In this document: in pieces, positions 1-64,000 of the stretch | How the letters are laid out: each line of letters opens with the position of its first letter | Position numbering within the stretch: position 1 is the first letter of the stretch | Source of the DNA: Acidobacteriota bacterium | GTDB lineage: Bacteria; Acidobacteriota; Terriglobia; Terriglobales; Acidobacteriaceae | DNA length: 64,000 nt | Assembly (NCBI GenBank): GCA_013289685.1 | Contig: JABCZL010000003.1 | Location: 124,001-188,000 of the forward strand | Direction of reading: 5' to 3' | The notes under the pieces: model-generated | What the model was told of the DNA's origin: nothing | The model's input: the letters and a program-made list of their open reading frames with translations, nothing else | Databases searched by the model: none | Translations under genes and position numbers: made by a program

Positions 1-708
1 GCCAAGGTCGACGTACGCGCCCTCGATGTACGCGCTCTTGATGTAACGAAGTTCGACACGATTCCTGGCTTTGTCGACGGCGTTGTCGCCGACTACGGGC
101 GGCTCGACGTGCTGGTCAACAATGCGGGATTCGCCGTGGCAGGTTTTGCGGAAGACATCAAGCTCGATGAATTGCGGCTGCAGTTCGAAACCAATTTTTT
201 CGGCGCGGTTGCCATGACCAAGGCCGCGCTGCCCACGATGCGGCGGCAGCGCTCGGGACACATCATCCAGGTTTCGTCGATCGTGGGATTGCAGGGAGCG
301 GTGACGGTGAGCAGTTATTCGGCTTCGAAGCACGCGCTCGAAGGCTGGAGCGAATCGCTGCGCATGGAAGTACACTCGCTGGGCATTCAAGTCGTGCTGG
401 TCGAGCCGGGATCGTTTCAGACCGACATCTGGACCCGCGGCGCGGTGATGGGAGAGCAGGCCACGAAGCAAACTTCTCCCAACATTCAGCGCAGCCTGCG
501 CATGCGCTCCGTAGTAGAGAAACTTCCCAAAGCCGACCCGATCGTGGTGGCGCGGCTCATCGTCGCCATTGCGCAGAATCCCAATCCCAAGCTGCGGTAT
601 CTCGCCGGGCGCGACGCGAAGTTCCAGCTTGCTATGAAACGCATCCTGCCGTGGAAGTGGTACGAGAAGGTCATCGCAAACTTTCTGAAGATCGATGAAA
701 AGCCTTAA
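1..708 (+). CDS. Short-chain dehydrogenase/reductase, 5' end outside the window
   Basis: This is an NAD(P)-dependent oxidoreductase of the classical SDR family, probably cytoplasmic; the substrate cannot be told. The frame is open from base 1, so the start codon and the glycine-rich cofactor motif lie to the left. Visible are the NNAG motif (LVNNAGFAV, from base 109), the catalytic Ser in VSSIVG, the YSASK active site (Tyr-x-x-x-Lys) and the VEPGSFQTDI segment that follows it in this family. A GTG at 109 is only an internal codon, because the residues before it (GRLDV) belong to the fold. The TAA stop forms the first bases of a long palindromic repeat. Confidence 0.93.
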   Translation, partial: AKVDVRALDVRALDVTKFDTIPGFVDGVVADYGRLDVLVNNAGFAVAGFAEDIKLDELRLQFETNFFGAVAMTKAALPTMRRQRSGHIIQVSSIVGLQGAVTVSSYSASKHALEGWSESLRMEVHSLGIQVVLVEPGSFQTDIWTRGAVMGEQATKQTSPNIQRSLRMRSVVEKLPKADPIVVARLIVAIAQNPNPKLRYLAGRDAKFQLAMKRILPWKWYEKVIANFLKIDEKP

Positions 709-776
709 CCACAGAGGACACGGAGGAACACAGAGGAACAAGAACCTCTGTGTTCCTCCGTGTCCTCCGCGGTTAA
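705..776. repeat. Long hairpin repeat, CCACAGAGG family, copy 1
   Basis: Two 30-base arms (707-736 and 745-774) match at 28 of 30 positions around an 8-base loop. The arms are built from CACAGAGGA-like units. The TAA stop of the SDR gene (706-708) lies in its TTAACC edge. Related copies lie at 16010-16073 (both arms) and 32532-32562 (one arm). In RNA it would form a very stable hairpin and could end transcription or protect the SDR message. Confidence 0.85.
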
Positions 777-781
777 TGGTT

Positions 782-1225
782 TTAAGGTTTGGCGTCGAGA
801 TCCATTAGCTTGACGGGCAAGTCCCAGTGAGCGTCGAGGATTTCGAAGCGGCGCTGCTCTTCGCGTTGAAAGGTATCCTGGTCAGGGTACATCTGTTTTT
901 GCAGCGCGGCCTCGTCGAAAGGCTCGTTGGCGACGGTGGCGTTCTTGAAGACGATGGTCACGCGGAAATCCCAGCGGCCGTCTTCGGTGGTGTGATAGCG
1001 CGGCTGGTCCATCCAGACTTTTGTGATGCGGCCCATCTCGGCTTCTTTTTTAAGAACGGGATAGTGGTTCTTCTTGAACAGCTTGAGGAATTCGTCGGCG
1101 TGCCCCCACTTGGTTTTGTAGTAGTACTCCACCACAAAGGGGCGGTCGGTGGCAGCGGACTGCGCGTGTATGGTAATCGGAACGGCGATAGCGACGAGCA
1201 GCAGGGCGGCGAGAACGTGGCGCAT
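782..1225 (-). CDS. Secreted protein of unknown function
   Basis: A 147-residue protein with an N-terminal signal peptide (MRHVLAALLLVAIAVP, predicted cleavage after IHAQS). The mature part is charged and aromatic (FVVEYYYKTKWGHADEF) and may be a small alpha/beta fold, but I recognise no family. The start at 1225 is chosen because CCAAGGAGGATCC, a near-perfect Shine-Dalgarno, lies five bases upstream. A longer reading from 1264 would add 13 residues without such a site. It stands alone, convergent with the SDR gene. Confidence 0.75.
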   Translation of the reverse strand: MRHVLAALLLVAIAVPITIHAQSAATDRPFVVEYYYKTKWGHADEFLKLFKKNHYPVLKKEAEMGRITKVWMDQPRYHTTEDGRWDFRVTIVFKNATVANEPFDEAALQKQMYPDQDTFQREEQRRFEILDAHWDLPVKLMDLDAKP

Positions 1226-1337
1226 GGATCCTCCTTGGACTGGGTGCTTCTGCTTGTACACCAAGGCGTGGTTCGCAGCAATAGGCAGGGGCGTGTGAGA
1301 ATTCCCTGAAGCGATGGAGACTGCGGCCGCGGGGTAG

Positions 1338-1398
1338 GGATTCTTCGACTGCGTAGCCGTTCGCTCCGCGAGCGGCCACTTCGCTCAGAATGACAAGT
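1338..1398. repeat. Dispersed palindrome, TTCTTCGACT...CTCAGAATGACAAG family
   Basis: This short stretch begins GGATTCTTCGACTGCG and ends CGCTCAGAATGACAAG. The same ends occur at 12171-12232 and, as clearer inverted ends, at 52482-52591; a degenerate copy is at 17295-17340. It lies between divergent genes, and its last bases provide the ATG of the following coding region if that start is used. Confidence 0.7.
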
Positions 1399-1797
1399 CT
1401 AAATTATAGCGAGGGAAGATTGACAGAGTTCAACGACGAACAGCAGATCTTGAAACTCTTTGAGGACGGTGACCGGGCGCTGATCGCGGGCGATGTTGCC
1501 GAACTCTCGCGCATCTACGCCGACGATTACGTGCAGTACGACGAGTCCGGTGAGACTTCCACGAAATCGGACTTGATCCAAAAGCTCACTTCCGGCACAC
1601 TCCGCCTCGTCTCCATGACCTCAACCGGCCGCCGCATTCGGATTCTGCGCGACGACGTGGCCATCGTTCACGGCTCTGAGGATGACATCGTCGAGCAAGG
1701 CGGAAAGCGATTCCCTGCTCGCTATGTGTATATGGATGTGGTGGTGAAGCGAAGTGGAAGGTGGCAGATTGTGGGGTCGCAGCTGGCGCGGCCGTAG
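1390..1797 (+). CDS. SnoaL-like / DUF4440 (NTF2-fold) protein
   Basis: A small cytoplasmic protein of the NTF2-like superfamily. The pattern is typical of the DUF4440 group: an N-terminal helix (EQQILKLFEDGDRALIAGD), then YADDYVQYDESGE, an R-I-R-I-L-R-D-D-V-A-I-V-H-G strand and a final strand VVKRSGRWQIVGSQ. Such proteins are steroid-isomerase-like or ligand-binding, and no reaction can be given. The ATG at 1390 sits inside a dispersed repeat. A TTG at 1420, preceded by GCGAGGGA, may be the true start and would remove ten residues. Confidence 0.8.
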   Translation: MTSLNYSEGRLTEFNDEQQILKLFEDGDRALIAGDVAELSRIYADDYVQYDESGETSTKSDLIQKLTSGTLRLVSMTSTGRRIRILRDDVAIVHGSEDDIVEQGGKRFPARYVYMDVVVKRSGRWQIVGSQLARP

Positions 1798-1819
1798 ACA
1801 ATCTCTTCGGGAGCAACGC

Positions 1820-1828
1820 TGCTAGAAT
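1820..1828 (+). promoter_or_regulatory. Candidate extended -10 promoter, TGCTAGAAT
   Basis: TGCTAGAAT matches an extended -10 element (TGn followed by TANNAT), with its end 27 bases before the GTG of the M50 protease gene. The same pattern precedes several other rightward genes in this window. Confidence 0.5.
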
Positions 1829-1855
1829 GGCTCGTATTTCTCCAGAGGGTCGAAA

Positions 1856-2422
1856 GTGGCGCCCCTTTTCAAACTCGCAAATCCGATCCGCTTCGACAAG
1901 AAGACGAAGATCGGTCAAGTCCGTGGAGTAGACGCGTTCGTACATTGGACCGTCTTTCTCGTTGCTGCGGTGATTCTGGCGGGAGTTTTGAGGCGGCCAG
2001 GGTTGACGCTTCTGGGTTTGGCGGCGTACTGGGGAGTGCTGCTCGTTCATGAGACTGGACATTTGATCGCGGCCCAGCGCCTGGGGTGTCAGGTCTTTTC
2101 GATTGAGCTCTATCCCATCTTTGGCATCACGCGATTCGGGACACCTTGGTCGCGCCTCGACCACTGCAAGATCGCGTGGGCTGGCGTGCTGGCACAGGCG
2201 GTAGTTGCAGTTCCTTTGGTAGCTTGGGTTGCCGTGTTCGGTTACACGCGCTTTGAAGCCCTGAATATGCTCTTTGCCATTCTCGGCTTCTTCAGTCTGG
2301 GAGTCGCGATTTTCAATCTGCTTCCCGCGCCACCGCTCGACGGGGCTACGGCGTGGGGAATATTTCCGGCACTCTTAGCGCAGCGCCGCAGCAGAGACAC
2401 AAACCCACGCAAATACCGCTGA
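1856..2422 (+). CDS. Site-2-protease-like membrane metalloprotease (M50)
   Basis: A 188-residue polytopic inner-membrane protein of peptidase family M50, zinc-dependent proteases that cut within or near membranes. The zinc motif HETGH (His65, Glu66, His69) sits in a hydrophobic helix. The second conserved site, NLLPAPPLDG (Asn154, Asp162), supplies the third ligand. It has four to five membrane segments and no PDZ domain, so it is a minimal member whose substrate is unknown. The start is GTG at 1856, with AGAGGG eight bases upstream. It stands alone, so no anti-sigma-factor partner is suggested. Confidence 0.88.
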   Translation: MAPLFKLANPIRFDKKTKIGQVRGVDAFVHWTVFLVAAVILAGVLRRPGLTLLGLAAYWGVLLVHETGHLIAAQRLGCQVFSIELYPIFGITRFGTPWSRLDHCKIAWAGVLAQAVVAVPLVAWVAVFGYTRFEALNMLFAILGFFSLGVAIFNLLPAPPLDGATAWGIFPALLAQRRSRDTNPRKYR

Positions 2423-2443
2423 GCGTACTCAAGTCCCTCTGCA

Positions 2444-2477
2444 ATTACTGACGGCTGACCGCTGACCGCTGGGAGCT
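2444..2477. repeat. CTGACGGCTGACCGCTGACC-type repeat at the DedA stop codon
   Basis: Three tandem GCTGACCGC-like units, followed by GGGAGCTG. They encode the C-terminal tail and stop codon of the DedA gene on the minus strand. The tandem build and the intergenic edge fit a short dispersed repeat. Confidence 0.6.
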
Positions 2478-3089
2478 GATTCTGTTCTGCCAGTGGCTCC
2501 AAATAAAATACGCTACACCCACTAGAAGCACGACTCCGGTCACCGCGTCGAACTTGTGGAAGTATTTTCCCAACTCGCGCCAGTTCTCGCCCAGTTTCAT
2601 CCCAAGATAAGCCAGGCCCAGGCACCAGGGCCACGATCCCAGGAATGTGTAGAGATGAAAACGGCCGCGGGGCATGCGGGCGATTCCGGCGGGGAGCGCG
2701 ATGAAGGTGCGGATCACGGGTAGCAGGCGGCCCACGAACACGGCGAGATATCCCCAGCGGGCGAAGAAGCGGTCAGCCCAGTCGAGCTCGCGGCGTCCCA
2801 TGAGAATCCAGCGGCCGTAGCGCTCGACCAGCGGACGCCCACCGTAGCATCCAATCTCGTAGGCGACCAGTGAACCCAGGTTGCAGCCGATGGCACCAGC
2901 GGTAGCGACCCACAGCAGCTTGAAGGTGCCCTGGAAGACGAGGTATCCGGCAAACGGCATGATCAATTCGGAAGGCAGCGGGATGCAGGCCGACTCGATC
3001 GCCATAAGCAGCGCGACGCCTGCATAGCCGGTCACGGAGATAACCTTGCTGATAAAGACGAATAGGATGACGAGTATTTTTTCAGTCAT
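2445..3089 (-). CDS. DedA / SNARE-associated (VTT domain) membrane protein
   Basis: An inner-membrane protein of the DedA family; members with known roles flip undecaprenyl phosphate or other lipids. It shows the family hallmarks: ESACIPLPSELIMPFAGYL near residues 30-50, then a Gly-rich helix, and the FVGRLLPVIRTFIALPAG re-entrant motif with its conserved Arg. About five membrane segments are visible. The start at 3089 (MTEKILVILF) is preferred to 3140, whose extra 17 residues come from a repeat. The last residues (SSQRSAVSRQ) and the stop are likewise encoded by a CTGACCGCTGACC repeat, so the C-terminus has probably been altered by an insertion. Confidence 0.92.
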   Translation of the reverse strand: MTEKILVILFVFISKVISVTGYAGVALLMAIESACIPLPSELIMPFAGYLVFQGTFKLLWVATAGAIGCNLGSLVAYEIGCYGGRPLVERYGRWILMGRRELDWADRFFARWGYLAVFVGRLLPVIRTFIALPAGIARMPRGRFHLYTFLGSWPWCLGLAYLGMKLGENWRELGKYFHKFDAVTGVVLLVGVAYFIWSHWQNRISSQRSAVSRQ

Positions 3090-3099
3090 GGGAAGAAAC

Positions 3100-3250
3100 A
3101 GGTTAGCAGCCGCCGGTTGCCAGCCGCCAGTTGCCAGCAAATGGGAATCCGCTAACCGCCTTGCAGGCTCTATTTTTAGTGTAGCCGAAATTTTAGAGGC
3201 AGTAGGCTTGGTCCACTGGCGACTGGAAGGTGGTCGCTGGCAGCTGGTTT
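3100..3250. repeat. GCCAGTTGCCAGC-type repeats with inverted partner
   Basis: Bases 3100-3140 hold tandem GCCGCCGGTTGCCAGCC units. Bases 3211-3250 hold a related inverted partner (CTGGCGACTGG...GCTGGCAGCTGG). The pair fills most of the gap between the DedA start and the next leftward gene, and could fold back on itself. Confidence 0.6.
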
Positions 3251-3251
3251 C

Positions 3252-3476
3252 TTAGAACGAGCCTTCCTGAGTGAACGCGTAGCCGGGCAAAGTGGCGCCC
3301 TCGGGACCCTTGGTGACTTTTACGCGGACGGTGGGGGCGTCGGGAGCAGTAATTCCAGCGGGCCGCAGGATGGCGAATTGCGAAAACACTTCGCTGTAGA
3401 CTTTGGTGACCAGGTAATCCTGGCCGTCGGCGTCACTGCGCCACACTTGGCCGAGCTGAATCGAACTGACTGCCAT
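3252..3476 (-). CDS. Small conserved-looking protein of unknown function
   Basis: A 74-residue protein without signal peptide or membrane segment (MAVSSIQLGQVWRSDADGQD). It has an SH3-like feel: GQVWRSD, DYLVTKVYSE, and a positively charged strand RVKVTKG. I do not recognise the family. A CAGGAAAA Shine-Dalgarno lies seven bases before the ATG, and codon use is like that of its neighbours, which supports translation. Confidence 0.6.
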   Translation of the reverse strand: MAVSSIQLGQVWRSDADGQDYLVTKVYSEVFSQFAILRPAGITAPDAPTVRVKVTKGPEGATLPGYAFTQEGSF

Positions 3477-3589
3477 GGAATTTTCCTGACTCTCGCTGGA
3501 TTACCTTCAGACTACCGGGGCGCGCGAGAGGCGTCAATTCCCAGGCAGGTTACCGTTGGACAACCCGCGGCCTCGCGGATGGCCCGCTC

Positions 3590-3598
3590 TGCTAAGAT
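3590..3598 (+). promoter_or_regulatory. Candidate extended -10 promoter, TGCTAAGAT, for nth
   Basis: TGCTAAGAT fits the extended -10 pattern and ends 21 bases before the nth start codon. That leaves room for a short leader containing the AAGGAG ribosome site. Confidence 0.5.
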
Positions 3599-3619
3599 GT
3601 TGGGCCCAAGGAGACGCTC

Positions 3620-4504
3620 ATGGCTCGTGGTGTAACTCCGCGCCAGCCCGCCCGCACCGGCCGTCAGGACAAAGTTCGTGCGAGCACCGTCACTCGTGTG
3701 GGAACGGGCACTCGTGGAGGGACGGGCGCCCTCGCACGTCCAAGCCGAGGCAAAGCCTCGGCAGCAGCCCCGAAAGCGCGCAAGAATGCAAAAGGAAAAT
3801 CCGAGGCCGACCCCAAAATCAAGGGCTACAACCCCGTGGCTCCCGAGCGAGTGGCGGAAATTCTGCGCCGTCTCGACCAACTGTACCCCGAGGTCACCTG
3901 CGCCTTGACGCACGCGAGCGCGTGGGAGTTGCTAGTGGCAACGATCCTTTCAGCGCAATCCACCGACGCGAACGTGAACCGGGTTACGCCCGAATTGTTC
4001 CGCAAATATCCGACGGTCGAGGCCTTTGCCGCACTCACTCCGGAACAACTGGAGCCGGACGTGCGGTCCACCGGATTCTTCCGCAATAAATCGAAGTCGG
4101 TGGTGGGCGCGGCGAAAAAGATCATCGCGGACTTCGGCGGGCACGTCCCGGACGAAATGGACAAGCTGCTGACTCTACCAGGCGTCGCGCGCAAAACTGC
4201 GAATGTTGTCTTGGGATCGTGGTTCAAGAAGGCCGAAGGTGTGGTGGTCGATACGCACGTGCACCGCATCTCGCGGCGGCTGGAACTCACCACCGAGAAT
4301 GATCCGCAGAAGATCGAGCAGGATCTGATGAAGATCATCCCACGCGAGAAGTGGATACTGTTCTCGCACCAGATCATCTGGCACGGGCGCAAGTTGTGCA
4401 TCGCGCGCAAGCCCAAGTGCGCGGATTGTGCGCTGGAGAACATTTGTCACGCTGCGGATAAAACCTGGAGCACGGTCGAATTGCACAAGAACGCCAAAGC
4501 GTGA
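3620..4504 (+). CDS. nth: Endonuclease III (DNA glycosylase / AP lyase)
   Basis: Base-excision repair enzyme that removes oxidised pyrimidines and cuts at abasic sites. The core (about residues 70-285) has the helix-hairpin-helix LPGVARKTANVVL with catalytic Lys192, the catalytic Asp211 in VVDTHVHR, and the iron-sulphur loop Cys260-x6-Cys267-x2-Cys270-x5-Cys276. An AAGGAG site eight bases before the ATG supports this start. The protein is unusually long (294 residues against about 210-220). The first 68 residues are Arg/Lys/Ala/Gly-rich, of low complexity, and partly encoded by a palindrome at 3744-3762. They may be a disordered DNA-binding tail. Confidence 0.95.
   Translation: MARGVTPRQPARTGRQDKVRASTVTRVGTGTRGGTGALARPSRGKASAAAPKARKNAKGKSEADPKIKGYNPVAPERVAEILRRLDQLYPEVTCALTHASAWELLVATILSAQSTDANVNRVTPELFRKYPTVEAFAALTPEQLEPDVRSTGFFRNKSKSVVGAAKKIIADFGGHVPDEMDKLLTLPGVARKTANVVLGSWFKKAEGVVVDTHVHRISRRLELTTENDPQKIEQDLMKIIPREKWILFSHQIIWHGRKLCIARKPKCADCALENICHAADKTWSTVELHKNAKA
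3744..3762. repeat. Perfect mini-hairpin inside the nth leader region
   Basis: GCCGAGGC, loop AAA, GCCTCGGC: a perfect 8-base stem translated within the N-terminal extension of endonuclease III. The preceding GGAGGGACGGGCGCCCTCGC looks like the GGGACGGGCGCC repeats found between genes elsewhere here. Confidence 0.6.
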
Positions 4505-4522
4505 CCACGGTGGCGCGCGAAG

Positions 4523-6412
4523 CTACTCACGCCCCAGTTCATTTAGCACAGGCGCAGAAAGACCACGCATCCGGCGCTTTCCCGGATTGATCTGACTAAA
4601 CACGATCACCTCGTTCGCGCCATTTTGGAGCCAGGGAGCGGGCACGTACAGAGTCTGTTGCGGACCCAGATTCCAGAAGCGGCCGAGGGCATGGCCATTG
4701 ATCCAGACAGCTCCCTTGCCCCAGCCGCGGGTGTCGAGGAAAGTGTCTCCGGGGCTGTACAGGCCGAATCGGCCACGATAGAACGCTGGCTCGTTCGGCG
4801 TGTTGGGGCTCGCCTTTGAGAAACGGAGCTTCGAGAGATCGTGCATCGAAAACGGAGAGGCCTGCCAGAGATCGTCCATCGGCAAGGGGAAGACCTGCCA
4901 ACCTAACAGTTCCTTACCGGCAAGAATCATGGAGCCGTCGATTCCCTGCCGCTCTTTACGTAACTCGGTGGTGAAATTGATGCGGCCCGTGCCTTCGACG
5001 AGGATGTCGAGCGTCGCATTGGCGCCAACCTCGATGCGGAGTCGATCTTCTTTCTTGCGGCGGTCGAGCGTGCCCGCAAGTTTGCCATTGATGAAGATGC
5101 GAGCGTAGCTGCGCAATTCGTGAATCACCAGCTCCCCGACGAGGGCTTCCTTAATTTTCGTGCGGTACAGGATGTAGCCGTAGGACTGGCCGAACATCTC
5201 CATCGAGCGTGGCCGCTCAACGCTGTGCGAAGCCGGCAGGTTGGTCCACAGGGGAGCGCTCTCGGCCAACTCAAACTCCGGCACTTCGATCACCGGCAAA
5301 GGCGCTGGCGGATCGGGAATCGTTACGCCCGGGCGATGCCTCGCGATCACATCGCGGAATGCGAAATATTTCCTGGTCAGCGCGCCCGACTCGCTCACCG
5401 GAGAATCGTAGTCGTAGCTGGTGACGTCGGGCTCGTAGACTTTCTGCCAGTTGGCGCCATTCATGAAGCCGAAGCTGGTTCCACCGTGAAACATGTAGAG
5501 GTTGATCGAGTATCCCTGGCTCAGGATCCAATCGAGTTCCTGCGCCTGCTGGGTGGCGTCGGTCGTCTGATGTTTCTCGCCCCAGTGGTCGAACCATCCG
5601 TCCCAATACTCGCCGCTCATCAGGGGCCGGCCGGGGCGAAACTTCTGCAGCTTGGCGAATTCCGCTTTGGCCTCGCCGGGACCGAAGTTCACGACGGCAT
5701 GAATGCCGGGCAGCGTTCCGGCGGGCAGCTCGTCGCCCCCATCAGCGGTGTAGAGCAGGACCTCGCCGAGGCCTGCATTTTGCAGCGCGGCGAGAATGCG
5801 CTTCATGTAGTCATGATCGTCATTTGGCGATCCGCCGAAAGACCCGTACTCGTTCTCGACCTGCACAGCGATGATGGGTCCGCCGTGCGTGATCTGCAGA
5901 GGGGCTAGTTCCCTGCCGAGCCTTTGCAGCCATCGTTCCGCCGGCGCCAGGAATTTTTCGTCGGCGCTGCGCAGAACAATGTTGGGATCGGCGAGAAGCC
6001 AGGCGGGCAGGCCTCCGAGATCCCACTCGGCGCACGCGTATGGCCCGGGACGCAGGATGACGTAGAGACCTTCCTCCTGGGCGATGCGGACGAAGGTGGC
6101 AACGTCGAGCGATCCCGCGAAATCGTAAACTCCAGGCTTGGGCTCGTGCAGGTTCCAGAACACATACGTCGAGATGGTGTTCAGGCCCATGGCGCGCGCC
6201 TTCTTCAGGCGGTCGCGCCAGTACTCGCGTGGAATGCGCTCGTAGTGAAGTTCGCCCGAGATGATTTGCAGAGGCTTGCCGTCCAGCTCAAAGTGATCGC
6301 CTGCGATGGCGATGTGGTGAGGCGGCGTGTTCTCGCCACCTGCGACTGACGATGCAAGCGCTGTACACAGAAAGGCCGCGAGAAGGGCGCGTCGACGCGT
6401 AGAAGCGTTCAT
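4523..6412 (-). CDS. Secreted beta-galactosidase, GH35
   Basis: Glycoside hydrolase family 35 enzyme that removes terminal beta-galactose from plant or microbial polysaccharides, probably periplasmic or exported (signal peptide residues 1-25, ending SSVAGG). The TIM barrel starts near residue 45. The catalytic acid is Glu188 in QVENEYG and the nucleophile is Glu268 in MSGEYWDGWFDHWG. The GGTSFGFMNGANW and TSYDYDSPV motifs follow. The C-terminal 250 residues form beta-sandwich jelly-roll domains (KGAVWINGHALGRFW). Full length for the family. It is divergent from the S9 peptidase gene and convergent with nth, so it is a single-gene unit. Confidence 0.95.
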   Translation of the reverse strand: MNASTRRRALLAAFLCTALASSVAGGENTPPHHIAIAGDHFELDGKPLQIISGELHYERIPREYWRDRLKKARAMGLNTISTYVFWNLHEPKPGVYDFAGSLDVATFVRIAQEEGLYVILRPGPYACAEWDLGGLPAWLLADPNIVLRSADEKFLAPAERWLQRLGRELAPLQITHGGPIIAVQVENEYGSFGGSPNDDHDYMKRILAALQNAGLGEVLLYTADGGDELPAGTLPGIHAVVNFGPGEAKAEFAKLQKFRPGRPLMSGEYWDGWFDHWGEKHQTTDATQQAQELDWILSQGYSINLYMFHGGTSFGFMNGANWQKVYEPDVTSYDYDSPVSESGALTRKYFAFRDVIARHRPGVTIPDPPAPLPVIEVPEFELAESAPLWTNLPASHSVERPRSMEMFGQSYGYILYRTKIKEALVGELVIHELRSYARIFINGKLAGTLDRRKKEDRLRIEVGANATLDILVEGTGRINFTTELRKERQGIDGSMILAGKELLGWQVFPLPMDDLWQASPFSMHDLSKLRFSKASPNTPNEPAFYRGRFGLYSPGDTFLDTRGWGKGAVWINGHALGRFWNLGPQQTLYVPAPWLQNGANEVIVFSQINPGKRRMRGLSAPVLNELGRE

Positions 6413-6468
6413 GGATTATGGATCGTAGCCCTGATCAATATGAGGCGCGGAACGACAGAAAGCGCCTC

Positions 6469-6477
6469 TGCTAGACT
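6469..6477 (+). promoter_or_regulatory. Candidate extended -10 promoter, TGCTAGACT
   Basis: TGCTAGACT, in the 97-base gap between divergent genes, resembles the extended -10 elements before other genes here. Its end lies 32 bases upstream of the S9 peptidase start. Confidence 0.4.
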
Positions 6478-6509
6478 CTCCTTTTTACCTTACCTTGAGG
6501 ATTCGCGCC

Positions 6510-8507
6510 ATGCGCCGCCGCGCACTGTTTGCTATCGTCATACTCATGAGTACCGTGATGAGCACAATCGTTGCCGACGCCGCGGCCCAGACTTTGCCTG
6601 CGCCGCAGGCTGTCACTGATCCGAAAAAGATTTCATCGAAGCCCAACGCGCAGATTGAAGCGCGAAGCCTGACCATCGAGAAACTGTATATGACGCGGCA
6701 GGTGGGGCGGCCGACGTGGTCCCCCGATGGCAAGAGCATCGCGTTCATCTCGAACATGAGCGGACGGAATAATCTTTGGATCGTTCCGGCCGAGGGCGGA
6801 TGGCCAGTGCAGTTGACGGTCAGCGATCAGCGGCAGACGGCGCCGGCGTGGTCGCCGGACGGCAAATGGATTGCCTACCAGTCGGACTATGACGGCGACG
6901 AGCAGTGGGACATTTTTCTGGTATCGCCGAAGACGGGCAAGGTTGTGAACCTGACCCAGACGCGCGAGATCGCGGAACTCAATCCGACGTGGTCGCAGGA
7001 CGGGCGGTATCTTGCTTACGAGGTCAAACCAAAAACCTCAGCGGCCTACGAGATCGACATCTATGACATGGTGATGCGCGAGGTGAAGCACCTCACGACC
7101 AGTACACCGCAGGATAAAGGAAATTACGGGCCGATCTGGTCGAAGGATGGGAAGTCCATCGTCTACACAGAGGAGCAGGCCAAGGGCACGGATTCGAACA
7201 TTTTCATCGCGGACGTGGTCACGGGAAAGAGCACGCCGCTTACGCCGCACGAAGGCGAACAGCGCTTTGCGGCGAACGATCTTTCGCCCGACGGCAAGCG
7301 CGTTCTGCTGACTTCCAACGCTGCCAACGGATACGAGAACATTGGATTGCTCGATGTCGCGACGAAGAAGATCTCGTGGCTGACGAAAGACAAGTGGGAA
7401 ATTCAGGGCGGCGAGTTCACGCCCGACGGCAAGCACCTCACCTTCAGCGCCAACGTGGATGGCAACGAAGATATTTATCTGCACGATCTCGCGACAGGAA
7501 AGTCGACCGCTCTGCCGATTCCGAAAGGCGTGAACGAGCCCGTGGGCGGGCATTCGGCGTTCAGTCCGGATGGGCAGCGATTGCTCTACAACCACAATGG
7601 GCCGACGGCTCCGGGCGATCTGTGGGTCTATCAACTGGCTACAGGCAAGTCGCGGCAGATTACGTATTCGCTGGTCGCGGGCGTGCGCTCGGAGGACATG
7701 GTCGAGCCGTATCTGGTGCACTATCCCAGCCGCGACGGCAAGTGGACCATCTCGGCGTTTCTGTATGTACCGTTCAACATGGTGCGCAACGGGAAGAATG
7801 CTGCGATCGTCTACATTCACGGCGGACCGACTTCGCAGAGCATGAATTCTTTCAACCGCTTCGTGCAGTTTGCGGCCAATCAGGGATACATGGTGCTGGC
7901 GCCCAACTATCGCGGCTCGACCGGATACGGCAAGGAATTTCAGCAGGCCAACCTGTTCGACATGGGCGGCGGCGATTTGCAGGACGTGCTGGCGGGCGTC
8001 GACTGGATCAAGCAGACCGGGCATCTTGATCCGAAAAAGATCGCGGTCATGGGCGGAAGTTACGGCGGGTATCTGAGCATGATGGCGGTGACGAAGGCTC
8101 CGGATGTGTGGGCCGCGGGCGTGCCCATCGTTCCCTTCGTAAACTGGTTCACCGAAATTGAGAATGAAGATCCCGTGCTGCAGCAGTCGGATCTGGCGAC
8201 TATGGGAGACGTCGTAAAGAACAAGGCACTGTACGAAGATCGCTCGCCGATCAACTTCATCGATCAGATCAAGGCGCCGCTGTTGCTGCTGGCGGGAGGG
8301 CACGATCCTCGGTGTCCGAAATCAGAGACGCAACAGGTGGTCGACGCCATCAAGAAGCGCGGGGGCACCGTGGACTCGAAGATTTACGAGAACGAAGGGC
8401 ACGGGTTTGCGCGGGTGGAAAATCAAATTGACGCGTATAAACGGGTCGCCGATTTTCTATTGGCGCATGTGGTGCCTGCGGATTGCAGTTGTACGGTAAC
8501 GGAGTAG
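6510..8507 (+). CDS. Secreted S9 family peptidase (prolyl oligopeptidase / acylaminoacyl-peptidase type)
   Basis: Serine peptidase with a seven-bladed TolB/WD40-like propeller and a C-terminal alpha/beta hydrolase domain. The first 26 residues are a signal peptide ending AAAQ, so it acts outside the cytoplasm, probably on peptides. The propeller (about 60-390) repeats PxWSPDGKxIAF units. The catalytic triad is Ser517 in GGSYGGY, Asp599 in GGHDPRCP and His631 in EGHGF. The ATG at 6510 is preferred over the TTG at 6495 because GAGG lies nine bases before it. Confidence 0.94.
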   Translation: MRRRALFAIVILMSTVMSTIVADAAAQTLPAPQAVTDPKKISSKPNAQIEARSLTIEKLYMTRQVGRPTWSPDGKSIAFISNMSGRNNLWIVPAEGGWPVQLTVSDQRQTAPAWSPDGKWIAYQSDYDGDEQWDIFLVSPKTGKVVNLTQTREIAELNPTWSQDGRYLAYEVKPKTSAAYEIDIYDMVMREVKHLTTSTPQDKGNYGPIWSKDGKSIVYTEEQAKGTDSNIFIADVVTGKSTPLTPHEGEQRFAANDLSPDGKRVLLTSNAANGYENIGLLDVATKKISWLTKDKWEIQGGEFTPDGKHLTFSANVDGNEDIYLHDLATGKSTALPIPKGVNEPVGGHSAFSPDGQRLLYNHNGPTAPGDLWVYQLATGKSRQITYSLVAGVRSEDMVEPYLVHYPSRDGKWTISAFLYVPFNMVRNGKNAAIVYIHGGPTSQSMNSFNRFVQFAANQGYMVLAPNYRGSTGYGKEFQQANLFDMGGGDLQDVLAGVDWIKQTGHLDPKKIAVMGGSYGGYLSMMAVTKAPDVWAAGVPIVPFVNWFTEIENEDPVLQQSDLATMGDVVKNKALYEDRSPINFIDQIKAPLLLLAGGHDPRCPKSETQQVVDAIKKRGGTVDSKIYENEGHGFARVENQIDAYKRVADFLLAHVVPADCSCTVTE

Positions 8508-8541
8508 TTGTACATACATCTTTGTACGCAATATGGTTCTA

Positions 8542-8575
8542 TTGTTATCAATAACTTAGGGTTAAGTTGTTGATT
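8542..8575. repeat. GTTATCAATAACTT palindrome, copy 1
   Basis: The sequence runs GTTATCAATAACTT, AGGGT, TAAGTTGTTGATT. The two halves are near-inverted repeats. It lies 35 bases after the S9 peptidase stop and could work as a terminator hairpin, although no T-run follows. Confidence 0.65.
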
Positions 8576-8750
8576 CCACTACGAGGCGATCTCGCTGGCG
8601 GGCGATTCTAGAACCGTCGGTCGACGGACGATCTCCAGTCCTCCGAGGCGGTTGATTGTCGTTGCCAGGGGCCTCAGCGGCTCAAGAAATGGCATCCTGA
8701 ACGGCGATGGAGACGAGAACCCAGGGGCAGCGCCTCTGCATGCCTCACGT

Positions 8751-8782
8751 GTTATCAATAACTTGGCGCTAACTGCCTGACT
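8751..8782. repeat. GTTATCAATAACTT palindrome, copy 2
   Basis: GTTATCAATAACTT is identical to copy 1 over its first 14 bases, then diverges (GGCGCTAACTGCCTGACT). Confidence 0.6.
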
Positions 8783-8830
8783 GCGCACGGACTTAAAAAG
8801 CCGCCTCAGGGTGTCGCGTCGCTGCCCATT

Positions 8831-8864
8831 CTTTTCAATGACTTGCCCCTAAGCTCTTGATTTT
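8831..8864. repeat. GTTATCAATAACTT palindrome, copy 3, overlapping the hemD stop
   Basis: A diverged copy (TTTTCAATGACTTGCCCCTAAGCTCTTGATTTT). Read on the minus strand, it encodes the last residues (KSRA) and the TAG stop of hemD, so the end of HemD was set by a repeat. Confidence 0.6.
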
Positions 8865-9679
8865 GTTCGACCCGCGACGGCCCCAACGATGGCCTCGATC
8901 AATCCTGGAATCGTGAACTGCTTGGCCGCGATATCCACGGGCAGGCCAAATTCGCGCAGAGTCGCGGAGGTGACCGGGCCGATGGAGGCCATCCGAATCC
9001 CAGCAAGTTGTTTGCGGCGGGCTTCGCTCTTTGCGCCCAGCAATTCCACAAAATTCCTGACCGTCGACGAACTGGTGAACGTAACTACGTGAGGGCGTTT
9101 TTGGGGATTCTTCAGCGCGGCGCGCAGGCGGGTGCGAGAAGATTTCGGCACAACGGTTTCGTAAGCTTCGACGACGTCGACGTGGGCTCCAGCCTTGCGC
9201 AGCTCGCGGGGAATCACATCGCGCGCGACTTTGGCCCGCACCAGGAGCACGCGCTTCCCTCTTACTTTGCTTTTCAGGCTGCGCACGACGGATTCGGCCA
9301 CGTATTCGTTAGGAACCACGTCGACCCTCATTCCGCGTTGCTCGATGGCCTTCTTGGTGGCGGGGCCGATGGCGGCGACGCGCAGGCCAGTGAGGTTGCT
9401 CGCCGGCAGTCGCAGTTTATCGAGCCTCTCCCACATGGCCTCGACGCCGTTCACGCTGGTCAGGACAAGCCAGTCGTAGGTGCTGAGACTCTTCAAGGCA
9501 GCGTCCAAGGGCTTAAACGATTTAGGCTTGCGAATCTCGATGAAGGGGATCTCGATGACAATCGCGCCCCGATTTTGGAGTTCAGTGGAGAGGGCGCCGG
9601 CTTGATGCCGAGCTCGGCCGACCAGCACGCGGATTCCGCTCAGGGCGTGGGTCGTCTTTGCTTTTGGCTTTCTGCTCAT
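8849..9679 (-). CDS. hemD: Uroporphyrinogen-III synthase
   Basis: Closes the linear tetrapyrrole hydroxymethylbilane to uroporphyrinogen III in haem and sirohaem synthesis, in the cytoplasm. The sequence shows the two-lobed, weakly conserved HemD fold: IRVLVGRARHQAGALSTEL, then WLVLTSVNGVEAMW, VAAIGPATKKAI, and in the second lobe VVTFTSSSTVRNF and MASIGPVTSATLREFG. Length (276 residues) is typical. The start at 9679 is chosen because a longer frame to 9715 would translate a dispersed GCGGAC repeat. It is the last gene of the haem operon. The C-terminal four residues lie in a palindromic repeat. Confidence 0.9.
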   Translation of the reverse strand: MSRKPKAKTTHALSGIRVLVGRARHQAGALSTELQNRGAIVIEIPFIEIRKPKSFKPLDAALKSLSTYDWLVLTSVNGVEAMWERLDKLRLPASNLTGLRVAAIGPATKKAIEQRGMRVDVVPNEYVAESVVRSLKSKVRGKRVLLVRAKVARDVIPRELRKAGAHVDVVEAYETVVPKSSRTRLRAALKNPQKRPHVVTFTSSSTVRNFVELLGAKSEARRKQLAGIRMASIGPVTSATLREFGLPVDIAAKQFTIPGLIEAIVGAVAGRTKSRA

Positions 9680-9690
9680 GGTTGGATTTG

Positions 9691-9715
9691 GCGGACGAGA
9701 GTGTCCGCCCCACAC
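9691..9715. repeat. GCGGAC...GTGTCCGC palindrome, copy 1
   Basis: GCGGACGAGAGTGTCCGC followed by CCCACAC. Two more copies, differing at only two to four bases, are at 22741-22765 and inside anmK at 33864-33888. The core GCGGAC/GTCCGC is a perfect 6-base palindrome. This copy lies between paiB and hemD. Confidence 0.8.
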
Positions 9716-9719
9716 TTCG

Positions 9720-10355
9720 TCACTTGCTTTCTTTCTTCATATCCAGGCCCTGCTGTCGCATCAGGCGCGAGACGCCTGAGATCGCCGTGTCTTCAGCCTT
9801 TCCCAGGGATGTGATCACATTGGTCTGCTCTTCTTTGGTGCGATTTTGGCTTAACTTGAATTTGGCTTCGAGTTTTGTGACGGCGATTTCGAATCCGACG
9901 ATGTGGCTTAGCATGCGCTCGCGGTAGGTCTCGCTGAAGCTAGCCCACTGGTCCGCATAGGCGGGCTCGAAGGTGCCGATGAGCTGGTCGAGGATGCCTT
10001 GCAGATCTTCCGGAGATGCGAAGGTGCGGGCGTTGCCGTATGCATGCACGGCGCCGTAGTTCCATGTCGGGACATTCTCGCGCGTGACGTAGTTCGAGGT
10101 CGACACGAAAGCGTGGGGGCCATGGAAGATGGTCAGGCACGCGGGATTTTGTTCGAGATGGCGCCAGTGCGGGTTGGCTTTGGCCACGTGGCCGCGAAGG
10201 ACGAGGTTATTTTCGGTCGCACTCACAAATACGGGCAGGTGCGTGGCGAAGGGACCCTCGTCTGTGGACGAGATCAGGATCGCGAACGGATTTGCGTGCA
10301 TGAAGGCGATGGCGTCGGCATGGTCGTGCACGCGGAAGTGTTCGGGGATGTACAT
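9720..10355 (-). CDS. PaiB-like FMN-binding split-barrel protein
   Basis: A 211-residue protein of the PaiB family (FMN-binding split barrel), whose Bacillus member represses degradative-enzyme and sporulation genes. The opening MYIPEHFRV, the PFAILISS and PFATHLPVFV strands, and the motifs HVAKANPHWRHL and VPTWNYGAVHAYG are characteristic. Cytoplasmic. It sits between hemC and hemD with gaps of 84 and 40 bases, so it is probably in the haem operon. A role in binding haem or flavin is possible by analogy to related split-barrel haem enzymes, but nothing here proves it. Confidence 0.88.
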   Translation of the reverse strand: MYIPEHFRVHDHADAIAFMHANPFAILISSTDEGPFATHLPVFVSATENNLVLRGHVAKANPHWRHLEQNPACLTIFHGPHAFVSTSNYVTRENVPTWNYGAVHAYGNARTFASPEDLQGILDQLIGTFEPAYADQWASFSETYRERMLSHIVGFEIAVTKLEAKFKLSQNRTKEEQTNVITSLGKAEDTAISGVSRLMRQQGLDMKKESK

Positions 10356-10439
10356 GAGTGAGGTTCTTTCGCCGTCTCAAGGCCACTTCAAACTGGCTCG
10401 CCTAATCTTAGCTCGTTGGAGACCGGCCATGTTAGCGGA

Positions 10440-11405
10440 TCATGGCTGGGGCAGGACGGCAAGGCCGCGGCCGTAGACGGCTTCGAGAATCTGGTCGCCG
10501 CCGCGGGCCAGCAGCGCAGCGCCGGCGTCGTTGCCGAGTTTTTCGGCGTCTTCAATTTTTCCGTCGCGGGAGTCGCGGAGGAGTTTCGAGCCGTCGGGGT
10601 CGGCGACGATGGATTCCAGATGGAGCTTGCCATTTCGCATCTCCGCGAATGCTCCGATAGGAACCTGGCAGCCTCCGCCCAGGCGGTTGAGCAGTGCACG
10701 CTCGCAAGTTGTCGCGGCGCGCGCGGAGGGGTCGTTCAGAAATTCCAGATGCTCGCGAGTGGCGGCGTCACCCAGGCGGATTTCGATGCCGAGCGCGCCT
10801 TGTCCGGCGGCGGGGCACATGATTTCGGAGGGGATGATTTGTTTGACATGTTCCGTTTTGCCGAGGCGCTTCAGTCCGGCGGAGGCGAGGATGATGGCGT
10901 CGTATTCTCCCTGCTCGAGTTTGCGCAGGCGGGTGTCGACGTTGCCGCGCAGGGGATGAATGTCGAGGTCGGGGCGGACGGCTTTGAGTTGCGCCTGGCG
11001 GCGGAGGCTGGAGGTGCCGACCCGCGCGCCCTGGGGCAGTTCCTGGAAGCTCGAATAGTGGCGCGAGCAGAAAGCGTCGCGCGGATCTTCTCGTTTTGTA
11101 ATGGCTGCGATTTCGAATCCCGGGGGAAGTTCGGTGGGCAGATCTTTTAAGGAGTGGACGGCGAGATCGACGCGTCCGGCGGCGAGGGCTTCTTCGATTT
11201 CCTTCGTGAACATTCCTTTCGTGCCGACCATAGCCAAGGCGACATCGGTGATTTTGTCGCCGGTGGTATGAATAATTTCAATTTCGATTTCGTGGCCGCG
11301 AGCGCGCAAGAGCGCGGAAATGTGGTTGGCTTGCCAGAGGGCGAGTTGCGAGCCGCGGGAGCCGATGCGGAGTCTTACACCGTCAAGGGAATTGATGGGG
11401 CTCAC
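10440..11405 (-). CDS. hemC: Hydroxymethylbilane synthase (porphobilinogen deaminase)
   Basis: Joins four porphobilinogen units into hydroxymethylbilane. The [14 protein letters not shown] opening, the [11 protein letters not shown] motif, [11 protein letters not shown], and [12 protein letters not shown] in the middle domain are diagnostic. The dipyrromethane cofactor is carried on Cys246 in [11 protein letters not shown]. Length of 321 residues is normal. The start is GTG at 11405, and the last base of the upstream toxin-like gene's stop is shared (GTGA, 4-base overlap), so translation is likely coupled to that gene. Confidence 0.97.
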
Positions 11406-11752
11406 TTGGTTCGAGGCCTCGGGCGTAGCGGCATTTTGATGAATTGATAGCTGCCCGGTGCGGCTTTATCCACGGCCACGGCAATCGCCGCCGCGTGGTT
11501 GCGGACAACCGGCCAGATGTTCGATCCCAACGCCACCAACGCAAGTCTGCGGCCCACCAGATTTTGCTGATACCGGATGTTCTGATCGGAGGTGACCAGC
11601 ACCTCAAATCCAGCGGCGTCCGCAGCCTTCAGCAAAGCGCCGTTTTCCAGTTGGGGTGGCCAGTTCATCTCGACGACGGTGCGGACTTCATGGTTGGTCA
11701 GGAAGCCTCGCACCCCGACCGGAACGTTGTTGTCAAACAGGATGCGCGACAC
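11402..11752 (-). CDS. DUF5615 PIN-like protein, putative toxin
   Basis: A 116-residue protein of the DUF5615/Mut7-C-like PIN superfamily, usually encoded next to DUF433 proteins and regarded as a type II toxin-antitoxin pair. Visible are [14 protein letters not shown] (an acidic residue in the first strand), GHEV-like [12 protein letters not shown], and [15 protein letters not shown] with the second conserved Asp. These fit a metal-dependent nuclease fold. The gene begins inside the DUF433 gene (20-base overlap) and its stop overlaps the hemC start. Toxicity is inferred from the family only. Confidence 0.82.
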
Positions 11753-11969
11753 GATGGCTCTTGGCGTAGGTCAAGACTGCCTGGATGCGATCTTGAGGGA
11801 TTTCAAACTGCTCCGAGATTTCAGCGACGCTGACGCCATAATCGAAGTTATCGACAATCGCGCTGACTGGCATCCGGGTGCCCCGCAACACCGGAGCGCC
11901 GCTTTGCACATTAGGATTGACTTCTACGAGAGAGCATTGCGACCAGTCGATTTGATCCGCTGCGGGCAT
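11733..11969 (-). CDS. DUF433 protein, putative antitoxin
   Basis: A 78-residue protein with the whole DUF433 domain: a short strand, SGAPVLRGTRMPVSAIVDN, then the helix-turn-helix-like GVSVAEISEQFEIPQDRIQAVL. Such proteins bind DNA and accompany DUF5615 toxins. The start at 11969 is chosen because GGGGGAGGG lies just upstream; a frame to 12143 would add 58 implausible residues. It is the first gene of a three-gene overlapping block (DUF433, DUF5615, hemC), nearly 300 bases after hemA. Confidence 0.83.
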   Translation of the reverse strand: MPAADQIDWSQCSLVEVNPNVQSGAPVLRGTRMPVSAIVDNFDYGVSVAEISEQFEIPQDRIQAVLTYAKSHRVAHPV

Positions 11970-12170
11970 GGCACCCTCCCCCTTCATGATTCCACGTTCT
12001 GGTCCAAAACGCCAGATAGATGCAGTGTCGTCCCTTCGGCATTCGCTCCCTTGTCTCTCAATGCCGCCGCTTCGTGGCTGGAGCTGGAAGTTCGACCTCG
12101 TGGTCACCGAAGAAGTGAATGACGATGCGGAAATTCCCGGCATCGGCTCCGGTAGCGCCGGCGGGCCCGG

Positions 12171-12232
12171 GGTCCTTCGACTGCGTCTGGCGATTCGCTT
12201 CGCTCATCGTCAGACTCCGCTCAGGATGACAA
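12171..12232. repeat. GGTCCTTCGACTGCG...CTCAGGATGACAAG repeat
   Basis: A copy of the TCCTTCGACT/CAGGATGACA family with an internal palindrome (TCTGGCGATTCG...CATCGTCAGACT). It fills the space between hemA and the DUF433 gene, where a promoter for the second half of the haem operon would lie. Confidence 0.7.
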
Positions 12233-12265
12233 GCGTGCGGGAACACGAGACGGCAGCGGCAGGCA

Positions 12266-13576
12266 TCACGGGCGCGTCCCCACTTCGTTTTTCTTTGCCG
12301 GAGGCTCCGCTTCTTTTTCTTTGTCGTGCAGGTTGAACAGCCGGCGGACTACGTCGACTACCGTCGTCGCTTCGGATTCTTTTGCCGCGGTCTTCAGCGT
12401 GGTGATTGGGGTGTGCATGACTTTGTTGATGATGCCGCGGGTTAGCGCTTCGATCGCGATCTCTTGCTCGGGGGTCAGCTGGCCCATGCGGCCGCGGACG
12501 CGGTCGATTTCTGCCTGCCGAATCGTTTCCAGATGATCTTGTAAGGACACAATCGTAGGTACGACGTCAAGCGTGTGCAGGCGGGCTTCGAAACGTTCGA
12601 CTTCGCCGGTGATGATGGCCTCGGCGAGTTCGGCTTCTTTTCTGCGGTCGGCGACGTGGCTGCTGACGGCTTGCTGCAGGTCGTCGATGTCGTAGGTGAA
12701 GATGCCGTCGAGTTTCGCCATGTCCGGGGAAACGTCGCGGGGCACGGCGATGTCGATGAAGAACATCGGGCGGTTCTTGCGGCGGGCGAGGAACTGCTCA
12801 CCGTGTTCGCGGCGGAAGATGGCGTGGGGAGAGCCGGTTGAGGTGATGACGATGTCGGCGCGGTCGCAGGTGCTGTACAAATCGTCGAACCTAATGGCCT
12901 GGCCGTTAAATTTCTGTGCCAGTCCGATGGCGCGGTCGTAAGTGCGGTTGGCGACGAAAATCGACGCGCAGCCGTGGGCCATCAGGTGGCGGGCGGCGAG
13001 TTCGCTCATCTTGCCGGCGCCGACGATGAACACAGTCTTCCCTTCCAGGGTGCCAAAGATTTTCTTGGCGAGTTCGACTGCGACCGAGGCGATCGAGACC
13101 GACGAAGATCCGACGGCGGTCTCGCTCCGCACGCGCTTGGCTACGGCAAACGCCCGGCTGAAGAGCTGGTCGAGTTGGCCTCTGACAGCGCCCACAGCGC
13201 GGGCGGTCGCGTAGGCCTCCTTCACCTGACCGAGAATCTGGGCTTCGCCGACCACCATTGAATCCAGGCTGGAAGCGACACGGAACAAATGCCGCACCGC
13301 TTCTTTCTCGCGGAATTCGTAGAGATGCGCGTCGAGTTCTTCCGGCTTCAGATGAAAGTGTTGGTGCAGGAATCCGCGCAGGTCGGCGTGGCCGTTGGTG
13401 GTGTGGGCCACGATCTCCACGCGATTGCAGGTGGAGATGACCATGCATTCTTCAATCCCCGGGTAGGCGCTTAGGTCGCGGCAAGCGTCGGGCAGGCGCG
13501 ATTCCGGGATCGCCAGGCGCTCGCGCACTTCGAGCGGCGCGCTGTTGTGATTCACGCCAATCAGCTGGAATCTCAT
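12266..13576 (-). CDS. hemA: Glutamyl-tRNA reductase
   Basis: Makes glutamate-1-semialdehyde from glutamyl-tRNA with NADPH, the first committed step of C5-pathway haem synthesis. The N-terminal catalytic domain has Cys50 in STCNRVEI, the nucleophile. SLDSMVVGEAQILGQVK is the family signature. The NADPH domain carries FIVGAGKMSELAARHL, and the C-terminal helical dimerisation domain ends with a charged tail. Its start codon overlaps the end of the ccsA-like gene by ATGA, so the two are coupled. Length of 436 residues is typical. Confidence 0.97.
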   Translation of the reverse strand: MRFQLIGVNHNSAPLEVRERLAIPESRLPDACRDLSAYPGIEECMVISTCNRVEIVAHTTNGHADLRGFLHQHFHLKPEELDAHLYEFREKEAVRHLFRVASSLDSMVVGEAQILGQVKEAYATARAVGAVRGQLDQLFSRAFAVAKRVRSETAVGSSSVSIASVAVELAKKIFGTLEGKTVFIVGAGKMSELAARHLMAHGCASIFVANRTYDRAIGLAQKFNGQAIRFDDLYSTCDRADIVITSTGSPHAIFRREHGEQFLARRKNRPMFFIDIAVPRDVSPDMAKLDGIFTYDIDDLQQAVSSHVADRRKEAELAEAIITGEVERFEARLHTLDVVPTIVSLQDHLETIRQAEIDRVRGRMGQLTPEQEIAIEALTRGIINKVMHTPITTLKTAAKESEATTVVDVVRRLFNLHDKEKEAEPPAKKNEVGTRP

Positions 13577-14385
13577 GAAGCAGCGAACCTGTGGATCGCG
13601 GAAAAATAGTTAGCCGCCCAGGCGGCCAGCGCGGCCACGAAGGCGAATGTCGCGAGGAACGCGGCGCGGCGTCCGCGCCATCCCGAGTTCCAGCGGGTGA
13701 AGACCATCACCATGTAGACGGCCCACATCAGCAGCGACAGCAGAATCTTGGGATCGAGAAAATCCATGCGGCCGTAGGTGGTGATGGCCACGATCGATCC
13801 GGTGATCAGGCCCAGCGTCATGAAGGGGAAGCCCAGCAGCAGCGAGCGGTAGCCGATCTGGTCGATCACTTCGAGCGCGGGCAGGAACGAAATCAGGCTG
13901 GTGGATTTCTTGGCTTTGAGGCGGCGCTCCTGCAGCAGATAGAGCAGGCTGGCGCCGAAGCTGAGCACGAGCGCGGCGTAGCCGGTGAAGATAAGGATGA
14001 TGTGGGCGATGAGCCATCCTTTATGCGAGACGAACTGAGTCAGCAGCACGGGTTGCTGGTCGACGGCAGCGACGAACGTCAAGAAGAAGACCACGGGAAA
14101 TACGACCACGCCGGGCGACGTGGTCTGGTAGATGGCGTAGATGATCATGAAGAAGGTCATCGAGAGAAAAGCCAGAAGCGATTCCCCGTTGTGCACCGAC
14201 GCCCAGACGACCTGGCCGGAAAGAAATAGTTCGGCGAGCGAAACGAAGTGAAAGACCATGCCCAGGCTGGCGGCGTGGAGAGCGATACGGCTGAACAGGT
14301 CACTGGTGCGGGTGAGCGCCACGAAGGCGTAGACCAGCCCGATGAAGTAGCACCCCAGTGCAAAACGCAGCCACAGCAGAGACAT
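13573..14385 (-). CDS. CcsA/HemX-type cytochrome c assembly membrane protein
   Basis: A polytopic inner-membrane protein with about eight hydrophobic helices, matching the CcsA/ResC/HemX group. True CcsA proteins bring haem to the outside for attachment to cytochrome c; HemX affects the amount of HemA. Visible motifs are the HNGESLLAFLSMTFF helix and the WLIAHIILIFTGYAALVLSFG helix with a conserved His. The tryptophan-rich WWD motif is not clear, so HemX is as likely as CcsA. It overlaps hemA by four bases, which favours a role in haem biogenesis. Confidence 0.85.
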   Translation of the reverse strand: MSLLWLRFALGCYFIGLVYAFVALTRTSDLFSRIALHAASLGMVFHFVSLAELFLSGQVVWASVHNGESLLAFLSMTFFMIIYAIYQTTSPGVVVFPVVFFLTFVAAVDQQPVLLTQFVSHKGWLIAHIILIFTGYAALVLSFGASLLYLLQERRLKAKKSTSLISFLPALEVIDQIGYRSLLLGFPFMTLGLITGSIVAITTYGRMDFLDPKILLSLLMWAVYMVMVFTRWNSGWRGRRAAFLATFAFVAALAAWAANYFSAIHRFAAS

Positions 14386-14558
14386 AGGCCTTATAAGTTC
14401 CGGAATCTTTTGAGTTTACCCCAAATCGCGGGTCCGGTCTTTCTCCCTCTCGTACATTGTGTATTTTCCGACGCGGGTGGGGGCAAGGCAAACAAAGGGG
14501 GTCACTTAAGGGTGTGATTAGGATCACAGACGAAAAACGAGACGGGATGGGTCGGGGG

Positions 14559-15149
14559 TCACTTCTCGTTGCTGTAGACGTCGGAGAACAACTGGACCGA
14601 TGCGGTCTCGTCATACAGACCAGAGCTTAGCAATGGGGACACATCTGGCACGGGGTGAACGTACCACTTACCGTCCCGATCTTTGATCGCCATCGTTCTA
14701 CGGAGAAGTTGCTTCCCGTTACCGAGCAGCACCTCGACATCAACAAACATCACATCGTCGAAGTCGAAGCTGGCGTAACCATACGAGGCGGGACCATTCT
14801 TGCTCAGATGGCGCGCCGCAAACACTCTCGCGATCTTGGTGGGCGTATCCGCTGATGGGAATCCCTTCCCCTTTTTCTGCTTGAAGTCAGCGGTGACTCC
14901 GGCCATGTATTCGATGTACTCCGCGCGGGACTGCCCGGCACCGTAGGGCCGAATGCAGACGCTCTTGAGCAGCGATTCATCCTGCCGTATGAACGCACGC
15001 GCGAGGTCGCTGGCCGCGCCTTCAGGTGTGTCTTGCCCAGTTGGAAATCCGTCACTCGCGACCGTGACTCTTGGTTTAGCTGCGGCGCCCGCGGTGGCAA
15101 TCAGAGCTAGCGCTATGACAGTGTAGGCGACGACTCTGTGACCGTTCAT
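14559..15149 (-). CDS. Secreted protein of unknown function
   Basis: A 196-residue protein with a signal peptide (VVAYTVIALALIATAGAAA, cleavage near residue 23). The mature part begins with a Gly-Phe-Pro-rich linker and then a helical and strand mix (AASDLARAFIRQDESLLKSV), ending with VLLGNGKQLLRRTMAIKDRDGKWYV, which resembles NTF2/DUF4878-type domains. I cannot name the family. It follows the haem genes but is probably transcribed separately. Confidence 0.6.
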   Translation of the reverse strand: MNGHRVVAYTVIALALIATAGAAAKPRVTVASDGFPTGQDTPEGAASDLARAFIRQDESLLKSVCIRPYGAGQSRAEYIEYMAGVTADFKQKKGKGFPSADTPTKIARVFAARHLSKNGPASYGYASFDFDDVMFVDVEVLLGNGKQLLRRTMAIKDRDGKWYVHPVPDVSPLLSSGLYDETASVQLFSDVYSNEK

Positions 15150-15277
15150 AACGAGTAGCGTATGGCGCCGCCGGACGAGCGTCTACATTACGACTGTGTG
15201 TAGCACAACCGTGATTCCTCTCGGCTTCAACAGCCAACCTCAGTGGCTGAAGCCGCGGCTTCATCTTGGCGATTTAC

Positions 15278-15298
15278 GGCACGAGTAAAACTCGTGCC
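15278..15298. repeat. Perfect GGCACGAGT-AAA-ACTCGTGCC hairpin
   Basis: Nine-base perfect arms with a 3-base AAA loop. Just upstream (15221-15263) an imperfect GGCTTCAACAGCC...GTGGCTGAAGCCGCGGCTTC repeat sits beside it. The pair lies between two leftward genes. The same stem-AAA-stem build appears in nth. Confidence 0.75.
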
Positions 15299-15334
15299 CT
15301 CCGCGGTTCGCAGCGCATCCCGGCATGCGATCCG

Positions 15335-15901
15335 TCATTTCGTCGTCGGAGAGCCCGCAGCGTGCGGACTTGCCATACCGGGAGGTACCGCACCCGCGCT
15401 GTGACCGGGCCCCATGGAGCCCATGTCGCCGGGGGCGAAGCAGGTGATGCGTCCGCTGGAGGCGATGCGCAACTGGGACGGGCAGTCGCCGCTGGTCAGC
15501 GCTGCAGACGGGCCGGTGCCTTGCGATTGGACGGTGAAGAGTTTGCCGTCCGCGTTGCCGGCGACTCCGACGGCCATGCCGGGCATGTCGTAGGCGACGT
15601 AGAACGGGTGCTTGCTTTGATTCGCTTGCATGGCGCAATCGGCGGCTGTCTTCGACTGGTCGGCGGTTGCCTGCACGCTGAGGCGCCCACAATTCGTTGC
15701 TGCGGCTCCGGAATATTCCTGCAGTTTTAGTTGCACGGCGTCCGGGGACTTCGTAGACGATCCTTCGTTCGGCGACTCAGCGCTCGACGATCCCATACTT
15801 GACGACGCGACCGGGCCTGCCGACTTCTTAGCGGTCAGAAGGAAAACGGCAACCATCACGACAACGAGGAGGATGAGCAGGATCACGCCGAAGTTTTTCA
15901 T
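15335..15901 (-). CDS. Membrane-anchored protein of unknown function
   Basis: One N-terminal membrane segment (VILLILLVVVMVAVFLL, residues 5-21) anchors a periplasmic domain of about 160 residues. A Ser/Pro linker follows, then a globular part with three cysteines (ATNCGRLS, AADCAMQ, SGDCPSQLR) and a fourth in GRITCFAP, enough for two disulphides. It ends in a Gly/Met/His/Pro-rich tail (GDMGSMGPGHSAG). The tail could bind metal, but no family is recognised. Confidence 0.6.
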   Translation of the reverse strand: MKNFGVILLILLVVVMVAVFLLTAKKSAGPVASSSMGSSSAESPNEGSSTKSPDAVQLKLQEYSGAAATNCGRLSVQATADQSKTAADCAMQANQSKHPFYVAYDMPGMAVGVAGNADGKLFTVQSQGTGPSAALTSGDCPSQLRIASSGRITCFAPGDMGSMGPGHSAGAVPPGMASPHAAGSPTTK

Positions 15902-16009
15902 AACACCCGTGATTGTAAATCTGAGCGGCGACGACTGGGGAAACGAAAATCAAAAACCCACTTCTCGCGCAAGGAACGCGCGAGAAATGGGGCACCCGGA
16001 AAAACCTTT

Positions 16010-16073
16010 AACCACAGAGGGCACAGAGGTATACAGTGGGCTTCCTCGGTGCGCCTCTGTGTCCTCTGTGGTT
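16010..16073. repeat. CCACAGAGG hairpin family, copy 2
   Basis: Arms of 20 bases at 16010-16029 and 16054-16073 pair with one mismatch around a 24-base spacer. It lies just past the end of the GH5-like gene and could serve as that gene's transcription end point. Confidence 0.8.
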
Positions 16074-16090
16074 CACGCTTTTGCTGGCGC

Positions 16091-17227
16091 CTACGGCTTG
16101 CCGGTGAGTTGCCGGATTAGATCCACTTCGGCTTGCCGGTACGGGGTTCCGTCGGAGCGCAGCACTTCGTGAAACCATACTGGTGGCTGATTCTTGACAT
16201 AGGGATGCTCCCAGGACTCCCACGGGTAGTAGGTTTGGGTTTTACCGGCGACGAATCCCCAGTTAATAGCGCCGACGTGCTCTTGCTTAGCGATGGGGAG
16301 GATGGTATCGAAGGTGCTGCCGACGGAGCGCGCCATGTATTCGGTGCAGATCACGGGGCGATGGAAGCGACGCAGCCACGCGATTTCATTTTTGAAATCC
16401 TCGGGCCAGCTGTAATTGTGAAACGTGATGATGTCGGACTCGCGCAGCTGAATCTTCTGGATCTCTTCGACCGCGCTCTCGTCCTTCGATGAGTCGATGT
16501 CCCAGACTCCGCTGGTCAGGGGCTGCGAAGGATTCGCCTCGCGCGCCCACGCAAACGCTTGCGGCAACAACTGTGTCACGCGGGCGATCTTGTCGGCATA
16601 TTTCAATTCTGATTTTGCGTAGTCCCCGCCGCCGTAGGAGCCGGGCTCGTTCCAGACGTCCCAGCCGAGGATGCGGTCATCTTTGGCGAAGGCTCTGACC
16701 ACTCCCTGGACGTATTCTTTGAGCCGCGGATACTGAGATGGATCGACCAGCACGTTGGCCCCGGGGCTTTGGACCCAGCCGGAGTTATGGACGCCTGGAA
16801 CCGGGGGATGCTGCGGTCCGACGCGCGGCAGCGGGTCCCAGCAGGAATCGAACAGCACGAACAGCGGGCGGATGTGATGGCGCGACGCGATGGTCAGGAA
16901 CTGATCAATTCTCTTGCGAAATCCGAGTTCATCCTGTTGCCACAGCAGATCGTGGAGAAAGACGCGCATGGTGTTCATGCCGAGACCTTCGGCCCAGCCG
17001 AGTTCGCGGTCGATCTGACTGGGGTCGAAGGTGGCCTCCTGCCACATTTCCAGTTCGTTGATCGCCGATTTCGGGATGTAGTTGCTGCCGACGAGCCAGG
17101 GCTGGTGGGCGTACCAGTCGTTCGCCTTTTGCTCGGACCAGCGCGGGGTTTGGGGGAAGGCGGGGCAGGTGGACAGGGCGAGCGCGATCAGGATCGAGAG
17201 GAGGAATGCGTAATTTAGTTTTTTCAT
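16091..17227 (-). CDS. Secreted GH5-like glycoside hydrolase
   Basis: A TIM-barrel glycosidase of the cellulase/mannanase clan, exported by a signal peptide (residues 1-26). The acid/base is Glu194 in DVWNEPG and the nucleophile Glu296 in VICTEYMAR. NTMRVFLHDLLW marks an early barrel strand, HNYSWPEDF the His-Tyr strand. Substrate cannot be fixed from the sequence: mannan, xylan or beta-glucan are all possible. It is a single gene between small unknown genes. Confidence 0.88.
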   Translation of the reverse strand: MKKLNYAFLLSILIALALSTCPAFPQTPRWSEQKANDWYAHQPWLVGSNYIPKSAINELEMWQEATFDPSQIDRELGWAEGLGMNTMRVFLHDLLWQQDELGFRKRIDQFLTIASRHHIRPLFVLFDSCWDPLPRVGPQHPPVPGVHNSGWVQSPGANVLVDPSQYPRLKEYVQGVVRAFAKDDRILGWDVWNEPGSYGGGDYAKSELKYADKIARVTQLLPQAFAWAREANPSQPLTSGVWDIDSSKDESAVEEIQKIQLRESDIITFHNYSWPEDFKNEIAWLRRFHRPVICTEYMARSVGSTFDTILPIAKQEHVGAINWGFVAGKTQTYYPWESWEHPYVKNQPPVWFHEVLRSDGTPYRQAEVDLIRQLTGKP

Positions 17228-17294
17228 CGTGAGAAGTCCGGCTGCATTTATATGTCTTCGGGCGGCGGCGAAACAAGAGAGCGCCGATCCGCGC

Positions 17295-17340
17295 GAGATC
17301 CCTCGCTCCGCCTGAAGAGCGGCTACGCTCGGGATGACGC
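17295..17340. repeat. CCTCGCTCCG...GCTCGGGATGACG repeat, degenerate copy
   Basis: A partial copy of the TCCTTCGACT/CAGGATGACA family, with CTCCGCCTGAAGAGCGGCTACG in the middle. It lies between two leftward genes. Confidence 0.5.
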
Positions 17341-17374
17341 CTTTGTGATCACTTTCTGAATAACCAATTCATGC

Positions 17375-17752
17375 TTATTCCACGCCTAAGCTGCTCAGTG
17401 CTTCTTCCAGCAGGCCCGCGTCGATGGTGAGGCGGCGGCCGTGGGTCTTTAGGTCCTCGAGTTCATCGAAGGCGCGGAAGAGGCGGAGCTTGACGGCGGC
17501 GTATTGCTCGGCATCGTTCAGGGGACGCCCGTGGATTTGGCTCCAGGCAGCGCGCGCGCTGTCGGGGAGAAAGATACTCACGGCGTAGGTCAGTTTGCGG
17601 TCGGACGTGACGTCGAAGACAAATTCGGTGGCGGGCGCCTCGGGATCGTCGGGCAGCGCGGGACGCTTGCCGACGAAATAGTACTGGTAGACGTATCCCT
17701 GCGATCCGGTGTAGGTCTTGAGGCGGCGGACGGGCGGCGGATTCGGAGCCAT
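17375..17752 (-). CDS. Small conserved-looking protein of unknown function
   Basis: A 125-residue basic protein (RRLKTYTGSQGYVYQYYFVGKR near the start), with a central EFVFDVTSDRKLTYAVSIFLPD and a helical C-terminus ending EEALSSLGVE. No signal peptide or membrane segment. I place the start at 17752 (MAPNPPPVRR) because the 33 residues of a longer frame are low complexity; no clear ribosome site supports either choice. The composition is like its neighbours, so I take it as a real gene of unknown role. Confidence 0.6.
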   Translation of the reverse strand: MAPNPPPVRRLKTYTGSQGYVYQYYFVGKRPALPDDPEAPATEFVFDVTSDRKLTYAVSIFLPDSARAAWSQIHGRPLNDAEQYAAVKLRLFRAFDELEDLKTHGRRLTIDAGLLEEALSSLGVE

Positions 17753-17980
17753 AGGAACATTATGGGCCGAGCGGTGGGCGTTTGTCGTCCGTTGACTGAG
17801 GAAGGCTGGAGCGCACGATCTGTCGCAAGGAGTGTGATGACGCGACTTCATGGCACCGGCGTGCAGGCTGCCCTAACTTTGGTGCCATGCCGATGGCACG
17901 TTCTGGCGTTGCGCTGTGACTTTCGGTTGGTTACTGTTGGTAACGGCTGAGATTATCTTTCTCCCCCCGATGCATTCTTG

Positions 17981-20023
17981 ATGGGTGTTCTCGAAAAGAT
18001 TCCGACATTTCTGATCACCGGTGTGCTGGTCATCGTGTTTGTGTGTCTGAAGCGTCACGCGCGCAGCGGACGTCTGACACTCTGGACGGTGGGCTGGACG
18101 CTGGTGTTCACGCATTTTCTGGCGCAATTGCTGGAGCCCGGTCACGGCCCGGCCGATTCCCTCCTGCTGGCCGTCGATGCCGGATCGCTGCAAGCCGCGG
18201 TGGTCACCTTTCTGGTGTCAGTCTCCTCGGTGGCGGAAGACTACGCGAAGCGGACTCTACTCTGGCTAGTGCTGGGTGTGCCGTCCGTGGCGTACGTGCT
18301 CTGCACTTGCTTTGGCGTGCAGGCGCGATGGCCTTACATCTTATTCCTGGCAGCCTGCTTGGGCGGTGCGGCGTGCGTCTTCCTCAAGGTGAGCCGGAAG
18401 ATTTCGTTCGACTCGGCGGTTGCAACGTTCCCGTGCGCGCTGGCGTTGGCGTGGGCGATGGGTGGCGCGGTTCGCGGCTCGTTTCTGGAAGGGACGATTG
18501 CGCTGCTTGCGATCGGGTTTGGTTTAGCGGGAGTGTTCACTTACCGGAACCAGCGGCGCGTGTCGCCGGCAATGCTGACCATCGCGGCGGGATTCGTCAG
18601 CTGGGGCGCGGCGTTTCCGATCCGATTGTTGATCGATCGACTCGCTCCGAACACGATTATTCCCGGCGCTTTGTGGAATGCTCCCCAGATCTTCGTCGCG
18701 TTTGGAATGATTCTGGCGGTCGTCGAGGATAAGTCCGAATCGATCACGGGCCTGCAACACAAGGCCGACCGGCTCGACCGCCGGTTGGAACGCTTCTCGG
18801 CAATCACTTCCCGTCTGCTGAGCGGCGCAGAGTTGGACACCATTTGCCCGGCCATCGCTGCGGCGATCACCGAGGTCAGCACTTTCAGTTTAGCGGTGGT
18901 GCAGCTCGAGGATGCCGATGGCAGGTTACGCGTGGCCGGCTCCGGTGGACTGCCGGCAGAGTCTTTGCGCAGCCTGCAGGCGCAAACGCAAGGCTGGACG
19001 CTCGATCACATTAAGAGCCTGTGCACCGAGGCGCGGCTCATGGGGAAAAACTCTTACGCACTGCGGGAACAGGAAGCAATTCTGTTTGCCCTGCGCGAGA
19101 ACCCGAATGCGCCCTGGAGGAACGGCGAAGAGCTGCTCATTCCGCTGTGTTCGGAGGGAGGCGCGTATCTGGGCTGCATCCAATTGGCTGCGCCAAGGGA
19201 CACGAGGACCATCCATGCGCTCGAATTGTCGCACATCGAAAAGCTCGCAACCGACATTGCATTAGCTGTCGAACTGCAGTCCCTGCACGCACAACTGGTC
19301 TGTTCCGAAAAGCTGGCTGCGGTGGGGCAGTTGCTGGCGGGAGTGGCGCATGAGCTGAACAATCCGCTGACCGCGATCATGGGATACGGAGAACTGTTAG
19401 GCGAACTGTTTAACGATGCCCTCGCAGCGCCCCAGGCTCGGGATCAACTGGCGAAGCTGGTGAGTGAAGCGCGCCGGATGAACCGGATTACCGACAACCT
19501 GCTGCGGTTCTCGCGGCAGAGCGGGCGTGAGAGTCAGGCGGTACAGCTTTATCCAGTCGTGCAGCAGGTGCTGACCCTGCGGGAATACTACACGCGCAGC
19601 CGCAACGTTCGAGTGGAGCTCGACATCGCACCGGACTTGCCCTTTTTGGCAGTCAGCGAGGACGAAATCAAACAGATTCTCCTCAACCTGTTCAACAATT
19701 CCAGCGATGCTCTGGAGGGGATGACGGGCGAGAAGCAGATCAGCATTCGCGCCTACCAGAGCGGTCTACGGGCAGTGATTGAAGTCGAGGATACGGGTCC
19801 CGGATTTGGCAATCTGAACCGCGCTCTGGATCCTTTCTATACGACGAAGCCCGCAGGCAAAGGCACGGGACTAGGGTTGAGCGTGTGCTACGGGATCGTC
19901 AAGAAGCGTGGCGGAGATTTGGAAATCGAAAACGTGAAGCCGCACGGCGCGCGGGTAACCATCAAATTACCGGTCGCGGAAGCGCCCGCGCATCCGACCT
20001 TCGCCGCCGTGGCCCGGGCCTAG
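17981..20023 (+). CDS. Membrane histidine kinase with GAF-like domain
   Basis: A sensor kinase with about seven to eight N-terminal membrane helices (residues 8-250), a short coiled coil (QHKADRLDRRLERF), a GAF-like domain (about 275-430), and a kinase core. The phosphorylated His457 lies in LLAGVAHELNNPLTA. The N box is NLFNNSSDAL, G1 is VEDTGPGF and G2 is GTGLGLSV. The HELNNPL signature and the absence of a receiver place it in the NtrB-like group. No response regulator is adjacent, so it is an orphan. The ATG at 17981 is preferred to the TTG just before it. Confidence 0.92.
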   Translation: MGVLEKIPTFLITGVLVIVFVCLKRHARSGRLTLWTVGWTLVFTHFLAQLLEPGHGPADSLLLAVDAGSLQAAVVTFLVSVSSVAEDYAKRTLLWLVLGVPSVAYVLCTCFGVQARWPYILFLAACLGGAACVFLKVSRKISFDSAVATFPCALALAWAMGGAVRGSFLEGTIALLAIGFGLAGVFTYRNQRRVSPAMLTIAAGFVSWGAAFPIRLLIDRLAPNTIIPGALWNAPQIFVAFGMILAVVEDKSESITGLQHKADRLDRRLERFSAITSRLLSGAELDTICPAIAAAITEVSTFSLAVVQLEDADGRLRVAGSGGLPAESLRSLQAQTQGWTLDHIKSLCTEARLMGKNSYALREQEAILFALRENPNAPWRNGEELLIPLCSEGGAYLGCIQLAAPRDTRTIHALELSHIEKLATDIALAVELQSLHAQLVCSEKLAAVGQLLAGVAHELNNPLTAIMGYGELLGELFNDALAAPQARDQLAKLVSEARRMNRITDNLLRFSRQSGRESQAVQLYPVVQQVLTLREYYTRSRNVRVELDIAPDLPFLAVSEDEIKQILLNLFNNSSDALEGMTGEKQISIRAYQSGLRAVIEVEDTGPGFGNLNRALDPFYTTKPAGKGTGLGLSVCYGIVKKRGGDLEIENVKPHGARVTIKLPVAEAPAHPTFAAVARA

Positions 20024-20024
20024 C

Positions 20025-20144
20025 AGTTTGCTGAAAAACTCGGTTCGCCCCGCCTCAGGGGCTAAAAAGCCCTTACAGATAAGAAGCGCTTTATCGCAGC
20101 GCTCAAAGCGCTGCGCCACCCAAAAGCGAATTTTTCAGCAAACT
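20025..20144. repeat. 120-bp element with AGTTTGCTGAAAAA inverted ends
   Basis: Perfect 14-base inverted ends (AGTTTGCTGAAAAA at 20025-20038, its complement at 20131-20144) bracket a region with an internal GAAGCGCTTT...CAGCGCTCAAAGCGCTG hairpin. It sits two bases after the kinase stop and ten bases before the DinB stop, between convergent genes. It may be a small mobile-element remnant or a two-sided terminator. Confidence 0.8.
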
Positions 20145-20154
20145 ACTTGGTCGC

Positions 20155-20736
20155 CTACGCACTATGACCCGCACAATGCAGCACGCCCAGATATGCGCTC
20201 CACGGGCCGACCGCGTCACGATATTGGTGAGCCATCACGCGGGAGAGTTGATGGAGATGCGTGAGGTCGTGAACCGCCCAGGTCGCGAGAAGTTGCGAGA
20301 GCGTCACCACTCCCAGCGCAGGATGCCGGCCTCGCCGCGCTAAGTCTTCCGGCTGCAGATTCAGCGCCTGCAGCGCCGCTACATTTTCGCTGCGCACGCG
20401 GGCGAACTCGTCCAGCAGTTGTTCCAGCGATTTGCCCTGACTTTCTTTCTCCTGCGCGAAGCGGTCAAAGGGATCGAAGGGCCGCGCTTCGCCGTTCTCG
20501 AGGATGATCCGCGCGCGCGGCATCCAGTCGGTGCGGTCACCGACGATCAGGTGGCCGACGATGTCGAAGGCGCTCCAGGTATTCTTTTCTTCGTTGTTGC
20601 CGCCTCCGTCACTGCTGCCTTCGTTGTGGAGCACCCAGAGGTCGGGTAGGCCGCGGAGCAGCGCATTCAGGGTTGCGGGAGTGCGGGTAAGAATGGCGAT
20701 GGCCTCGGCCAGGTTGAATTCCGTCAGGGTTTCCAT
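20155..20736 (-). CDS. DinB-like four-helix metal-binding protein
   Basis: A 193-residue protein of the DinB/YfiT superfamily, which uses three His to bind a metal and may transfer small thiols. His63 or its neighbour in FDIVGHLIVGDR and the HDLTHLHQ motif near residue 165 provide the ligands. The WSAFDIVGHL segment is typical. The start at 20736 (METLTEF) replaces a TTG two codons earlier. The product is divergent from the PAS-GGDEF-EAL gene and convergent with the kinase gene. Confidence 0.88.
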   Translation of the reverse strand: METLTEFNLAEAIAILTRTPATLNALLRGLPDLWVLHNEGSSDGGGNNEEKNTWSAFDIVGHLIVGDRTDWMPRARIILENGEARPFDPFDRFAQEKESQGKSLEQLLDEFARVRSENVAALQALNLQPEDLARRGRHPALGVVTLSQLLATWAVHDLTHLHQLSRVMAHQYRDAVGPWSAYLGVLHCAGHSA

Positions 20737-20824
20737 GTCCAAAGTAGATGAAATCTCGGCACTTTGGACGCAAGGTTTAAGGTCCGGCTAATTCCCGCCG
20801 ATAGATTCCCCAGGAGACCTGTGC

Positions 20825-22666
20825 ATGCTGTTGCAATGGTTTTGGGTTCCGCTGGGCGCGCTGGCCGTGCTGGTGATCTACCAGCAAGTGCGGATATACC
20901 AGATCCACCGGGAGTCCCGGAAAAATGAAGAATTATTTCAGATTGTGACTGAGAACGCCGCCGACATGATTGCCGTGGTGGATGTGAAGGGACGGCGGCT
21001 GTACAACAGTCCGGCGTACAAGAGAATTCTGGGATACTCATCCGCGGAACTGGGAGAGACTTCGGCGTTCGAGCAGATTCATACGGACGATCGCTTCAAG
21101 GTTCTCGAGGCGGCGCGAGAGGCGCGGGAGACTGGAGTCGGGAAACGGCTGGAGTACCGGATTAAGCACAAGGACGGCTCCTGGCGGGTGCTGGAGTCGA
21201 TCGCGAGCGCGGTCCGCGATGCCAAGGGCGAAGTGGCGAAGCTGGTGATTGTGAATCGCGACATCACCCAGCGCAAGCGGGCGGAGCAGGAACTGGAGCA
21301 CAACCTGTTTCACGATCCGCTGACGGGGCTGCCCAACCGCCGGCTGTTTCTGGACCGGCTGCACAGTTCGTTTTTGCGTTCGCGGCGGGACGGGGGACGT
21401 CCTTATGCACTGCTGTTGGCAAACGTAGATCACTTCAAGGTCTTTAACGAAAGCATGGGGGCGACCGCCGGCGATCAGGTCCTGCTGGAAATCGCACGGA
21501 GGCTGGCCAAGCAGTTGCAACAAGACGACACCCTGGCACGCCGCGAGGGCGGCCGGGGCTCGGCAGAGGTTGTGCTGTTCCGGCTGGGCGGAGATGAGTT
21601 CACGATTTTGCTGGATGGAGTGAGCGATCCCAGCGATGGGCTGCGCGTGGCCAAGAGCATCCAGGCCGCGGCGGCGGAACCTTTTCCGGTCAACTCTCGC
21701 GAGGTACGGGTTGCGGTGAGTGTTGGCATTGCGCTCAGCACGCCAGCGCACGAGCAGCCCGAGGATGGGTTGAAGGACGCCGATGTGGCCATGCGACGGG
21801 CGAAGGCGCTCGGCGGATCGCGCTGCGAAGTTTTTGACGAAGCGATGCACACCCAGGCCGTGGGCCGACTGCGGCTGGAGGCGGATTTGCGGACGGCCCT
21901 GACCGAGCGCCAGTTCCGCATCTATTACCAGCCGGTGGTGGAACTGGCCACGCGGCGGATTGCGAGTCTGGAGGCGCTGCTGCGGTGGGACCATCCCACG
22001 CAAGGACTGATCTCGCCCTACCGGTTTATCGAGGCGGCAGAAGATACCGGGATCCTGGTCTCGATCGGACACTGGCTGATCCTGCAGGCCTGCAAACAAT
22101 TGCGTGAGTGGGAGGCCAACCGCTTCTCCGACCAGCCCATGAATATCACCGTGAACGTATCGGCGCGGCAGTTTGCCGATGCCCGGCTGGTGAACGATAT
22201 TCAGGACGCACTGCGGGAGACGGGCGTGAACCCGTCGCGGCTGCAACTGGAAATGACGGAGAGCGTAGCGGCAGCGGACCCCAAGCTTACGATCAGTGTT
22301 CTCGCTCACCTGAAGCACATGGGAATTGGAATGATTCTCGATAATTTCGGCACGGGAACGACTTCGCTGCTGGGATTACGGCAGTTCCCGGTGGATGCGC
22401 TGAAGATCGATCGATCGCTGGTGCGGGAGATGCAGAGCGACCGCGCAGCCTCCGATATTGTGGAGCTGATCACGACCATGGCGCACAAGATGAATCTGAA
22501 AGCCATTGCGGAAGGCATTGAGACGGCCCGGCAATTGGAGCGCCTGCTCGAACTGGGATGCGAGTTCGGGCAAGGCTACTACTTCTCGCAGCCGATGGAG
22601 GCGAAAGCGGTACAGCAATTCATGCGGCAACAGCTTTCCGTGACGCGGGCGAGTGGGGCGAAATAG
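20825..22666 (+). CDS. PAS-GGDEF-EAL protein with altered metal ligands
   Basis: A cyclic-di-GMP turnover protein anchored by one helix (residues 4-20), then a PAS domain (about 34-150), GGDEF (about 165-340) and EAL (about 352-600). The GGDEF motif is intact (LGGDEFT, 255-259), but the first metal Asp of the usual D-x-D-x-F-K is Asn200 (LLANVDHFK). In EAL, SLEALLRW, NVSARQF, LEMTES, ALKIDRS and AEGIET are kept, but DDFGTG reads Asp506-Asn507-FGTG. Each domain has lost one acidic metal ligand, so either activity may be weak and the protein may act as a sensor. The start at 20825 follows CAGGAGACC. Confidence 0.9.
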   Translation: MLLQWFWVPLGALAVLVIYQQVRIYQIHRESRKNEELFQIVTENAADMIAVVDVKGRRLYNSPAYKRILGYSSAELGETSAFEQIHTDDRFKVLEAAREARETGVGKRLEYRIKHKDGSWRVLESIASAVRDAKGEVAKLVIVNRDITQRKRAEQELEHNLFHDPLTGLPNRRLFLDRLHSSFLRSRRDGGRPYALLLANVDHFKVFNESMGATAGDQVLLEIARRLAKQLQQDDTLARREGGRGSAEVVLFRLGGDEFTILLDGVSDPSDGLRVAKSIQAAAAEPFPVNSREVRVAVSVGIALSTPAHEQPEDGLKDADVAMRRAKALGGSRCEVFDEAMHTQAVGRLRLEADLRTALTERQFRIYYQPVVELATRRIASLEALLRWDHPTQGLISPYRFIEAAEDTGILVSIGHWLILQACKQLREWEANRFSDQPMNITVNVSARQFADARLVNDIQDALRETGVNPSRLQLEMTESVAAADPKLTISVLAHLKHMGIGMILDNFGTGTTSLLGLRQFPVDALKIDRSLVREMQSDRAASDIVELITTMAHKMNLKAIAEGIETARQLERLLELGCEFGQGYYFSQPMEAKAVQQFMRQQLSVTRASGAK

Positions 22667-22671
22667 GGGGG

Positions 22672-22740
22672 CGGGATCAGCAGCAGCGTCAAAAGCAAAA
22701 TGCAAATTCAAAAGCAAAAGCAAGTTCAAAATCAAAGGCA
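22672..22740. repeat. CAAAAGCAAAATGCAAATTC-type repeat
   Basis: AAAAGCAAA-like units recur (CAAAAGCAAAATGCAAATTC, CAAAAGCAAAAGCAAGTTC, CAAAATCAAAGGC). They make an A-rich island in GC-rich DNA and run directly into a GCGGAC palindrome. Confidence 0.65.
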
Positions 22741-22765
22741 GCGGACAGGAGTGTCCGCTCCACAT
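22741..22765. repeat. GCGGAC...GTGTCCGC palindrome, copy 2
   Basis: GCGGACAGGAGTGTCCGC followed by TCCACAT, nearly the same 25 bases as at 9691 and inside anmK. This copy is intergenic. Confidence 0.8.
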
Positions 22766-22786
22766 AAACAAGCTCTACATGAAAGA

Positions 22787-22815
22787 GCCTCCGCCGCACG
22801 AAGTGTGGCGGAGGC
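22787..22815 (-). terminator. Likely terminator after the sedolisin gene
   Basis: On the minus strand a 13-base stem with one G-U pair (GCCTCCGCCACAC...GTGCGGCGGAGGC) and a 3-base loop is followed by TCTTTC. It lies 25 bases beyond the sedolisin stop. The T-run is weak, so confidence is moderate. Confidence 0.55.
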
Positions 22816-22840
22816 CTAGGTTCGCTGCGCTGCCGCTTGG

Positions 22841-25039
22841 TTAGTTCGCGGGCGGCGGCGGGGGTGGGGCGAAGGAATCGGCGAACGCCTTCGCGTTCGG
22901 AACTCCTACACCGGTTACGTTGTCCCAGCCCACCTTGGTGTGGAGGGCGGTGGGCGAGTTGCATTGCGTGATGAAACCGAAGCCGTTCGCCTGCGAACAG
23001 TCGGTGCCGAAGGAAATCACCAGCGCGGTGTCTTGCAGGAAAGCGTAGTCCCAGATCGCGCTGACGAAAGCCCCCGCCGAGTCGCCGCCCATGATCGCAG
23101 CGGGGGTGTAGGCGGTGGTTCCGTTGCTATCCACAATGGACCCTTTGACGTTGTTCTTCGAGCTAACGGGAACGATGTCATAGACGGTGCCCGCAGGTAG
23201 CGAATACATGTAGGGAGCAGCGTTGCCGAGAGGAGCGCCGGCTTCCTGGTTGGCAATCGCCCACAATCCGGAGAACATGGGGGCAGCCACGCTGGTTCCT
23301 CCCCAGACTTGCCACACCTGTTCCGGAACATTGCCCGGAACACTGATGAGAATCGCCACTCCGGTGTAGGGATCAGCCAGCCATGAAACGTCGGGCAGTT
23401 GACGATACTTTCCGGGCAGCTTTTTCTGGTAGGACGGCTTGGGAAAGCCGGCGAGGCAGGTTATAACGCCGGTCGTGGGATCGACGCTCTGGCTGGCGCA
23501 GTTGCTGGCACCGCCGCCGGAACCGCCAATGAAGCCGAAGGCGTCATTAGAAGGCGGATCGGCTACGAAACCGGTCTCGGCCAGCAGGGTTTGATTGTTT
23601 CCCCACCCGGCTTGCCATGCGATCGAGTTGTCGGGATTCAGCGCCAGAGTGATGCCGCCGACGGCCGTCGCCCAGGGCGAATCCGCAGGAGCGCTGACGG
23701 TTGGAGGGATAAAGTCGAAGCTGTAGTCGCCGCTGTCTCCGGAAGAGAAGTTGGTGGAGATTCCCGCGATAGAGGCGATTTCGGCAATCAGGTTCTCAGT
23801 ATCCAGGATGTTCTCTGGGGTGAAGGACTCTGGCGAGCCATAGCTGCCGGAGATGACATTGGCCAGCCCGTAAGTGACGGCGGTGAACTCCGCGTCGTCC
23901 ACATCAAGGAAGCTCGCAGAGGGCGGAACGATGAGGTTGATGTTGGCGCCAGGGGCAACGGCGTGCGCCCACTCGACGTCGATGTTTATTTCTACCTGGT
24001 CCGTGGCCTCGCAGAGACTGGGCGCGGGGATATAGCTGATAGCGAAGTTGGAGTTGGTCAGCGCGGGCAACCCGAACGCCGCCGAGAACGCGTTGGCGTC
24101 GCTCTGGATGGTCAGCGAGCCGCACCAATCGATGATCCCGATGGTTTGGCCGGTGCCGTCGTGACCCGCGGCGTAAAGGCCGGTGAGATTGTAAGCGGCT
24201 TGAATGGGCGGTGGAGTGTAAGCGCAACCCGCCGTGGTCAGGCTTTCCAGGTTCAGGACGTTGCCCTTGTAGGTGGCGATGGGAAGTGAACCGTTGGCGT
24301 TGTTGGAAAATACATCCGTCTCAGTGCCGTTAAAGCAGTTGGTGGTGAAGAACGGATCAGGCAGCGCCGCACTAGACGAATGTGCCACACTGGACGTGTG
24401 GAGGCCTGCGCCTCCTGTCTTCGGACCGGGGAGGCTTCCCCGGGCCATCAGCGGATGCTCGTACTCACCGCTGTCCAGTCCGGAAATCGAATGCACCAGC
24501 ACGGCGGCGGGTCCTTCTACGAAGGGAGCGCGGTCGTTGGCGCGGACGACTTTGCCGCGAACCTGATAGTTGTTCAGCACGACGTGAAAGGCCGACTCTA
24601 CGTCGCCGACCGTGCCGCGGACGCGAACGAAGAAATTGCTGGGACCAATCTTGACCAGCTTCAGGTTGCGCGCTTCAAGGAATTCGCGAACCGTTTTCGC
24701 TTCCTCGGGCGTAGGAGCGAAACGCGAGGCAATCTGCCAACGCTTCAGGAAGTGACGGTATTTGGGAGAGGTGGGATCGTAGAGTTGCCGGGCGAGTTCA
24801 TCCATCTGGCCGCGATTGTGCGGATTCAGCCACACACTGACTTCGATGGTTTTCGACGGATTCTCCGTCCCGAGGTTCTTGGCGGTGGATACATAGCGAG
24901 GAGTGTTGTGGGGGATGAACTGTCCGCTGGCTGCGAGAACTGGTAGAGCGGTGGCGATGAGGGTGACAAGCAAGACTGAGAGCCAGAGTTTCCGCGGGCG
25001 GAAACTCGGTGCGAAGTGCGCTTCGGTGTTCAAATTCAT
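22841..25039 (-). CDS. Secreted sedolisin (pro-kumamolisin type, S53)
   Basis: A serine-carboxyl peptidase, usually active at acid pH, that digests protein outside the cell. It has a signal peptide (about 17-37), a prodomain (about 50-200) with YHVVL-like NNYQV strands, and the catalytic domain. The triad is Glu350 and Asp354 in EINIDVEW and Ser583 in GGTSVAAPMFSG. A calcium-site-like Asp-rich end and a Pro-rich C-terminal tail (FAPPPPPPAN) follow. The ATG has AGGAGG six bases upstream. It is a single-gene unit with a hairpin behind it. Confidence 0.94.
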   Translation of the reverse strand: MNLNTEAHFAPSFRPRKLWLSVLLVTLIATALPVLAASGQFIPHNTPRYVSTAKNLGTENPSKTIEVSVWLNPHNRGQMDELARQLYDPTSPKYRHFLKRWQIASRFAPTPEEAKTVREFLEARNLKLVKIGPSNFFVRVRGTVGDVESAFHVVLNNYQVRGKVVRANDRAPFVEGPAAVLVHSISGLDSGEYEHPLMARGSLPGPKTGGAGLHTSSVAHSSSAALPDPFFTTNCFNGTETDVFSNNANGSLPIATYKGNVLNLESLTTAGCAYTPPPIQAAYNLTGLYAAGHDGTGQTIGIIDWCGSLTIQSDANAFSAAFGLPALTNSNFAISYIPAPSLCEATDQVEINIDVEWAHAVAPGANINLIVPPSASFLDVDDAEFTAVTYGLANVISGSYGSPESFTPENILDTENLIAEIASIAGISTNFSSGDSGDYSFDFIPPTVSAPADSPWATAVGGITLALNPDNSIAWQAGWGNNQTLLAETGFVADPPSNDAFGFIGGSGGGASNCASQSVDPTTGVITCLAGFPKPSYQKKLPGKYRQLPDVSWLADPYTGVAILISVPGNVPEQVWQVWGGTSVAAPMFSGLWAIANQEAGAPLGNAAPYMYSLPAGTVYDIVPVSSKNNVKGSIVDSNGTTAYTPAAIMGGDSAGAFVSAIWDYAFLQDTALVISFGTDCSQANGFGFITQCNSPTALHTKVGWDNVTGVGVPNAKAFADSFAPPPPPPAN

Positions 25040-25428
25040 TACTGCCTCCTGGGAAATAGGTAGAAAGAGCCTGTGCGGAGGAGTCGGGGCGATCTGCGGT
25101 GATCCCTTTTCTCGTAGGCACTCAGGCTGAGTTGATTGTCATAGGAAGTCGCAACTGGAACTCCCGGTTGCGGGCTGAGATCCAGATTTACGGTGCGCTG
25201 CCTGCGACCTGAGAGACGCAGCAACATAACAGCGCTAACAAATGGCGGCAATGTTAGCGCGTCTTGGACCGTATGACAACGGATTGCAGAATTTTTTTCG
25301 ATTACCGAACAACATGTGTGCATTCTTTTGCAGTTGTCTGAACGCCGGGTAGACGGGCGCGCTCGAAACCCAGTGTTTCGCTGGCGAATTCGACGGTCCA
25401 TCTCGAAGCTCGGGAGGTGCGATCCTGG
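25040..25428. other. Gene-free stretch before the sedolisin gene
   Basis: This 389-base gap separates two leftward genes. Apart from the AGGAGG ribosome site of the sedolisin at its left edge, I find no promoter motif I can trust, no strong hairpin and no convincing open frame. It is presumably the sedolisin control region. Confidence 0.5.
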
Positions 25429-26349
25429 TTAGCGCGTGCCGTTTCCGCGGGAGACGACTCTTCCGTATTCGGTGGCGCGGCTGAGGCGGTCGAACATGCG
25501 CCAGGCCTCGAGCGAGACTTTGGTGATGGCCTCTTCCCCATCGCGTTCATTGCGCAGAAATGACGTCATGACGCAGATCACGTAGGGACGGCCCTCCACG
25601 AACACGATGCCGGAGTCGGTGCGGACGGCTTCCAGTTCGCCCTCCTTGTTGGCGATCTTGAGGTCGGCGGGTAGGTCGCGGGGGATGAAGGAATCTTTGT
25701 TGGTGCTGAGCATGGTAAAGAAGTCGGCGGTCGACTCTTTGTTCAGAAGCTTGCCGTGGTAGAGGGCGTCGAGCAGGGTCATCATTTCGCGCGGGGTGGA
25801 GATGTTTTCGCGTCCCTCCTTGGCGGCCTGGAGGTCCATCATTTTGCGGCGCAGGCGGGTGTGAGTCAGGCCGAGCGAGTCGAGCATGGCGTTCACGTTT
25901 GGCATGCCGACGCGGTCGATAAGCACATTGGCGGCAGAATTGTCGCTGACGGCGACCATCATGGTCGCCAGATCGCGCAGGGTGAGGCGCGTGACGCCGG
26001 GCGTGAGGCCGTTCATGATGTCGCTGTCAGGAACGAGATCGGAGGATTGCACCGTGTACAGATCGGTGAGCTTGAGCTTGCCTTGCTGCGCCTGCAAGTA
26101 CAGATTGGCGAGGACGGTGATTTTGATGGAGCTGGCCTGGGCGAAGACTTCGTCTTCGTGGAGGAAGATGTGGTCGCCGGTAGTGAGGTCTTCGATGGCA
26201 ACGCCCATGACGCCGTCGAGTTTGGCGTCGACGTCTTGAATATGGGATTCGAGTTTTTGCCAGAGGACTTTTTGCTTCCCGGCGGAGGGTGCAGCGGTCT
26301 GGGCAAGGCAGGTGGCGAGGAAGAGTACGCAACAGAGCACGAGTTTCAC
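25429..26349 (-). CDS. Class A beta-lactamase-like serine hydrolase
   Basis: A periplasmic penicillin-recognising enzyme with a signal peptide (KLVLCCVLFLATCLAQ). The active site Ser73-x-x-Lys76 is in QASSIKITVL, the SDN loop is SDNSAANVL (135-137), and the third motif is Lys-Glu-Gly where Lys-Thr-Gly is usual. An omega-loop Glu equivalent to Glu166 is not evident in the KMMDLQAAKEGRENISTP segment. It may therefore be a carboxypeptidase or a slow lactamase rather than a resistance enzyme. The GTG at 26349 has CAGGAG nine bases upstream; the longer frame is rejected. Confidence 0.85.
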   Translation of the reverse strand: MKLVLCCVLFLATCLAQTAAPSAGKQKVLWQKLESHIQDVDAKLDGVMGVAIEDLTTGDHIFLHEDEVFAQASSIKITVLANLYLQAQQGKLKLTDLYTVQSSDLVPDSDIMNGLTPGVTRLTLRDLATMMVAVSDNSAANVLIDRVGMPNVNAMLDSLGLTHTRLRRKMMDLQAAKEGRENISTPREMMTLLDALYHGKLLNKESTADFFTMLSTNKDSFIPRDLPADLKIANKEGELEAVRTDSGIVFVEGRPYVICVMTSFLRNERDGEEAITKVSLEAWRMFDRLSRATEYGRVVSRGNGTR

Positions 26350-26782
26350 GGGACGGGTCTCCTGACGGCAGGGATTGTAGCAGCCCGTGCTGGAGGGGCA
26401 TACCAAGAGGCTAGAACAGGCTTGGTCGGGTTTTGAGCGCGTGGCTGTTCTCGACAGTTGAGCGAGAGCATAATACGAAGTGAGGCTGCCCAAAGATGGC
26501 CGGGCGATTCGTCCTATAGATGCTCAGGTGCGGACCTCTTATACTTACGCTTGTTGCGTGGCTGAAACTGTATTGAGCGCGGCGACAGCATACCCCTCAC
26601 GCGCTCGGTCTGTTGGCGCTCGGCATCGTTATGGAATCCGGCCCATCTTTCGGAGTTAGGCCGCGCTGAGATATATCTTCTATTCCTTGGAAGAAGGATA
26701 CTTGCGGTTGAAGTACCGAACATGGCCTCAGCAAACGAGCTGAGATCGACTCAAGCATTCGGCGGGACCGGAGGTGCTCACC
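26350..26782. other. Gene-free stretch between divergent genes
   Basis: This 433-base gap lies between the beta-lactamase-like gene and a rightward methyltransferase gene. A minus-strand open frame at 26514-26723 has no ribosome site or recognisable family and is not called. GAGAGCATAATACG at 26464-26477 has a CATAAT that could be a -10 box. No tRNA fold is present. Confidence 0.5.
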
Positions 26783-27607
26783 ATGCCGAAGTCTCTATGG
26801 GATGAGTGGCTCGGTCGCAAGATTACCTGGCGGTTACAGAGCCGAATCGTGCCTCGTCTCCGGCGGAACCAGGAAATCTGGGGTGAAACGATCAGGGACT
26901 ATCTGACTCATCCTGTCCGCTGGATGGACGCGGGTTGTGGCTGGCATCTGCTGCGTAAGGACCTCGAGCAGCTCGAAAACGAACTGCTCAATCTTGCCGG
27001 GATCGTCGTTGGCGTCGATCTTGATATCCCCCACTTGCGGAAGCACGTCAATATCTCCCGGCGTATCTGCGCATCACTGGACTCGCTCCCCTTTTCCGAC
27101 GCCAGCTTCGATCTGATCACCTGCAACATGGTGGTTGAGCATCTGCCTGACCCGTTAACAACTTTTCGGGAGATGTCCCGCGTTCTGGCCACTGGAGGCA
27201 CTCTTATGGTGCACACTCCGAACACCCAGAATTACCTCGTTTTCGCGAATATCCTCGCGAAGAAGCTCCTGCCGCGATCCGTGACCCTCAAACTGGTACA
27301 AGACAACCGCGCCCTAGACGACATTTATCCGACTTACTATCGTGCCAATAATACGCGCGCACTCCGAAAGCTTGGCCAGTCTGTGAACCTCCAGCCCGAG
27401 TTCGTGCGCTTTTTGACTCACTCAACGCCCTACACTCGTTTCTTTGCACCAGCAGCATTCTTCGAACTTCTTCTCATGCGTGCTACAATCACGCGCCCAC
27501 TGGGCCGTTTCGGCACGACGATCGTGATGGTTTTCCGGAAGCAACCCACTGAGTCTCCCCGCATTGCTCGCGCCGCGCAAGCACCGGTTGAAATCTCAAG
27601 ACCTTGA
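26783..27607 (+). CDS. SAM-dependent methyltransferase, class I
   Basis: A Rossmann-fold methyltransferase of the Methyltransf_11 type. Motif I is WMDAGCGWHLL, motif II ends in VVGVDLDI, and motif IV is DLITCNMVVEHLPDP, followed by FREMSRVLATGGTLMVHTPN. An N-terminal 45 residues rich in Arg and Trp precede it. The acceptor is unknown. The start at 26783 has GGAGG nine bases upstream. It is followed by a broken second methyltransferase, so the pair may once have modified one product, such as a surface glycan. Confidence 0.88.
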   Translation: MPKSLWDEWLGRKITWRLQSRIVPRLRRNQEIWGETIRDYLTHPVRWMDAGCGWHLLRKDLEQLENELLNLAGIVVGVDLDIPHLRKHVNISRRICASLDSLPFSDASFDLITCNMVVEHLPDPLTTFREMSRVLATGGTLMVHTPNTQNYLVFANILAKKLLPRSVTLKLVQDNRALDDIYPTYYRANNTRALRKLGQSVNLQPEFVRFLTHSTPYTRFFAPAAFFELLLMRATITRPLGRFGTTIVMVFRKQPTESPRIARAAQAPVEISRP

Positions 27608-27707
27608 AAAGCACCTGAACGTCCCCGCTAGAGAGAGAGCTTCGCTGAATCAGGAAGTAGAATCTTACGTCACTGAGGGTGTGCCAATCCTATCGGGAGT
27701 TAAGGAT

Positions 27708-28093
27708 ATGGCGATCACCGTTCGGAGCGTTGTCAAGGTTGTAAAGCGAAGAATTGGCCTCGAAAAAGACAGACGCGAGTGGCTCCTGAAAATGATGCCA
27801 AAGTATTCCGTCGGCGCCAAGGTCGGCGTCCACGGGGGCGTCTTTTCGCGGATCATTCTTCAGATAGTTCATCCCAAAATGCTGCACTTAATCGACCCGT
27901 GGAAGTTCCAGTCAGATCCACTTTTTGCCTCTACGCTTTATGGGCGCAACGCGGGCCAGAATCAGGAACACATGGACTGAAGGTACGACCCGTTGTAAAG
28001 AACTTTGCAGGAAGGACAAACGTCACAATCCACCGCTCAGGGTCACTCGATTGCCTAAACCAGTTTCCTGACATTTACTATGACTGGCGATAA
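27708..28093 (+). pseudogene. Truncated SAM methyltransferase with stop and frameshift
   Basis: The frame from ATG 27708 reads like the N-terminal half of a class I methyltransferase (LPK-like MMPKYSVGAKVGVHGGVFS, then HPKMLHLIDPWKF). It meets TGA at 27978. Reading on, the sequence continues RYDP and then, after a shift near 27990, VVKNFAGRTNVTIHRSGS and FPDIYYDW, which is what the same family has next. A second stop follows at 28091, where the usual VYIDG motif would be. A nonsense change, a one-base deletion and a 3' loss are all needed, so the gene is dead unless assembly errors explain it. Confidence 0.85.
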
Positions 28094-28159
28094 ATCGCCA
28101 TCTCGCTCAGTGACCCAGGTCGGCCAATTCCAAACTTGTACGATCGTTGCCATCAAGTT

Positions 28160-28543
28160 CTAGCCCGCCTGGCCGATGAGCAGCACGTAGCCGTCGGGAT
28201 CTTCCACGCGAATCTCGCCTTTGGGCATGTAGTCGGGATAAGTGATCGGCGAGACTTTCACGCCGCTCGCCAGGAGATGCTCGCGCAGGGCGATCAGGTC
28301 GGGCGAGTAGAGGTAAAACAATACGGCTTGCTGGCTGGGGATGACGGGGTGGGAGGCGCGAGAGAACATCAATTGGGCTTGCTCGCAGACTAGGTCGACC
28401 CATTGCAGTTCTCCGGAGGAATTCCGCAGGCTGCCGCGGACTTCCGTGCCGAGCAGTTTGTAGAAGTCGACGGAGCGCTGCAGGTCGGCGGCAAAGGCCA
28501 TGGGGATCAGGCCGGTGACTTTGGCGGTCATGGTGTTGGCCAT
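28160..28543 (-). CDS. VOC family (glyoxalase/bleomycin resistance) protein
   Basis: A 127-residue single-chain vicinal-oxygen-chelate protein. It contains the two beta-alpha-beta-beta-beta units: MAFAADLQRSVDFYKLLGTEV, then the second half RVEDPDGYVLLIG with the conserved Glu-Asp-Pro-Asp-Gly. Such proteins act as small lyases, dioxygenases or antibiotic-binding proteins, and the function is not given by sequence. Its possible first-half metal ligand is not conserved in an obvious way. Confidence 0.85.
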   Translation of the reverse strand: MANTMTAKVTGLIPMAFAADLQRSVDFYKLLGTEVRGSLRNSSGELQWVDLVCEQAQLMFSRASHPVIPSQQAVLFYLYSPDLIALREHLLASGVKVSPITYPDYMPKGEIRVEDPDGYVLLIGQAG

Positions 28544-28587
28544 GATGTCGTCTCAGTGCAGGCAAACCCCTGCCAGACTTTGCCCGG

Positions 28588-28612
28588 CGGAGGGGCGAAG
28601 GCGCCCGTCCCT
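28588..28612. repeat. GGAGGGGCGAAGGCGCCCGTCCCTACAT repeat
   Basis: GGGGCGAAGGCGCCCGTCCC is an imperfect palindrome followed by TACAT. It resembles the GGGCGGCYGTCCCCACAT ends at 30456 (inside mutS) and 57243. Confidence 0.6.
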
Positions 28613-28630
28613 ACATAAACCTGCCCCAGC

Positions 28631-28660
28631 ATGAGCACTCTCATCATGAGCACTCTCATT
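28631..28660. repeat. Tandem ATGAGCACTCTCATY
   Basis: Two copies of a 15-base unit, ATGAGCACTCTCATC then ATGAGCACTCTCATT. Each is a near palindrome (ATGAG...CTCAT). It lies just upstream of the VOC gene's start side, after the GalT homologue stop. Confidence 0.65.
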
Positions 28661-28667
28661 CCAATTG

Positions 28668-29660
28668 TCAGCCGTCGATTCTTGCTTCGCGGAGTTGCTT
28701 GACGGCCGTCTCGGAGCTGACGGGGGAATAGTACACCTCTTTAAATGTGTAGGAGCGCGCCTTGGACTGCACTACCGGAAGAATTTCGATGTGCCAGTGG
28801 TAGTCGTCGTCGATCGTTTTCCAGTAGCCGAGATTCTTCGACGGATGGATGCTGCTGGGCGAGGTGTGCAGCACGAGATGAAAATCCTCGGTGACGGAAC
28901 GCACGCGCTGCAGGGTGCGGCGTAGAAGGGCGGCCAGGTTCATTCGCAGGCCCGGACGATTCAATCCAGCGCGTTCGAATGACGAGTCGTGGTAGCGGGG
29001 CAGAATCCAGGTTTCGTACGGGACGCGCGGGGCGTAGGGACAAAGCGCAAGGTAGTCGCCGCGGGCTTCGAGGACGCGCTGGGCCTGCCGCTCCTCCTGC
29101 TGGATGATGTCACAGAACACACAGCGTTCCTTGCTGACGAAATACTCGCGTCCGGCGCGCAGTTCGTAGAGCACGCGGCGCGGGACGAACATGGTGGCGG
29201 TGATCTGCGACGTGGGATGGCTGAATTCCTGCCCGGCGTTCTTGCCGTAATCCTTGAACAGGCTGACGTACTTGATGCGGGGATCGCGCTTGAGGTCGAG
29301 AATGCGCTCGGCGGCGAGGCGAAGGAAATGCCCGATCTCATCGTCGGTGGCGCACCACAGATGCCGGTCGTGGCGCGGGTTTTCGACCAGCACTTCATGG
29401 GCACCGAGGGAGTGCATGCGGTCATAAATGCCATCGCCGCGGCGGTCGGGTTCGCCTTCGATGCGGTAGAGCGGATTGGGATGCACGACGGAACGCGCGG
29501 ACCAGGGAGTGCCGGGCGCGTTCGGGGATTTCGCGATGACTTGCAGTGACGGTTGAGATTCTTCGCAAAAACGGCAGGCGGATTCGGCGCGCGGTCCGGT
29601 TTCAGGATCGTCGCCGGTCATGACCCAGGAGCGGGTAATGGGATCCTTGCGGAGTTCCAT
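28668..29660 (-). CDS. GalT-family nucleotidyltransferase-like protein lacking the HPH nucleophile
   Basis: A HIT-superfamily protein related to galactose-1-phosphate uridylyltransferase. It has two zinc-type pairs, CRFC (29-32) and CVFC (180-183), the PYETWILP strand and the C-terminal HWHIEILP motif (His288, His290) where GalT has HAH. The segment aligned with the catalytic His-Pro-His-x-Gln reads SHPTSQ (148-152), so the nucleophilic His appears to be Thr150. It may use another chemistry or be regulatory. The start at 29660 (MELRKDP) is chosen because the 147 residues of a longer frame cross the mutS promoter. It is divergent from mutS. Confidence 0.82.
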   Translation of the reverse strand: MELRKDPITRSWVMTGDDPETGPRAESACRFCEESQPSLQVIAKSPNAPGTPWSARSVVHPNPLYRIEGEPDRRGDGIYDRMHSLGAHEVLVENPRHDRHLWCATDDEIGHFLRLAAERILDLKRDPRIKYVSLFKDYGKNAGQEFSHPTSQITATMFVPRRVLYELRAGREYFVSKERCVFCDIIQQEERQAQRVLEARGDYLALCPYAPRVPYETWILPRYHDSSFERAGLNRPGLRMNLAALLRRTLQRVRSVTEDFHLVLHTSPSSIHPSKNLGYWKTIDDDYHWHIEILPVVQSKARSYTFKEVYYSPVSSETAVKQLREARIDG

Positions 29661-29764
29661 AGGAAAAGGAGAACACTGGGAGAGAACCGGCGTCAACCTC
29701 GAGGTCTTGCGGTAATTTTCCGAGGACGCATGAGAAATGCCGCAGGAGACGAAGCGGCGCGCTT

Positions 29765-29773
29765 TGTTATAAT
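29765..29773 (+). promoter_or_regulatory. mutS promoter, extended -10 TGTTATAAT
   Basis: TGTTATAAT is a perfect extended -10 box, 58 bases before the mutS ATG. No clear -35 lies at the expected distance, as is usual for extended -10 promoters. Confidence 0.65.
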
Positions 29774-29790
29774 CCGCCGAAGCCCTGCCT

Positions 29791-29829
29791 GATGCGACGA
29801 GCTGATCCGACGAGTTGATCCGACGAGGA
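29791..29829 (+). repeat. Three 13-base tandem repeats in the mutS leader
   Basis: GATGCGACGAGCT, GATCCGACGAGTT and GATCCGACGAGGA follow one another without gaps and end two bases before the ATG. The third copy supplies the GAGGA ribosome site of mutS. A copy-number change would alter the leader and perhaps translation. Confidence 0.8.
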
Positions 29830-29831
29830 AG

Positions 29832-32534
29832 ATGACCGAGCCGTCCACTCCGCTGATGCGGCAGTATGCCGCGGTCAAAAAAGAACATCCTACCGCGCTC
29901 TTGTTTTTTCGCCTGGGCGATTTCTACGAGCTTTTCTTTGACGATGCGATCGTGGCGGCGAAAGAACTGCAGATCACCCTGACCTCGCGGAATAAAGAAA
30001 AAGGAATCGCAGTGCCCATGTGCGGCGTGCCTTATCACGCGGCGGAGGGATATATCGGGAAGCTGATTCGCAAGGGCTTTAAGGTGGCAATCTGCGAGCA
30101 AATGGAAACCCCAAGCCAGGCGAAGAAACTTGTTCGGCGGGAAGTGACCCGCGTGATGACGCCGGGGACGGCGGCGGATTCGTCGTTGGGGTCAGATGAG
30201 AATAATTTCCTGGCGGCGCTGGCGCAGGTGACCGATCGCACGGGAGAAAATCGAGTGGGATTCGCCGCGCTCGACTTGTCGACGGGGGAATTCCGGGCTA
30301 CGGAATTTTCGGGCGAGGGCGCGATGCGGCGGGTGCAGGAGGAGTTGGAGCAGTTGCGGCCGAAGGAATTGCTGTATGGATCGGCGGCGCCGTTGTTTGA
30401 GAGTGCGGTCGCTCCCAGCAAAGAGCAGCCGAGCTTTGCTCGGCCGGACAGCCGAGGGCGGCCGTCCCCACATGGTTCTTCTCTGAGGACAGCCACCGGA
30501 ACCTGCACCGAGACTCCGCTCGATGACTGGATTTTTGCGCCGGATCATGCGCTGCCGCTGCTGGAGAATCATTTTGGCGTTTTGTCGCTGGAGGGATTTG
30601 GGCTGGCGGGGCGGACGGCGGCTGCGGCAGCCGCGGGCGCGATTCTGTATTACGTGCGGTCGACGCAGCGGGGGTCGCTGGATCATGTCGACCGCATCGG
30701 GTGGTACGAGCGGCAGAGTTGTCTGGTGCTGGATGCGGTGACGGTTCGTAATCTGGAATTGATTGAGCCGCTGTTTGCGGGCACGGATGCGGGCGTTACG
30801 TTATTCCGGTCGATGGATGCCGCGGTCACGCCCATGGGCAAGCGGCTTCTGCGGGCCTGGCTGTTGCGGCCGTCGCTCGATTTGAGCGAGATCCATGCGA
30901 GGCTCGACGCCGTGGAAGCGGGAGTGAAAGAGAGCATCGCGCGGGAGGAGTTGCGGCGGGCTCTCGATGGCGTGCTGGATCTCGAAAGGCTGTTGAGCCG
31001 GGTGACGCTGGAGACAGCGAATCCCCGGGACCTGCTGGCGCTGGCCGCGTCGCTGGGAAAGATTCCGGCGGTCAGAGCGGCGGTAGGCCGGCTCGCGGCT
31101 GAGCGACTGAAGACTCTGCATGGCTCGCTCGACGAACTGGGCGACGTGCGGGAACGAATTGAGCACACCATCGTTTCGGAACCGCCTTTGAGTTTTGCCG
31201 AGGGCGGAGTGGTTGCAGCGGGCGTGGATCGCGACCTTGACGAATTGCGGGAACTCTCGCGCAACAGCAAGCAGGTGCTGGCGCAGATTGAGCAGCGGGA
31301 GCGGGGGCGCACCGGGATTTCCTCGCTGAAGGTAAAGTTCAATTCCGTCTTCGGCTATTACATTGAGGTCTCGAAACCGAACCTGCACCTGGTTCCGCAG
31401 GATTATGAACGGAAGCAGACGCTGGTTGGTGCGGAGCGGTTCAGCACGCCTGAGTTGAAAGAGTACGAGATCAAGATTCTTGACGCGCAGGAAAAAATTG
31501 TCGAGATCGAGCGGGGGCTGTTTACGGAGTTGCGGACGGAGATCGCGGCGGAGGCTAAGCGGATCCGGCAGACTGCGCTGGCGCTGGCGGAGGTGGATGT
31601 GCTCGGGTCCCTGGCGCACATCGCGGCACTGCGCAATTATTGCCGTCCGGCTTTCGTGGAGTCTGCCGACGCGGCCGAGTTGGAGATTATCGAAGGCCGG
31701 CATCCTGTGATCGAGCAGCAGGAAATGGCGGGAGGCAGCGAGCGCTTCGTCCCGAACGATCTTTATTTGAATGGCACCACGCACAACATTATGCTGCTGA
31801 CCGGGCCGAATATGGGCGGGAAATCGACTTACCTCCGGCAGACGGCGCTGATCGTAATTCTGGCGCAAATGGGATCGTTCGTACCCGCACGGTCGGCGCG
31901 GCTGAGCGTGGTGGATCGTGTGTTCACGCGCATTGGGGCGAGCGACAATCTGGCACGCGGACGATCGACCTTCATGGTGGAGATGACGGAGACGGCGGCG
32001 ATCCTGCACACGGCGACAGCGCGGTCGCTCATTTTATTAGATGAGGTAGGCCGCGGCACTTCCACCTATGACGGGTTGGCGATTGCATGGGCTGCGGTGG
32101 AATATCTCCACGCGCGAGTCCGGGCGAAGACTTTGTTTGCCACGCACTATTTTGAGTTAACCGAACTCGCCGAGCAATTGTCGGGCGTGAAGAATTATCA
32201 CGTGTCGGTGAAGGAGACGGGTGGCGGGATTGTGTTCTTGCGGAAAGTCGAGCCAGGGGCGGCGGATCGCAGTTACGGCATCGAAGTGGCGAAGTTGGCG
32301 GGACTGCCGAACGAAGTCGTGGTGCGGGCGCGGGAGGTGCTGGCGGAACACGAATTTGCGGAAGCGCAGGCGACGGCACATCTTTCTCCGGGGGCGACTC
32401 CTCCGCCCACGCAGTTGACGATTTTTACGCCGCTGTCGCAGCCTGTGCTGGAGAAGCTGCGGGAAGTGGATTTGAACCGGATTACTCCGTTAGAAGCTTT
32501 GAATTTGCTGGCGGAGTTGAAGAAAGAAATCTAA
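29832..32534 (+). CDS. mutS: DNA mismatch repair protein MutS
   Basis: Recognises mismatches and starts repair. The mismatch-binding Phe-x-Glu motif is Phe31-Tyr32-Glu33 (LGDFYELFF). The Walker A motif is GPNMGGKST (658-666), with [14 protein letters not shown] and [12 protein letters not shown] behind it. At 900 residues it is slightly long because about residues 191-228 in the connector domain are encoded by a palindromic repeat inserted in frame ([20 protein letters not shown]). The core before ([13 protein letters not shown]) and after ([15 protein letters not shown]) is normal, so the element lies in a loop. The TAA stop lies in a CCACAGAGG repeat. A short tandem repeat carries the ribosome site. 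Confidence 0.97.
30419..30476. repeat. Palindromic repeat translated within mutS
   Basis: The unit runs AAAGAGC, a perfect GCCGAGC-TTT-GCTCGGC hairpin (30428-30444), a spacer, and GGGCGGCCGTCCCCACATG. The same plan occurs at 57187-57261, outside any gene (AAAGAGC, GTCGAGC-TGC-GCTCGAC, ..., GGGCGGCTGTCCCCACATG). An in-frame length lets it be translated. Confidence 0.8.
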
Positions 32535-32562
32535 CCACAGGGGACACAGAGGGGCACAGAGG
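32532..32562. repeat. CCACAGAGG repeat, copy 3, single arm
   Basis: TAACCACAGGGGACACAGAGG and GGCACAGAGG follow the mutS stop, whose TAA is its first three bases. It lies 17 bases before the nagZ start. The second arm is missing. Confidence 0.75.
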
Positions 32563-32579
32563 AAATTCCTTCCTGGAAA

Positions 32580-33704
32580 ATGATGGACCGACGCAAGGCT
32601 CGGAGTATTGACGAGATTGGACAACTGCTGATCGTGGGCTTTGACGGCGCAGAGATTACGCCGCAGGTCAGTTCCCTGCTTAAGCGGCTGCAGCCGGCTG
32701 GGGTGATTCTTTTCGCGCGGAATATCAAGAATCCGGAACAGACCTGGCGGTTGCTCCGCGATAGTCAGAAGTGCGTGGCCACGCCGCTGTTCGCCTGCGT
32801 TGATCTGGAGGGCGGGACGGTGGACCGGTTTCGCGATGTGCTTGGGGCCGCGCCTTCGGCGGCGGATGTATTCGTGACTGGCGATCGCAAGCTGTTTCGC
32901 AGGCACGGGGAAATCATCGGCGCAAACTGCCGCGCGCTGGGATTTAACGTCGATTTCGCGCCGGTGCTCGATCTGGCATTCGAGGCGTCACGAAGCGTCA
33001 TGGGGACGCGAGCGGTGGCGGCTGATCCGCGCGAGACGATCACTTACGCGAGGGAGTTTTTGGCGGGGCTTCAGGATGAACGCGTGCTGGGATGCGGCAA
33101 GCACTTTCCTGGTCTCGGCGAGGGCCAACTCGACAGCCATCACCAGCTGCCGGTGATTGAAAAGCCGTTGCAGAGGCTGTGGGCGGAAGACCTGCTTCCC
33201 TACCGGACGCTGCGCCGGCAATTGCCGATGGTGATGATTTCGCATGCGGCGTATCCGCAGGTCACGCGGGATCGAACTCCGGCGTCGCTGTCGAAGGTGT
33301 GGATCACCGACATTCTGCGCAAGAAGATTGGCTACCGTAATCTGATCGTATCGGACGATCTGGAGATGGGCGGCGTGCTGGCGGCTGCGCCGGTCGGCGA
33401 GGCGGGGGTGGACTTTGTGCGGGCGGGAGGCGATTTGTGCCTGATCTGCCATCGGGAGGAATACATTCTTCAGGCGTACGAGGCGCTGCGCAAGACGGCG
33501 GAGCGGGATTCGAAGTTTGCGCGGCGTGTGGCGGAGGCGACGCGGCGTGTGCTGGCGTTTAAGAAAAAACTGGCGAGCAGGAGTACCCGCGGCCCGTCCG
33601 GAGCCACGGTGGAGAAGTTGACGCGGAGGTTGTGGGAGTTTGGGGAGCAAGTAAGGTTGGAGCCTTTCAGCCGTCAGGCGGACAAGCGGCGGTCGCGATC
33701 ATGA
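32580..33704 (+). CDS. nagZ: Beta-N-acetylhexosaminidase NagZ (GH3)
   Basis: Removes N-acetylglucosamine from anhydro-muropeptides in peptidoglycan recycling, normally in the cytoplasm. The family motifs are VDLEGGTVDRFR, GFNVDFAPVLD, GKHFPGLGEGQLDSH with the catalytic Asp185-His187 pair, and the nucleophile in IVSDDLEMGG (Asp259-260). The usual HG in KHFPGHG is LG here. The C-terminal tail past residue 330 is Arg/Lys-rich and probably disordered. Two ATG codons stand together at the start. The stop overlaps the anmK start by ATGA, so the two recycle murein in one operon. Confidence 0.93.
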   Translation: MMDRRKARSIDEIGQLLIVGFDGAEITPQVSSLLKRLQPAGVILFARNIKNPEQTWRLLRDSQKCVATPLFACVDLEGGTVDRFRDVLGAAPSAADVFVTGDRKLFRRHGEIIGANCRALGFNVDFAPVLDLAFEASRSVMGTRAVAADPRETITYAREFLAGLQDERVLGCGKHFPGLGEGQLDSHHQLPVIEKPLQRLWAEDLLPYRTLRRQLPMVMISHAAYPQVTRDRTPASLSKVWITDILRKKIGYRNLIVSDDLEMGGVLAAAPVGEAGVDFVRAGGDLCLICHREEYILQAYEALRKTAERDSKFARRVAEATRRVLAFKKKLASRSTRGPSGATVEKLTRRLWEFGEQVRLEPFSRQADKRRSRS

Positions 33705-34960
33705 GCGCGAAGGCAATGATCGTGGCCGGGGTGATGAGCGGGACCTCGGCGGATGGGATTAATGTCGCGCTGGTGCGAGTGGGCGAGGCGCGCTCTCGCT
33801 CTCGTAAGGCGTCCGCCGCGTCTTCGAGCTTCCGCGAGAAGTCACCTTACACTGCACACATTAGCGGACGGGAGTGTCCGCTCCACACGATCAAACTCTT
33901 GGGACATGCGGAATATTCCTATCCTGCCAAGGTCCGCGCCGCGGTGCTTTCCGCGATGAACGCGACTCGGGCCAGCGTGGCCGAGTTGTCGCGGCTTAAC
34001 TTTTTGCTGGGCGAACTTTACGCCGACGCGGTGCTGGCGACGGAGCGGCAGTTTCGGGTGAAGGCTGAATTGGTCGGCTGCCATGGGCAGACTTTGTACC
34101 ATCAGGGCGAGGCGCAGACATTTCTGGGACAAAGAATTGCCGCGACCTGGCAGTCGGGCGAGGCCGCCGTGATTGCGGCGCGGGTGGGCGTGCCTGTGGT
34201 TTCGGATTTTCGTCCTGCGGATATGGCGGCGGGTGGCAAGGGGGCGCCGCTGGTTCCATATCTTGACTATCTGCTTTTCCGTGACCCGAAGATCGGACGC
34301 ATTGTGCAGAATATTGGAGGCATTGCGAATCTCACGGCGATTCCCGCGGGGGCCGACGCGAGCCGCGTGTTCGCCTTCGATACCGGACCGGGGAACATGG
34401 TGATCGACGCGGTAACCGAGGCTATGTATGGCCGGGCGTTTGATCGCGGTGGGAAGATCGGCGCATCGGGAAAGGTCTTGCCGTCCGTTCTTGACACGAT
34501 GCTGCGGCGCGGCTTCTTCAAGGCGAAACCTCCGAAGACCGCCGGGCGCGAGGAATTCGGGCGGGAATTTGTGGGCGAGTTCTTGCGGCAATGCCGCGGC
34601 GCCCGTAAACAAGATGTTGTCGCGACGGCCACCGCCCTGACGGCGCGGTCGATCGCCGACGCGGTGCAGCGATTCGTCATCCAGAAATCAAGCTCAGCTG
34701 CTAAGACTTCTTTTCGCGAAATGATTCTCTCCGGAGGCGGCGCCAGAAATGCGACTCTTGTCGGCATGCTGGCGGAGAGCCTCGCACCGCTTGGGATCCA
34801 GTTGCGATTCTCGGACGAGTTTGGCTTGCCTTCGGAGGCGAAAGAAGCAGTGGCGTTTGCCGTGCTGGCTTACGAGACATGGAATCGAAGGGCTTCGAAT
34901 GTGCCATCGGCGACGGGCGCGAAACGGGCGGCCGTGCTGGGGAAGATTTCGTATGTGTGA
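33701..34960 (+). CDS. anmK: Anhydro-N-acetylmuramic acid kinase, with in-frame repeat insert
   Basis: Phosphorylates anhydroMurNAc with water cleavage to give MurNAc-6-phosphate, the step after NagZ. Motifs are MSGTSADGI (ATP-binding), GCHGQTLYH, SDFRPADMAAGGKGAPLVP with catalytic Asp169, NIGGIANLT and DTGPGNMVID. The start at 33701 is fixed by the 4-base overlap with nagZ. Between VALVRV and LLGHAEY there is an extra stretch of about 40 residues, rich in Arg and Ser. Its end (HISGRECPLHTI) is encoded by a dispersed GCGGAC palindrome. The core is otherwise intact, so the enzyme is probably active. Confidence 0.95.
   Translation: MSAKAMIVAGVMSGTSADGINVALVRVGEARSRSRKASAASSSFREKSPYTAHISGRECPLHTIKLLGHAEYSYPAKVRAAVLSAMNATRASVAELSRLNFLLGELYADAVLATERQFRVKAELVGCHGQTLYHQGEAQTFLGQRIAATWQSGEAAVIAARVGVPVVSDFRPADMAAGGKGAPLVPYLDYLLFRDPKIGRIVQNIGGIANLTAIPAGADASRVFAFDTGPGNMVIDAVTEAMYGRAFDRGGKIGASGKVLPSVLDTMLRRGFFKAKPPKTAGREEFGREFVGEFLRQCRGARKQDVVATATALTARSIADAVQRFVIQKSSSAAKTSFREMILSGGGARNATLVGMLAESLAPLGIQLRFSDEFGLPSEAKEAVAFAVLAYETWNRRASNVPSATGAKRAAVLGKISYV
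33864..33888. repeat. GCGGAC...GTGTCCGC palindrome inside anmK, copy 3
   Basis: GCGGACGGGAGTGTCCGC followed by TCCACAC, nearly identical to the intergenic copies at 9691 and 22741, but translated here in frame as part of AnmK. Confidence 0.85.
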
Positions 34961-36569
34961 GGATCAGACCTCGGACCGCGGACCTCGGACTTCGGACCTC
35001 AGCCGCCTAGGTCTGCAGTCTGAGGTCCGATGTCGATTCGGCCCCGGAGTTCTCGCGCTGCTTTGCGTGGTCGCCGCGATCGTGCCGCTTCTTGCCTGCT
35101 CAGCGAAGCCCGATCCCAATACGCTGGTCATGATTATCGAGTCGAGCCCGACGAATCTTGATCCGCGGGTGGGGCTCGATGCGTACTCGGCGCGCATTGA
35201 CGCCTTGTTGTTTGATGGACTGGTGACACGCGGTGATCAGCTAAACGTTGTTCCCGGGCTGGCCGAGCGGTGGGAGATTCCCGATCCGCGAACCTATGTT
35301 TTTCATCTTCATCATGGCGTCCGATTTCATGACGGCCGTGGCCTGACCTCCCGCGATGTGAAGTGGACGCTCGATTCTCTGCTCCAAGGCAGGATTCGAA
35401 GCACCAAGACGGCGAATTATCGCTTTGTCGACCACATTGATGCGCCGGACGATTTCACCGTGATCTTTCATCTGAAGGAACCGGACTCACCTTTGCTGTG
35501 GAACCTGGCCGATGCGGTGATGGGGATTGTGCCGTACGGCAGCGGCGAGGAGATGACGCAGCATCCCATTGGCTCGGGCCCGTTCAAGTTCGTCAGCGCT
35601 GAAATGGACCGCGAGGTTGTCATCGAGCGCAATGACAACTATTGGGGTGCGAAGGCGAAACTAGCGCGGGTACGTTTTACGGTCATTCCTGACGAGACGA
35701 CCGAGGCGCTCGAACTGCGCAAAGGCAGCAGCGATATTGCGATCAACGCGTACCTGACTCCAGATACCATCGCGGTACTGGCGCACGACCCCAATCTGAC
35801 GGTGATGAATGGGCCGGGGACGCGGCTGGCATATCTGGCGTTCAACTTGCGCGACCCGATTCTGAAGGACGCGCGAGTGCGGCAGGCGATTGCTTATGCT
35901 CTTGACCGGCGGCCGATGATCGAGTACTTGTGGCGGGGCGAGGCGACCCCGGCGAGCAGCGTTTTGCCCAAGCAGAGTTGGGCGTACAACGGGGACGTTC
36001 CGGTTTACGACCATGATCCGGAAAAAGCGAAGCAGTTGCTGGATGCGGCGGGTTATCCCGAGAGTAACGGCGTGCGCTTTCACATCACGATGAAGACCTC
36101 GACCGATGCGAACACGCGGTTGATGGTGGCGGTGATGCAGCGGCAGCTGCGCGAAGTGGGGATTGCGCTCGACATCCGCAGCTTTGAGTTCGCCACCTTT
36201 TTTTCCGATGTGACCCACGGCGCGTTTCAGATGTACGGCTTGCGCTGGATCGGGGGGAATGAGGATCCAGACATTTTCGAATACGCGTTTCATTCGGCCA
36301 AGTTTCCACCCAACGGGGCGAATCGCGGCTTTTACTCCAATCCAAAGATCGATGCGCTGATTGACCAGGCGCGGCGCGAAGTCGATCCCGCGGTGCGCAA
36401 GCCGCTGTATGCTGAGGTGCAGCGGATTCTGGCCGAGGACTTGCCTTACATCGACCTGTGGTATCTCGACAACGTTCTGGTGCACACGCGGCGGGTACGG
36501 AACTTGAAACTGAATCCGGCAGGAAACTTCGATTTCCTCCGCACGGCGGAGCTGGAGTCCCGAAACTGA
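34953..36569 (+). CDS. Peptide-type solute-binding lipoprotein (ABC family 5)
   Basis: A periplasmic substrate-binding protein of the OppA/DppA/MppA family. The lipobox is LLAC with lipidated Cys49. The mature part has SSPTNLDPRVGLDAYSA, YVFHLHHGVRFHDG, RNDNYWG and AYALDRRPMI, which are family hallmarks. The start at 34953 is inferred because it overlaps the anmK stop; the first 27 residues (TSDRGPRTSDLSRL) are encoded by a CGGACCTCGGA repeat and lengthen the signal n-region. No permease or ATPase follows. With nagZ and anmK before it, murein peptide binding is a fair guess. Confidence 0.87.
   Translation: MCEDQTSDRGPRTSDLSRLGLQSEVRCRFGPGVLALLCVVAAIVPLLACSAKPDPNTLVMIIESSPTNLDPRVGLDAYSARIDALLFDGLVTRGDQLNVVPGLAERWEIPDPRTYVFHLHHGVRFHDGRGLTSRDVKWTLDSLLQGRIRSTKTANYRFVDHIDAPDDFTVIFHLKEPDSPLLWNLADAVMGIVPYGSGEEMTQHPIGSGPFKFVSAEMDREVVIERNDNYWGAKAKLARVRFTVIPDETTEALELRKGSSDIAINAYLTPDTIAVLAHDPNLTVMNGPGTRLAYLAFNLRDPILKDARVRQAIAYALDRRPMIEYLWRGEATPASSVLPKQSWAYNGDVPVYDHDPEKAKQLLDAAGYPESNGVRFHITMKTSTDANTRLMVAVMQRQLREVGIALDIRSFEFATFFSDVTHGAFQMYGLRWIGGNEDPDIFEYAFHSAKFPPNGANRGFYSNPKIDALIDQARREVDPAVRKPLYAEVQRILAEDLPYIDLWYLDNVLVHTRRVRNLKLNPAGNFDFLRTAELESRN
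34964..35036. repeat. CCTCGGAC...GGTCCGA repeat, translated as leader
   Basis: CAGACCTCGGACCGCGGACCTCGGA, a GGTCTGCAGTCTGAGGTCC partner and CGATGTCG form an imperfect inverted repeat. It is translated as part of the lipoprotein leader. A related GTCGGACCTCGG...GGGCCTCGGA lies at 42791-42821. Confidence 0.7.
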
Positions 36570-36653
36570 AGCGGCAACGAACCGGCTACACATTTTTTGC
36601 AAGCGGCCGGCCGGCACGTGATGATGCCTTAAATCTCGGCACGTACAGAACCG

Positions 36654-37184
36654 CTACGGACACTCGGTACGTAATTGTTTTGTGAGATGGAGTACAAGAT
36701 CGTCGTCAAGCATTACCTGGACATACTGCCCAACATACTGGTCTCGGTAGGTAATGCCACGGCCGTCTGGAATGTAGCCTCGCAACGCATACAGTCGCTG
36801 GGCAGCGTTGTACCCAGCATGCAGCCCCACCCCGATACCAACGACAAAATAATCGCGAGCAGCTTGCGCTTCTGCAAGATCCAGCAGGCGGCTTGCAATA
36901 CCACGTCTGCGAAATGTGGGAAGCACATTCAGGTCTTGGATCTCAGGAATCTCCAGCTCGGCAAATCCCGGATATGTGGGCCGCCGGTTGATGGTTACAT
37001 AACCTGCGAACTCCCCGTCGACGTCAGCAACCAGACAGGTGCGGCTTCCCGCCGCCTCTTGCTCCAAGTACAGCTGATACTTTGCCTCTGGTTTGACCGA
37101 ACCGATGCTCGCGAATGCCGCCGTCATGACCGGTGGGTCATGTTGATTAAGTGAGCGAATCTGAATGGCTCCGAACGTTTTCAT
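36654..37184 (-). CDS. GNAT family N-acetyltransferase
   Basis: A 176-residue acetyl-CoA-dependent acetyltransferase. The Q/R-x-x-G-x-G/A motif A is LNVLPTFRRRGIASRLL, preceded by the beta4 strand IQDLNV; motif B includes the YNAAQRLYALRGY segment with a Tyr that often donates a proton. The acceptor is unknown. The start at 37184 (MKTFGAIQIR) is chosen over 37259, as the extra 25 residues carry no fold. Confidence 0.85.
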   Translation of the reverse strand: MKTFGAIQIRSLNQHDPPVMTAAFASIGSVKPEAKYQLYLEQEAAGSRTCLVADVDGEFAGYVTINRRPTYPGFAELEIPEIQDLNVLPTFRRRGIASRLLDLAEAQAARDYFVVGIGVGLHAGYNAAQRLYALRGYIPDGRGITYRDQYVGQYVQVMLDDDLVLHLTKQLRTECP

Positions 37185-37304
37185 GTGAAACACTCTACCG
37201 CGTTGCGCCAGGCTTTGAGCCCGGACGATAACCATTTTTTCGTTGCACAGCTGCGCCAAGAGAGCATAATCAAGAGTTAACAGCGATCTCCGCGGAGGAG
37301 CCCC

Positions 37305-38453
37305 GTGGAAGCTAACGCGGCCAAACAGATCCGTTCGTTCGCGATTGGTTTCGGTTTGCTGTGCGCGGTTTCGGTGACTGGTCAGCAGTCTGTCGACATT
37401 CCTGAAGTACCTCCAGCGTTCAAGCTCGATGTGGAATCCGCTGCGCGCTTGCGGCCTCAGCTCATGGCGCAGAGCACGGCAGCTTCGGGTCGCTATGCCA
37501 CGGGCAGCCTGGTTTTCAGCCGACTGGTGGAGCAGGTTCTGGCGGAATCCCGCAGCAAGTTTGCGTGGCAGTTGCGGATTGTCGATGACGATCAGCTGAA
37601 CGCGTACTCTTCCCCGGACGGAACGGTCTATGTAGAAAGCGGTCTGGCGCGGCTGGCGGGCCCTAGCAGCGGATTATGGGCGGCCCTGCTGTCGCACGAG
37701 ATCGCGCACGTCGTACGGCGCGACTGGGCCCGGCGCTATCTGTACCAGAAATATCTGGAGAACGGCGGCGGCGCTGGCATCGTGCTCGGCGATCCGAGTC
37801 TGCCTTCGGGCTCTTGGCAGGACTCCGAAAAGGCCAGCGCCGATCTGGGCAGATTCGGACGGCAGATGGAACTGGAGGCCGACCGGGAAGGCCTGATGAT
37901 GATGGCCCATGCCGGCTACCATCCTGACTTTGTCCCCGCGCTGCATCATCTGTTGCACGCACGAGGCCTGGGAACGAATACGCGGTCGATTTACGCCATG
38001 CATCCCTGCTGGGAAGAGCGCGACCACGAACTGAGCCGCGCCTACATTGCCGCGAGCATTGAGTTTGCGCGGCGGTGGCCGGAGTGGTATGCCTCGCCGG
38101 GCGGGAATCCACCGGTGGTCGTGTTTGCTGAAGAGCCTACGGTTCGAAAGACCGGGGAGAAGGAATGGCAGATCCGGGTGCCCATGCGATGTCAGAACCT
38201 GGCGGGCGCGGTGGAAGTTGTTCTCAGCGCGTCGCGTGGAACAGCGGCGCGCGAGCGGCCTGCGTACCTGCCGGAATCTGACACCGACACGAGGCAGTTG
38301 ACCGGCTGCACTTCGCCCCGGACCACCATCACTTTCACTTTGGCAGACACCTCCGTCCGACCGAAACCGGGCGCGCAGTGGACTGATGTCTACGTGCTCG
38401 ACGCGTGGGGCTCAGTACTCGCGCGCGCCGAACTTCCCAAGCTGCCGCACTGA
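37305..38453 (+). CDS. M48 zinc metalloprotease, secreted
   Basis: A periplasmic protease of the BepA/Ste24-like M48 group. The N-terminal hydrophobic stretch (SFAIGFGLLCAVSVTG) is a signal peptide or anchor. The zinc site is HEIAH (His131, Glu132, His135) with Glu191 in ELEADREG. A beta domain of about 130 residues follows without TPR units; its purpose is unknown. The GTG start has GGAGGAG five to six bases upstream. Likely role is quality control of envelope proteins, inferred from the family. Confidence 0.9.
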   Translation: MEANAAKQIRSFAIGFGLLCAVSVTGQQSVDIPEVPPAFKLDVESAARLRPQLMAQSTAASGRYATGSLVFSRLVEQVLAESRSKFAWQLRIVDDDQLNAYSSPDGTVYVESGLARLAGPSSGLWAALLSHEIAHVVRRDWARRYLYQKYLENGGGAGIVLGDPSLPSGSWQDSEKASADLGRFGRQMELEADREGLMMMAHAGYHPDFVPALHHLLHARGLGTNTRSIYAMHPCWEERDHELSRAYIAASIEFARRWPEWYASPGGNPPVVVFAEEPTVRKTGEKEWQIRVPMRCQNLAGAVEVVLSASRGTAARERPAYLPESDTDTRQLTGCTSPRTTITFTLADTSVRPKPGAQWTDVYVLDAWGSVLARAELPKLPH

Positions 38454-38498
38454 GCACCGCAACAGATCCTCGCGCCGCCAGGCGTGCTCTAGGGACCG

Positions 38499-38507
38499 TG
38501 TTACCAT
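38499..38507 (+). promoter_or_regulatory. Candidate extended -10 promoter, TGTTACCAT
   Basis: TGTTACCAT, ending 20 bases before the start of the next secreted-protein gene. An identical TGTTACCAT, with the same flanks (CGTGTTACCATCG), stands at 39363 before ymdB. Confidence 0.6.
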
Positions 38508-38527
38508 CGCCTTAGATCGGAGTTCAG

Positions 38528-39325
38528 ATGAAAAATCAACGGCACTGGGCGACCGTCCTCGTCTCGTTTGCATTTGCAGCCAGCTTTGCTCCCAACGTGT
38601 GGTGCTCGGACAAGAAAGCCGTGTTGGAGGAAGTGAATCGCAAATATTACAACCTGAGGGCGAATGGGCTCACCGAGTTCAGCTGCCAGGTCGTACCAGA
38701 TTTGGATACGGCCTACAAAGACATAAAGATGGATGCGGTAGGGCGAGACCAAGTGTTGCCAATCGCGAAGAAGGTCAGTTTCCGAGTGGTAGTGGGGCAG
38801 AGCGGGGCCGCCTCTGTTTCCCATCAGTTCAGTGAAGCGCCGCCAAGTGACGAGATTGCCGGCAGACTTCGTCAGATCGCTAACGGCATTGAGCAAATGG
38901 TAACTGGTTTCTTCCAGACCTGGTCTCAGCTCATGATCAACTCGCCTCTACCCGGCGCGAACACCGAGTATCAAATGGAAGACCTTCAAGATGGGTATCG
39001 GTTTACGGCCGACGAAGGAAAGACGCACGTCGCCGTTTCAATGAATCATGCCTTGGTAATCGATTCCCTGGAAGCAAAAACTCCTGACGTTGAAGGTACA
39101 GTGCATCCGAGGTTTGTGAATGGCAATAATGGATTGGTTCTAGAAAGTTATCAGGCGGTTTATACGACCGCGAGTAGCGATTCGCAAGAGCTTTCGGTAA
39201 AGGTCACTTACCAAGAGGTCGACGGTCTTTCCCTGCCGCAAACAATAACCCTGACTATGGCCCTCCCGCAGGGGCGACTGGAAGCGCCAATTGTCTTTCG
39301 TTCCTGTCAGGTCAAGAAGAAGTAG
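38528..39325 (+). CDS. Secreted protein of unknown function
   Basis: A 265-residue protein with a signal peptide (WATVLVSFAFAASFAP, cleavage near Cys26). The mature part opens with a helix (KAVLEEVNRKYYNLRANGL) and long strands follow (FSCQVVPDL, LSVKVTYQEVDGLSLP). The strand pattern, ending in TYQEVDGLSLPQTITL, resembles lipid-binding outer-membrane carrier folds, but I cannot name the family. It has its own promoter-like element. Confidence 0.65.
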   Translation: MKNQRHWATVLVSFAFAASFAPNVWCSDKKAVLEEVNRKYYNLRANGLTEFSCQVVPDLDTAYKDIKMDAVGRDQVLPIAKKVSFRVVVGQSGAASVSHQFSEAPPSDEIAGRLRQIANGIEQMVTGFFQTWSQLMINSPLPGANTEYQMEDLQDGYRFTADEGKTHVAVSMNHALVIDSLEAKTPDVEGTVHPRFVNGNNGLVLESYQAVYTTASSDSQELSVKVTYQEVDGLSLPQTITLTMALPQGRLEAPIVFRSCQVKKK

Positions 39326-39362
39326 AGCGCCCATCGCTCCTTCCAGAACGGCGCCGCTCACG

Positions 39363-39371
39363 TGTTACCAT
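39363..39371 (+). promoter_or_regulatory. Candidate extended -10 promoter, TGTTACCAT, for ymdB
   Basis: Same element and similar spacing to the start (21 bases) as at 38499. The two genes may share a sigma factor and level of expression. Confidence 0.6.
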
Positions 39372-39392
39372 CGAATTTTGGCTTCGACACTC

Positions 39393-40184
39393 ATGCGAAT
39401 TCTTTTCATTGGCGACATTTTCGGACGGCCGGGGCGGAACATCGTCAAAGACCGACTGCCGGGGATCGTGCGCGACCACGCCATCAACCTGATCATTGCG
39501 AATGGAGAGAATTCGGCGGCGGGTTTTGGGATCACTCCGGCGCTGGCTGAGGAACTCTTCGAACTCAACATCGACGTGATTACCACCGGAAACCACGTCT
39601 GGGACAAGCGCGAAATCATCGACTACTTTCAGATGGTCGAGGGCAATGGGCACGGGCCGGCGCGGCGCGTGCTGCGGCCTGCGAATTTTCCGGCGGACAT
39701 GCCGGGATCGGGCGTGTATGAGGGCTTTAAGGGGAAAATTCCATACGCGGTGATCAACCTGCAGGGGCGGGTGTTCATGGCTTCGAATGACGATCCGTTC
39801 CGCACCGCCGACCGGCTCCTGGAGAAGATTCAGGCGAAAGTGATTCTGGTGGATATCCACGCCGAGGCGACGTCAGAAAAGATTTCGCTGGGGTGGTATC
39901 TGGATGGCCGCGTGACGGCGGTCGTGGGCACGCATACGCATGTGCCGACCGCGGACGAGCGAGTTCTGCCCAACGGAACGGCTTATGTCACCGATGTGGG
40001 CATGACCGGGCCCTATGACGGCGTGATCGGGGTGAAGAAGGAACTGGTGGTGGGCAAGTTCCTGAACGGGATGCCGGTTCGGTTCGAGCCCGCCACGGGC
40101 GATGCGCGCCTGTGCGCGGTGGTGATTGACTGCGACGAACAGACCGGCAAGGCACAGTCGATTGAGCGGCTAATGCTGAGTTGA
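39393..40184 (+). CDS. ymdB: YmdB-family metallophosphoesterase
   Basis: A cytoplasmic di-metal phosphodiesterase; Bacillus YmdB cleaves 2',3'-cyclic nucleotides and affects biofilm and sporulation choice. All ligands are in place: Asp8 in GDIFGRPG, Glu39-Asn40 in NGENSAAG, Asn67-His68 in TGNHVWD, His156 in VDIHAEAT and His181/His183 in VGTHTHVPTADE. At 263 residues it is the usual length. The start at 39393 fits the family length; a longer frame to 39291 would overlap the previous gene. Confidence 0.94.
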   Translation: MRILFIGDIFGRPGRNIVKDRLPGIVRDHAINLIIANGENSAAGFGITPALAEELFELNIDVITTGNHVWDKREIIDYFQMVEGNGHGPARRVLRPANFPADMPGSGVYEGFKGKIPYAVINLQGRVFMASNDDPFRTADRLLEKIQAKVILVDIHAEATSEKISLGWYLDGRVTAVVGTHTHVPTADERVLPNGTAYVTDVGMTGPYDGVIGVKKELVVGKFLNGMPVRFEPATGDARLCAVVIDCDEQTGKAQSIERLMLS

Positions 40185-40215
40185 AAGCCGGCATCTCGCG
40201 ACGAGATGCGGACGT

Positions 40216-40575
40216 TTACACGCCTGGACCGGTACAAACGAGCATCGCACTGCCCGATAAACCTCCGAAGGACGCGATCACCATGCTCTTTCCGGACAAC
40301 GGGCCACCCGAACCGGAGCAGGTCACCAAACCGTTCTTGTCTAATGTGACGAATGGCGGCGGGGATACGAGCGTCCAAGTCGCGAAGGAAAGTACCTGTG
40401 TCGTCCCGTTACTGTATTTGCCGACGGCCTGGAGTTGAAGCGTTGAGGGAGCGTTGAGATTCGCGGGATTCGGGGTAACTGCGATGGAGACCAGGTGATT
40501 CCCGGCTCCGCAGCTTATGGTGGTAAATCCGGACACGAGAATCAGGATTAACGCTAGAATCGACCGATTGGTCAT
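40216..40575 (-). CDS. Lipoprotein with Ig-like (BIG2) domain
   Basis: A short surface or periplasmic lipoprotein. The signal peptide ends in a lipobox-like TTISC, then a BIG2-type domain (VSIAVTPNPANLNAPSTLQL, YSNGTTQVLSFATWTL, GKSMVIASFGGLSGSAML). Such domains in Acidobacteria often occur in long adhesins, but here one domain stands alone. It is convergent with ymdB. Confidence 0.78.
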   Translation of the reverse strand: MTNRSILALILILVSGFTTISCGAGNHLVSIAVTPNPANLNAPSTLQLQAVGKYSNGTTQVLSFATWTLVSPPPFVTLDKNGLVTCSGSGGPLSGKSMVIASFGGLSGSAMLVCTGPGV

Positions 40576-40748
40576 ATCACCGCCTCGACTCCGGCATGCG
40601 ACCTTCCCCCGGAATCTTTGGGTAGGAATTTACATCAATCCACTCCGGACGGATGCGCAGGCTTCGCGACGAGTTGCCAAAGCAACTGTCCTTCCCCTCC
40701 CCTTAAGTATACCGCGCGGTGCAAGCCATTCAGCACGCGGCGCGGGAA

Positions 40749-40770
40749 GAGACGTACCAAGCTACGTCTC
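40749..40770. repeat. Perfect GAGACGTA...TACGTCTC hairpin
   Basis: Eight-base perfect arms around CCAAGC. The hairpin is bounded by GGGAA and TACG. It is probably another copy of a dispersed family. Confidence 0.7.
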
Positions 40771-40877
40771 TACGAATGCGTGCAAGGGTGCGCTGGGGTC
40801 TCGTTCTCTCCTCGGGGGGCCATTGAACCCGAAGGTACGAGGTCCTGTTGGCCTGTGCCCTTCCTGAGCAAACCACG

Positions 40878-40884
40878 TTAGAAT
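40878..40884 (+). promoter_or_regulatory. TTAGAAT next to the secretin start
   Basis: TAGAAT ends only eight bases before the ATG. If it is the -10 box, transcription would begin at or beside the start codon and the message would be leaderless. There is no strong ribosome site (CACGAGAG), which would fit. Confidence 0.35.
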
Positions 40885-40892
40885 CACGAGAG

Positions 40893-42764
40893 ATGCGGAG
40901 GATAGCGTTCATCATCGCGGTGGGACTTCTGGCAGCCACGGTGGCTGTGTCGGCAATCGCCGCCGACGATGCATCTTCGGCCCCACTCCCGGTTCTACCG
41001 ATTTCCTGCGGGAACGGAATTCCGGGCGGGATGAACTGCATGGTTTCGAAGAAGGACCTCAAAGAAGCACGGAACGCCTTTGCCAAGGGCGTGAAGTTGC
41101 AGGACCAGCGGCGTACGGAAGAGGCGTTCACCCAGTTCGACACTGCCGCGCGACTGGCGCCGCAGAATGTGCAGTTCATGACCGCGCGCGAAGTGGTGAA
41201 AGCACAGCTGGTGTTCGACCACGTGCAGCGCGGAAACATTCTGATGCTGGAAAGCTCACGGGCCCAGGCCGCCGCGGAATTTCGTAAGGCGCTTGATCTC
41301 GATGTAGAGAACCAGTTCGTGCGGGAACGCCTGGCGGAAGCCAGCCTTGAACAGGTACCAGCGCTGCCCCGAGCTTTGCCGGTGCGAATTGCGGATTCCG
41401 GAGAAATCCATCTTGAGCCGAGGGATGGCAGGGCCACATTCCACTACAGCGGCGAGGCTCGCGGACTGTTCGCCGAACTCTCCGACGCATTCGGGGTGAG
41501 CGTGCAGTTTGACGATCCGCCGCCAACCAGGCAGGTGCGGTTCAACGTGGACGACGTGGACTTCTTCACCGCGCTCAAACTCGCGTGCCAGGTCAGCAAA
41601 ACCATGTGGGCAGCCCTTGACGCCCACCAGATGCTGATCGCCGCCGAGAGCTCTGAAAATCACAAGCAGTTCGACCGCATGTCGCTGCGCACTTTCATCT
41701 TGCCGGCGCATTCCTCACCGCAGGAAACGACCGACCTGGTCAACACGATGCGCACCATGTTCGATCTGAAATTCGTCAGTTCGGGACAGGCGTCGGACAC
41801 GGTGGAAGTGCGCGGGCCGCAACCCCTGATCGAGGCCTGCTCCAAGTTAATGGAACAGCTCGGGAATCCGCGGCCGCAGGTCATGCTCGATGTTCGCGTG
41901 TACCAGATCAACCACCAGCTCACGAAGAACATTGGAGTGCACATTCCCAACACTTTCAATGCGTACAACATTCCGGCGGTGGCGCTGGCTGGGCTGGGAG
42001 GGCAGAGTATTTCTCAGCTTATCAACCAACTGATCGCGTCGGGAGGCATCAACCAGGCGGGCAGTACGGCGCTTTCGGGACTATTGGCGCAACTGGGAGG
42101 ACAAGGGAATTCCATCTTCAGCCAGCCGCTGGCCACGTTCGGAGGCGGGCTCACGTTCAGTGGCGTCAGTCTCGACCAGTTTGCCGCCAATCTTTCTGTG
42201 AACGAATCCTGGGTGCGTAGCCTGGAGAACATGACCATCCGCGCCAGCCAGGGCAACGACGCGACGTTTCACTTGGGAGAGAAGTATCCGATTCTGAATG
42301 CCAGCTACGCGCCCATTTACAACTCGTCGGCGATTTCGGCGGTGCTGGGGAATCAGACGTATGTTCCGCCCTTCCCTTCCGTCAGCTATGAAGATCTGGG
42401 GTTGAACCTGAAGGTGAAACCGACGATCCATGGCGATGGCTCAGTCAGCCTGGACCTCGATATGCAGGTGCGCTCGCTCACCGGACAATCGAGCAACGGA
42501 GTTCCTGTGATCTCCAACCGGGAATATAAAGGGAACATTAACCTGAACGATGGCGAACCGGGAGTGGTGGCCGGTGAAGTGTCGCAGACCGATACGCTCT
42601 CCATGAGCGGCATCCCGGGGCTAGGATTTTTGCCGGGCTTGAATCAGGCGATGGTGAACAATACCAAGCAATCGGAGAGCGACGAACTCATGATCGTCAT
42701 TACGCCGCACGTGCTGGCGAATTTCAACCGGACGAGCCCGGAGATATGGTTGAGCGAGAAGTAG
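40893..42764 (+). CDS. Secretin-domain outer-membrane protein with TPR region
   Basis: A GspD/PilQ-like secretin. It has a signal peptide (FIIAVGLLAATVAVSA), a TPR-like helical part (about 50-145), an STN-type N-domain (VSVQFDDPPPTRQVRFNVDDV), an N1-type region (FDLKFVSS...SDTVEVRG) and the C-terminal secretin barrel (SISNREYKGNINLNDGEP-like VPVISNREYKG and ELMIVITPHVL). The spacer in the centre (about 350-430) is Gly/Ser/Gln/Ala-rich. No other secretion or pilus gene is near. It is likely an outer-membrane channel for a distant apparatus. Confidence 0.9.
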   Translation: MRRIAFIIAVGLLAATVAVSAIAADDASSAPLPVLPISCGNGIPGGMNCMVSKKDLKEARNAFAKGVKLQDQRRTEEAFTQFDTAARLAPQNVQFMTAREVVKAQLVFDHVQRGNILMLESSRAQAAAEFRKALDLDVENQFVRERLAEASLEQVPALPRALPVRIADSGEIHLEPRDGRATFHYSGEARGLFAELSDAFGVSVQFDDPPPTRQVRFNVDDVDFFTALKLACQVSKTMWAALDAHQMLIAAESSENHKQFDRMSLRTFILPAHSSPQETTDLVNTMRTMFDLKFVSSGQASDTVEVRGPQPLIEACSKLMEQLGNPRPQVMLDVRVYQINHQLTKNIGVHIPNTFNAYNIPAVALAGLGGQSISQLINQLIASGGINQAGSTALSGLLAQLGGQGNSIFSQPLATFGGGLTFSGVSLDQFAANLSVNESWVRSLENMTIRASQGNDATFHLGEKYPILNASYAPIYNSSAISAVLGNQTYVPPFPSVSYEDLGLNLKVKPTIHGDGSVSLDLDMQVRSLTGQSSNGVPVISNREYKGNINLNDGEPGVVAGEVSQTDTLSMSGIPGLGFLPGLNQAMVNNTKQSESDELMIVITPHVLANFNRTSPEIWLSEK

Positions 42765-42774
42765 GGGAAAGCGA

Positions 42775-42792
42775 ACGCCGGACTTCCGGCGT
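42775..42792 (+). terminator. Possible hairpin terminator after the secretin gene
   Basis: ACGCCGG-ACTT-CCGGCGT is a perfect 7-base stem eleven bases after the stop. No T-run follows, so it may instead belong to the CGGACCTCGG repeat family that begins next to it. Confidence 0.4.
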
Positions 42793-42970
42793 CGGACCTC
42801 GGTGCTCGGGCCTCGGAACCGTAAGCGCTAACTAAAGGGATCATTCCGGTTTGCCCGTGACCCGCCGACGATCCAGAAGTGCGGCTTCCCAGAAGAGGAC
42901 TTCTGGTCCCGAATCGCTTTCTGAGTACCGCAGTATAGGGCCACTCGTAGCGCCGGCACTGCGATTTATA

Positions 42971-42986
42971 TGTTGCGCACGCAACA
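42971..42986. promoter_or_regulatory. Operator palindrome 1 before the nitroreductase operon
   Basis: TGTTGCG-CA-CGCAACA is a perfect inverted repeat with 7-base arms. MarR-type regulators bind such sites; the marR gene is the second gene of the operon. Confidence 0.75.
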
Positions 42987-42989
42987 CTT

Positions 42990-43011
42990 CTATGTTGTAA
43001 TAGCAACATAG
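42990..43011. promoter_or_regulatory. Operator palindrome 2 before the nitroreductase operon
   Basis: CTATGTTG-TAATAG-CAACATAG is a perfect inverted repeat with 8-base arms. It ends beside the AGGAGG ribosome site and overlaps the likely -10 (TGTAAT). Binding here would block transcription of both genes, giving autoregulation. Confidence 0.78.
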
Positions 43012-43020
43012 GAGGCAGTC

Positions 43021-43731
43021 ATGAGCGAAATTCTGGAAGCGCTCTTCCATAGGCGAGCAGTGAAGGCCTTTGAGCCGGTCGAAATCCCACCAGTATTGCG
43101 TGAACAAATCCTCGATGCAGCCCGCCATGCCCCCTCGAGTTTCAATTCACAACCCTACCGGTTCTTTTGGGTGGAATCGTCGCCTAGAAAGGCAACCGCG
43201 GCAAAACTCTGCATGGGACAGATGCCTGCGGCAACGGCGTCGGCGCTGGTGGTTGCGGTGGCCGACATCGGGTCGCTGACAGCGACCTCACAAGCCCAGT
43301 TGGAGTGGATGCGCAGGAGCGGCTTCAGCCACGCCAAAGTCCGAGACTACGAGCGGACGGCGAAGATCGGCCGGATCCTGTTCATGCCAGGACCGTTCGG
43401 CATTTTTGGCGCGATCAAGTGGGCGATTTTTCGACTGGTGAATTTGTGCAAGACGATGGGGATGCCACCAGTGTTTCGCCAGGACTTGTTAAAGTGGGCG
43501 ACGAAGAGTACATCGTTGGCCTGTGAGAATCTGATGATTGCCGCCGAAGCACTGGGACTCAACACGTGCCCCATGGAAGGATTCGATGGCCGCAGACTCT
43601 CCAGATTTCTCGGGCTGTCAACCCGGTATCATGAAATTGTGATGGTGATTGCCATCGGGAAGAAATCGCCCGCTTATGCGGAATCGCCTCAGTGGCGGCG
43701 ACCTCTCGATGCCACGGTAACCGTTCTATGA
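43021..43731 (+). CDS. Nitroreductase family protein (FMN)
   Basis: A flavin oxidoreductase of the nitroreductase family, acting on quinones or nitro-aromatics, in the cytoplasm. It shows HRRAVKAFEP near the start (FMN phosphate contact), ARHAPSSFNSQPYRFFWV, and the C-terminal LMIAAEALGLNTCPMEGFD, GLSTRYHEIVMVIAIGKK. Length of 236 is usual. Its stop overlaps the marR start. The product may detoxify the inducer that releases the MarR protein from the two operators. Confidence 0.92.
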   Translation: MSEILEALFHRRAVKAFEPVEIPPVLREQILDAARHAPSSFNSQPYRFFWVESSPRKATAAKLCMGQMPAATASALVVAVADIGSLTATSQAQLEWMRRSGFSHAKVRDYERTAKIGRILFMPGPFGIFGAIKWAIFRLVNLCKTMGMPPVFRQDLLKWATKSTSLACENLMIAAEALGLNTCPMEGFDGRRLSRFLGLSTRYHEIVMVIAIGKKSPAYAESPQWRRPLDATVTVL

Positions 43732-44183
43732 TCATGGGTCCAAACATGGATGTTCCAAAGAAGGATATTCCTCAAGGCATTCTGAGGGACTCAGTACTTG
43801 CGCATGTTGCTGCAGCCTATTTTTCCGTCGGGAAGAGACTTGAAAGAAAAACTCGGTGCTCTGCGACTCGTGGCTTCATCCTGTCCACACTCCGGGGCGG
43901 TGCCGCGCTCAATCAGAATCAGATCGCCATACTTCTCGGTTTCGACCGGACTGTCGTGCACCGAGCCATCAAGACAATGGTCCAGGAAGGGCTTGTCTCG
44001 GAGAGAAAAGCAAAATCGGGCAGAGCAATTCACGTTAGGTTGACGCCAAAAGGGTACAAATACAGGAAACGCCTGATCCATGTGAGGATCGCCGCGGACG
44101 ATAAACTCCGAAAAGAACTGACTCCGGAAGAACGCTCAACACTTCTTCGACTGTTGAAGTTGATTGCCGAATTAGAGTTCTAA
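43728..44183 (+). CDS. MarR-type transcription regulator
   Basis: A 151-residue winged-helix regulator. The recognition helix region is NQNQIAILLGFDRTVVHRAIKTMVQEGLV, followed by the wing VSERKAKSGRAIHVRLTPKGYKY. The start ATG at 43728 overlaps the nitroreductase stop as ATGA. Cys46 (RKTRCSATRG) could be a redox switch. It very likely represses its own operon by binding the two palindromes at 42971-43011. Confidence 0.88.
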   Translation: MIMGPNMDVPKKDIPQGILRDSVLAHVAAAYFSVGKRLERKTRCSATRGFILSTLRGGAALNQNQIAILLGFDRTVVHRAIKTMVQEGLVSERKAKSGRAIHVRLTPKGYKYRKRLIHVRIAADDKLRKELTPEERSTLLRLLKLIAELEF

Positions 44184-44307
44184 GACAGCGCGGCCGTCCA
44201 TTCTAGATGGGTTGTAGCCTACGCGCACTATCCAGAAACGGGCGTCCGGGAAGTCACCGGGCGGTTGGTCGGCTGCTCGGAAGTTACCGCCACTCGCACC
44301 CGCCGAA

Positions 44308-45261
44308 CTACTTTCCCTCCTTCGCGGCGAAGTCGACCAGGCTCTTGTACACATCGGACATGCGCGCATCGAAGCTGCCGACTTTGCGTCCGTTGATGTA
44401 GAGCGTGGGAGTGCCTGTCACGTCAACTGACTTGCCAAGCGCAATCGAGGCATCGACGTGAGCCTTGGTCTCAGGCTTGACGGCGCAGGCGGCGATCTCG
44501 GCGCCTTTTACACCCGCGCCATCGGCAAGGGCAGTCAGCTTCTCGTCGGCGTTTTCTGCGGTAATGTCGGACTGGGTATCGTAGGTCTTGGAGACGAACT
44601 TCCAGAAGGCATCGGTGGAAGCACGGCCGACGCAGTCGGCATAGGCCGCGCCTTTCGCGGCCCAGTTGTGCATCTCCAGGGGAAAGTTCTGGAATACGAA
44701 ACGGGCGTTGGGTTCCGCGGTCACGAGCGCTTCGATGGTGGGCTGCGCCGCTTTGCACGCGGGACACTGCAGGTCGCCGAATTCGACGATGGTGACGGGG
44801 GCGTCCTTGGGTCCGCGCTCGGGGCCGGTGATGCCTTTCTCCAGCAGCTTTTTCGCGGGGTCGAAGGGCTTGGCGCCGAACGGAATAATTTCGCCGGCCA
44901 TGGCATGCTGGCCATCCGGAGCGACGTAGAAGTGAGTCAACTGTTGCCCCTGCGGGTTGGCAAGAACAACGGTGACCTCGGCCAGTTGCGGGATTGGCGA
45001 AGGCTTGATGCTGACGATTTTCCAGGTCAGGTCCGCCTCGTAGCCAAACTGCTGATGCAGAAAGGAATCAACCGTAGCTTCCGTGGGCAGACCACCCGTC
45101 GCGTCCGCGCTCGGCTCAGACTTGGCTGGTACTGGCTTGGCTGCTGCCGGCTTGGTCGCGGTCTTCGCTGTGGTCTGGGTTGTGGTCTGAGCTGGAATCT
45201 GGGCCGCGGCCAGGCTGGCGGCCAGCAGAAGAATACCGATCGAGTTCACAAACCTGCGCAT
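44308..45261 (-). CDS. DsbA/BdbD-type thiol oxidoreductase, secreted
   Basis: A periplasmic thioredoxin-fold disulphide protein. A signal peptide is followed by a Thr/Lys/Pro/Ala-rich linker (TTQTTAKTATKPAAAKP), then the catalytic domain with CPAC in FGDLQCPACKAAQPT and the cis-Pro loop in VTGTPTLYINGRKV. The start at 45261 has AAAGGAA upstream. No DsbB or VKOR partner is beside it. The linker suggests the domain is held away from the membrane. Confidence 0.9.
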   Translation of the reverse strand: MRRFVNSIGILLLAASLAAAQIPAQTTTQTTAKTATKPAAAKPVPAKSEPSADATGGLPTEATVDSFLHQQFGYEADLTWKIVSIKPSPIPQLAEVTVVLANPQGQQLTHFYVAPDGQHAMAGEIIPFGAKPFDPAKKLLEKGITGPERGPKDAPVTIVEFGDLQCPACKAAQPTIEALVTAEPNARFVFQNFPLEMHNWAAKGAAYADCVGRASTDAFWKFVSKTYDTQSDITAENADEKLTALADGAGVKGAEIAACAVKPETKAHVDASIALGKSVDVTGTPTLYINGRKVGSFDARMSDVYKSLVDFAAKEGK

Positions 45262-45329
45262 GGGTTCCTTTCGCATTCGGTTCTGGAGCGATGGCAAAGC
45301 GATGTATCAGAATACTTCAAATTGGAAAT

Positions 45330-46970
45330 TCAGGCCTCGGACTTGGCGGCGATTGGGAAACGGCGTCCGTAGCCGAAGGCTTTGGGAGAAATCTTGAGAC
45401 CGGGCGCTGCCTGCTGACGCTTGTATTCGGCGCGATCGACCATGCGGATGACGCGCCGCACTACTTCAATGTCGAACCCGCGATCTGCGGCAATTTGTTC
45501 CGCGGGATGAGAATCCTCCACGTAGTCCTCCAGCACGGCGTCCAGAATTTCGTAGGGCGGCAGCGAGTCGCTGTCTTTCTGATCGGGGCGCAACTCGGCG
45601 GAGGGCGACTTTTCCATCGTGGCCTGCGGAATCACGGCGCGTTGTGAATTCACATAGTGGCTGAGCCGGTACACCAGGGTCTTGGGCACATCGGAAATCA
45701 CGGCGAGGCCACCAACCATGTCGCCGTACAGCGTGCAGTAGCCAACTCCCAACTCGCTCTTGTTGCCGGTGGAGAGGACGATCGCTCCAAATTTATTGGA
45801 GAGTGCCATCAGCAATGTGCCGCGGGCCCGGGACTGGATGTTTTCTTCGGTCACGTCTTCTTTTTGTCCCGCGAACACGTCGAGCAGCGTCTGGCGGTAC
45901 GCCTCGTAGGCTGAATTGATGGACAGCAACTCGAAACGGATGCCAAGATTCCTGGCCAGCGTACGGGCGTCGTCGATTGAGCCTTGCGACGAATAAGGAC
46001 CGGGCATGCCGACACCGATCACGTTTTCCGCGCCGACGGCGTCGGCGGCGACGACTGCGGTGAGCGCAGAGTCAATGCCGCCGCTCAGGCCGATGATCGC
46101 TTTACGAAATCCGCATTTCTGGATGTAGTCGCGCGTGCCCAGCACCAGCGCGGAATAGACGCTGGCTTCTTCGCCGGCAATCTGTTCGTGCATTTCGCCG
46201 GATAGGTCTTGCGAGTCGAAGTAGATCAGATCCTCTTCGAAGGAGCGGCCCTGCGCAATGACTTGGCCCTCGCGATTCAGAACGAGGCTGGAGCCATCGA
46301 ATACCAGACTATCGTTGCCGCCGACCTGATTGACCAGCACGACCGGAACCTTGTGCTGTCGGGCGATGCTGGCCAGCATATCGCGGCGGAATTCGCGCTT
46401 GCCGATCCAGAATGGCGAAGCGGAAATATTCAGCACGAAATTGCCGCCAGCCTGAATGAGAGATTCCACGGGATCGACGGTGTAGAGTTGCTTGCGCCAG
46501 AAACGTTTGTCGTTCCAGGCATCTTCGCAGATGGTTAGCGCCATGCGATTGCCGCAGAACGAAAACAACTCCTGCCGTTTTGCGGGAGCGAAGTTGCGCA
46601 TCTCGTCGAAAACGTCGTAGGTCGGCAGCAACATTTTCGACTGGATGAAGCTGACCTTGCCGTCCGTGAGCAAGGCGCCGGAATTCATGACGGACTTGCC
46701 GGTATCGGAGTGGGCGGGTGTGACCAGTCCGCAGATCACGGCGATGCCCTGGGTTTCAACGGCGATCCGCTCGACCGTCTCGCGGTTGCGTGCGACAAAC
46801 GAAGGCCGCTCGACCAGATCGCGCGGAGGATAGCCGCACACCGACAACTCGGGGAACAGGATCAGGCCGGCGCCAGCGGTCTTGGCGCGTCCGGAAAAGG
46901 CAATCATCTTCGCGGCGTTGCCGGAGAAATCTCCGACCGTGGGATTGATTTGGCCCAGCGCAATCTTCAC
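45330..46970 (-). CDS. nadE: Glutamine-dependent NAD synthetase
   Basis: Converts nicotinate adenine dinucleotide, ATP and glutamine to NAD. The N-terminal nitrilase-like glutaminase has Glu41 (LFPELSVCGYP), Lys112 (QSKMLLPTYDVFDE) and Cys148 (LTICEDAW). The C-terminal synthetase has the PP-loop SGGIDSALT (296-301), then STGNKSELGVGYCTLYGD. The length of 546 matches the two-domain family. It stands by itself after the DsbA-like gene on the same strand. Confidence 0.97.
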   Translation of the reverse strand: MKIALGQINPTVGDFSGNAAKMIAFSGRAKTAGAGLILFPELSVCGYPPRDLVERPSFVARNRETVERIAVETQGIAVICGLVTPAHSDTGKSVMNSGALLTDGKVSFIQSKMLLPTYDVFDEMRNFAPAKRQELFSFCGNRMALTICEDAWNDKRFWRKQLYTVDPVESLIQAGGNFVLNISASPFWIGKREFRRDMLASIARQHKVPVVLVNQVGGNDSLVFDGSSLVLNREGQVIAQGRSFEEDLIYFDSQDLSGEMHEQIAGEEASVYSALVLGTRDYIQKCGFRKAIIGLSGGIDSALTAVVAADAVGAENVIGVGMPGPYSSQGSIDDARTLARNLGIRFELLSINSAYEAYRQTLLDVFAGQKEDVTEENIQSRARGTLLMALSNKFGAIVLSTGNKSELGVGYCTLYGDMVGGLAVISDVPKTLVYRLSHYVNSQRAVIPQATMEKSPSAELRPDQKDSDSLPPYEILDAVLEDYVEDSHPAEQIAADRGFDIEVVRRVIRMVDRAEYKRQQAAPGLKISPKAFGYGRRFPIAAKSEA

Positions 46971-47090
46971 TCTTTTAGTGTAAAGCCACGGGCTACCTGC
47001 GACCAGTTTCGTCTTTTATTCGCCTATACAAAAGGACAGTGAAAATCCGGACTCGCGAAAATTAAACGGCAAGAAATCTGCAAAAAGGCG

Positions 47091-47096
47091 TAACAT
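47091..47096 (+). promoter_or_regulatory. Candidate -10 box TAACAT before the GH3 gene
   Basis: TAACAT in AAAAAGGCGTAACATTAAC, 34 bases before the ATG. The AT-rich flanks contrast with the surrounding DNA. Confidence 0.4.
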
Positions 47097-47130
47097 TAAC
47101 GATTTGGTACGCACGTTTACACGAGGAGCC

Positions 47131-49383
47131 ATGATGCCCCTGCAACGACTCTCTCTCCGCACTTCCCTGTCTACTCTCACCCTGCTGATCGTATTAATCC
47201 TGAGTCTGACTGCGTCCAGTATGTGGGCGCAGCGGGGCAGCAAGGATCATCCGTGGTCCAATTCCAGCCTGTCTCCTGACGAGCGCGCGGCGATGGTGGT
47301 GAAAGAGATGACGCTGGACGAGAAAATCACGCTGCTGCACGGAACGGGTATGGTCGGGCTCAGTCCCATGAGCCCGCTGGCCGTGCACTCGAACGGTGGT
47401 GCGGGATATGTGCCGGGCATTCCGCGACTGGGCATTCCTGCCATTCAGATGTCGGACGCGGCTTACGGCGTCCGCAGCAGCGGAGAGAATGGGCGCTACT
47501 CGACTGCGCTTCCGGCTGACGTGGCGGGGGCCGCGAGTTGGGATCTGGATGCGGCCTACGAATACGGAGCGCTGATTGGCCGCGAGCTGCGCGCCCAGGG
47601 CTACAACATGACGCTGGGTGGAGGCATCAATCTCACGCGCGAACCGCGCAACGGGCGCACGTTCGAATATTTGGGCGAAGATCCAGTGCTGGCCGGGAAG
47701 ATGGTGGGAGCGGTGATGAAGGGACTGCAGGCGCAGCACGTCATTGGCGACATCAAGCACTACGCGCTCAATGATCAGGAGAGCGGCCGCAATGCCGTGA
47801 ACGTGAACATTGACAAGCGCGCTGCCCGCGAGAGTGACCTGCTGGCGTTCGAGATTGGGCTGCAGGAATCGGACGCAGCGGCGGTAATGTGCTCCTACAA
47901 CCGCGTGTATGGCGATTATGCCTGCGAAAACAAGTACCTGCTCACCGATCTTCTCAAGAAAGACTGGCACTTCAAGGGGTTTGTGCTCTCGGACTGGGGA
48001 GGCACGCACAGCGCGGAGAAGGCTTCGGCCGCCGGCATGGATCATGAGGAGCCGGGCGAGCTCTTCTATGGAGACGAGTTGAAGAAAGCAGTCGAGGCGG
48101 GCACGGTTCCGGCGACGGAGCTGGATGACCATGTGCATCGCATCTTGCGGGCTATGTTTGCCACGGGAGTGGTCGACGATCCTCCGCAGAAGAGTGTGGT
48201 CGACGTGGCGGGTGGCCTCGAAGTGGCACAGAAGATCGCTGAGCAAGGCGCCGTTCTGCTGAAGAATGATCACGGGCAGCTTCCACTCGATGCGTCGAAG
48301 ATTCACCGCATCGCAGTGATCGGCCCGCACGCGGACGTGGGAATGATTTCCGGTGGCGGTTCGGCGCAGGTCGATCCTCCGGGAGGAAACGTGATCATGC
48401 CTCCGGGCAAGGGCAACACTCATTGGCAAGATCACGTGTGGTTTCCGACTTCGCCGCTGAAGTCGATTCGGGCAAAAGCTCCGGGAGCGAAGGTGCAGTA
48501 TGATTCGGGCGCAGATCCCGCGTCGGCGGTGGCCTTGGCCAAGGACTCCGATGTGGCCATCGTCTTCGTCTACCAGTGGGAAAGTGAAGGGATGGACCTG
48601 AATAACCTCTCTCTTCCCGAGAATCAGGATGAACTGATTGCGAAGGTAGCGGCGGCGAATCCGCACACAGTGGTCGTGCTTGAGACCGGCACAGCCGTGA
48701 CCATGCCCTGGGTCGATCAGGTGAGCGCGGTGCTTGAAGCCTGGTATGCCGGCAGCCACGGGGCCGAAGCGGTGACGAACGTGATTTTTGGAGACGTGAA
48801 TCCGAGCGCGAAGTTGCCTATGACTTTTCCCAAGAGCGAAGCGGATCTGCCTCATCCCACGGTGGTGAAGCCTGGGCGCGAGTCAATTCCAAACTATAGG
48901 CAGCACGAGGTGTGGAAGCAGATTGCCACCGGACTGGCGCCGTTTCAGGTTACTTACGACGAAGGAGTGAAGGTCGGGTACAAGTGGTACGACGCGGAAA
49001 ACAAGACGGTGCTATTCCCCTTTGGCTACGGCCTGTCGTACACCACTTACGCGTATTCGAATCTGAAGGTGACGCCGGGAAAGAATCCGCGCGTGACTTT
49101 CACCGTCACTAATACGGGCAACCGTGCCGGAGCGGAAGTTGCGGAAGTGTACGCGTCGCTTCCCGCCGCAGCGGCGGAGCCTCCGAAACGACTGGTGGGC
49201 TGGAGCAAGGTCAAACTCAACGGCGGAGAAAGCAAAGAAGTGACGGTTGAGGTGAACCCGAAATATCTCTCCATCTTCAACGTTGAGCACAACGGCTGGC
49301 AGTTGCTTCCGGGAGACTACGGATTCATGGTGGGCGGCTCTTCGCAGAGCCTGCCGTTGAAGGAGTCTGTCAGTTTGAAGTAG
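47131..49383 (+). CDS. Secreted beta-glucosidase, GH3
   Basis: A 750-residue family 3 glycosidase. It has a signal peptide (LTLLIVLILSLTASSMWA), the (beta/alpha)8 domain with nucleophile Asp288 in FVLSDWGGTHS, KHYALNDQESGR, a second sandwich domain with the acid/base in WESEGMDL, and a C-terminal fibronectin-III-like domain (FTVTNTGNRAGAEVAEVYA). The start is one of two adjacent ATG codons at 47131, with CGAGGAG upstream. It is probably extracellular, acting on beta-glucosides. Confidence 0.95.
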   Translation: MMPLQRLSLRTSLSTLTLLIVLILSLTASSMWAQRGSKDHPWSNSSLSPDERAAMVVKEMTLDEKITLLHGTGMVGLSPMSPLAVHSNGGAGYVPGIPRLGIPAIQMSDAAYGVRSSGENGRYSTALPADVAGAASWDLDAAYEYGALIGRELRAQGYNMTLGGGINLTREPRNGRTFEYLGEDPVLAGKMVGAVMKGLQAQHVIGDIKHYALNDQESGRNAVNVNIDKRAARESDLLAFEIGLQESDAAAVMCSYNRVYGDYACENKYLLTDLLKKDWHFKGFVLSDWGGTHSAEKASAAGMDHEEPGELFYGDELKKAVEAGTVPATELDDHVHRILRAMFATGVVDDPPQKSVVDVAGGLEVAQKIAEQGAVLLKNDHGQLPLDASKIHRIAVIGPHADVGMISGGGSAQVDPPGGNVIMPPGKGNTHWQDHVWFPTSPLKSIRAKAPGAKVQYDSGADPASAVALAKDSDVAIVFVYQWESEGMDLNNLSLPENQDELIAKVAAANPHTVVVLETGTAVTMPWVDQVSAVLEAWYAGSHGAEAVTNVIFGDVNPSAKLPMTFPKSEADLPHPTVVKPGRESIPNYRQHEVWKQIATGLAPFQVTYDEGVKVGYKWYDAENKTVLFPFGYGLSYTTYAYSNLKVTPGKNPRVTFTVTNTGNRAGAEVAEVYASLPAAAAEPPKRLVGWSKVKLNGGESKEVTVEVNPKYLSIFNVEHNGWQLLPGDYGFMVGGSSQSLPLKESVSLK

Positions 49384-49435
49384 ATCTTCTTCGAAATATT
49401 TTCTTCCGCCTTTCCGGGGCTTGGGTCATCTCCAA

Positions 49436-49497
49436 CTTCACCCACGGCTTGCGCAGTGGGCTGCATTCTTTCGCCGCTTCTCGGCTAAAACAAGATG
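49436..49497. repeat. CCCACGGCTTGCGCAGTGGG palindrome and TTTCGCCGCTTCTCGGC
   Basis: CACCCACGGCTTGCGCAGTGGGCTG is a palindrome-like hairpin joined to ATTCTTTCGCCGCTTCTCGGCTAAAA. It lies between convergent genes and may be a dispersed repeat or a terminator. Confidence 0.6.
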
Positions 49498-49524
49498 CCC
49501 CGGACAACGGCTGCGACGGCGGCG

Positions 49525-52353
49525 CTACTCCGAACCCACGGGAAAAACGGTGTGCTTCGGCGCGGGCATGGGTGTTGAACCCTTCTGATCCTGCCAAAGA
49601 ACACGATTCAGGCGGGATGCGCCAGCCGCATCGGGACGAGAGAAGTCCATCTTCTCGGAGATCTTCGCGCCCGGTGCCTCGCGTCTGTTCGTCTCGTAAA
49701 TCAGGCCATTCTTCAGGTTGCGATAGTCCGCTTTGTAGGCCGGTTGATTGCCGGGGCCAGAAAACATATTTCCCATCACAGGGGCGTAGGCGTCGTTCTG
49801 ATTCATGGGCGGAAGGCCGAGCAACATTTCCATGGTGTGGATCAGGTTCACGGTGGTGTAGAAGCGGTGCTCCACGTTTGGTTGCGCGGCTGAGCCCAGC
49901 GAGTATTTGCTGACGACAAAGGCGATGGAGCGATGCGCGTCGACGTGGTCGGCGCCATCCTGGGCGTCGTCTTCCAACACGAAGATCGCAGTGTCATCCC
50001 AATAGGCGCTGTGCGAAACGGCATCGACCACGCGGCCCAGCGCCAGGTCATTGTCGGCGACGTTTGCCGCCGGGCGGGCATGCTCTGGGCGCGTACCCCC
50101 GGTGTGATCGTCGGGCAGGTAGAGCAGGACGAACGACGGCAGCTCAAACTCTGGTCCTTCGTGCGCGTCGCGGGCGCGAACGTAGGCGCCAAATTCATTC
50201 AGAAACTCATCGGCGCGGAGCTGGTCGGGATAGTCGGTGTTGAAATCTGGGTAGAGCGGATCGAAGTGCTCGCGCAGGGCCGCCTTGCTCGGCTTCACGC
50301 CGCCGAACAGCGGCACCGCCCACGGCCACGGGCTCGGCCCCGCGTGCGGATCACCCACGTTCGGCGGCAGCACTCCGCCCTGCTCCACTGCCTTGCGAGA
50401 ACAGCCTGCCTCGAGCTTCGGCGGCGTCCGTCCTTGCGCGATCGAATCCGAATGGTACCCGGTGCACCACACCGCGTTCACAAATTCGCCATAGAAGCGG
50501 TAGCTCACGTGATTGCGCGCCAGATTGTCCCAGAGAAATCCGGTGCCGGGGTCATCCACGTCTGGAATGTTGTGCTCCAGCGGATACTCTTCGCCGACCT
50601 GGCCTTGAAAATCGTAGGTGCGCTCCTTGCCGCGGTAGGCGATCTGCCAGGTTTTCTCGTTGTAGTCGGAGGTGATCGCGGCCGTCGACCAGATGTGCCC
50701 GTCGCCCGAGACTTCTCCGCTGTCATAGAAATTGTCGAGCACGCCGAACTGGAGAGCGAGCTTGTGCTCGTTGGGCGTGATGTCGGCGCCGTACATGGTG
50801 AGCGACGGATCGCCGTCGCCGACTTGTTGATCGCCGAGCTTCAGGTCGCCGAGGATCTGGTCGTAGGTGCGGTTTTCCTTCAGCACGTAGATCACGTGCT
50901 TGATGGGATTCTGGACGCCGGCGAACGAGATGGTTCCGGGATCGCTGTGGAACAAGTTGTCGCGTCCGACGACTTGCGTCAGCTGCGGGAGCTTTTCAAG
51001 AGTCGACGGGATGTTCAGGCGGGCGATTGATCCCCGGAGCAGCGTGGCGATGTACGGATGATCGCGGTGCTTCATCTCGCTGCTGGTCTTGCCCATGTCT
51101 TTGTTGGCACGCGTGCCTTCTCCTTTAGCCGTGGCGATGAGGAGATCGTCGCCGTGAACGGCGAGGGCGCTGGGGTACCAGTCGGTGGGGATGAAACCGA
51201 GAATAGGCCGTTTTCCTGTGAGGTCTTTCCACGACTCAAGTTGCTGGGAGGTATCGAAGACGGCGACCGCATCGAGCGACGAATCCGCCACGAACAATCG
51301 CCGACCGTCCTGAGAAAGGGCGAGCGCGGTCGGAAAAGTTCCACGCGATTCTTGTTCTGGGATTCTAGTCGAGAGATGAACTTCGGGCGGAATAGCCGCA
51401 GTCGATAGGGCAACGACGAGGTCAGCATTCGACAGCGCGACGTACAGCGTTTTCTCGTCCGGAGTCAGCAACAGAGCCGTTGGATGGGAGCCTGGAGCCA
51501 GCGGTTCGTCCGGCTGCTCAAGTGGCGTCCGACGCGTAACAACGCCGCTCGTCAAGTCGAGTTCAGCCACTTGTGACGCATTCCACAAACTGCACCACGC
51601 CCGGCGTCCATCGCGGGTTGCCACGCAGGTGTACGGAAAGGACGACGGCACCAGGTCGTTGGTGGTCAGATCGAAAGTGTGGAGCACCTTGCCGGGTGCA
51701 GGGTCGAGCAGGATCGCATTGTCCGACAGGTTGTTGGCGACGAGGAGCTTGTCCTTACCTGCGGCGGCTACCACCGCCAAGCCCGCCGGATACGGAATTG
51801 CCATGTGCGGAGGCGCAGTTAGTCCAACTGCCAGCTTCTTCCCTGTCGGTAGCGGCTGGAGCGCGATGGGAATGAACCTCTCAGGCGTGACCTTGCCTGC
51901 AGCGAAGCTGTAAACCGCGATGCCGTTTCCTGTGTCGCCGGGCCTCGCTCCGGTCGGATCGGTCAGCGATCCGACCGACGCGTACAGGTGCTTGCCATTC
52001 GAACTGAATGCGAGGCCGATGAAGTAGCTTTGGTGGGATGTGTCACTGAGGCGCGCGTCGGGATATTCGACGATTTGATTCGTCTTCAGATCGAGCACCG
52101 AGATCGACTGGTGCGCGAGCGTTTCCTGCGTGCCGTAGCCATCGTTCAGCAGCGCGGCGTAGCGCCCATCGGGACTCAGCACCATCGTGGCGGGAAAGCT
52201 GTTGGTGCTGCCGATGCGGCCGGGCGCGGGAACGGTCAGCATCTTGCTGGTGGGGAGCATGATGGGAGGCCGCTCGGCGGATGGCTCTTGCGCGCAGAGA
52301 GGCGCAGCGGCGAGCAACAGGCAAATAGAAAGATGGCAGAACGAACGAGTCAC
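49525..52353 (-). CDS. Beta-propeller/phosphoesterase fusion protein, secreted
   Basis: A 942-residue exported protein with a signal peptide (CHLSICLLLAAAPLCAQ). The N-terminal part (about 40-470) is a YncE/surface-layer-type propeller (SVLDLKTNQIVEYPD, PTALLLTPDEKTLYVALSNAD). The C-terminal part (about 490-900) is a PF04185 acid phosphatase/phospholipase-C-type phosphoesterase (IKHVIYVLKENRTYDQILGD, TAAITSDYNEKTW, IFVLEDDAQDGADHVDAHRS). The GTG start has GGAGG beside it. Its place next to phoU-pst suggests phosphate release from organic esters; the fusion itself is known in Acidobacteria. Confidence 0.92.
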   Translation of the reverse strand: MTRSFCHLSICLLLAAAPLCAQEPSAERPPIMLPTSKMLTVPAPGRIGSTNSFPATMVLSPDGRYAALLNDGYGTQETLAHQSISVLDLKTNQIVEYPDARLSDTSHQSYFIGLAFSSNGKHLYASVGSLTDPTGARPGDTGNGIAVYSFAAGKVTPERFIPIALQPLPTGKKLAVGLTAPPHMAIPYPAGLAVVAAAGKDKLLVANNLSDNAILLDPAPGKVLHTFDLTTNDLVPSSFPYTCVATRDGRRAWCSLWNASQVAELDLTSGVVTRRTPLEQPDEPLAPGSHPTALLLTPDEKTLYVALSNADLVVALSTAAIPPEVHLSTRIPEQESRGTFPTALALSQDGRRLFVADSSLDAVAVFDTSQQLESWKDLTGKRPILGFIPTDWYPSALAVHGDDLLIATAKGEGTRANKDMGKTSSEMKHRDHPYIATLLRGSIARLNIPSTLEKLPQLTQVVGRDNLFHSDPGTISFAGVQNPIKHVIYVLKENRTYDQILGDLKLGDQQVGDGDPSLTMYGADITPNEHKLALQFGVLDNFYDSGEVSGDGHIWSTAAITSDYNEKTWQIAYRGKERTYDFQGQVGEEYPLEHNIPDVDDPGTGFLWDNLARNHVSYRFYGEFVNAVWCTGYHSDSIAQGRTPPKLEAGCSRKAVEQGGVLPPNVGDPHAGPSPWPWAVPLFGGVKPSKAALREHFDPLYPDFNTDYPDQLRADEFLNEFGAYVRARDAHEGPEFELPSFVLLYLPDDHTGGTRPEHARPAANVADNDLALGRVVDAVSHSAYWDDTAIFVLEDDAQDGADHVDAHRSIAFVVSKYSLGSAAQPNVEHRFYTTVNLIHTMEMLLGLPPMNQNDAYAPVMGNMFSGPGNQPAYKADYRNLKNGLIYETNRREAPGAKISEKMDFSRPDAAGASRLNRVLWQDQKGSTPMPAPKHTVFPVGSE

Positions 52354-52481
52354 GGCGCCTCCGAGGATGGTGGAGTCAGAAATGAAAGAGGTGATGAGCG
52401 TAATGCAAGGCGGGTCGCATGGTCAAAGAGCGTACTTTGGGCAGAAGCGAAATCGCCTCATTCCGAGCTTTGTCCTAAGCT

Positions 52482-52591
52482 TTGTCATCCTGAGCAAAGC
52501 GAAGGACCTCTTCATTTGCTGGCAGCATCGGCGCTCACTGCGAATGCATAGATCCTTCGGCCCGCCAAGAACGCGGACCTCAGGATGACAA
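52482..52591. repeat. 110-bp element with TTGTCATCCTGAG inverted ends
   Basis: Perfect 13-base inverted ends (52482-52494 and 52579-52591) surround AAGCGAAGGACC... and a second CAGGATGACAAG follows. The same end sequence is present at 1338, 12171 and 17295. It fits a small non-autonomous repeat. Confidence 0.8.
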
Positions 52592-52632
52592 CAGGATGAC
52601 AAGACGTTGAGATGCGTCCCAGTTATTGGCTG

Positions 52633-53346
52633 CTATTGGCCCGAGGCGCGCGTTGTCGGGCGGTCTGATTCGTGGCCTTCGGAATCGCCGGGATGCACGT
52701 TGTGGCGGACGTCGGCGCCTTGCACCCAGAAGATGACGTCCTCGGCGATGTTGGTGGCGTGGTCGGCGACGCGCTCGAGATTGCGCGCCACCAGCAGGGC
52801 ATCGAGAGCCTGGCGCACGACTTCGGGGCGGTCGTTCATCGTCTTGACTAATTGGATGAAGGCGTCGTCGCGCATGCGGTCGATGACGCTGTCCATTTCG
52901 AGAACGGCCTGCGCGAGTTCCGCCTTGCCTTCGATGAAAGACTCCAGCGCGCGCCGCACCATGGCGCTGACGGCCGCGCCCATGCGCGCGATGTCAACGG
53001 GCAGCTCTGCCGCGGGCAGTTCGACCATGTCCATGACGCGCTCGGCAATGTTGACCGCCTGATCGCCCACGCGTTCGAGATCGGAATTAATCTTAGTCAC
53101 GGCGAGGATGAACCGCAGGTCGACGGCCATGGGCTGCTGCATGGCGAGCAGATCGAACGCGGCTTCGTCGATTTCGCGCTCGGCAGTATTGATCATGCTC
53201 TCGCCTTCGAGCACCATCTGGCAGCGGGTCAGGTCGCGCTCTACATAAGCCTGGCGGGCGCGATCCACCGCCTGCTCCGCCAGCCCTCCCATGCGAAGCA
53301 ACCGTTGCCGAAGATCGTCGAGCCCTAGCTGAAAACGCGTACGCAT
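52633..53346 (-). CDS. phoU: Phosphate transport regulator PhoU
   Basis: A cytoplasmic helical protein that links PstSCAB to the sensor kinase and turns off phosphate-starvation signalling. Two PhoU helical repeats are visible, with the metal-binding pattern ERVGDQAVNIAERVMD and ERVADHATNIAEDVIF (Glu-x-x-x-Asp/His-x-x-x-Asn). Length of 237 is normal. The C-terminal tail is polar (HPGDSEGHESDRP). It is 28 bases behind pstB, so it is in the same operon. Confidence 0.95.
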   Translation of the reverse strand: MRTRFQLGLDDLRQRLLRMGGLAEQAVDRARQAYVERDLTRCQMVLEGESMINTAEREIDEAAFDLLAMQQPMAVDLRFILAVTKINSDLERVGDQAVNIAERVMDMVELPAAELPVDIARMGAAVSAMVRRALESFIEGKAELAQAVLEMDSVIDRMRDDAFIQLVKTMNDRPEVVRQALDALLVARNLERVADHATNIAEDVIFWVQGADVRHNVHPGDSEGHESDRPTTRASGQ

Positions 53347-53374
53347 TTATCCTGACCTTCCTATCGAAATCCGC

Positions 53375-54133
53375 TTATCCAAATCTGCCGGTGATGTAGT
53401 CTTCCGTCTTTTTGTCCGACGGTTTGGTAAAAATCTTTTCCGTCTTGTCGAACTCAATCAGCTTGCCCAGCAGGAAGAAGCCGGTGAACTCGGCCACACG
53501 CGCTGCCTGCTGCATATTATGCGTCACAATTACGATGGTATACCGCTCTTTGAGCTGGAAGATCAACTCTTCAATTTTTCCCGTGGAAATGGGATCGAGC
53601 GCGGAGCAGGGCTCGTCCATGAGCAGAACCTCGGGTTCAACGGCCAAGGCGCGCGCAATGCACAAACGCTGCTGCTGGCCGCCGGAGAGGCTGGCGCCGG
53701 ATTTTTTGTGGATGTGATCCTTCACTTCGTCCCACAGCGCCGAAACCTCGAGCGAATGCTGCACGATGTCGTCGAGCTTGCCGCGGTCGCGGAATCCGTT
53801 GAGCTTCAGGCCGGAGGCGACGTTGTCGTAAATCGACATGGTGGGAAACGGGTTGGCCTTCTGAAAAACCATCCCCACGCGGCGGCGGAGTTGGGTCGCC
53901 GAGGTGCCGTTGTAGGCGTCGATTTCGCCAATGCGGACGCGGCCCTCAACGCGGGCCTCGGGAATGGTCTCGTGCATGCGATTGATGCAGCGGATGAACG
54001 TGGACTTGCCGCATCCCGAGGGACCAATCAGAGCGGTGGCGTGATTGGCCGCCACTTTCAGATTGATGTCGTACAGCGCCTGGCCTTTGCCATACCAGGC
54101 ATTGAGACTCTCGACCTGGATTCCGACACCCAT
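53375..54133 (-). CDS. pstB: Phosphate ABC transporter ATPase
   Basis: ATP-binding subunit of the high-affinity phosphate importer. Walker A is GPSGCGKST, the signature is LSGGQQQRL, Walker B is [13 protein letters not shown] with catalytic Glu, and the His loop is [12 protein letters not shown]. The [12 protein letters not shown] segment is PstB-specific. 252 residues is typical. The gene follows pstA with a 3-base gap. Confidence 0.97.
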
Positions 54134-54136
54134 AGA

Positions 54137-55069
54137 TTATGCCGCTCCAAACGTACCACGGCGGACGACGTAGCGTACCGCCGCGACGGATGTGACGATG
54201 AGAAGAATGAGCACAAACGCTCCCGCCCATGCCTGCCGGTGCAAATCATCATAGGGCGAGGTCGCGTACTTGAAAATCTGCAGCGGCAATGCGGCTGTCG
54301 GTTGATCCAGCCCCAAAGTCCAGGGCTGACGCTGCCAGTGAGAGTTCCAGGGCAACCGGCCGCTCCAGTATTCATTGCCGAGAGCAGTGAACAGCAGCGG
54401 AGCCGTTTCGCCGGCGATGCGTGCGAAGGCCAGCATGACGCCAGTAATCACGCCGGAGGTTGCGGTTCGCAAGGTGATGGAAAGCGTCGTTCTCCAGCGC
54501 GGGATGCCAAGCCCATAGGCAGCTTCACGCAGAGCCTGCGGCACAAGGAGCAGCATCTCTTCGGTGGTCCGGCTGATCGTGGGGACCATCATGATGGCCA
54601 GAGCAACGCCGCCCGCCAGAGCCGAGAAATGTTTCTGAGAAAGCACAACGATGGCGTAGGCGACAATGCCGATCACGATGGAGGGCACGCCGTTCAACAC
54701 GTCGGCAGTGAAGCGGATCGCGCTCCCCAGGCGATTGCGTCCGAACTCGGCCAGATAGATGCCTGCGCCTATACCGAACGGAACACCGATCACGCTGGCG
54801 ACCACGAGAATGAGCGCTGATCCCACGATGGCGTTGGCCATTCCGCCTCCGGTTTCGCCCTCAGGCACCGGAATGTGCGTCAGGAAAGCCCAGTTGAGGG
54901 AGCCGACGCCCTTGTATATCAGGTAGCCGAAGATGGCGACCAACGGAATCAGCACCAGCACCACGGTCAGCACAGCTACGCCCGTCATGACGTGATCGGT
55001 GATGCGGCGGCGCCAACTCACAGGGGACACGGCTTGCCGGACCGCAGTGTTGACGGTTGGTTCAGGCAT
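54137..55069 (-). CDS. pstA: Phosphate ABC transporter permease PstA
   Basis: One of two inner-membrane channel subunits. About six membrane helices are visible, with the EAA-loop signature LREAAYGLGIPRWRTTLSITLRTA that contacts PstB. VPFGIGAGIYLAEFG is conserved. It overlaps pstC by eight bases. Confidence 0.96.
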   Translation of the reverse strand: MPEPTVNTAVRQAVSPVSWRRRITDHVMTGVAVLTVVLVLIPLVAIFGYLIYKGVGSLNWAFLTHIPVPEGETGGGMANAIVGSALILVVASVIGVPFGIGAGIYLAEFGRNRLGSAIRFTADVLNGVPSIVIGIVAYAIVVLSQKHFSALAGGVALAIMMVPTISRTTEEMLLLVPQALREAAYGLGIPRWRTTLSITLRTATSGVITGVMLAFARIAGETAPLLFTALGNEYWSGRLPWNSHWQRQPWTLGLDQPTAALPLQIFKYATSPYDDLHRQAWAGAFVLILLIVTSVAAVRYVVRRGTFGAA

Positions 55070-56096
55070 GTCCCCTCGCAGGCTGGCCGCGGGTTACGGT
55101 CCACACCAGCAGTTGCGCCAGAGCATTCACGATGATGGTGACCAGGAACAGGGCCAATCCAATCTCGATCAGGGAGGAAAGGTAGACGTCACCCGTAGCC
55201 TCGCTGAACTCATTGGCCAGCACGCTAGCCATCGTGTATCCGGGCGCGAACAGTGATTTCGCGATCTCGGGACGATTGCCGATCACCATGGTGACCGCCA
55301 TGGTTTCGCCGAGGGCCCGTCCTAAGCCAAGAATGATTCCGCCGACAATTCCAGCGCGCGCATTACGCAGCACGCCGACGCGGATCATCTCCCAGCGGGT
55401 CGCTCCCAAGGCAAGTACGCCCTCGCGCTGGTGCTGGGGAACAACCATGAGCACTTCCCGGGTGATGGAGGAGATGATGGGCACAATCATGATGGCCAGG
55501 ATGATGCCCGCCGCCAGCATGCCGATCCCGTACGGAGGACCTTCAAATAGCCCGGTCCAGCCCAGGGTCTTCGCCAGGAATGGCTGGACGTACCCGCTCA
55601 AGAGCGGCACAAGGACGAAAATTGCCCACAATCCGTAAATGACGCTCGGAATGGCGGCCAGCAGTTCCACGAAGAACGAAAGCGGCCCGCGCAGCGCTTT
55701 GGGGCACATTTCGGTGGTGAACACCGCGACGCCTACCGAAAGGGGAACGGCAATGATCAGGGCAACCAGTGACGAAACCAGCGTTCCGTAGATGAAGGGC
55801 AGAGCGCCGAACCGTTCGTTCACCGGATCCCAGTCGCTGCCGCCGAAGAACTTGAATCCAAAGGCGTGCCAGGAGAGGCGGGAGCCCGACATCAACTCGT
55901 AAACGATGAGCACCAACACGCCGAGAACGGCCAAGCCACATACGGTCATGGCCGACTTGAAGACGCGGTCGGGAACCTCGCCGCCAGAAGTCTGCAGCAA
56001 CGGCGTAGCCCGGTCCGCCGAGGTGGATGTAACTTTCGTCCCTTCAACGGGTTGCGGTCCGGGCATATCAGGCCGAGGTAAGGCAGGGTTGGCCAT
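55062..56096 (-). CDS. pstC: Phosphate ABC transporter permease PstC
   Basis: The second channel subunit, with six or more membrane helices and the EAA loop QREGVLALGATRWEMIRVGVL. An N-terminal 45 residues are polar. It is the first gene of the pst operon here; pstS is about 7.6 kb away, so the binding protein is expressed from a different unit. No clear ribosome site precedes ATG 56096, where TTAACA-like repeats lie instead. Confidence 0.96.
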   Translation of the reverse strand: MANPALPRPDMPGPQPVEGTKVTSTSADRATPLLQTSGGEVPDRVFKSAMTVCGLAVLGVLVLIVYELMSGSRLSWHAFGFKFFGGSDWDPVNERFGALPFIYGTLVSSLVALIIAVPLSVGVAVFTTEMCPKALRGPLSFFVELLAAIPSVIYGLWAIFVLVPLLSGYVQPFLAKTLGWTGLFEGPPYGIGMLAAGIILAIMIVPIISSITREVLMVVPQHQREGVLALGATRWEMIRVGVLRNARAGIVGGIILGLGRALGETMAVTMVIGNRPEIAKSLFAPGYTMASVLANEFSEATGDVYLSSLIEIGLALFLVTIIVNALAQLLVWTVTRGQPARGHA

Positions 56097-56119
56097 TCGT
56101 GTTAACCGTAGCAGAGACT

Positions 56120-56136
56120 TGTTACAAAGGTGTTAA
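56120..56136 (-). promoter_or_regulatory. Candidate Pho box before pstC
   Basis: On the plus strand TGTTAC-AAAGG-TGTTAA is a direct repeat with 11-base spacing, which is the layout of PhoB/PhoP boxes. On the minus strand it reads TTAACA-CCTTT-GTAACA. A third TTAAC lies at 56102-56106, close to the start. It stands between pstC and the CHAD gene, so it could serve both. Confidence 0.5.
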
Positions 56137-56139
56137 AAT
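56131..56139 (+). promoter_or_regulatory. Candidate extended -10 for CHAD, TGTTAAAAT
   Basis: TGTTAAAAT overlaps the candidate Pho box, 123 bases before the CHAD start. The overlap would place CHAD-ppx and pst under a common phosphate signal. Confidence 0.4.
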
Positions 56140-56262
56140 CAGCGAAGCTTTTTCCGCCGTCGTGGGAGCCATTGGTCAACTCTGAATTCTCTGTCTCCGA
56201 GATCATGCTTTTCGAATGAATGCGGTACTAACCCTCGCCCGCTGCCGGGATTTATTTTCTTT

Positions 56263-57150
56263 ATGTCGATCGCACGTAAACACGGCCAACTTGTTTTCCA
56301 GAAGATGCAGCGGGCGCTGCTGAAGCTCTCTTCTGGACAGGATGCGGAAAGCATTCACAGCTTCCGTACCACGAGCCGGCGGTTGCAAACGCTGCTCGAA
56401 CAAATCATCGCCAAACGCGACGCTAAACGCGACCGCAATCAGAAGAAACTCCTGAAAATGCTGGACCGGATTCGCAAGCGCGCGGGCAAGGTGCGGGATC
56501 TCGACGTTCAGCTTGCCGCTTTGCGCAGCTTGAAAGTGCCGCAGGAGCCGCGCCGCAAGACACAGCTGATACAGGGCCTGATCGAGCTTCGTGCGAAACA
56601 TGAGAAACGGCTGCAGAAGACGTTGAATAAACAAACGATCCGGGAGATCCAGAAGCGGCTGAAACGGGGAGCGAAGCAGGTGAAATTGGAAGCGGCCAGC
56701 GATCCTCTGAGCGTCGCGAGGACCATGCTCGCACAGGTCGTGCGCCCGGCAGGTCCGGTCACTGAAGACGTGCTGCATCAGTACCGCATCGTGGTGAAGC
56801 GCGCGCGCTATGCGGCGGAATTCGCCCCGAAGTCGGCAGAAGCGGTCCAATTCATGGGCCAGCTGAAGCAACTGCAGGATGCTTTGGGCAATTGGCATGA
56901 CTGGCTCACCTTGACGCAGACCGCAGCTAAGAGGCTGGGCGACGTCAATCAATCGTCTCTGGTGGCGGCCCTTCACAACGTGACGGGAGGGAAATTCCGT
57001 CAGGCAGTCGCTGCGCTTTCGGCCTTGTCGACGATTCAAGCCAGAACGAATCAGGCTGCGCGGAAAGGTCCGCCGGCAGTAGTGGAACAATCGCATAAAC
57101 GGAGCACGAAATCTCCTACGCTGGTGGCGCGGACTGAAACTGCCGCGTAG
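56263..57150 (+). CDS. CHAD-domain protein (polyphosphate-binding)
   Basis: A 295-residue helical protein of the CHAD family, which binds polyphosphate through conserved His and Arg/Lys residues. Two symmetric halves are visible: HSFRTTSRRLQTLLE with GKVRDLDVQLAALRSL, and LHQYRIVVKRARYAAEF with QLQDALGNWHDWLTL. The pattern of basic residues is complete. It lies beside ppx on one side and pstC on the other, and ppk1-sixA follows, so a polyphosphate role is well supported by context. No fused CYTH domain. Confidence 0.92.
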   Translation: MSIARKHGQLVFQKMQRALLKLSSGQDAESIHSFRTTSRRLQTLLEQIIAKRDAKRDRNQKKLLKMLDRIRKRAGKVRDLDVQLAALRSLKVPQEPRRKTQLIQGLIELRAKHEKRLQKTLNKQTIREIQKRLKRGAKQVKLEAASDPLSVARTMLAQVVRPAGPVTEDVLHQYRIVVKRARYAAEFAPKSAEAVQFMGQLKQLQDALGNWHDWLTLTQTAAKRLGDVNQSSLVAALHNVTGGKFRQAVAALSALSTIQARTNQAARKGPPAVVEQSHKRSTKSPTLVARTETAA

Positions 57151-57186
57151 CTTTTCCGCCATACGTCTTCCTCTCGGCACTCCGGT

Positions 57187-57261
57187 AAAAGAGCTGTCGA
57201 GCTGCGCTCGACCCTTCGGCCTTGCTCAGGGCAAGCTAGCCGGGGCGGCTGTCCCCACATG
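57187..57261. repeat. Intergenic copy of the element translated in mutS
   Basis: AAAGAGC, a perfect GTCGAGC-TGC-GCTCGAC hairpin (57196-57212), CAGGGCAAGCTAGCC and GGGCGGCTGTCCCCACATG. The plan equals 30419-30476. This copy is untranslated, between CHAD and ppx. Confidence 0.75.
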
Positions 57262-57324
57262 TGGCGGCAACCCCGAAGTGCGGTGACGATCTGGCCGTGG
57301 CCATGTACACTGTGAGGCTTCCCC

Positions 57325-58854
57325 ATGCCCACGTTTGCCGCGGTCGATATCGGCTCGAATTCGGTGCGGCTGAAAATTGCGCGCCTGCAGGCGGGACGGC
57401 TGCGCGCCCTGCACGAAGACCGCGAAGTCACGCGCCTCGGCGAAGGCGTTTTTGGTTCCGGATTCCTGACTCCCGAATCCATGGCCGAGACGGTGAAGGT
57501 TCTGCGCCGGTTTCATCGTGCGACGCAGCAGATCGTAACCGATAGTGTGCGCGTGGTTGCGACCAGCGCTCTGCGCGATGCGCGCAATTCACAGGCATTC
57601 CTGGAGTGGGTGCGCTCGGCGACGGGCTGGCGAGTCGAGATCGTCTCCGGGGTGGAAGAAGCGCGGCTTATTCATTTGGGTCTTGTCTCGAGCCCGCGGG
57701 TTGATCGTTCTCCGACACTCATGATGGACCTCGGCGGCGGCAGTTGCGAACTGACGGTGACCCAGGGCGGACACATTCGCGACGCAGTGAGCCTTCCTTT
57801 GGGCGCGGTTCGTCTGACCAATGAATTTCTGCGTCACGATCCCACGCGCAAGGGCGAACTGAAGCGGCTGCGTGGCTTTGTCACGCGCGAGGTCAATCGC
57901 ATAGCCAGCCGAATCGCGAGCGCCAAGGTGAAGAACGTGATCGCGACCTCGGGTACAGCGGCGGCCCTGGCTGCGGTCGCCAGCCACCAGCGTCGCGGGG
58001 CAGGACGGCAACGGCCGGTGGTAACACGCGCCGAAATGACGCGCATCGCCAAGCGCCTGGCACGGCTGCCGGTCGCGGAACGGCGCAAGATTGAAGGGAT
58101 CGGCCTGCGGCGGGCTGAGATTATCGTTGCCGGAGCCACGGTCTATCACGAACTGCTGGACCGCCTGCACCTCAAGAGTTTCCGTTATTCGCCGCTCGGC
58201 CTGCGCGACGGAATTCTCGCCCAGATGGCAGCGGACTACGATCACAGCACGCGGTCGGGCCGGCAAATCGAATCGGAGCGGTGGGAATCGATTCTGAAAG
58301 CGGTCGATCATTACCACGTTGACCGCAAGCACGCTCTGGACGTCCGCGACTCAGCTATCCTGCTGTTCTCGGGCCTGCGCTCGCTGCACCGGCTGCCTCC
58401 GGAATACAGTGAGTGGCTCGCGGCGGCGGCCATGCTCTACGAAGTGGGCGACTACGTGAACCGGAACGGGCACCACCGTCATACTCACTACATCATTTCG
58501 AACTCTGAAATTCTGGGTTACACGCCGCAGCAACGGCGCCTGATCGCGGCCATTGCGCGCTATCTCGGAAAATCGCGCCCCACCATGGAGGATGGTCCAA
58601 TGAAGGGGGTGGAGCCCGGCGATCGCGACAATGTGCAGAAGGCGATTCTGCTGCTGCGTCTGGCGCGCGCCCTGAACCTGGGCCGCAGCCGGGCCGTGGA
58701 AAAAGTACGCATCGGCCTGCGTTCTGCGGACGTGAAGTTGACGCTGATCCCGCGGCGGCGTATGGGAGTGGACCTGGAGCTTTGGGCGATCGAAAAAGAG
58801 CGCGATTATTTCCGCGAGGTGTTCGGACGCGAACTCTCCACCGCCGTGTCGTAG
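57325..58854 (+). CDS. ppx: Exopolyphosphatase / guanosine pentaphosphate phosphatase (Ppx/GppA)
   Basis: Hydrolyses polyphosphate ends, or (p)ppGpp precursors. The actin-like ATPase fold shows VDIGSNSVRLKIA, ATSALRDARN, EIVSGVEEARLIHLG, MDLGGGSCELTV and VIATSGTAAAL. The C-terminal helical HD-like domain has HRHTHYIISNSEI (about 390-400). 509 residues is typical of long Ppx. Its 3' end overlaps sixA on the other strand by 49 bases. It is probably cotranscribed with CHAD. Confidence 0.94.
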   Translation: MPTFAAVDIGSNSVRLKIARLQAGRLRALHEDREVTRLGEGVFGSGFLTPESMAETVKVLRRFHRATQQIVTDSVRVVATSALRDARNSQAFLEWVRSATGWRVEIVSGVEEARLIHLGLVSSPRVDRSPTLMMDLGGGSCELTVTQGGHIRDAVSLPLGAVRLTNEFLRHDPTRKGELKRLRGFVTREVNRIASRIASAKVKNVIATSGTAAALAAVASHQRRGAGRQRPVVTRAEMTRIAKRLARLPVAERRKIEGIGLRRAEIIVAGATVYHELLDRLHLKSFRYSPLGLRDGILAQMAADYDHSTRSGRQIESERWESILKAVDHYHVDRKHALDVRDSAILLFSGLRSLHRLPPEYSEWLAAAAMLYEVGDYVNRNGHHRHTHYIISNSEILGYTPQQRRLIAAIARYLGKSRPTMEDGPMKGVEPGDRDNVQKAILLLRLARALNLGRSRAVEKVRIGLRSADVKLTLIPRRRMGVDLELWAIEKERDYFREVFGRELSTAVS

Positions 58855-59336
58855 AGAGTGCGCAAGACCTTGGGCGTGACGCACCACTGCAGGGTGCCGG
58901 AAGTGCGGCGCATCTCCACTTTGGCCACCGCCCCCTTCTTTAATTCGAGCGAGGCTTCGCAGCCGGAGTCGCTAATGATGGCTCCCAGGAACTGGCTCAG
59001 GTTCGGATTGTGCCCCACGACCATGATGGCTTCCTGGGTGACGTATTTTTCCAGGAGTTTGCGAAAGTCGGCGAGTCCAGCCTCCGGGCGCAACCCGGTA
59101 TCGATCTGTAACCTTCCTTCGTAACCCAGTTCGTTGCCGATCAGCGATGCGGTCTGGGTGCAGCGCTTCAGGGGGCTGGAAACGATCGCTTCCACCTGAA
59201 CGTCCAGCGCAGCCAGGGCGCGCCCGATATAGCCGCATTGCTCAATGCCCTCTTTATCGAGCGCACGTTTCTCGTCCTTCTTGGGATTGGCGAAGTGTTC
59301 GCCGGCGCTGGCGTGGCGTAGAAAGTAGAGGATCAT
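58806..59336 (-). CDS. sixA: Phosphohistidine phosphatase SixA-like
   Basis: A histidine-phosphatase superfamily protein; SixA removes phosphate from His in phosphorelay proteins. Arg7-His8 in YFLRHASAGEHF form the catalytic site, and the second His is in MVVGHNPNLSQ. It begins six bases after ppk1 ends, so the two form an operon. The C-terminal 16 residues are encoded opposite the ppx end. The role with polyphosphate is inferred. Confidence 0.9.
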   Translation of the reverse strand: MILYFLRHASAGEHFANPKKDEKRALDKEGIEQCGYIGRALAALDVQVEAIVSSPLKRCTQTASLIGNELGYEGRLQIDTGLRPEAGLADFRKLLEKYVTQEAIMVVGHNPNLSQFLGAIISDSGCEASLELKKGAVAKVEMRRTSGTLQWCVTPKVLRTLYDTAVESSRPNTSRK

Positions 59337-59342
59337 CGTGCT

Positions 59343-61502
59343 TTATCGTTCCTTTCCCACCACCACTCTACGCTTTCTCACGGAAGCGGGTGCGGGGAGC
59401 ACGGCTGGCGCCTTGCCCTCGGCCACACTGATCAGGAAATCTTGCGCGCTGAAGGCCGCTGGGCCGCTGGGCGGACGCCGGTTCCGCGTGCCATGCAAGG
59501 GTTGCCACGCCCGGATGTAAGTGGTGTCCTTCAGAAGGATTCGCGCCTTTCGGTTGTCGGCCAGGTAGGCGTTCAGAATTTCATGGCGCACGCGCTCGCG
59601 CAGCATCGGGTCGCGCAGGGGCACCAGAACTTCGACGCGCTCGTAGAGATTGCGCGGCATCCAATCCGCGCTGCCCATGTAGATTTCCTCTTCGCCGCCG
59701 TTGGCGAAGTAAACAATCCGGCTGTGCTCCAGGAAGCGTCCCACAATGCTGCGAACGCGAATGTTGTCGCTCACCCCGCGGACTCCGGGACGAAGCGCGC
59801 AAATACCGCGGACAATCAAGTCAATTTGCACTCCGGCCTGAGAAGCGCGGTACAGCGCCTGCACGACCGTCTTGTCGAGCAGGGCATTCATTTTGCCGAT
59901 GATCTGAGCTTCCCTTCCCTGGCGCGCATGCTCCGCCTCACGATCGATCAGCGCGATGACTTTGTCCGCCAAGTCCAGCGGCGCGACCAGGAGCGGGTCG
60001 TAGCTGGGGTTCTCGGCGTATGCGGTGAGGAAGCTAAAGACATCGTGCACGGCGCGCGTGATCTCGGGATTCGCCGTGAACAGGCTCAGGTCTGTGTAAA
60101 TGCGAGCCGTGGTGGCGTTGTAGTTTCCAGTGCCGATGTGGGCATAGCTGCGGGTTGCGCCATCGGGATCGCGGCGCACCAGCAGCGACAGCTTGCAGTG
60201 CGTCTTCAAGCCCACCAGGCCGTGGAAGACCTGGACTCCCGCATCTTCCAGATCGCGCGCCCACCGGATGTTCGAGGCCTCATCGAAACGGGCCTTCAAC
60301 TCCACCACCGCGGTCACTTCCTTGCGCGAAGCGGCGTCTATCAGCGAAGGGACGATGGCGGAATGTTCACTCGTGCGGTAGAGAGTCTGCTTGATGGAGA
60401 GAACACTGTCATCCTCGGCGGCCGATTCAATGAACGAAACCACCGCGTCGTAGGAATCGAAGGGGTGATGCAGCAGGATGTCGTGGCCGCGCAACTCCTC
60501 GAACAGATCCTTGGACTTCGCGGTCAGGCGCAACTCGCGCGGCGAAAACGAGCGGTACTTCAGGTCAGGACGCTTCACCTGCTCGTAGACGTTGAACAAG
60601 CGCGAGAGGTTGACGGGCCCGTTCACGGGAAAAACCTGCCAGGGATCGAGTTCGAACACGGTGCGCAAGCGATCGATAATCTCCGGATCGGCGTCGGCTT
60701 CAATTTCCATGCGCACGGCGTCACCCTTGCGGCGGTTGTGCAGTTCGGCGCGCACCGACTCCAGCAGGCTGCGGGCTTCTTCCTCAGCGAGATAGAGGTT
60801 GCTGTTGCGAGTCACGCGGAAGGGCGCGGAAGAAACGACGTCATAGCCGTGATACATGCGTACGGCGTGATGGGCGACGAGATCGGCCAGGAAAATAAAG
60901 TCGTCGGTGCCTTCCGAAGGCAGGCGCACCAACCGGGGCAGAGCCCGCGGGACCGAGACGACGCCCGTATAAGTCAGTGCCGAGCGACGGCGACGGCGCA
61001 ACAGAAAACCCAGGCACAACGCTTTGTTGATGACGCGGGGAAACGGGTGCGCCGGGTCCACGGTGACCGGCGTCAATAGAGGGTCCAGTTCCTTCTCGCA
61101 ATATTCGTCCACAAAACGCAACTGCTCGGAATCCAACTCGTGCAGTCCCAGCACGCGAATTCCGTTCTCGGAGAGCGCGGGACGCAGGCGGGCGTTCCAG
61201 CAGTCGTACTGTTCGTCGACGAATTCGTGGGTCAGCTTGTTCAGCACATCCCGCTTTTCGGTGAGGGTCAGGCCGTCGGGACCAGCCTCGTTGTAGCCGT
61301 CTTCGATCTGCTGCATCATGGCGGCCACGCGTACTTCGAAGAACTCGTCCAGATTGCTGGCCGAGATGGAGAGAAACTTCAGCCGCTCCAGGAGGGGGTT
61401 GCCGACGTCCTCCGCTTCTTCGAGCACACGGCGGTTGAACGCGAGCCAGGACGTGTCGCGATTCAGGAAGTACTGAGGATTGTCGAGAGAAATGCGAGCC
61501 AT
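59343..61502 (-). CDS. ppk1: Polyphosphate kinase 1
   Basis: Makes polyphosphate from ATP by a phosphohistidine intermediate. His455 in YAHIGTGNYNATTARIYTD is the active His, and KTHCKLSLLVRRD is the other conserved His. The four domains are all present: N (FLNRDTSWLAFNRRVL), head, C1 and C2 (RGICALRPGVRGVSDNIR). 719 residues is normal. The C-terminal tail is basic. It is followed at once by sixA. Confidence 0.97.
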   Translation of the reverse strand: MARISLDNPQYFLNRDTSWLAFNRRVLEEAEDVGNPLLERLKFLSISASNLDEFFEVRVAAMMQQIEDGYNEAGPDGLTLTEKRDVLNKLTHEFVDEQYDCWNARLRPALSENGIRVLGLHELDSEQLRFVDEYCEKELDPLLTPVTVDPAHPFPRVINKALCLGFLLRRRRRSALTYTGVVSVPRALPRLVRLPSEGTDDFIFLADLVAHHAVRMYHGYDVVSSAPFRVTRNSNLYLAEEEARSLLESVRAELHNRRKGDAVRMEIEADADPEIIDRLRTVFELDPWQVFPVNGPVNLSRLFNVYEQVKRPDLKYRSFSPRELRLTAKSKDLFEELRGHDILLHHPFDSYDAVVSFIESAAEDDSVLSIKQTLYRTSEHSAIVPSLIDAASRKEVTAVVELKARFDEASNIRWARDLEDAGVQVFHGLVGLKTHCKLSLLVRRDPDGATRSYAHIGTGNYNATTARIYTDLSLFTANPEITRAVHDVFSFLTAYAENPSYDPLLVAPLDLADKVIALIDREAEHARQGREAQIIGKMNALLDKTVVQALYRASQAGVQIDLIVRGICALRPGVRGVSDNIRVRSIVGRFLEHSRIVYFANGGEEEIYMGSADWMPRNLYERVEVLVPLRDPMLRERVRHEILNAYLADNRKARILLKDTTYIRAWQPLHGTRNRRPPSGPAAFSAQDFLISVAEGKAPAVLPAPASVRKRRVVVGKER

Positions 61503-61669
61503 AGCAGACGCGCTGACTGCTCTATACCGATGATTTGTTGTTGCCGATCGAAATATGCCTGGTAAACCCCCGACGAAGCATGGGGGGATTTAAGTATAAA
61601 GCATCCGATGCGGAGACGCAGGACGCCGACTCACGCAAACACCGTCGCTGTGACGGCTGGCGGGAAATC

Positions 61670-61711
61670 AAAAAACCGGCACCCAGAAAGCGTTTGTGCT
61701 TTCCAGGTGCC
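61670..61711 (-). terminator. Rho-independent terminator after the porin gene
   Basis: Read on the minus strand: a 14-base stem with two weak pairs (GGCACCTGGAAAGC...GCTTTCTGGGTGCC), a 6-base loop and then GG and TTTTTT. It lies about 43 bases after the porin stop, and is the clearest terminator in the window. Confidence 0.85.
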
Positions 61712-61753
61712 GTTGTGTGCTTCTTGCGGTTCGGCTTGCCGGTACTGCAGCTT

Positions 61754-63655
61754 TTACGGCAGGTAGTAACGGAACGACGTGAAGAACAAGTTGTCAATCC
61801 CGTGGGGCTCGTTGGGATACGACGAACCGGACCAGGCGTTGCGGGTCACGTAGGAGTACTGCGGGCCAAATTGGATGCGTCCCTTGTTGGTCTTGTTCTC
61901 CTGCAAACCGTCCTTGTTGACCTTCGCCCTCGATCCGTCGTACAGCTTCCACCAGAAGCCCGCGGTGCCTTCCACCAGCACGCGCGTGTCGGCGGTGCAA
62001 CCGCCGAGGCCGCCGGGAAGGAATCCGCCCGGCCCAGGCCCAGTCTCGGTGGAGCAGCCCAAATTGTTGAAGAAGGGTGAGCCGTAACCGACGTACTTGC
62101 CGGTGATCGGATCGTAGCCGGCCGTTCGGCTGTTGTACTCCGCGCCCGCGTTCAGGTAGAAGTCGAGCTTCGGCCCGTGCCATTCGAGGGTAGCCAATCC
62201 CTGATAGTTCTTAATCAGGGCCAGAGTTCCGTTCGCGCGTACCGAGGCATCCGCCAGTCCGCTGGCGCCATAGCGGCCGATTCCGCTGCCGCCTAGGGCG
62301 TGCAGTCCGAAGTCGATGTGCTTGTTGGCGAAGGACCAGCGGGCGTTGGCGCCGATGCCGCCGCCGTTCTTGGAGCTGTTAAACGCGTCGGAAGCATTGG
62401 GGACACCAGGAGTCGTTCCGGTGCCGCAGGGAGTGGTCGCGGAGGAGGAAACATCTTCGCAGGGGAAGACGCGGTCGCGGAAGCGGGTGAACACGCCGAA
62501 GATTTCGTAGTGTCCGAAACCGGGCTCGAACACCAGCTTGGCGATGATGTCAGGCGATGGGTTGAAAGAGTAGTTCGCTGCGTTGGTACAGGTGGTGACG
62601 CCAGTGGCGCTGGTGGTGCAGGTGGTGACCGCGCCGTTGTAAACGCCGCCGCCCGCGCCGGCCGAGCCGACCAGAAAGTTGTTCACGTTGTTGTGGGTGC
62701 TGAGCGTCTCTTGCGACTCTTCCACTGAAACCGCGGCCCAGACCTTGTTGTTGAAGTTCTTGGACAGACGCACCCCGTACTGGCGCGCCCAGCTGAAGCC
62801 CGCGGTATACGCCGCGTCGATGGTCATCGGCAATGCTTCCGTGCGGTTGTCGACGCCGTGCTTTGTTTCGGTAACCAGACTCCACATCTGGCCGCCGGTG
62901 AAGGTCAAGCCGTTGTCGAACGCGGCTTGGCCCCAGGCCTGCCGCTGCCGGAGCGAATAGCTGTTGCTCTGGTTATTGTTGGAGGTCACACCGGCCGAGA
63001 GGAAGTCGGCTTCCACGTAGCCTGAAAGCTTCACGCTTGCCAGCCGCCCCTCCGCTAGCAGGGAAACTCGAGACTGGCGTCCGGAACCGAAGAACTCCGA
63101 CATCTTGCTGGCCGAAGCGCCGGACATGGTTATCGAGTTAAAGGGCGTGTTGACATCAGAAGCCAGGGCGCGCGAACGCCACACTGTTTCAGCCGCCAGG
63201 AAGCCGCCTGGACTAACAGTGATGCCCTTGAAGTGAATCGCGGTCGGAGATTCTGATGCGATCTTCTGGGTCTCCTGAACCGTCACCACGGTGTTGGCCA
63301 GGTTGGCCTTGAGGTCGGTGACATCGGTCTTCAATTCGCCGACCGTCTGCTGCTGCTGGCTAGCCTGGGCCTGGGCTGCGTCCGCTTTGGTGGACGCATC
63401 GGTGGCGGCGGTCTGGGCTTGTTGTACAACTTGATCTTTGCGGTGCAGCTCGTCGCGCAGTTCCTGAATCTGCTGTTGCTGCTGGGCCAGGGCCGCTTGT
63501 TGGGCCGCGATCGCGTCTTTCAGCGACTGTACGTCAGCCGCGGTCAAGGTCGCGGCTGCGGGCTTCGCTTTCTTAGGTTTGGGCGCGGTACTGGTTTGCG
63601 CGACCAGTCCTGTCGCCAGAAAAAGAATGGCACACACTTTCCACGCAGACTTCAT
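61754..63655 (-). CDS. Outer-membrane porin with coiled-coil N-terminus
   Basis: A 633-residue outer-membrane barrel protein. A signal peptide (CAILFLATGLVAQ) is followed by a coiled coil (about 38-115, rich in Gln, Ala and Lys; QQQQQIQELRDELHRKDQVV), which may reach the peptidoglycan, then a series of amphipathic strands ending in FFTSFRYYLP. Its C-terminal aromatic residue is masked by the extra Leu-Pro. Phosphate-selective porins (OprO/OprP) are built similarly, and the gene follows pstS, so phosphate uptake is likely. AAGGAGAG precedes the ATG. Confidence 0.85.
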   Translation of the reverse strand: MKSAWKVCAILFLATGLVAQTSTAPKPKKAKPAAATLTAADVQSLKDAIAAQQAALAQQQQQIQELRDELHRKDQVVQQAQTAATDASTKADAAQAQASQQQQTVGELKTDVTDLKANLANTVVTVQETQKIASESPTAIHFKGITVSPGGFLAAETVWRSRALASDVNTPFNSITMSGASASKMSEFFGSGRQSRVSLLAEGRLASVKLSGYVEADFLSAGVTSNNNQSNSYSLRQRQAWGQAAFDNGLTFTGGQMWSLVTETKHGVDNRTEALPMTIDAAYTAGFSWARQYGVRLSKNFNNKVWAAVSVEESQETLSTHNNVNNFLVGSAGAGGGVYNGAVTTCTTSATGVTTCTNAANYSFNPSPDIIAKLVFEPGFGHYEIFGVFTRFRDRVFPCEDVSSSATTPCGTGTTPGVPNASDAFNSSKNGGGIGANARWSFANKHIDFGLHALGGSGIGRYGASGLADASVRANGTLALIKNYQGLATLEWHGPKLDFYLNAGAEYNSRTAGYDPITGKYVGYGSPFFNNLGCSTETGPGPGGFLPGGLGGCTADTRVLVEGTAGFWWKLYDGSRAKVNKDGLQENKTNKGRIQFGPQYSYVTRNAWSGSSYPNEPHGIDNLFFTSFRYYLP

Positions 63656-63710
63656 GGTTCTCTCCTTTTTGGTGCTGCGATGAATGAAAATATCCGTGCT
63701 CGCGAGGATT

Positions 63711-64000
63711 TTACTTGACCTGCTTGATCGCTTCCTTCACTTTTGCCGCCACGTTATCCGGCAACGGCGCGTAGCTGAGCGCAGACGTCAGCTTCTGGCC
63801 ATCCGTCACCATCCAGTTGAGAAAGTCGGCCAGAATCTTGCCTTTTGCCGGGTCCTTCGACTGGGCCGGAATCAGCAGCCAGGTGAAGCTGGAAATCGGG
63901 TACGCATCCTTGCCGGGCGCGTTGGTGATGGATACGCGGAAATCGGGCGGCATCTTGGGCGCCGAAGCGGCTGCAGCGGTTACGCCGTCGAGGGAGGCTT
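63711..64000 (-). CDS. pstS: Phosphate-binding protein PstS, C-terminal part only
   Basis: The frame runs off the right edge. The visible 96 residues (ASLDGVTAAAASAPKMPPDF, then YPISSFTWLLIP and LADFLNWMVTDGQKL) are the C-terminal lobe of PstS, the periplasmic phosphate receptor. Its partner genes pstCAB-phoU lie about 7.6 kb to the left, with porin, ppk1-sixA, ppx and CHAD between. It is 55 bases upstream of the porin and probably in one unit with it. Confidence 0.9.
   Translation of the reverse strand, partial: ASLDGVTAAAASAPKMPPDFRVSITNAPGKDAYPISSFTWLLIPAQSKDPAKGKILADFLNWMVTDGQKLTSALSYAPLPDNVAAKVKEAIKQVK

Follow-up and report, generated by a model that had tools for sequence, protein, structure and literature searches.

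The mutS gene in the stretch of soil-bacterium DNA analysed here (the window, 64,000 nucleotides) contains an in-frame copy of a genus-specific REP family, translated as part of a connector-domain loop that is predicted to be disordered or flexible. The reading we favour, to which we give a probability of about 70%, is that this loop is a tolerant site that has been repeatedly re-occupied or converted by copies of the family, that the insert is near-neutral and that the family is mobilized in trans by a Y1 transposase. REPs inside repair genes have been known since 2013 (PMC3733652), but repeated turnover at one repair-gene site was not. The empty, single, nested and decayed sites found across about 30 species form a clean natural series of how a selfish hairpin repeat turns into part of an essential protein machinery, and they make it possible to test for neutral, adaptive or targeted insertion.

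The repeat copy inside mutS

The mutS ORF is intact and all five MutS domains are present (Table 1), which agrees with the claim of an earlier note on this DNA that a palindromic repeat is translated inside a conserved repair gene. The perfect hairpin described there is also present (hairpin 1), whereas the remaining part of the repeat is a second hairpin, which the earlier reader had overlooked. This second hairpin has a single stem mismatch (A30450/C30463), and the GTGG tag directly abuts its stem. The earlier estimate that about 38 residues (191–228) derive from the repeat was too long, since this span takes in an older linker that is also present in unoccupied relatives; the match to the covariance model is roughly half of that.

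The loop has a pLDDT below 50 in the AlphaFold model and lies between strands 179–183 and 226–230 of the connector domain; E. coli MutS has about 29 residues fewer here. Between species, the second codon positions of the MutS core are about 95% identical and the third positions about 50%, a pattern that shows strong purifying selection on MutS itself and speaks against a broken repair gene.

Table 1. Features of the mutS locus and further copies of the repeat family in the window
Feature	Position	Strand	Basis
mutS, 900 aa, intact ORF	29832–32534	+	ORF; Pfam MutS_I, II, III, IV and V
Host linker of the repeat, connector-domain loop, MutS residues 191–223	30402–30500	+	AlphaFold model
Whole repeat copy inside mutS, about residues 195–215 (about 20 residues)	30415–30474	+	Covariance model R1, 71.6 bits, E 2.2e-16
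Leader AAAGAGC, purine-rich, weakly conserved among copies	30420–30426	+	Column counts, 129 copies
Hairpin 1 (variable stem), GCCGAGC-TTT-GCTCGGC, perfect	30428–30444	+	Sequence; helix covaries across 129 copies
Hairpin 2 (REP core), GGACAGCCG-AGGG-CGGCCGTCC, 9-bp stem, 4-nt loop	30446–30467	+	Sequence and covariation
Tail CCACATG after hairpin 2	30468–30474	+	Sequence
GTGG tag at the foot of hairpin 2, read as CCAC on the + strand; a GT[AG]G tetranucleotide as in canonical REPs	30468–30471	-	Tag counts, 129 copies; definition in PMC6006769
Intergenic copy with nested repeat CCCTTCGGC..GCTCAGGGCAAGC	57183–57261	+	R1, 24.5 bits, E 0.01; exact 19-base tail
Further copy	28559–28617	+	R1, 40.2 bits, E 5.8e-8
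Further, more divergent copy	3713–3774	-	R1, 34.5 bits, E 2.1e-6

A genus-specific REP family

The window has two occurrences of GGGCGGCYGTCCCCACATG, where 0.05 would be expected by chance, and a search of the genome with GGCGGCYGTCCCCACATG gave 116 near matches to the repeat tail against a single one for the reversed control. The earlier note had proposed a genome-wide count as a check; scoring of 150 candidates with the covariance model gave at least 138 copies of a two-hairpin unit of about 60 nt, a number to be read as a floor, and of these 83 are intergenic, 23 lie at gene edges and 32 lie inside predicted genes. The intergenic unit at 57187, said earlier to share the architecture of the MutS repeat, belongs to the same family, and its low score is explained by the other repeat nested in it, an insert of about 24 nt. 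A third repeat (CCCTTCGGCnnCGCTCAGGGCAGGC and its reverse) was seen to nest inside the REP unit in this copy and at the QueA and MutS loci of several species; it often lengthens the unit by about 24 nt, a number divisible by three, and nesting inside genes therefore leaves the frame intact.

The family was found in all 37 genomes of the SbA1-like Acidobacteriota genus that were searched, with 15 to more than 90 matches each, while 24 genomes of other families gave 0–2 weak matches each. Across these genomes, it is therefore confined to the genus and essentially absent elsewhere.

Both hairpins covary strongly. Across 129 aligned copies, 204 two-sided changes were counted against 50 in shuffles; none of the 500 shuffles reached as high a value, and the signal collapsed in slid controls. 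The tetranucleotide at the foot, read on the opposite strand, is GTGG in 82 copies and GTAG in 32, together 114 of 129 (88%). Canonical REPs have GTAG or GTGG 0–2 nt 5' of the hairpin foot, a basal stem of 7–20 bp, a loop of 2–5 nt and at least three G/C among the first four stem bases (PMC6006769). The consensus stem here has 9 bp (GGACAGCCG/CGGCTGTCC), its loop has 4 nt and its first four bases are GGAC, and the many copies are dispersed and mostly intergenic. Because tag, stem and loop all agree with the published rules, the family is a GT[AG]G-tagged REP, carrying an additional hairpin that differs in sequence between copies, and not an element of the CGTC-tagged Rickettsia type.

Copies inside genes

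With about 80% coding density, the presence of 32 of the 138 copies inside genes indicates that genes are avoided but not spared, the gene calls being approximate ones from a home-made codon-model gene finder run on stretches of the genome. After 10 of the 32 were dropped for a weak upstream coding signal, an N-terminal position or a lack of Pfam support, the curated set comprised 22 copies inside 21 conserved genes, with all six reading frames in use; in the consensus unit, all six are free of stop codons. The genes are those for aconitase, GyrA, an M28 peptidase, Lhr, a DCC1-like protein, UvrC, QueA, MutS, a molybdopterin-binding dehydrogenase, UvrD (two sites), SelA, RecG, a zinc dehydrogenase, MutS2, an oligopeptide ABC ATPase, a glutamyl-Q tRNA synthetase-like protein, a DUF1385 protein, a laccase-like Cu-oxidase_4 protein, a hydantoinase, LpxB and a molybdopterin oxidoreductase.

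Repair and topology genes make up 7 of the 21 (MutS, UvrC, UvrD, RecG, MutS2, GyrA and Lhr) compared with 3 (UvrB, LigA and LexA) among 50 genes sampled with weighting by length (Fisher p 0.0055). This excess is suggestive only, as the control genes lie close to REPs and linkers are more numerous in long multi-domain proteins. The same bias has been described for other REP families, with intragenic copies in uvrABCD, recBCD, DNA polymerase I and dnaE2; mutS is not named in the passages of that paper dealing with them (Di Nocera et al. 2013, PMC3733652). The present data add mutS, recG and gyrA to the genes of the 2013 observation, carry it over to an acidobacterial genus and set a control sample beside it.

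The tag differs with location: GTGG is found in 20 of the 22 curated intragenic copies and GTAG in none, while intergenic copies have 49 GTGG to 25 GTAG (p 0.001). Avoidance of stops alone seems too weak a cause, since GTAG yields a stop in only one of six frames. Within UvrC, the linker at residues ~290–370 looks like a mosaic of several translated repeat families (HVGTAAPGRPGEQSS, CHPERSEG and PSARQERGPQDD), one that differs in nearly every species of the genus.

Relation to known elements

GTAG-tagged REPs (REP/RAYT; PMC3733652) share with the present family the short hairpin, the GT[AG]G foot, the many dispersed copies, subfamilies with alternative complementary stems, and a mostly intergenic distribution with some in-frame genic copies, many of them in repair genes. 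The family described here differs in being new and restricted to one acidobacterial genus, in a foot that is mostly GTGG, in a unit that includes a second hairpin of variable sequence, in host genes that include mutS, mutS2, recG, gyrA and lhr, and in occupancy that changes at the same site across many species; for it, the search described below found no dedicated transposase.

The earlier note had likened the MutS repeat to the palindromic elements of Rickettsia. The likeness stands as far as an in-frame coding palindrome is concerned: RPE-1, RPE-4 and RPE-6 are palindromes translated in frame in conserved genes whose function they do not abolish (Ogata et al. 2000 and 2002, as cited in PMC6649704 and PMC3733652), and the curated copies lie likewise in frame inside conserved, Pfam-supported protein genes. 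It fails for the type of element, since RPE-4 and RPE-6 are of the CGTC-tagged kind and the family here has GTGG or GTAG at the foot in place of a CGTC end. Rickettsia elements are also described, in the accounts cited, as losing repeat identity over time, whereas compensatory changes keep the stems paired here. The coding palindromes described from nematomorph mitochondria (PMC6649704) resemble the present copies in being perfectly paired inverted repeats within coding sequence that are gained and lost between species, but they are long, unrelated single repeats in mitochondrial genes and not one dispersed bacterial family.

The MutS site across species

Whether relatives lack MutS residues 191–228, as the earlier note had proposed to check, depends on the distance. 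Other acidobacterial families have a short linker without the unit, but the genus itself contains both occupied and unoccupied species, the latter with a linker of 18–19 residues. About eleven species of the genus, early-branching ones included, share both the unit and its frame; in others, a related unit is read in another frame (G004, G016 and G011) or nested repeats are present, and three (G006, G008 and G032) have decayed units. When occupancy is placed on a MutS tree from which the linker was excluded, it is scattered and at least 6–8 changes are needed, the deep branches being weak. The queA site shows a comparable range: it is empty in G004, among others (10 codons between the anchors), and holds a single unit in G016, one nested repeat in G000 and G063 and two in G019, while the unit of G001 keeps the frame but has a different, compensated stem. 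At the MutS, UvrD and QueA sites alike, species differ in the version of the unit, by compensated stems, frames or nested repeats, or hold none.

Among seven species in which it is well preserved, the MutS element is 71–96% identical, against 39–53% at the four-fold sites of MutS, and its differences at codon positions 1, 2 and 3 amount to 7, 22 and 21%, so that they are not concentrated at position 3. These two results together mean that neither an old neutral insert nor selection at the protein level explains the element, and the codon-position counts rule out protein-level conservation of the insert. Compensatory changes of stem pairs were found inside mutS and at the second uvrD site. Genomes with more copies of the family have better-preserved copies in MutS (mismatches to consensus against genomic copy number, Spearman -0.83, p 0.003, 10 species, relatedness ignored). 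A search for a CGACAGCC..GGCTGTCG subfamily specific to the species that carry it in MutS found none, copies being few everywhere.

Origin of the insert

As the element is conserved beyond four-fold sites, lacks the pattern of protein selection and has compensated stems, the site seems to have been repeatedly re-occupied or converted. The linkers of MutS, UvrD and QueA may thus be tolerant landing sites that the REP enters again and again, either inserting anew or converting the site from copies elsewhere in the genome. Genic copies survive where the frame is kept and the position is in a loop or linker, and the insert would decay once the family is being lost. Most likely the translated peptide extends a disordered loop with a near-neutral effect and leaves MutS functional. 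A Y1 (RAYT-type) transposase probably mobilizes the family in trans, although the loci surveyed below contained no matching one. Counting against re-occupation, the clear MutS copies all have the same orientation and most share one frame, a pattern equally compatible with one old insertion that was later homogenized or held by selection on the hairpin. A stronger proposal, which we put forward tentatively and regard as possible though doubtful, is that certain disordered linkers of repair enzymes are specific, repeatedly used REP targets rewritten at the DNA level, with orientation and frame unchanged and with new compensated stems; if true, MutS, UvrD and UvrC would be receiving part of their protein sequence from a mobile palindrome on a continuing basis.

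Constancy of orientation and frame in about eleven species, early-branching ones included, together with the recurrence of a 14-residue peptide, could also be taken to mean that the unit entered once, in the ancestor of the genus, and was kept because the encoded peptide was useful to MutS. This is quite improbable: third positions of the element differ by 21% where those of the MutS core differ by 42–55%, second positions differ as often as third, and the segment is absent in many species and read from another frame in three. One old insertion could also have been held by selection on the DNA or RNA hairpin, for instance for a structural or regulatory role, with compensatory point mutations; in its favour are the compensated stems in mutS and uvrD and the restriction of hairpin decay to species in which the family is rare. 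We nevertheless consider it unlikely, because the alternative stems match subfamilies elsewhere in the genome, as replacement predicts, because unoccupied sites are too common for an essential role, and because nested repeats disrupt the units.

It has been proposed that REPs inside repair genes are adaptive in that they weaken repair and create mutators (PMC3733652), and the excess of repair and topology genes reported above points in that direction. The proposal is highly improbable, as the MutS insert lies in a disordered loop of a protein under strong purifying selection and the excess may reflect the sampling and the linker-rich proteins already mentioned. Draft assemblies in many contigs, with several records of the genus labelled as metagenome assemblies, raise the suspicion of an assembly artefact or a chance similarity; the copy number, the single hit of the reversed-pattern control and the occupancy of the same site in a dozen separately assembled species refute it, leaving it a negligible chance.

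Candidate transposases and other repeats

Thirty-three Y1 loci were examined, with well over a hundred more Y1 hits in the genus, and none of the 33 had a transposase closely flanked on both sides by the MutS-type REP. At locus L344, a strong copy and a weak one were found at a distance of about 1.3 kb. As partners of the MutS-type REP, the Y1 transposases of the source genome itself showed no linkage among the loci tested. Different GTAG REPs flank some of the remaining Y1 genes of the genus. One Y1 transposase gene of the source genome (L142, contig C20 near 43506) is flanked on both sides by GTAGCGCCGGCGTCCCGCCGGC, and GTAGCCCGGCGTTTCAACGCCGGG lies near the transposase at L346, L355 and L344; these are separate REP families with their own candidate transposases.

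The window also contains a second GTGG-tagged REP family, GTGGAGCGGACA-CTCC-TGTCCGCT, at 33864–33886, 22741–22763 and 9691–9713 (all on the - strand), the first of these copies being in frame inside the anmK ORF (33632–34960). An inverted repeat of 39–41 nt, AACCACAGAGGACACGGAGG, forms a near-palindrome at 698–783 and occurs once more at 16042–16082.

Follow-up and report, generated by a model that had tools for sequence, protein, structure and literature searches.

The anhydro-N-acetylmuramic acid kinase (AnmK) encoded in the genome of this Acidobacteriota soil bacterium contains the translation of a GTGG-tagged REP element, and the same loop of the enzyme holds other REPs in related species. 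We consider it probable (roughly 0.8) that the palindrome found in anmK is a REP copy lodged in a tolerant loop, where it sits passively and where REPs of several families have repeatedly been gained, lost or exchanged. The original prediction, made from the letters of the window (the whole 64,000-nucleotide stretch analysed), included neither the identification of the element as a tagged REP nor the other REPs carried by relatives in this loop. Its observation is confirmed and its interpretation is supported. The features are listed in Table 1.

Table 1. Repeat copies and host genes. Positions refer to the window, except where a locus name precedes them
Feature	Position	Strand	Basis or remark
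GTGG-tagged REP, GTGTGGAGCGGACACTCCCGTCCGCT on the - strand, translated on + as SGRECPLHT	33863..33888	-	in frame in anmK
Intergenic copy, GCGGACGAGAGTGTCCGC+CCCACAC	9691..9715	-	between called genes
Intergenic copy, GCGGACAGGAGTGTCCGC+TCCACAT	22741..22765	-	between called genes
anmK, anhydro-N-acetylmuramic acid kinase, 419 aa	33701..34960	+	PF03702, conserved motifs
AnmK variable loop, about residues 29-61	33785..33883	+	loop comparison and AlphaFold
ORF upstream of anmK, putative nagZ (glycoside hydrolase)	32580..33704	+	ORF list; name from sequence reading only
mutS, 900 aa	29832..32534	+	PF00488, PF05192, PF01624, PF05190, PF05188
Translated REP of a second family in mutS, TGTGGGGACGGCCGCCCTCGGCTGTCC on the - strand	30446..30472	-	family-typical hairpin
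REP in UvrD	L184:17805-17828		own genome
REP in RNase R (RNB)	L205:17389-17412		own genome
Two REPs in ParB	L200:4431-4578		own genome
REP in pantoate ligase	L181:13066-13090		own genome
REP in TrmFO/GidA	L196:9840-9864		own genome

The translated repeat and the variable loop of AnmK

The palindrome in anmK, GCGGACGGGAGTGTCCGC, occupies 18 bases (33864-33881), or 20 when a flanking A-T pair is counted, and is followed by a 7-base TCCACAC tail (33882-33888). It had been described as a 25-base palindrome translated inside AnmK. The site, the repeat and the in-frame translation (33864-33888) hold, but the 25 bases consist of the shorter palindrome plus its tail. A Pfam profile scan of the ORF gives 310 bits for PF03702 (cut-off 24, E 3e-92), and the motifs MSGTSADG, CHGQT, DFRPAD, NIGGIAN and DTGPGN of this cell-wall-recycling enzyme are all intact. 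The gene starts within the end of the upstream ORF, in an ATGA overlap, and the reading of that ORF suggests that it is likely nagZ. Short tandem GGACCTCGGACCTCGGACTTC repeats lie directly 3' of anmK, at 34964-35000.

Read on the opposite strand, the family copies are TGTGG[G/A/C]-GCGGACACTCYTGTCCGC. The consensus, TGTGG-N-GCGGACA-CTCC-TGTCCGC, comprises a 7 bp stem, a 4 nt loop and a tag 1 nt away from the hairpin. In GT[AG]G-tagged REPs, GTAG or GTGG lies 5' of a hairpin at a distance of 0-2 nt; the basal stem of this hairpin is perfect over 7-20 nt and its loop spans 2-5 nt (PMC6006769). The tag, stem and loop of the window family all fall within this rule, and the copies are numerous and mainly intergenic, as such REPs are; the anatomy is that of a GT[AG]G-tagged REP/REPIN. 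The innermost stem pair of the anmK copy is A-C, but the copy has one extra outer A-T pair relative to the consensus. Its two intergenic siblings in the window, at 9691 and 22741, were said to differ from it by two to four bases; both exist, and each differs at exactly 2 positions over 25 bases. Three matches occur in the window at up to 3 mismatches, compared with 0.20 expected from shuffles.

The AlphaFold model of AnmK, based on a 29-sequence alignment, has a mean pLDDT of 88.5. Residues 34-57 form the sole segment with a pLDDT below 50; they are flanked by strands 19-29 and 62-73, which are the first two long ones in the protein. An insertion of 40 residues absent from the family core had been claimed. 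The insert exists and is missing from the AnmK of G006, a genome of the same genus, but it amounts to 29 residues by comparison with that protein (100 versus 71 between anchors), and the loop is about 26 residues longer than that of levoglucosan kinase. Approximately nine of the inserted residues (SGRECPLHT) are REP-derived. The 25-28 bases of the repeat are the only part of the insert that matches elsewhere in 1.25 Mb of its own genome; the remainder found no match there, and a second repeat in the upstream part was rejected after the same search returned nothing beyond 14-mers.

We propose that a REP copy landed in frame in this turn at the protein surface. The position, the open frame, the conserved core and the low predicted order suggest that the roughly nine encoded residues are tolerated, with the gene left intact, because the loop carries no conserved residues. 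Most probably the copy is carried along passively; a Y1 transposase of the HuH type presumably spread it in trans.

Different REPs in the same loop of related species

Among 398 genomes of the family, 381 yielded an AnmK; 45 of these, the own genome included, belong to the window's genus. A comparison of related enzymes had been suggested, and it reveals that the insert is not present in all orthologues: besides G006, which lacks it, a strict tagged hairpin is found in the loop of 21 of 94 distinct AnmK sequences (at least 60% identity), as against 2 of 1,348 same-length windows elsewhere in the gene. The hairpins are of several kinds. A GGAC stem occurs in the window, L214, L217, L251 and L252, a GGGC stem in L209, L036 and L127, and an ACGGGC stem, read in another frame, in L041, L247, L250, L257 and L258. 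The hairpin of L044 has the plus orientation, and that of L124, judged by eye, seems reversed too. Fifteen strict hairpins share one frame (GQECPxHT or GRGRPRHT) and five are in another (SRPSPH). Even where the core DNA is 86% identical, as between L251 and L257, the loops carry different REPs in different frames.

Since stem sequence, frame and orientation differ among these REPs, there have been several gains or replacements. The presence of different REPs in one loop of related AnmKs thus indicates that the spot repeatedly accepts such elements without the enzyme being broken. On a tree of the AnmK core, presence or absence of the element changes at least 13 times and its state 18 times; as many of the forks are poorly supported, it is uncertain how many events were independent. 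The AnmK loci showed no exact empty site accompanied by a target duplication, and the best pair with and without the element, L229 and L243, differs in more than the REP. Comparing L122 with L255 reveals a 24-base, 8-codon (PALSGAEG) insertion within an existing AnmK hairpin. Such a repeat within a repeat, eight codons reading PALSGAEG / PALSLSKG, lies inside REP hairpins of the L122 AnmK and L285 MutS loops.

The diversity of stems could also have arisen from a single ancestral insertion, altered by mutation in place and by template-switch (quasi-palindrome) correction with no arrival of new REPs. We regard this as unlikely. It would explain why 15 of the 20 strict copies in minus orientation share one frame and a CCACAC or CCACAT tail, and why L229 and the window copy resemble intermediates between stem types. 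Covariation of the stems is also consistent with it: in 12 sequences, 13 cells changed on both sides compared with 5.0 in shuffles, and the score was 0.398 compared with 0.188 shuffled, although these sequences were picked for having hairpins, which inflates the pairing. However, the loop bases change along with the stem type and fit each genome's own families. Moreover, neither the other frame (5 species) nor the opposite orientation (L044, and L124 by eye) is derivable by correction in place. Our preferred reading is that the loop of the relatives gained, lost or swapped REPs with different stems, in two frames and both orientations. The simplest explanation for their recurrence would be that the loop is among the few neutral landing sites in a constrained gene. 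Additionally, a resident REP may attract other REPs or recombine with them.

A further possibility, which we put forward tentatively, is that a REP lodged in the tolerant loop serves as a landing pad that later REP families of the genome overwrite in place, so that the translated REP would track the dominant family. Eight genomes with GGAC-type AnmKs have GGAC/GGGC copy ratios of 0.75-10.6, and seven with GGGC-type AnmKs have ratios of 0.05-0.53, with no overlap (Mann-Whitney p 3e-4); the test covers the common frame only, leaving out the other-frame and plus-orientation loci, and L229 (G344, ratio 7/6) was excluded as ambiguous. Just 2 phylogenetically independent contrasts that lie on branches with good support back the association. 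This ratio does not account for the five other-frame genomes. There, the AnmK element belongs to a third family, which has 23-91 copies in the other-frame genomes (G314 included) versus 5-57 in most frame-mates of that genus. The caution is due to the two contrasts, the exclusion of L229 and the third family of the other-frame genomes.

Copy number, search for a transposase and other coding hosts

The repeat is far more frequent than expected by chance, the point on which the original prediction could have failed. In the genome of 6.85 Mb, CGGACANNNNTGTCCG occurs 86 times versus 1 for the control, and GCGGACRNGAGTGTCCGC has 57 exact copies and 125 matches at up to 2 mismatches, versus 6 for the reversed-pattern control. 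The suggested comparison of coding and intergenic copies was made in 1.25 Mb of the own genome, about half of it chosen around known copies, so that the absolute density is biased upward. There, 49 of 59 copies are intergenic and 10 are coding, though about 81% of the sequence was called coding (by a simple home-made hexamer model in place of a published gene finder). In the same 1.25 Mb, a hairpin follows TGTGGG at 11% of its sites and TGTGGA at 4%, compared with about 1-1.5% for most control tags; the GTAG tag, at 3.6% of sites, is also above controls. Twelve close pairs, 74-143 bp apart, occur among the 59 copies, and in 11 of them, with spacings of 74-142 bp, the tags point outward, the arrangement of REPINs. 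Of 120 genomes sampled across the taxonomic family, 33 contain the repeat family, which is thus represented in 26 of 79 genera; none of the 120 contains the reversed-pattern control. A related, GGAGG-tagged hairpin family (GGAGGGACGGGCGTCTCGCCCGTC) occurs in the genomes G165, G300 and G314. The window also has a second dispersed repeat, of TTAACCACAGAGGACACGGAGG type, with copies at 698-736, 16001-16039 and 32524-32562, the last right at the end of mutS.

The link to a transposase was sought at 34 Y1-transposase loci, 4 from the own genome and 30 from ten relatives. None of them carries the window REP family in its 1.5 kb flanks, so that these loci provide no RAYT link for this family; some of them carry other GTAG hairpins. 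At L006 (contig C20), a Y1 gene lies between GTAG-tagged GCCGGCGTCCCGCCGGC hairpins at 1183-1199 and 1932-1948, and this unit is a probable RAYT/REP of a different family. The missing RAYT would fit a MITE of some other transposon, or a terminator-like element, rather than a RAYT-type REP. The outward pairs do resemble a short MITE, and copies are somewhat enriched where neighbouring genes converge (14 of the 46 intergenic copies that have a called gene on each side, versus 112 convergent gaps among 702). Conversely, 35 of the 59 copies are single, which argues against a MITE, the tag, stem length and loop match the GT[AG]G REP rule (PMC6006769), and in those copies that were displayed the hairpin is not followed by a T-run. 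We thus find this classification rather improbable.

A second repeat family with a coding copy in the window had also been announced, and it is borne out by mutS, which contains a hairpin of the GACAGCC..GGCTGTC family with a CCACA tail. The mutS gene shows a pattern that repeats that of AnmK: within the genus, the insert is found in some species, others have a short loop and still others apparently a REP of another family. The strict detector finds it in 3 of 27 cases versus 1 of 359 control windows; the other mutS copies are decayed and were judged by eye. In addition to the hosts in Table 1, tagged hairpins of the own genome lie in genes for YndJ, a SIS-CBS protein and a beta-lactamase-fold protein, and the coding REPs of this genome are read in several frames across their hosts.

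It is very improbable that selection maintains the hairpin for a role in the mRNA or DNA of anmK, such as protein binding or the control of translation or of mRNA stability: its stability as RNA (-12.7 kcal/mol, z -2.7), the pairing kept across stem changes and the role of REPs elsewhere in mRNA stability count in favor, but many close relatives with an intact anmK lack it, both orientations and several frames are found, like inserts lie in unrelated genes, and Rfam at E up to 1 has no match at the site, so that a known RNA family there was rejected. No function of the AnmK hairpin is indicated.

Relation to known intragenic repeats

GTAG- and GT[AG]G-tagged REPs within genes were described by Di Nocera et al. 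2013 (PMC3733652), who report translated REPs, repair genes as frequent hosts and, in two Xanthomonas species, unlike REPs at approximately the same recB site; inverted-repeat (TIR) transposase genes in Koribacter are also reported there. The elements studied here are similar in being tagged short hairpins, multicopy and mostly intergenic, which occur singly and in opposite-oriented pairs and are in some cases translated in frame, with repair genes (here mutS and uvrD) among their hosts. They differ in the tag, GTGG instead of GTAG, and in the host, Acidobacteriota (Terriglobia). The recB site is a direct precedent for the AnmK loop. In contrast to that case, turnover at the AnmK site extends over many species and involves three or more stem families, in two frames and in either orientation.

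As cited in PMC3733652, the RPE palindromic repeats are inserted in frame in conserved Rickettsia genes and translated. By that account, the two systems share in-frame palindromic insertion and translation in conserved genes; the likeness is one of functional analogy alone, as the RPE is a different sequence family, and the window element encodes only about nine residues and has mostly intergenic copies. REPINs consist of two inverted REPs with outward tags and a variable spacer, each tag being 5' of its hairpin (PMC3116915, PMC8266576), and the pairs of the window family share all these features. Unlike REP-RAYT systems, no cognate RAYT was found beside this family at the 34 Y1 loci. One TnpAREP still cleaves when the tag is changed to GTGG, although the cleavage sites are then altered or used less efficiently (PMC8266576).

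The window case is a new and unusually well documented intragenic REP in Acidobacteriota, with far more shared-site cases than the recB report. In the literature searched, recurrent REP turnover at a single loop in several genera appears not to have been described previously. Peptides of this loop such as GRGRPRHT, GQECPRHT, SRPSPH and PALSGAEG are to be read as translated mobile DNA and not as conserved protein motifs. Dozens of species, some carrying a REP of one family or another in this one enzyme loop and some carrying none, constitute a clean natural series for studying the arrival, persistence and replacement of REPs in coding DNA.

Follow-up and report, generated by a model that had tools for sequence, protein, structure and literature searches.

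Two adjacent inverted repeats upstream of a nitroreductase-marR operon as putative operators of a self-repressing circuit in Acidobacteriota

Two neighbouring inverted repeats lie directly ahead of a nitroreductase-family gene and a MarR-fold regulator gene in the window, the 64,000-nucleotide stretch of Acidobacteriota DNA that was analysed. We put a probability of about 85% on the reading that the two genes form a self-repressing operon, in which the MarR-fold autorepressor would act on both sites over its own promoter. A compact autoregulated circuit had been proposed for this region in an initial annotation, and the comparison with related genomes supports that proposal through the conservation upstream of the operon, the co-occurrence of the sites with marR, and a MarR fold whose recognition helix contains an invariant stretch. 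Repression by a MarR protein at its own promoter is a familiar principle; this operon provides a testable operator and regulator-target pair in Acidobacteriota. No paper on this nitroreductase-marR operon was found in the open-access literature among the matches listed. The features are as follows, in window coordinates.

40893-42764, flanking gene before the operon, a secretin-domain protein with a TPR match.
42971..42986, no strand, putative operator site 1, TGTTGCG-CA-CGCAACA (letters read and checked by script; half-site pattern; alignment).
42973..42978, + strand, putative -35, TTGCGC, inside site 1 and weak, with 3/6 matches to TTGACA (inferred from the letters and the offset peak in 30 loci).
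42990..43011, no strand, putative operator site 2, CTATGTTG-TAATAG-CAACATAG (letters read and checked by script; pattern; alignment).
42993..43001, + strand, putative extended -10, TG-T-TGTAAT, inside site 2 and 17 bp after the -35 (inferred from the offset scan).
43010..43015, + strand, ribosome site AGGAGG, sharing two bases with the end of site 2 (sequence; purine-rich run in the alignment).
43021..43731, + strand, nitroreductase-family gene, 236 aa (PF00881, E 5.3e-28; translation).
43728..44183, + strand, MarR-fold regulator gene, 151 aa, its ATG overlapping the nitroreductase stop, with a single invariant cysteine, Cys44 (profiles, alignment, model).
44308-45267, opposite strand to the operon, flanking gene after it, a DsbA/thioredoxin-like protein.

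The gene order is sites 1 and 2, then nitroreductase, then the MarR-fold gene, with the two genes coupled by an ATGA overlap as had been claimed. A four-base overlap is found at 28 of the 30 junctions examined (26 ATGA, 2 GTGA); the junctions of L041 and L042 differ. The nitroreductase protein scores 98.7 bits against PF00881, above the curated cut-off of 23.5. Assignment to NfsB or another named nitroreductase equivalog was rejected, as the best NCBIfam match, PRK11053, reaches 67.1 bits against a cut-off of 227.

Both palindromes are present at 42971-43011 by reading of the letters and by script. They had been described as perfect and four bases apart. The arms are indeed perfect (7+7 in site 1, 8+8 in site 2), but the CA centre of site 1 and the TAATAG centre of site 2 are not self-complementary, and the spacer is three bases (CTT, 42987-42989) rather than four. 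The TGTTG/CAACA noted in both takes the same form in each, TGTTG-N6-CAACA, with 22 bp from centre to centre. This pattern occurs at two places only in the whole window, which are sites 1 and 2, while 100 dinucleotide shuffles of the window held a mean of 0.05 and none of the 100 held two. Single palindromes of such size were ruled out as unusual in themselves, their counts in the window being about those of chance: 22 with arms of at least 8 and a spacer of at most 6 (each nested one counted separately), where simulation gave a mean of 12.0, and 17 with arms of at least 7 and a spacer of at most 2 against 18.1. An adjoining pair of both kinds occurs once in the window and in 1 of 30 simulated windows. 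What stands out is the repeated TGTTG-N6-CAACA half-site and its conservation, not the palindromes singly.

The 6.85 Mb source genome holds the exact pattern at seven places, sites 1 and 2 included, against 13 for the reversed control, so single occurrences elsewhere are at chance level. Three of the five other places are covered by long open frames (618-844 codons), one (L002) lies within shorter overlapping frames, and one (L004) between two frames. With up to two mismatches allowed, the same genome holds 109 sites against 127 for the reversed control, and a wider regulon was rejected because such sites are not commoner than the control. No further exact copy was found in the rest of the 30 relatives' loci, which amounts to 168,698 bases.

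The nitroreductase was found at 33 loci by a pattern-based scan. Footprint counts were made on 31 rows, the window and L020-L049, leaving out L009-L019, whose contigs match rows of that scan in length and are probably the same assemblies, and one changed base was allowed per arm when scoring the two sites. Both sites are found in 30 of the 31 rows; the remaining one, L027, is cut by its contig and has only 27 bases of upstream sequence, which contain site 2. The exact pattern is kept at both sites in 28 of the 30, and in L032 and L037 a single base of site 2 is changed. The centre spacing is 22 bp in 28 rows and 23 bp in two (L038, L040). L031 has a third TGTTG-N6-CAACA another 22 bp upstream, giving three sites from 73 to 29 bases before the nitroreductase start. 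Edaphobacter lichenicola (L035) is among the relatives that carry the operon with its two sites.

In the 30 aligned loci, ATGTTG and CAACA of site 1 are invariant, and the arm positions of site 2 are kept in 29 or 30, together with a conserved asymmetric core. The arm positions shared by the sites carry 1.79-2.0 bits, while most flanking positions carry 0.0-0.6. The exceptions are a T before site 2 (28/30), the base after each CAACA, and a purine-rich run after site 2 (0.7-1.43 bits), which is the ribosome site. The two sites are the most conserved DNA upstream of the operon in relatives whose loci show no match to four neighbouring genes of the window. This is not mere recency, since the aligned nitroreductases are 60-94% and the regulators 55-89% identical to those of the window.

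A marR homologue (E <=1e-5) follows the nitroreductase in 29 of the 33 loci. The four without one are L036, which ends inside the nitroreductase; L050 and L051, whose nitroreductases are remote homologues (35% and 29% identical) and whose 110 upstream bases hold no TGTTG-N6-CAACA site; and L049. L052 starts inside the nitroreductase. At L049:2930-3610 a nitroreductase homologue (54%) has two in-frame stops and no marR match nearby, and both palindromes are kept upstream, the core of site 2 being changed and G-rich. This is a decaying copy or an assembly error. That both sites persist there, beside a broken nitroreductase and no detected marR, counts against the self-repressing operon.

An overlap of the sites with the probable -10 and with the ribosome site had also been described, and this agrees with the alignment: the best -10 candidate lies inside site 2, which also overlaps AGGAGG by its two last bases. 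Matches to TATAAT and TTGACA were scored at 50 offsets in the 30 loci (maximum 12), and the peak, 8.1, is TTGCNN-17-TGTAAT, with the next offset at 6.33. The -10 candidate averages 4.63/6 to TATAAT and has a TG one base ahead in all 30 loci. Because the arms are invariant, the palindrome itself accounts for some of this peak. It does not account for the conservation of the site 2 core, whose four central positions average 1.48 bits, against 0.53 in site 1. As this asymmetric core fits an extended -10 at 17 bp from the TTG of site 1, the operators probably enclose the promoter, and transcription would then start near 43007-43009. Against this, a consensus promoter scan of 42765-43100 reported none; its rule requires A as the second base of the -10 element, where the candidate has G.

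The extra asymmetric constraint in the centre of site 2 would also suit two other arrangements, in which the MarR protein activates the operon or site 1 alone is the operator and site 2 is mainly promoter. We consider these unlikely: the arms of both sites are invariant to about the same degree, in site 2 beyond what a promoter needs, and a dimer over the -10 generally occupies the position of a repressor.

The palindromes might instead act in RNA, as hairpins that block access to the ribosome site or cause transcriptional attenuation. The segment 42971-43040 folds with a z of -3.46, matched by 1 of 200 shuffles, into a stem that includes the ribosome site, and there is a terminator-like match on site 1; 42990-43040 gives a z of -1.93, with 7 of 200 shuffles as good. 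However, perfect palindromes fold as RNA by construction, and hairpins do not need the fixed two-site spacing of 22-23 bp. Compensatory changes are hardly seen, because the arm columns are invariant, and the outer pairs beside the arms often break (in site 2, the pair -3/18 is kept by 18 of 30 loci). A promoter at the proposed place would moreover give a message that lacks both left arms. These points make the RNA explanation very unlikely and favour DNA operators.

Across genomes, the presence of the site pair mostly goes with that of marR. In a set of 150 related genomes, marR (E <=1e-10) is found in 12, the exact site pair in 10 and both in 9, with a Fisher p of 2.6e-11 when the genomes are treated as independent; as they are related, this value overstates their independence. 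The reversed control pair pattern occurs in 1 of the 150 (G120). The genome with the pair and no marR, G003, has a contig that ends inside the nitroreductase (locus L074). Of those with marR and no exact pair, G042 and G043 have contigs that start 27 bases ahead of the nitroreductase or within it, and G104 (the genome of L037) has one changed base. In a sample of 396 genomes of the phylum, marR (E <=1e-25) is found in three, the pair in four and both in three. The extra match, in the unrelated genome G150, is one nested inverted repeat (L071:1501-1538); it was counted as a pattern match and rejected as a member, its 3 kb holding no nitroreductase or marR match at E <=1. Sequence cannot by itself tell other TGTTG-like sites apart, but binding by a regulator other than the operon's own is very unlikely, as the exact pair tracks the marR gene and the lack of any genome-wide excess (109 sites against 127) is what a local regulator predicts. 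Four neighbouring genes of the window, including the secretin-domain and DsbA/thioredoxin-like genes, have no match in the relatives' loci, which reach at most about 3 kb each way; the operators seem to move together with the operon.

The regulator of the window scores 22.1 bits against PF01047 (cut-off 24.6) and 24.8 bits against PF12802 (cut-off 27). It thus falls below the Pfam cut-offs for MarR and MarR_2, which weighs against the main reading, and is above the cut-off of the HTH_27 profile. Its homologues match MarR_2 at E <=0.001 in 30 of 30 cases and MarR in 20. The AlphaFold model (pLDDT 85.2) has a winged helix-turn-helix with flanking dimerisation helices, in the MarR order of helices and strands. 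The first PDB structures matched by the model are MftR, Tm0710, MepR and MexR, and almost all of the 50 matches listed are MarR-family by title or by name. MexR (1lnw) matches with a query TM-score of 0.74 and an rmsd of 2.1 at about 20% identity. Identity as the bilirubin regulator BilQ was rejected (NCBIfam 40.1 bits against a cut-off of 125).

MarR-family proteins bind as a dimer to a palindrome of 16-20 bp, and sites in this size range are conserved here beside the regulator gene. Residues D73-R79 of the recognition helix are invariant over 30 aligned regulators, which matches the invariant operator arms. Cys44 is the only cysteine column common to all 30, and in the model it lies between helices 23-42 and 46-54. 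It is a candidate for sensing electrophiles. A thiol sensor of the YodB/QsrR type, with Cys5 or Cys6 near the N-terminus, was rejected, as the only shared cysteine is Cys44.

We infer that two dimers of the second-gene protein would sit on the two TGTTG-N6-CAACA sites, side by side and roughly on one face of the DNA, since the centres are 22 bp, or about two helical turns, apart. With the -35 in site 1 and the extended -10 and likely transcription start in site 2, bound repressor would exclude RNA polymerase. Release of the repressor would come from a small ligand or an electrophile, which may be one of the nitroreductase's substrates; the nitroreductase would clear this inducer and repression would return. 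The system would limit itself because the repressor is encoded in the same message. On this mechanism the operon would be a natural sensor cassette for whichever compound the nitroreductase acts on, and the embedded promoter offers a guess at the -10 and -35 elements of these bacteria.

The two-site layout resembles the control region of marRAB in Escherichia coli, where two MarR sites with a TTG-N6-CAA frame cover the promoter, lie close to the ribosome site and serve autoregulation. The E. coli system differs in its target genes, and its protein resembles the present regulator in fold, at 22-23% identity. MexR of Pseudomonas aeruginosa resembles the regulator by fold only and controls an efflux operon. 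PecS of Vibrio vulnificus, another MarR-family protein, binds two palindromic sites as two dimers (PMC6391409); there the sites are 57 bp apart in a divergent intergenic region and an efflux gene is controlled. MhqR, YodB and QsrR of Bacillus subtilis and Staphylococcus aureus are repressors of the MarR type or MarR/DUF24 type whose regulons include nitroreductase genes (PMC6798810), and the comparison with the present operon is one of analogy. The same paper describes a quinone response that is thiol-based in QsrR (Cys5) and YodB (Cys6) and independent of thiols in MhqR, whereas the only conserved cysteine here is Cys44. In that account MhqR has one 9-9 bp inverted repeat of another sequence over its start, against two sites here, and the three regulators differ further in having regulons of several operons.

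A broader possibility, which we hold only tentatively, is that Acidobacteriota have a lineage of one-operon MarR repressors that sense electrophiles through the invariant Cys44, which heads the second core helix and is placed unlike the cysteines of QsrR or YodB; the operator would also be the promoter, and messages would be nearly leaderless in some species. In L030, L041 and L042, translation most plausibly starts at an ATG in the right arm of site 2 (CAACATG), which suggests that their messages are almost leaderless and begin their coding within the operator arm; in the other rows with an ATG in this arm, another start comes after it.
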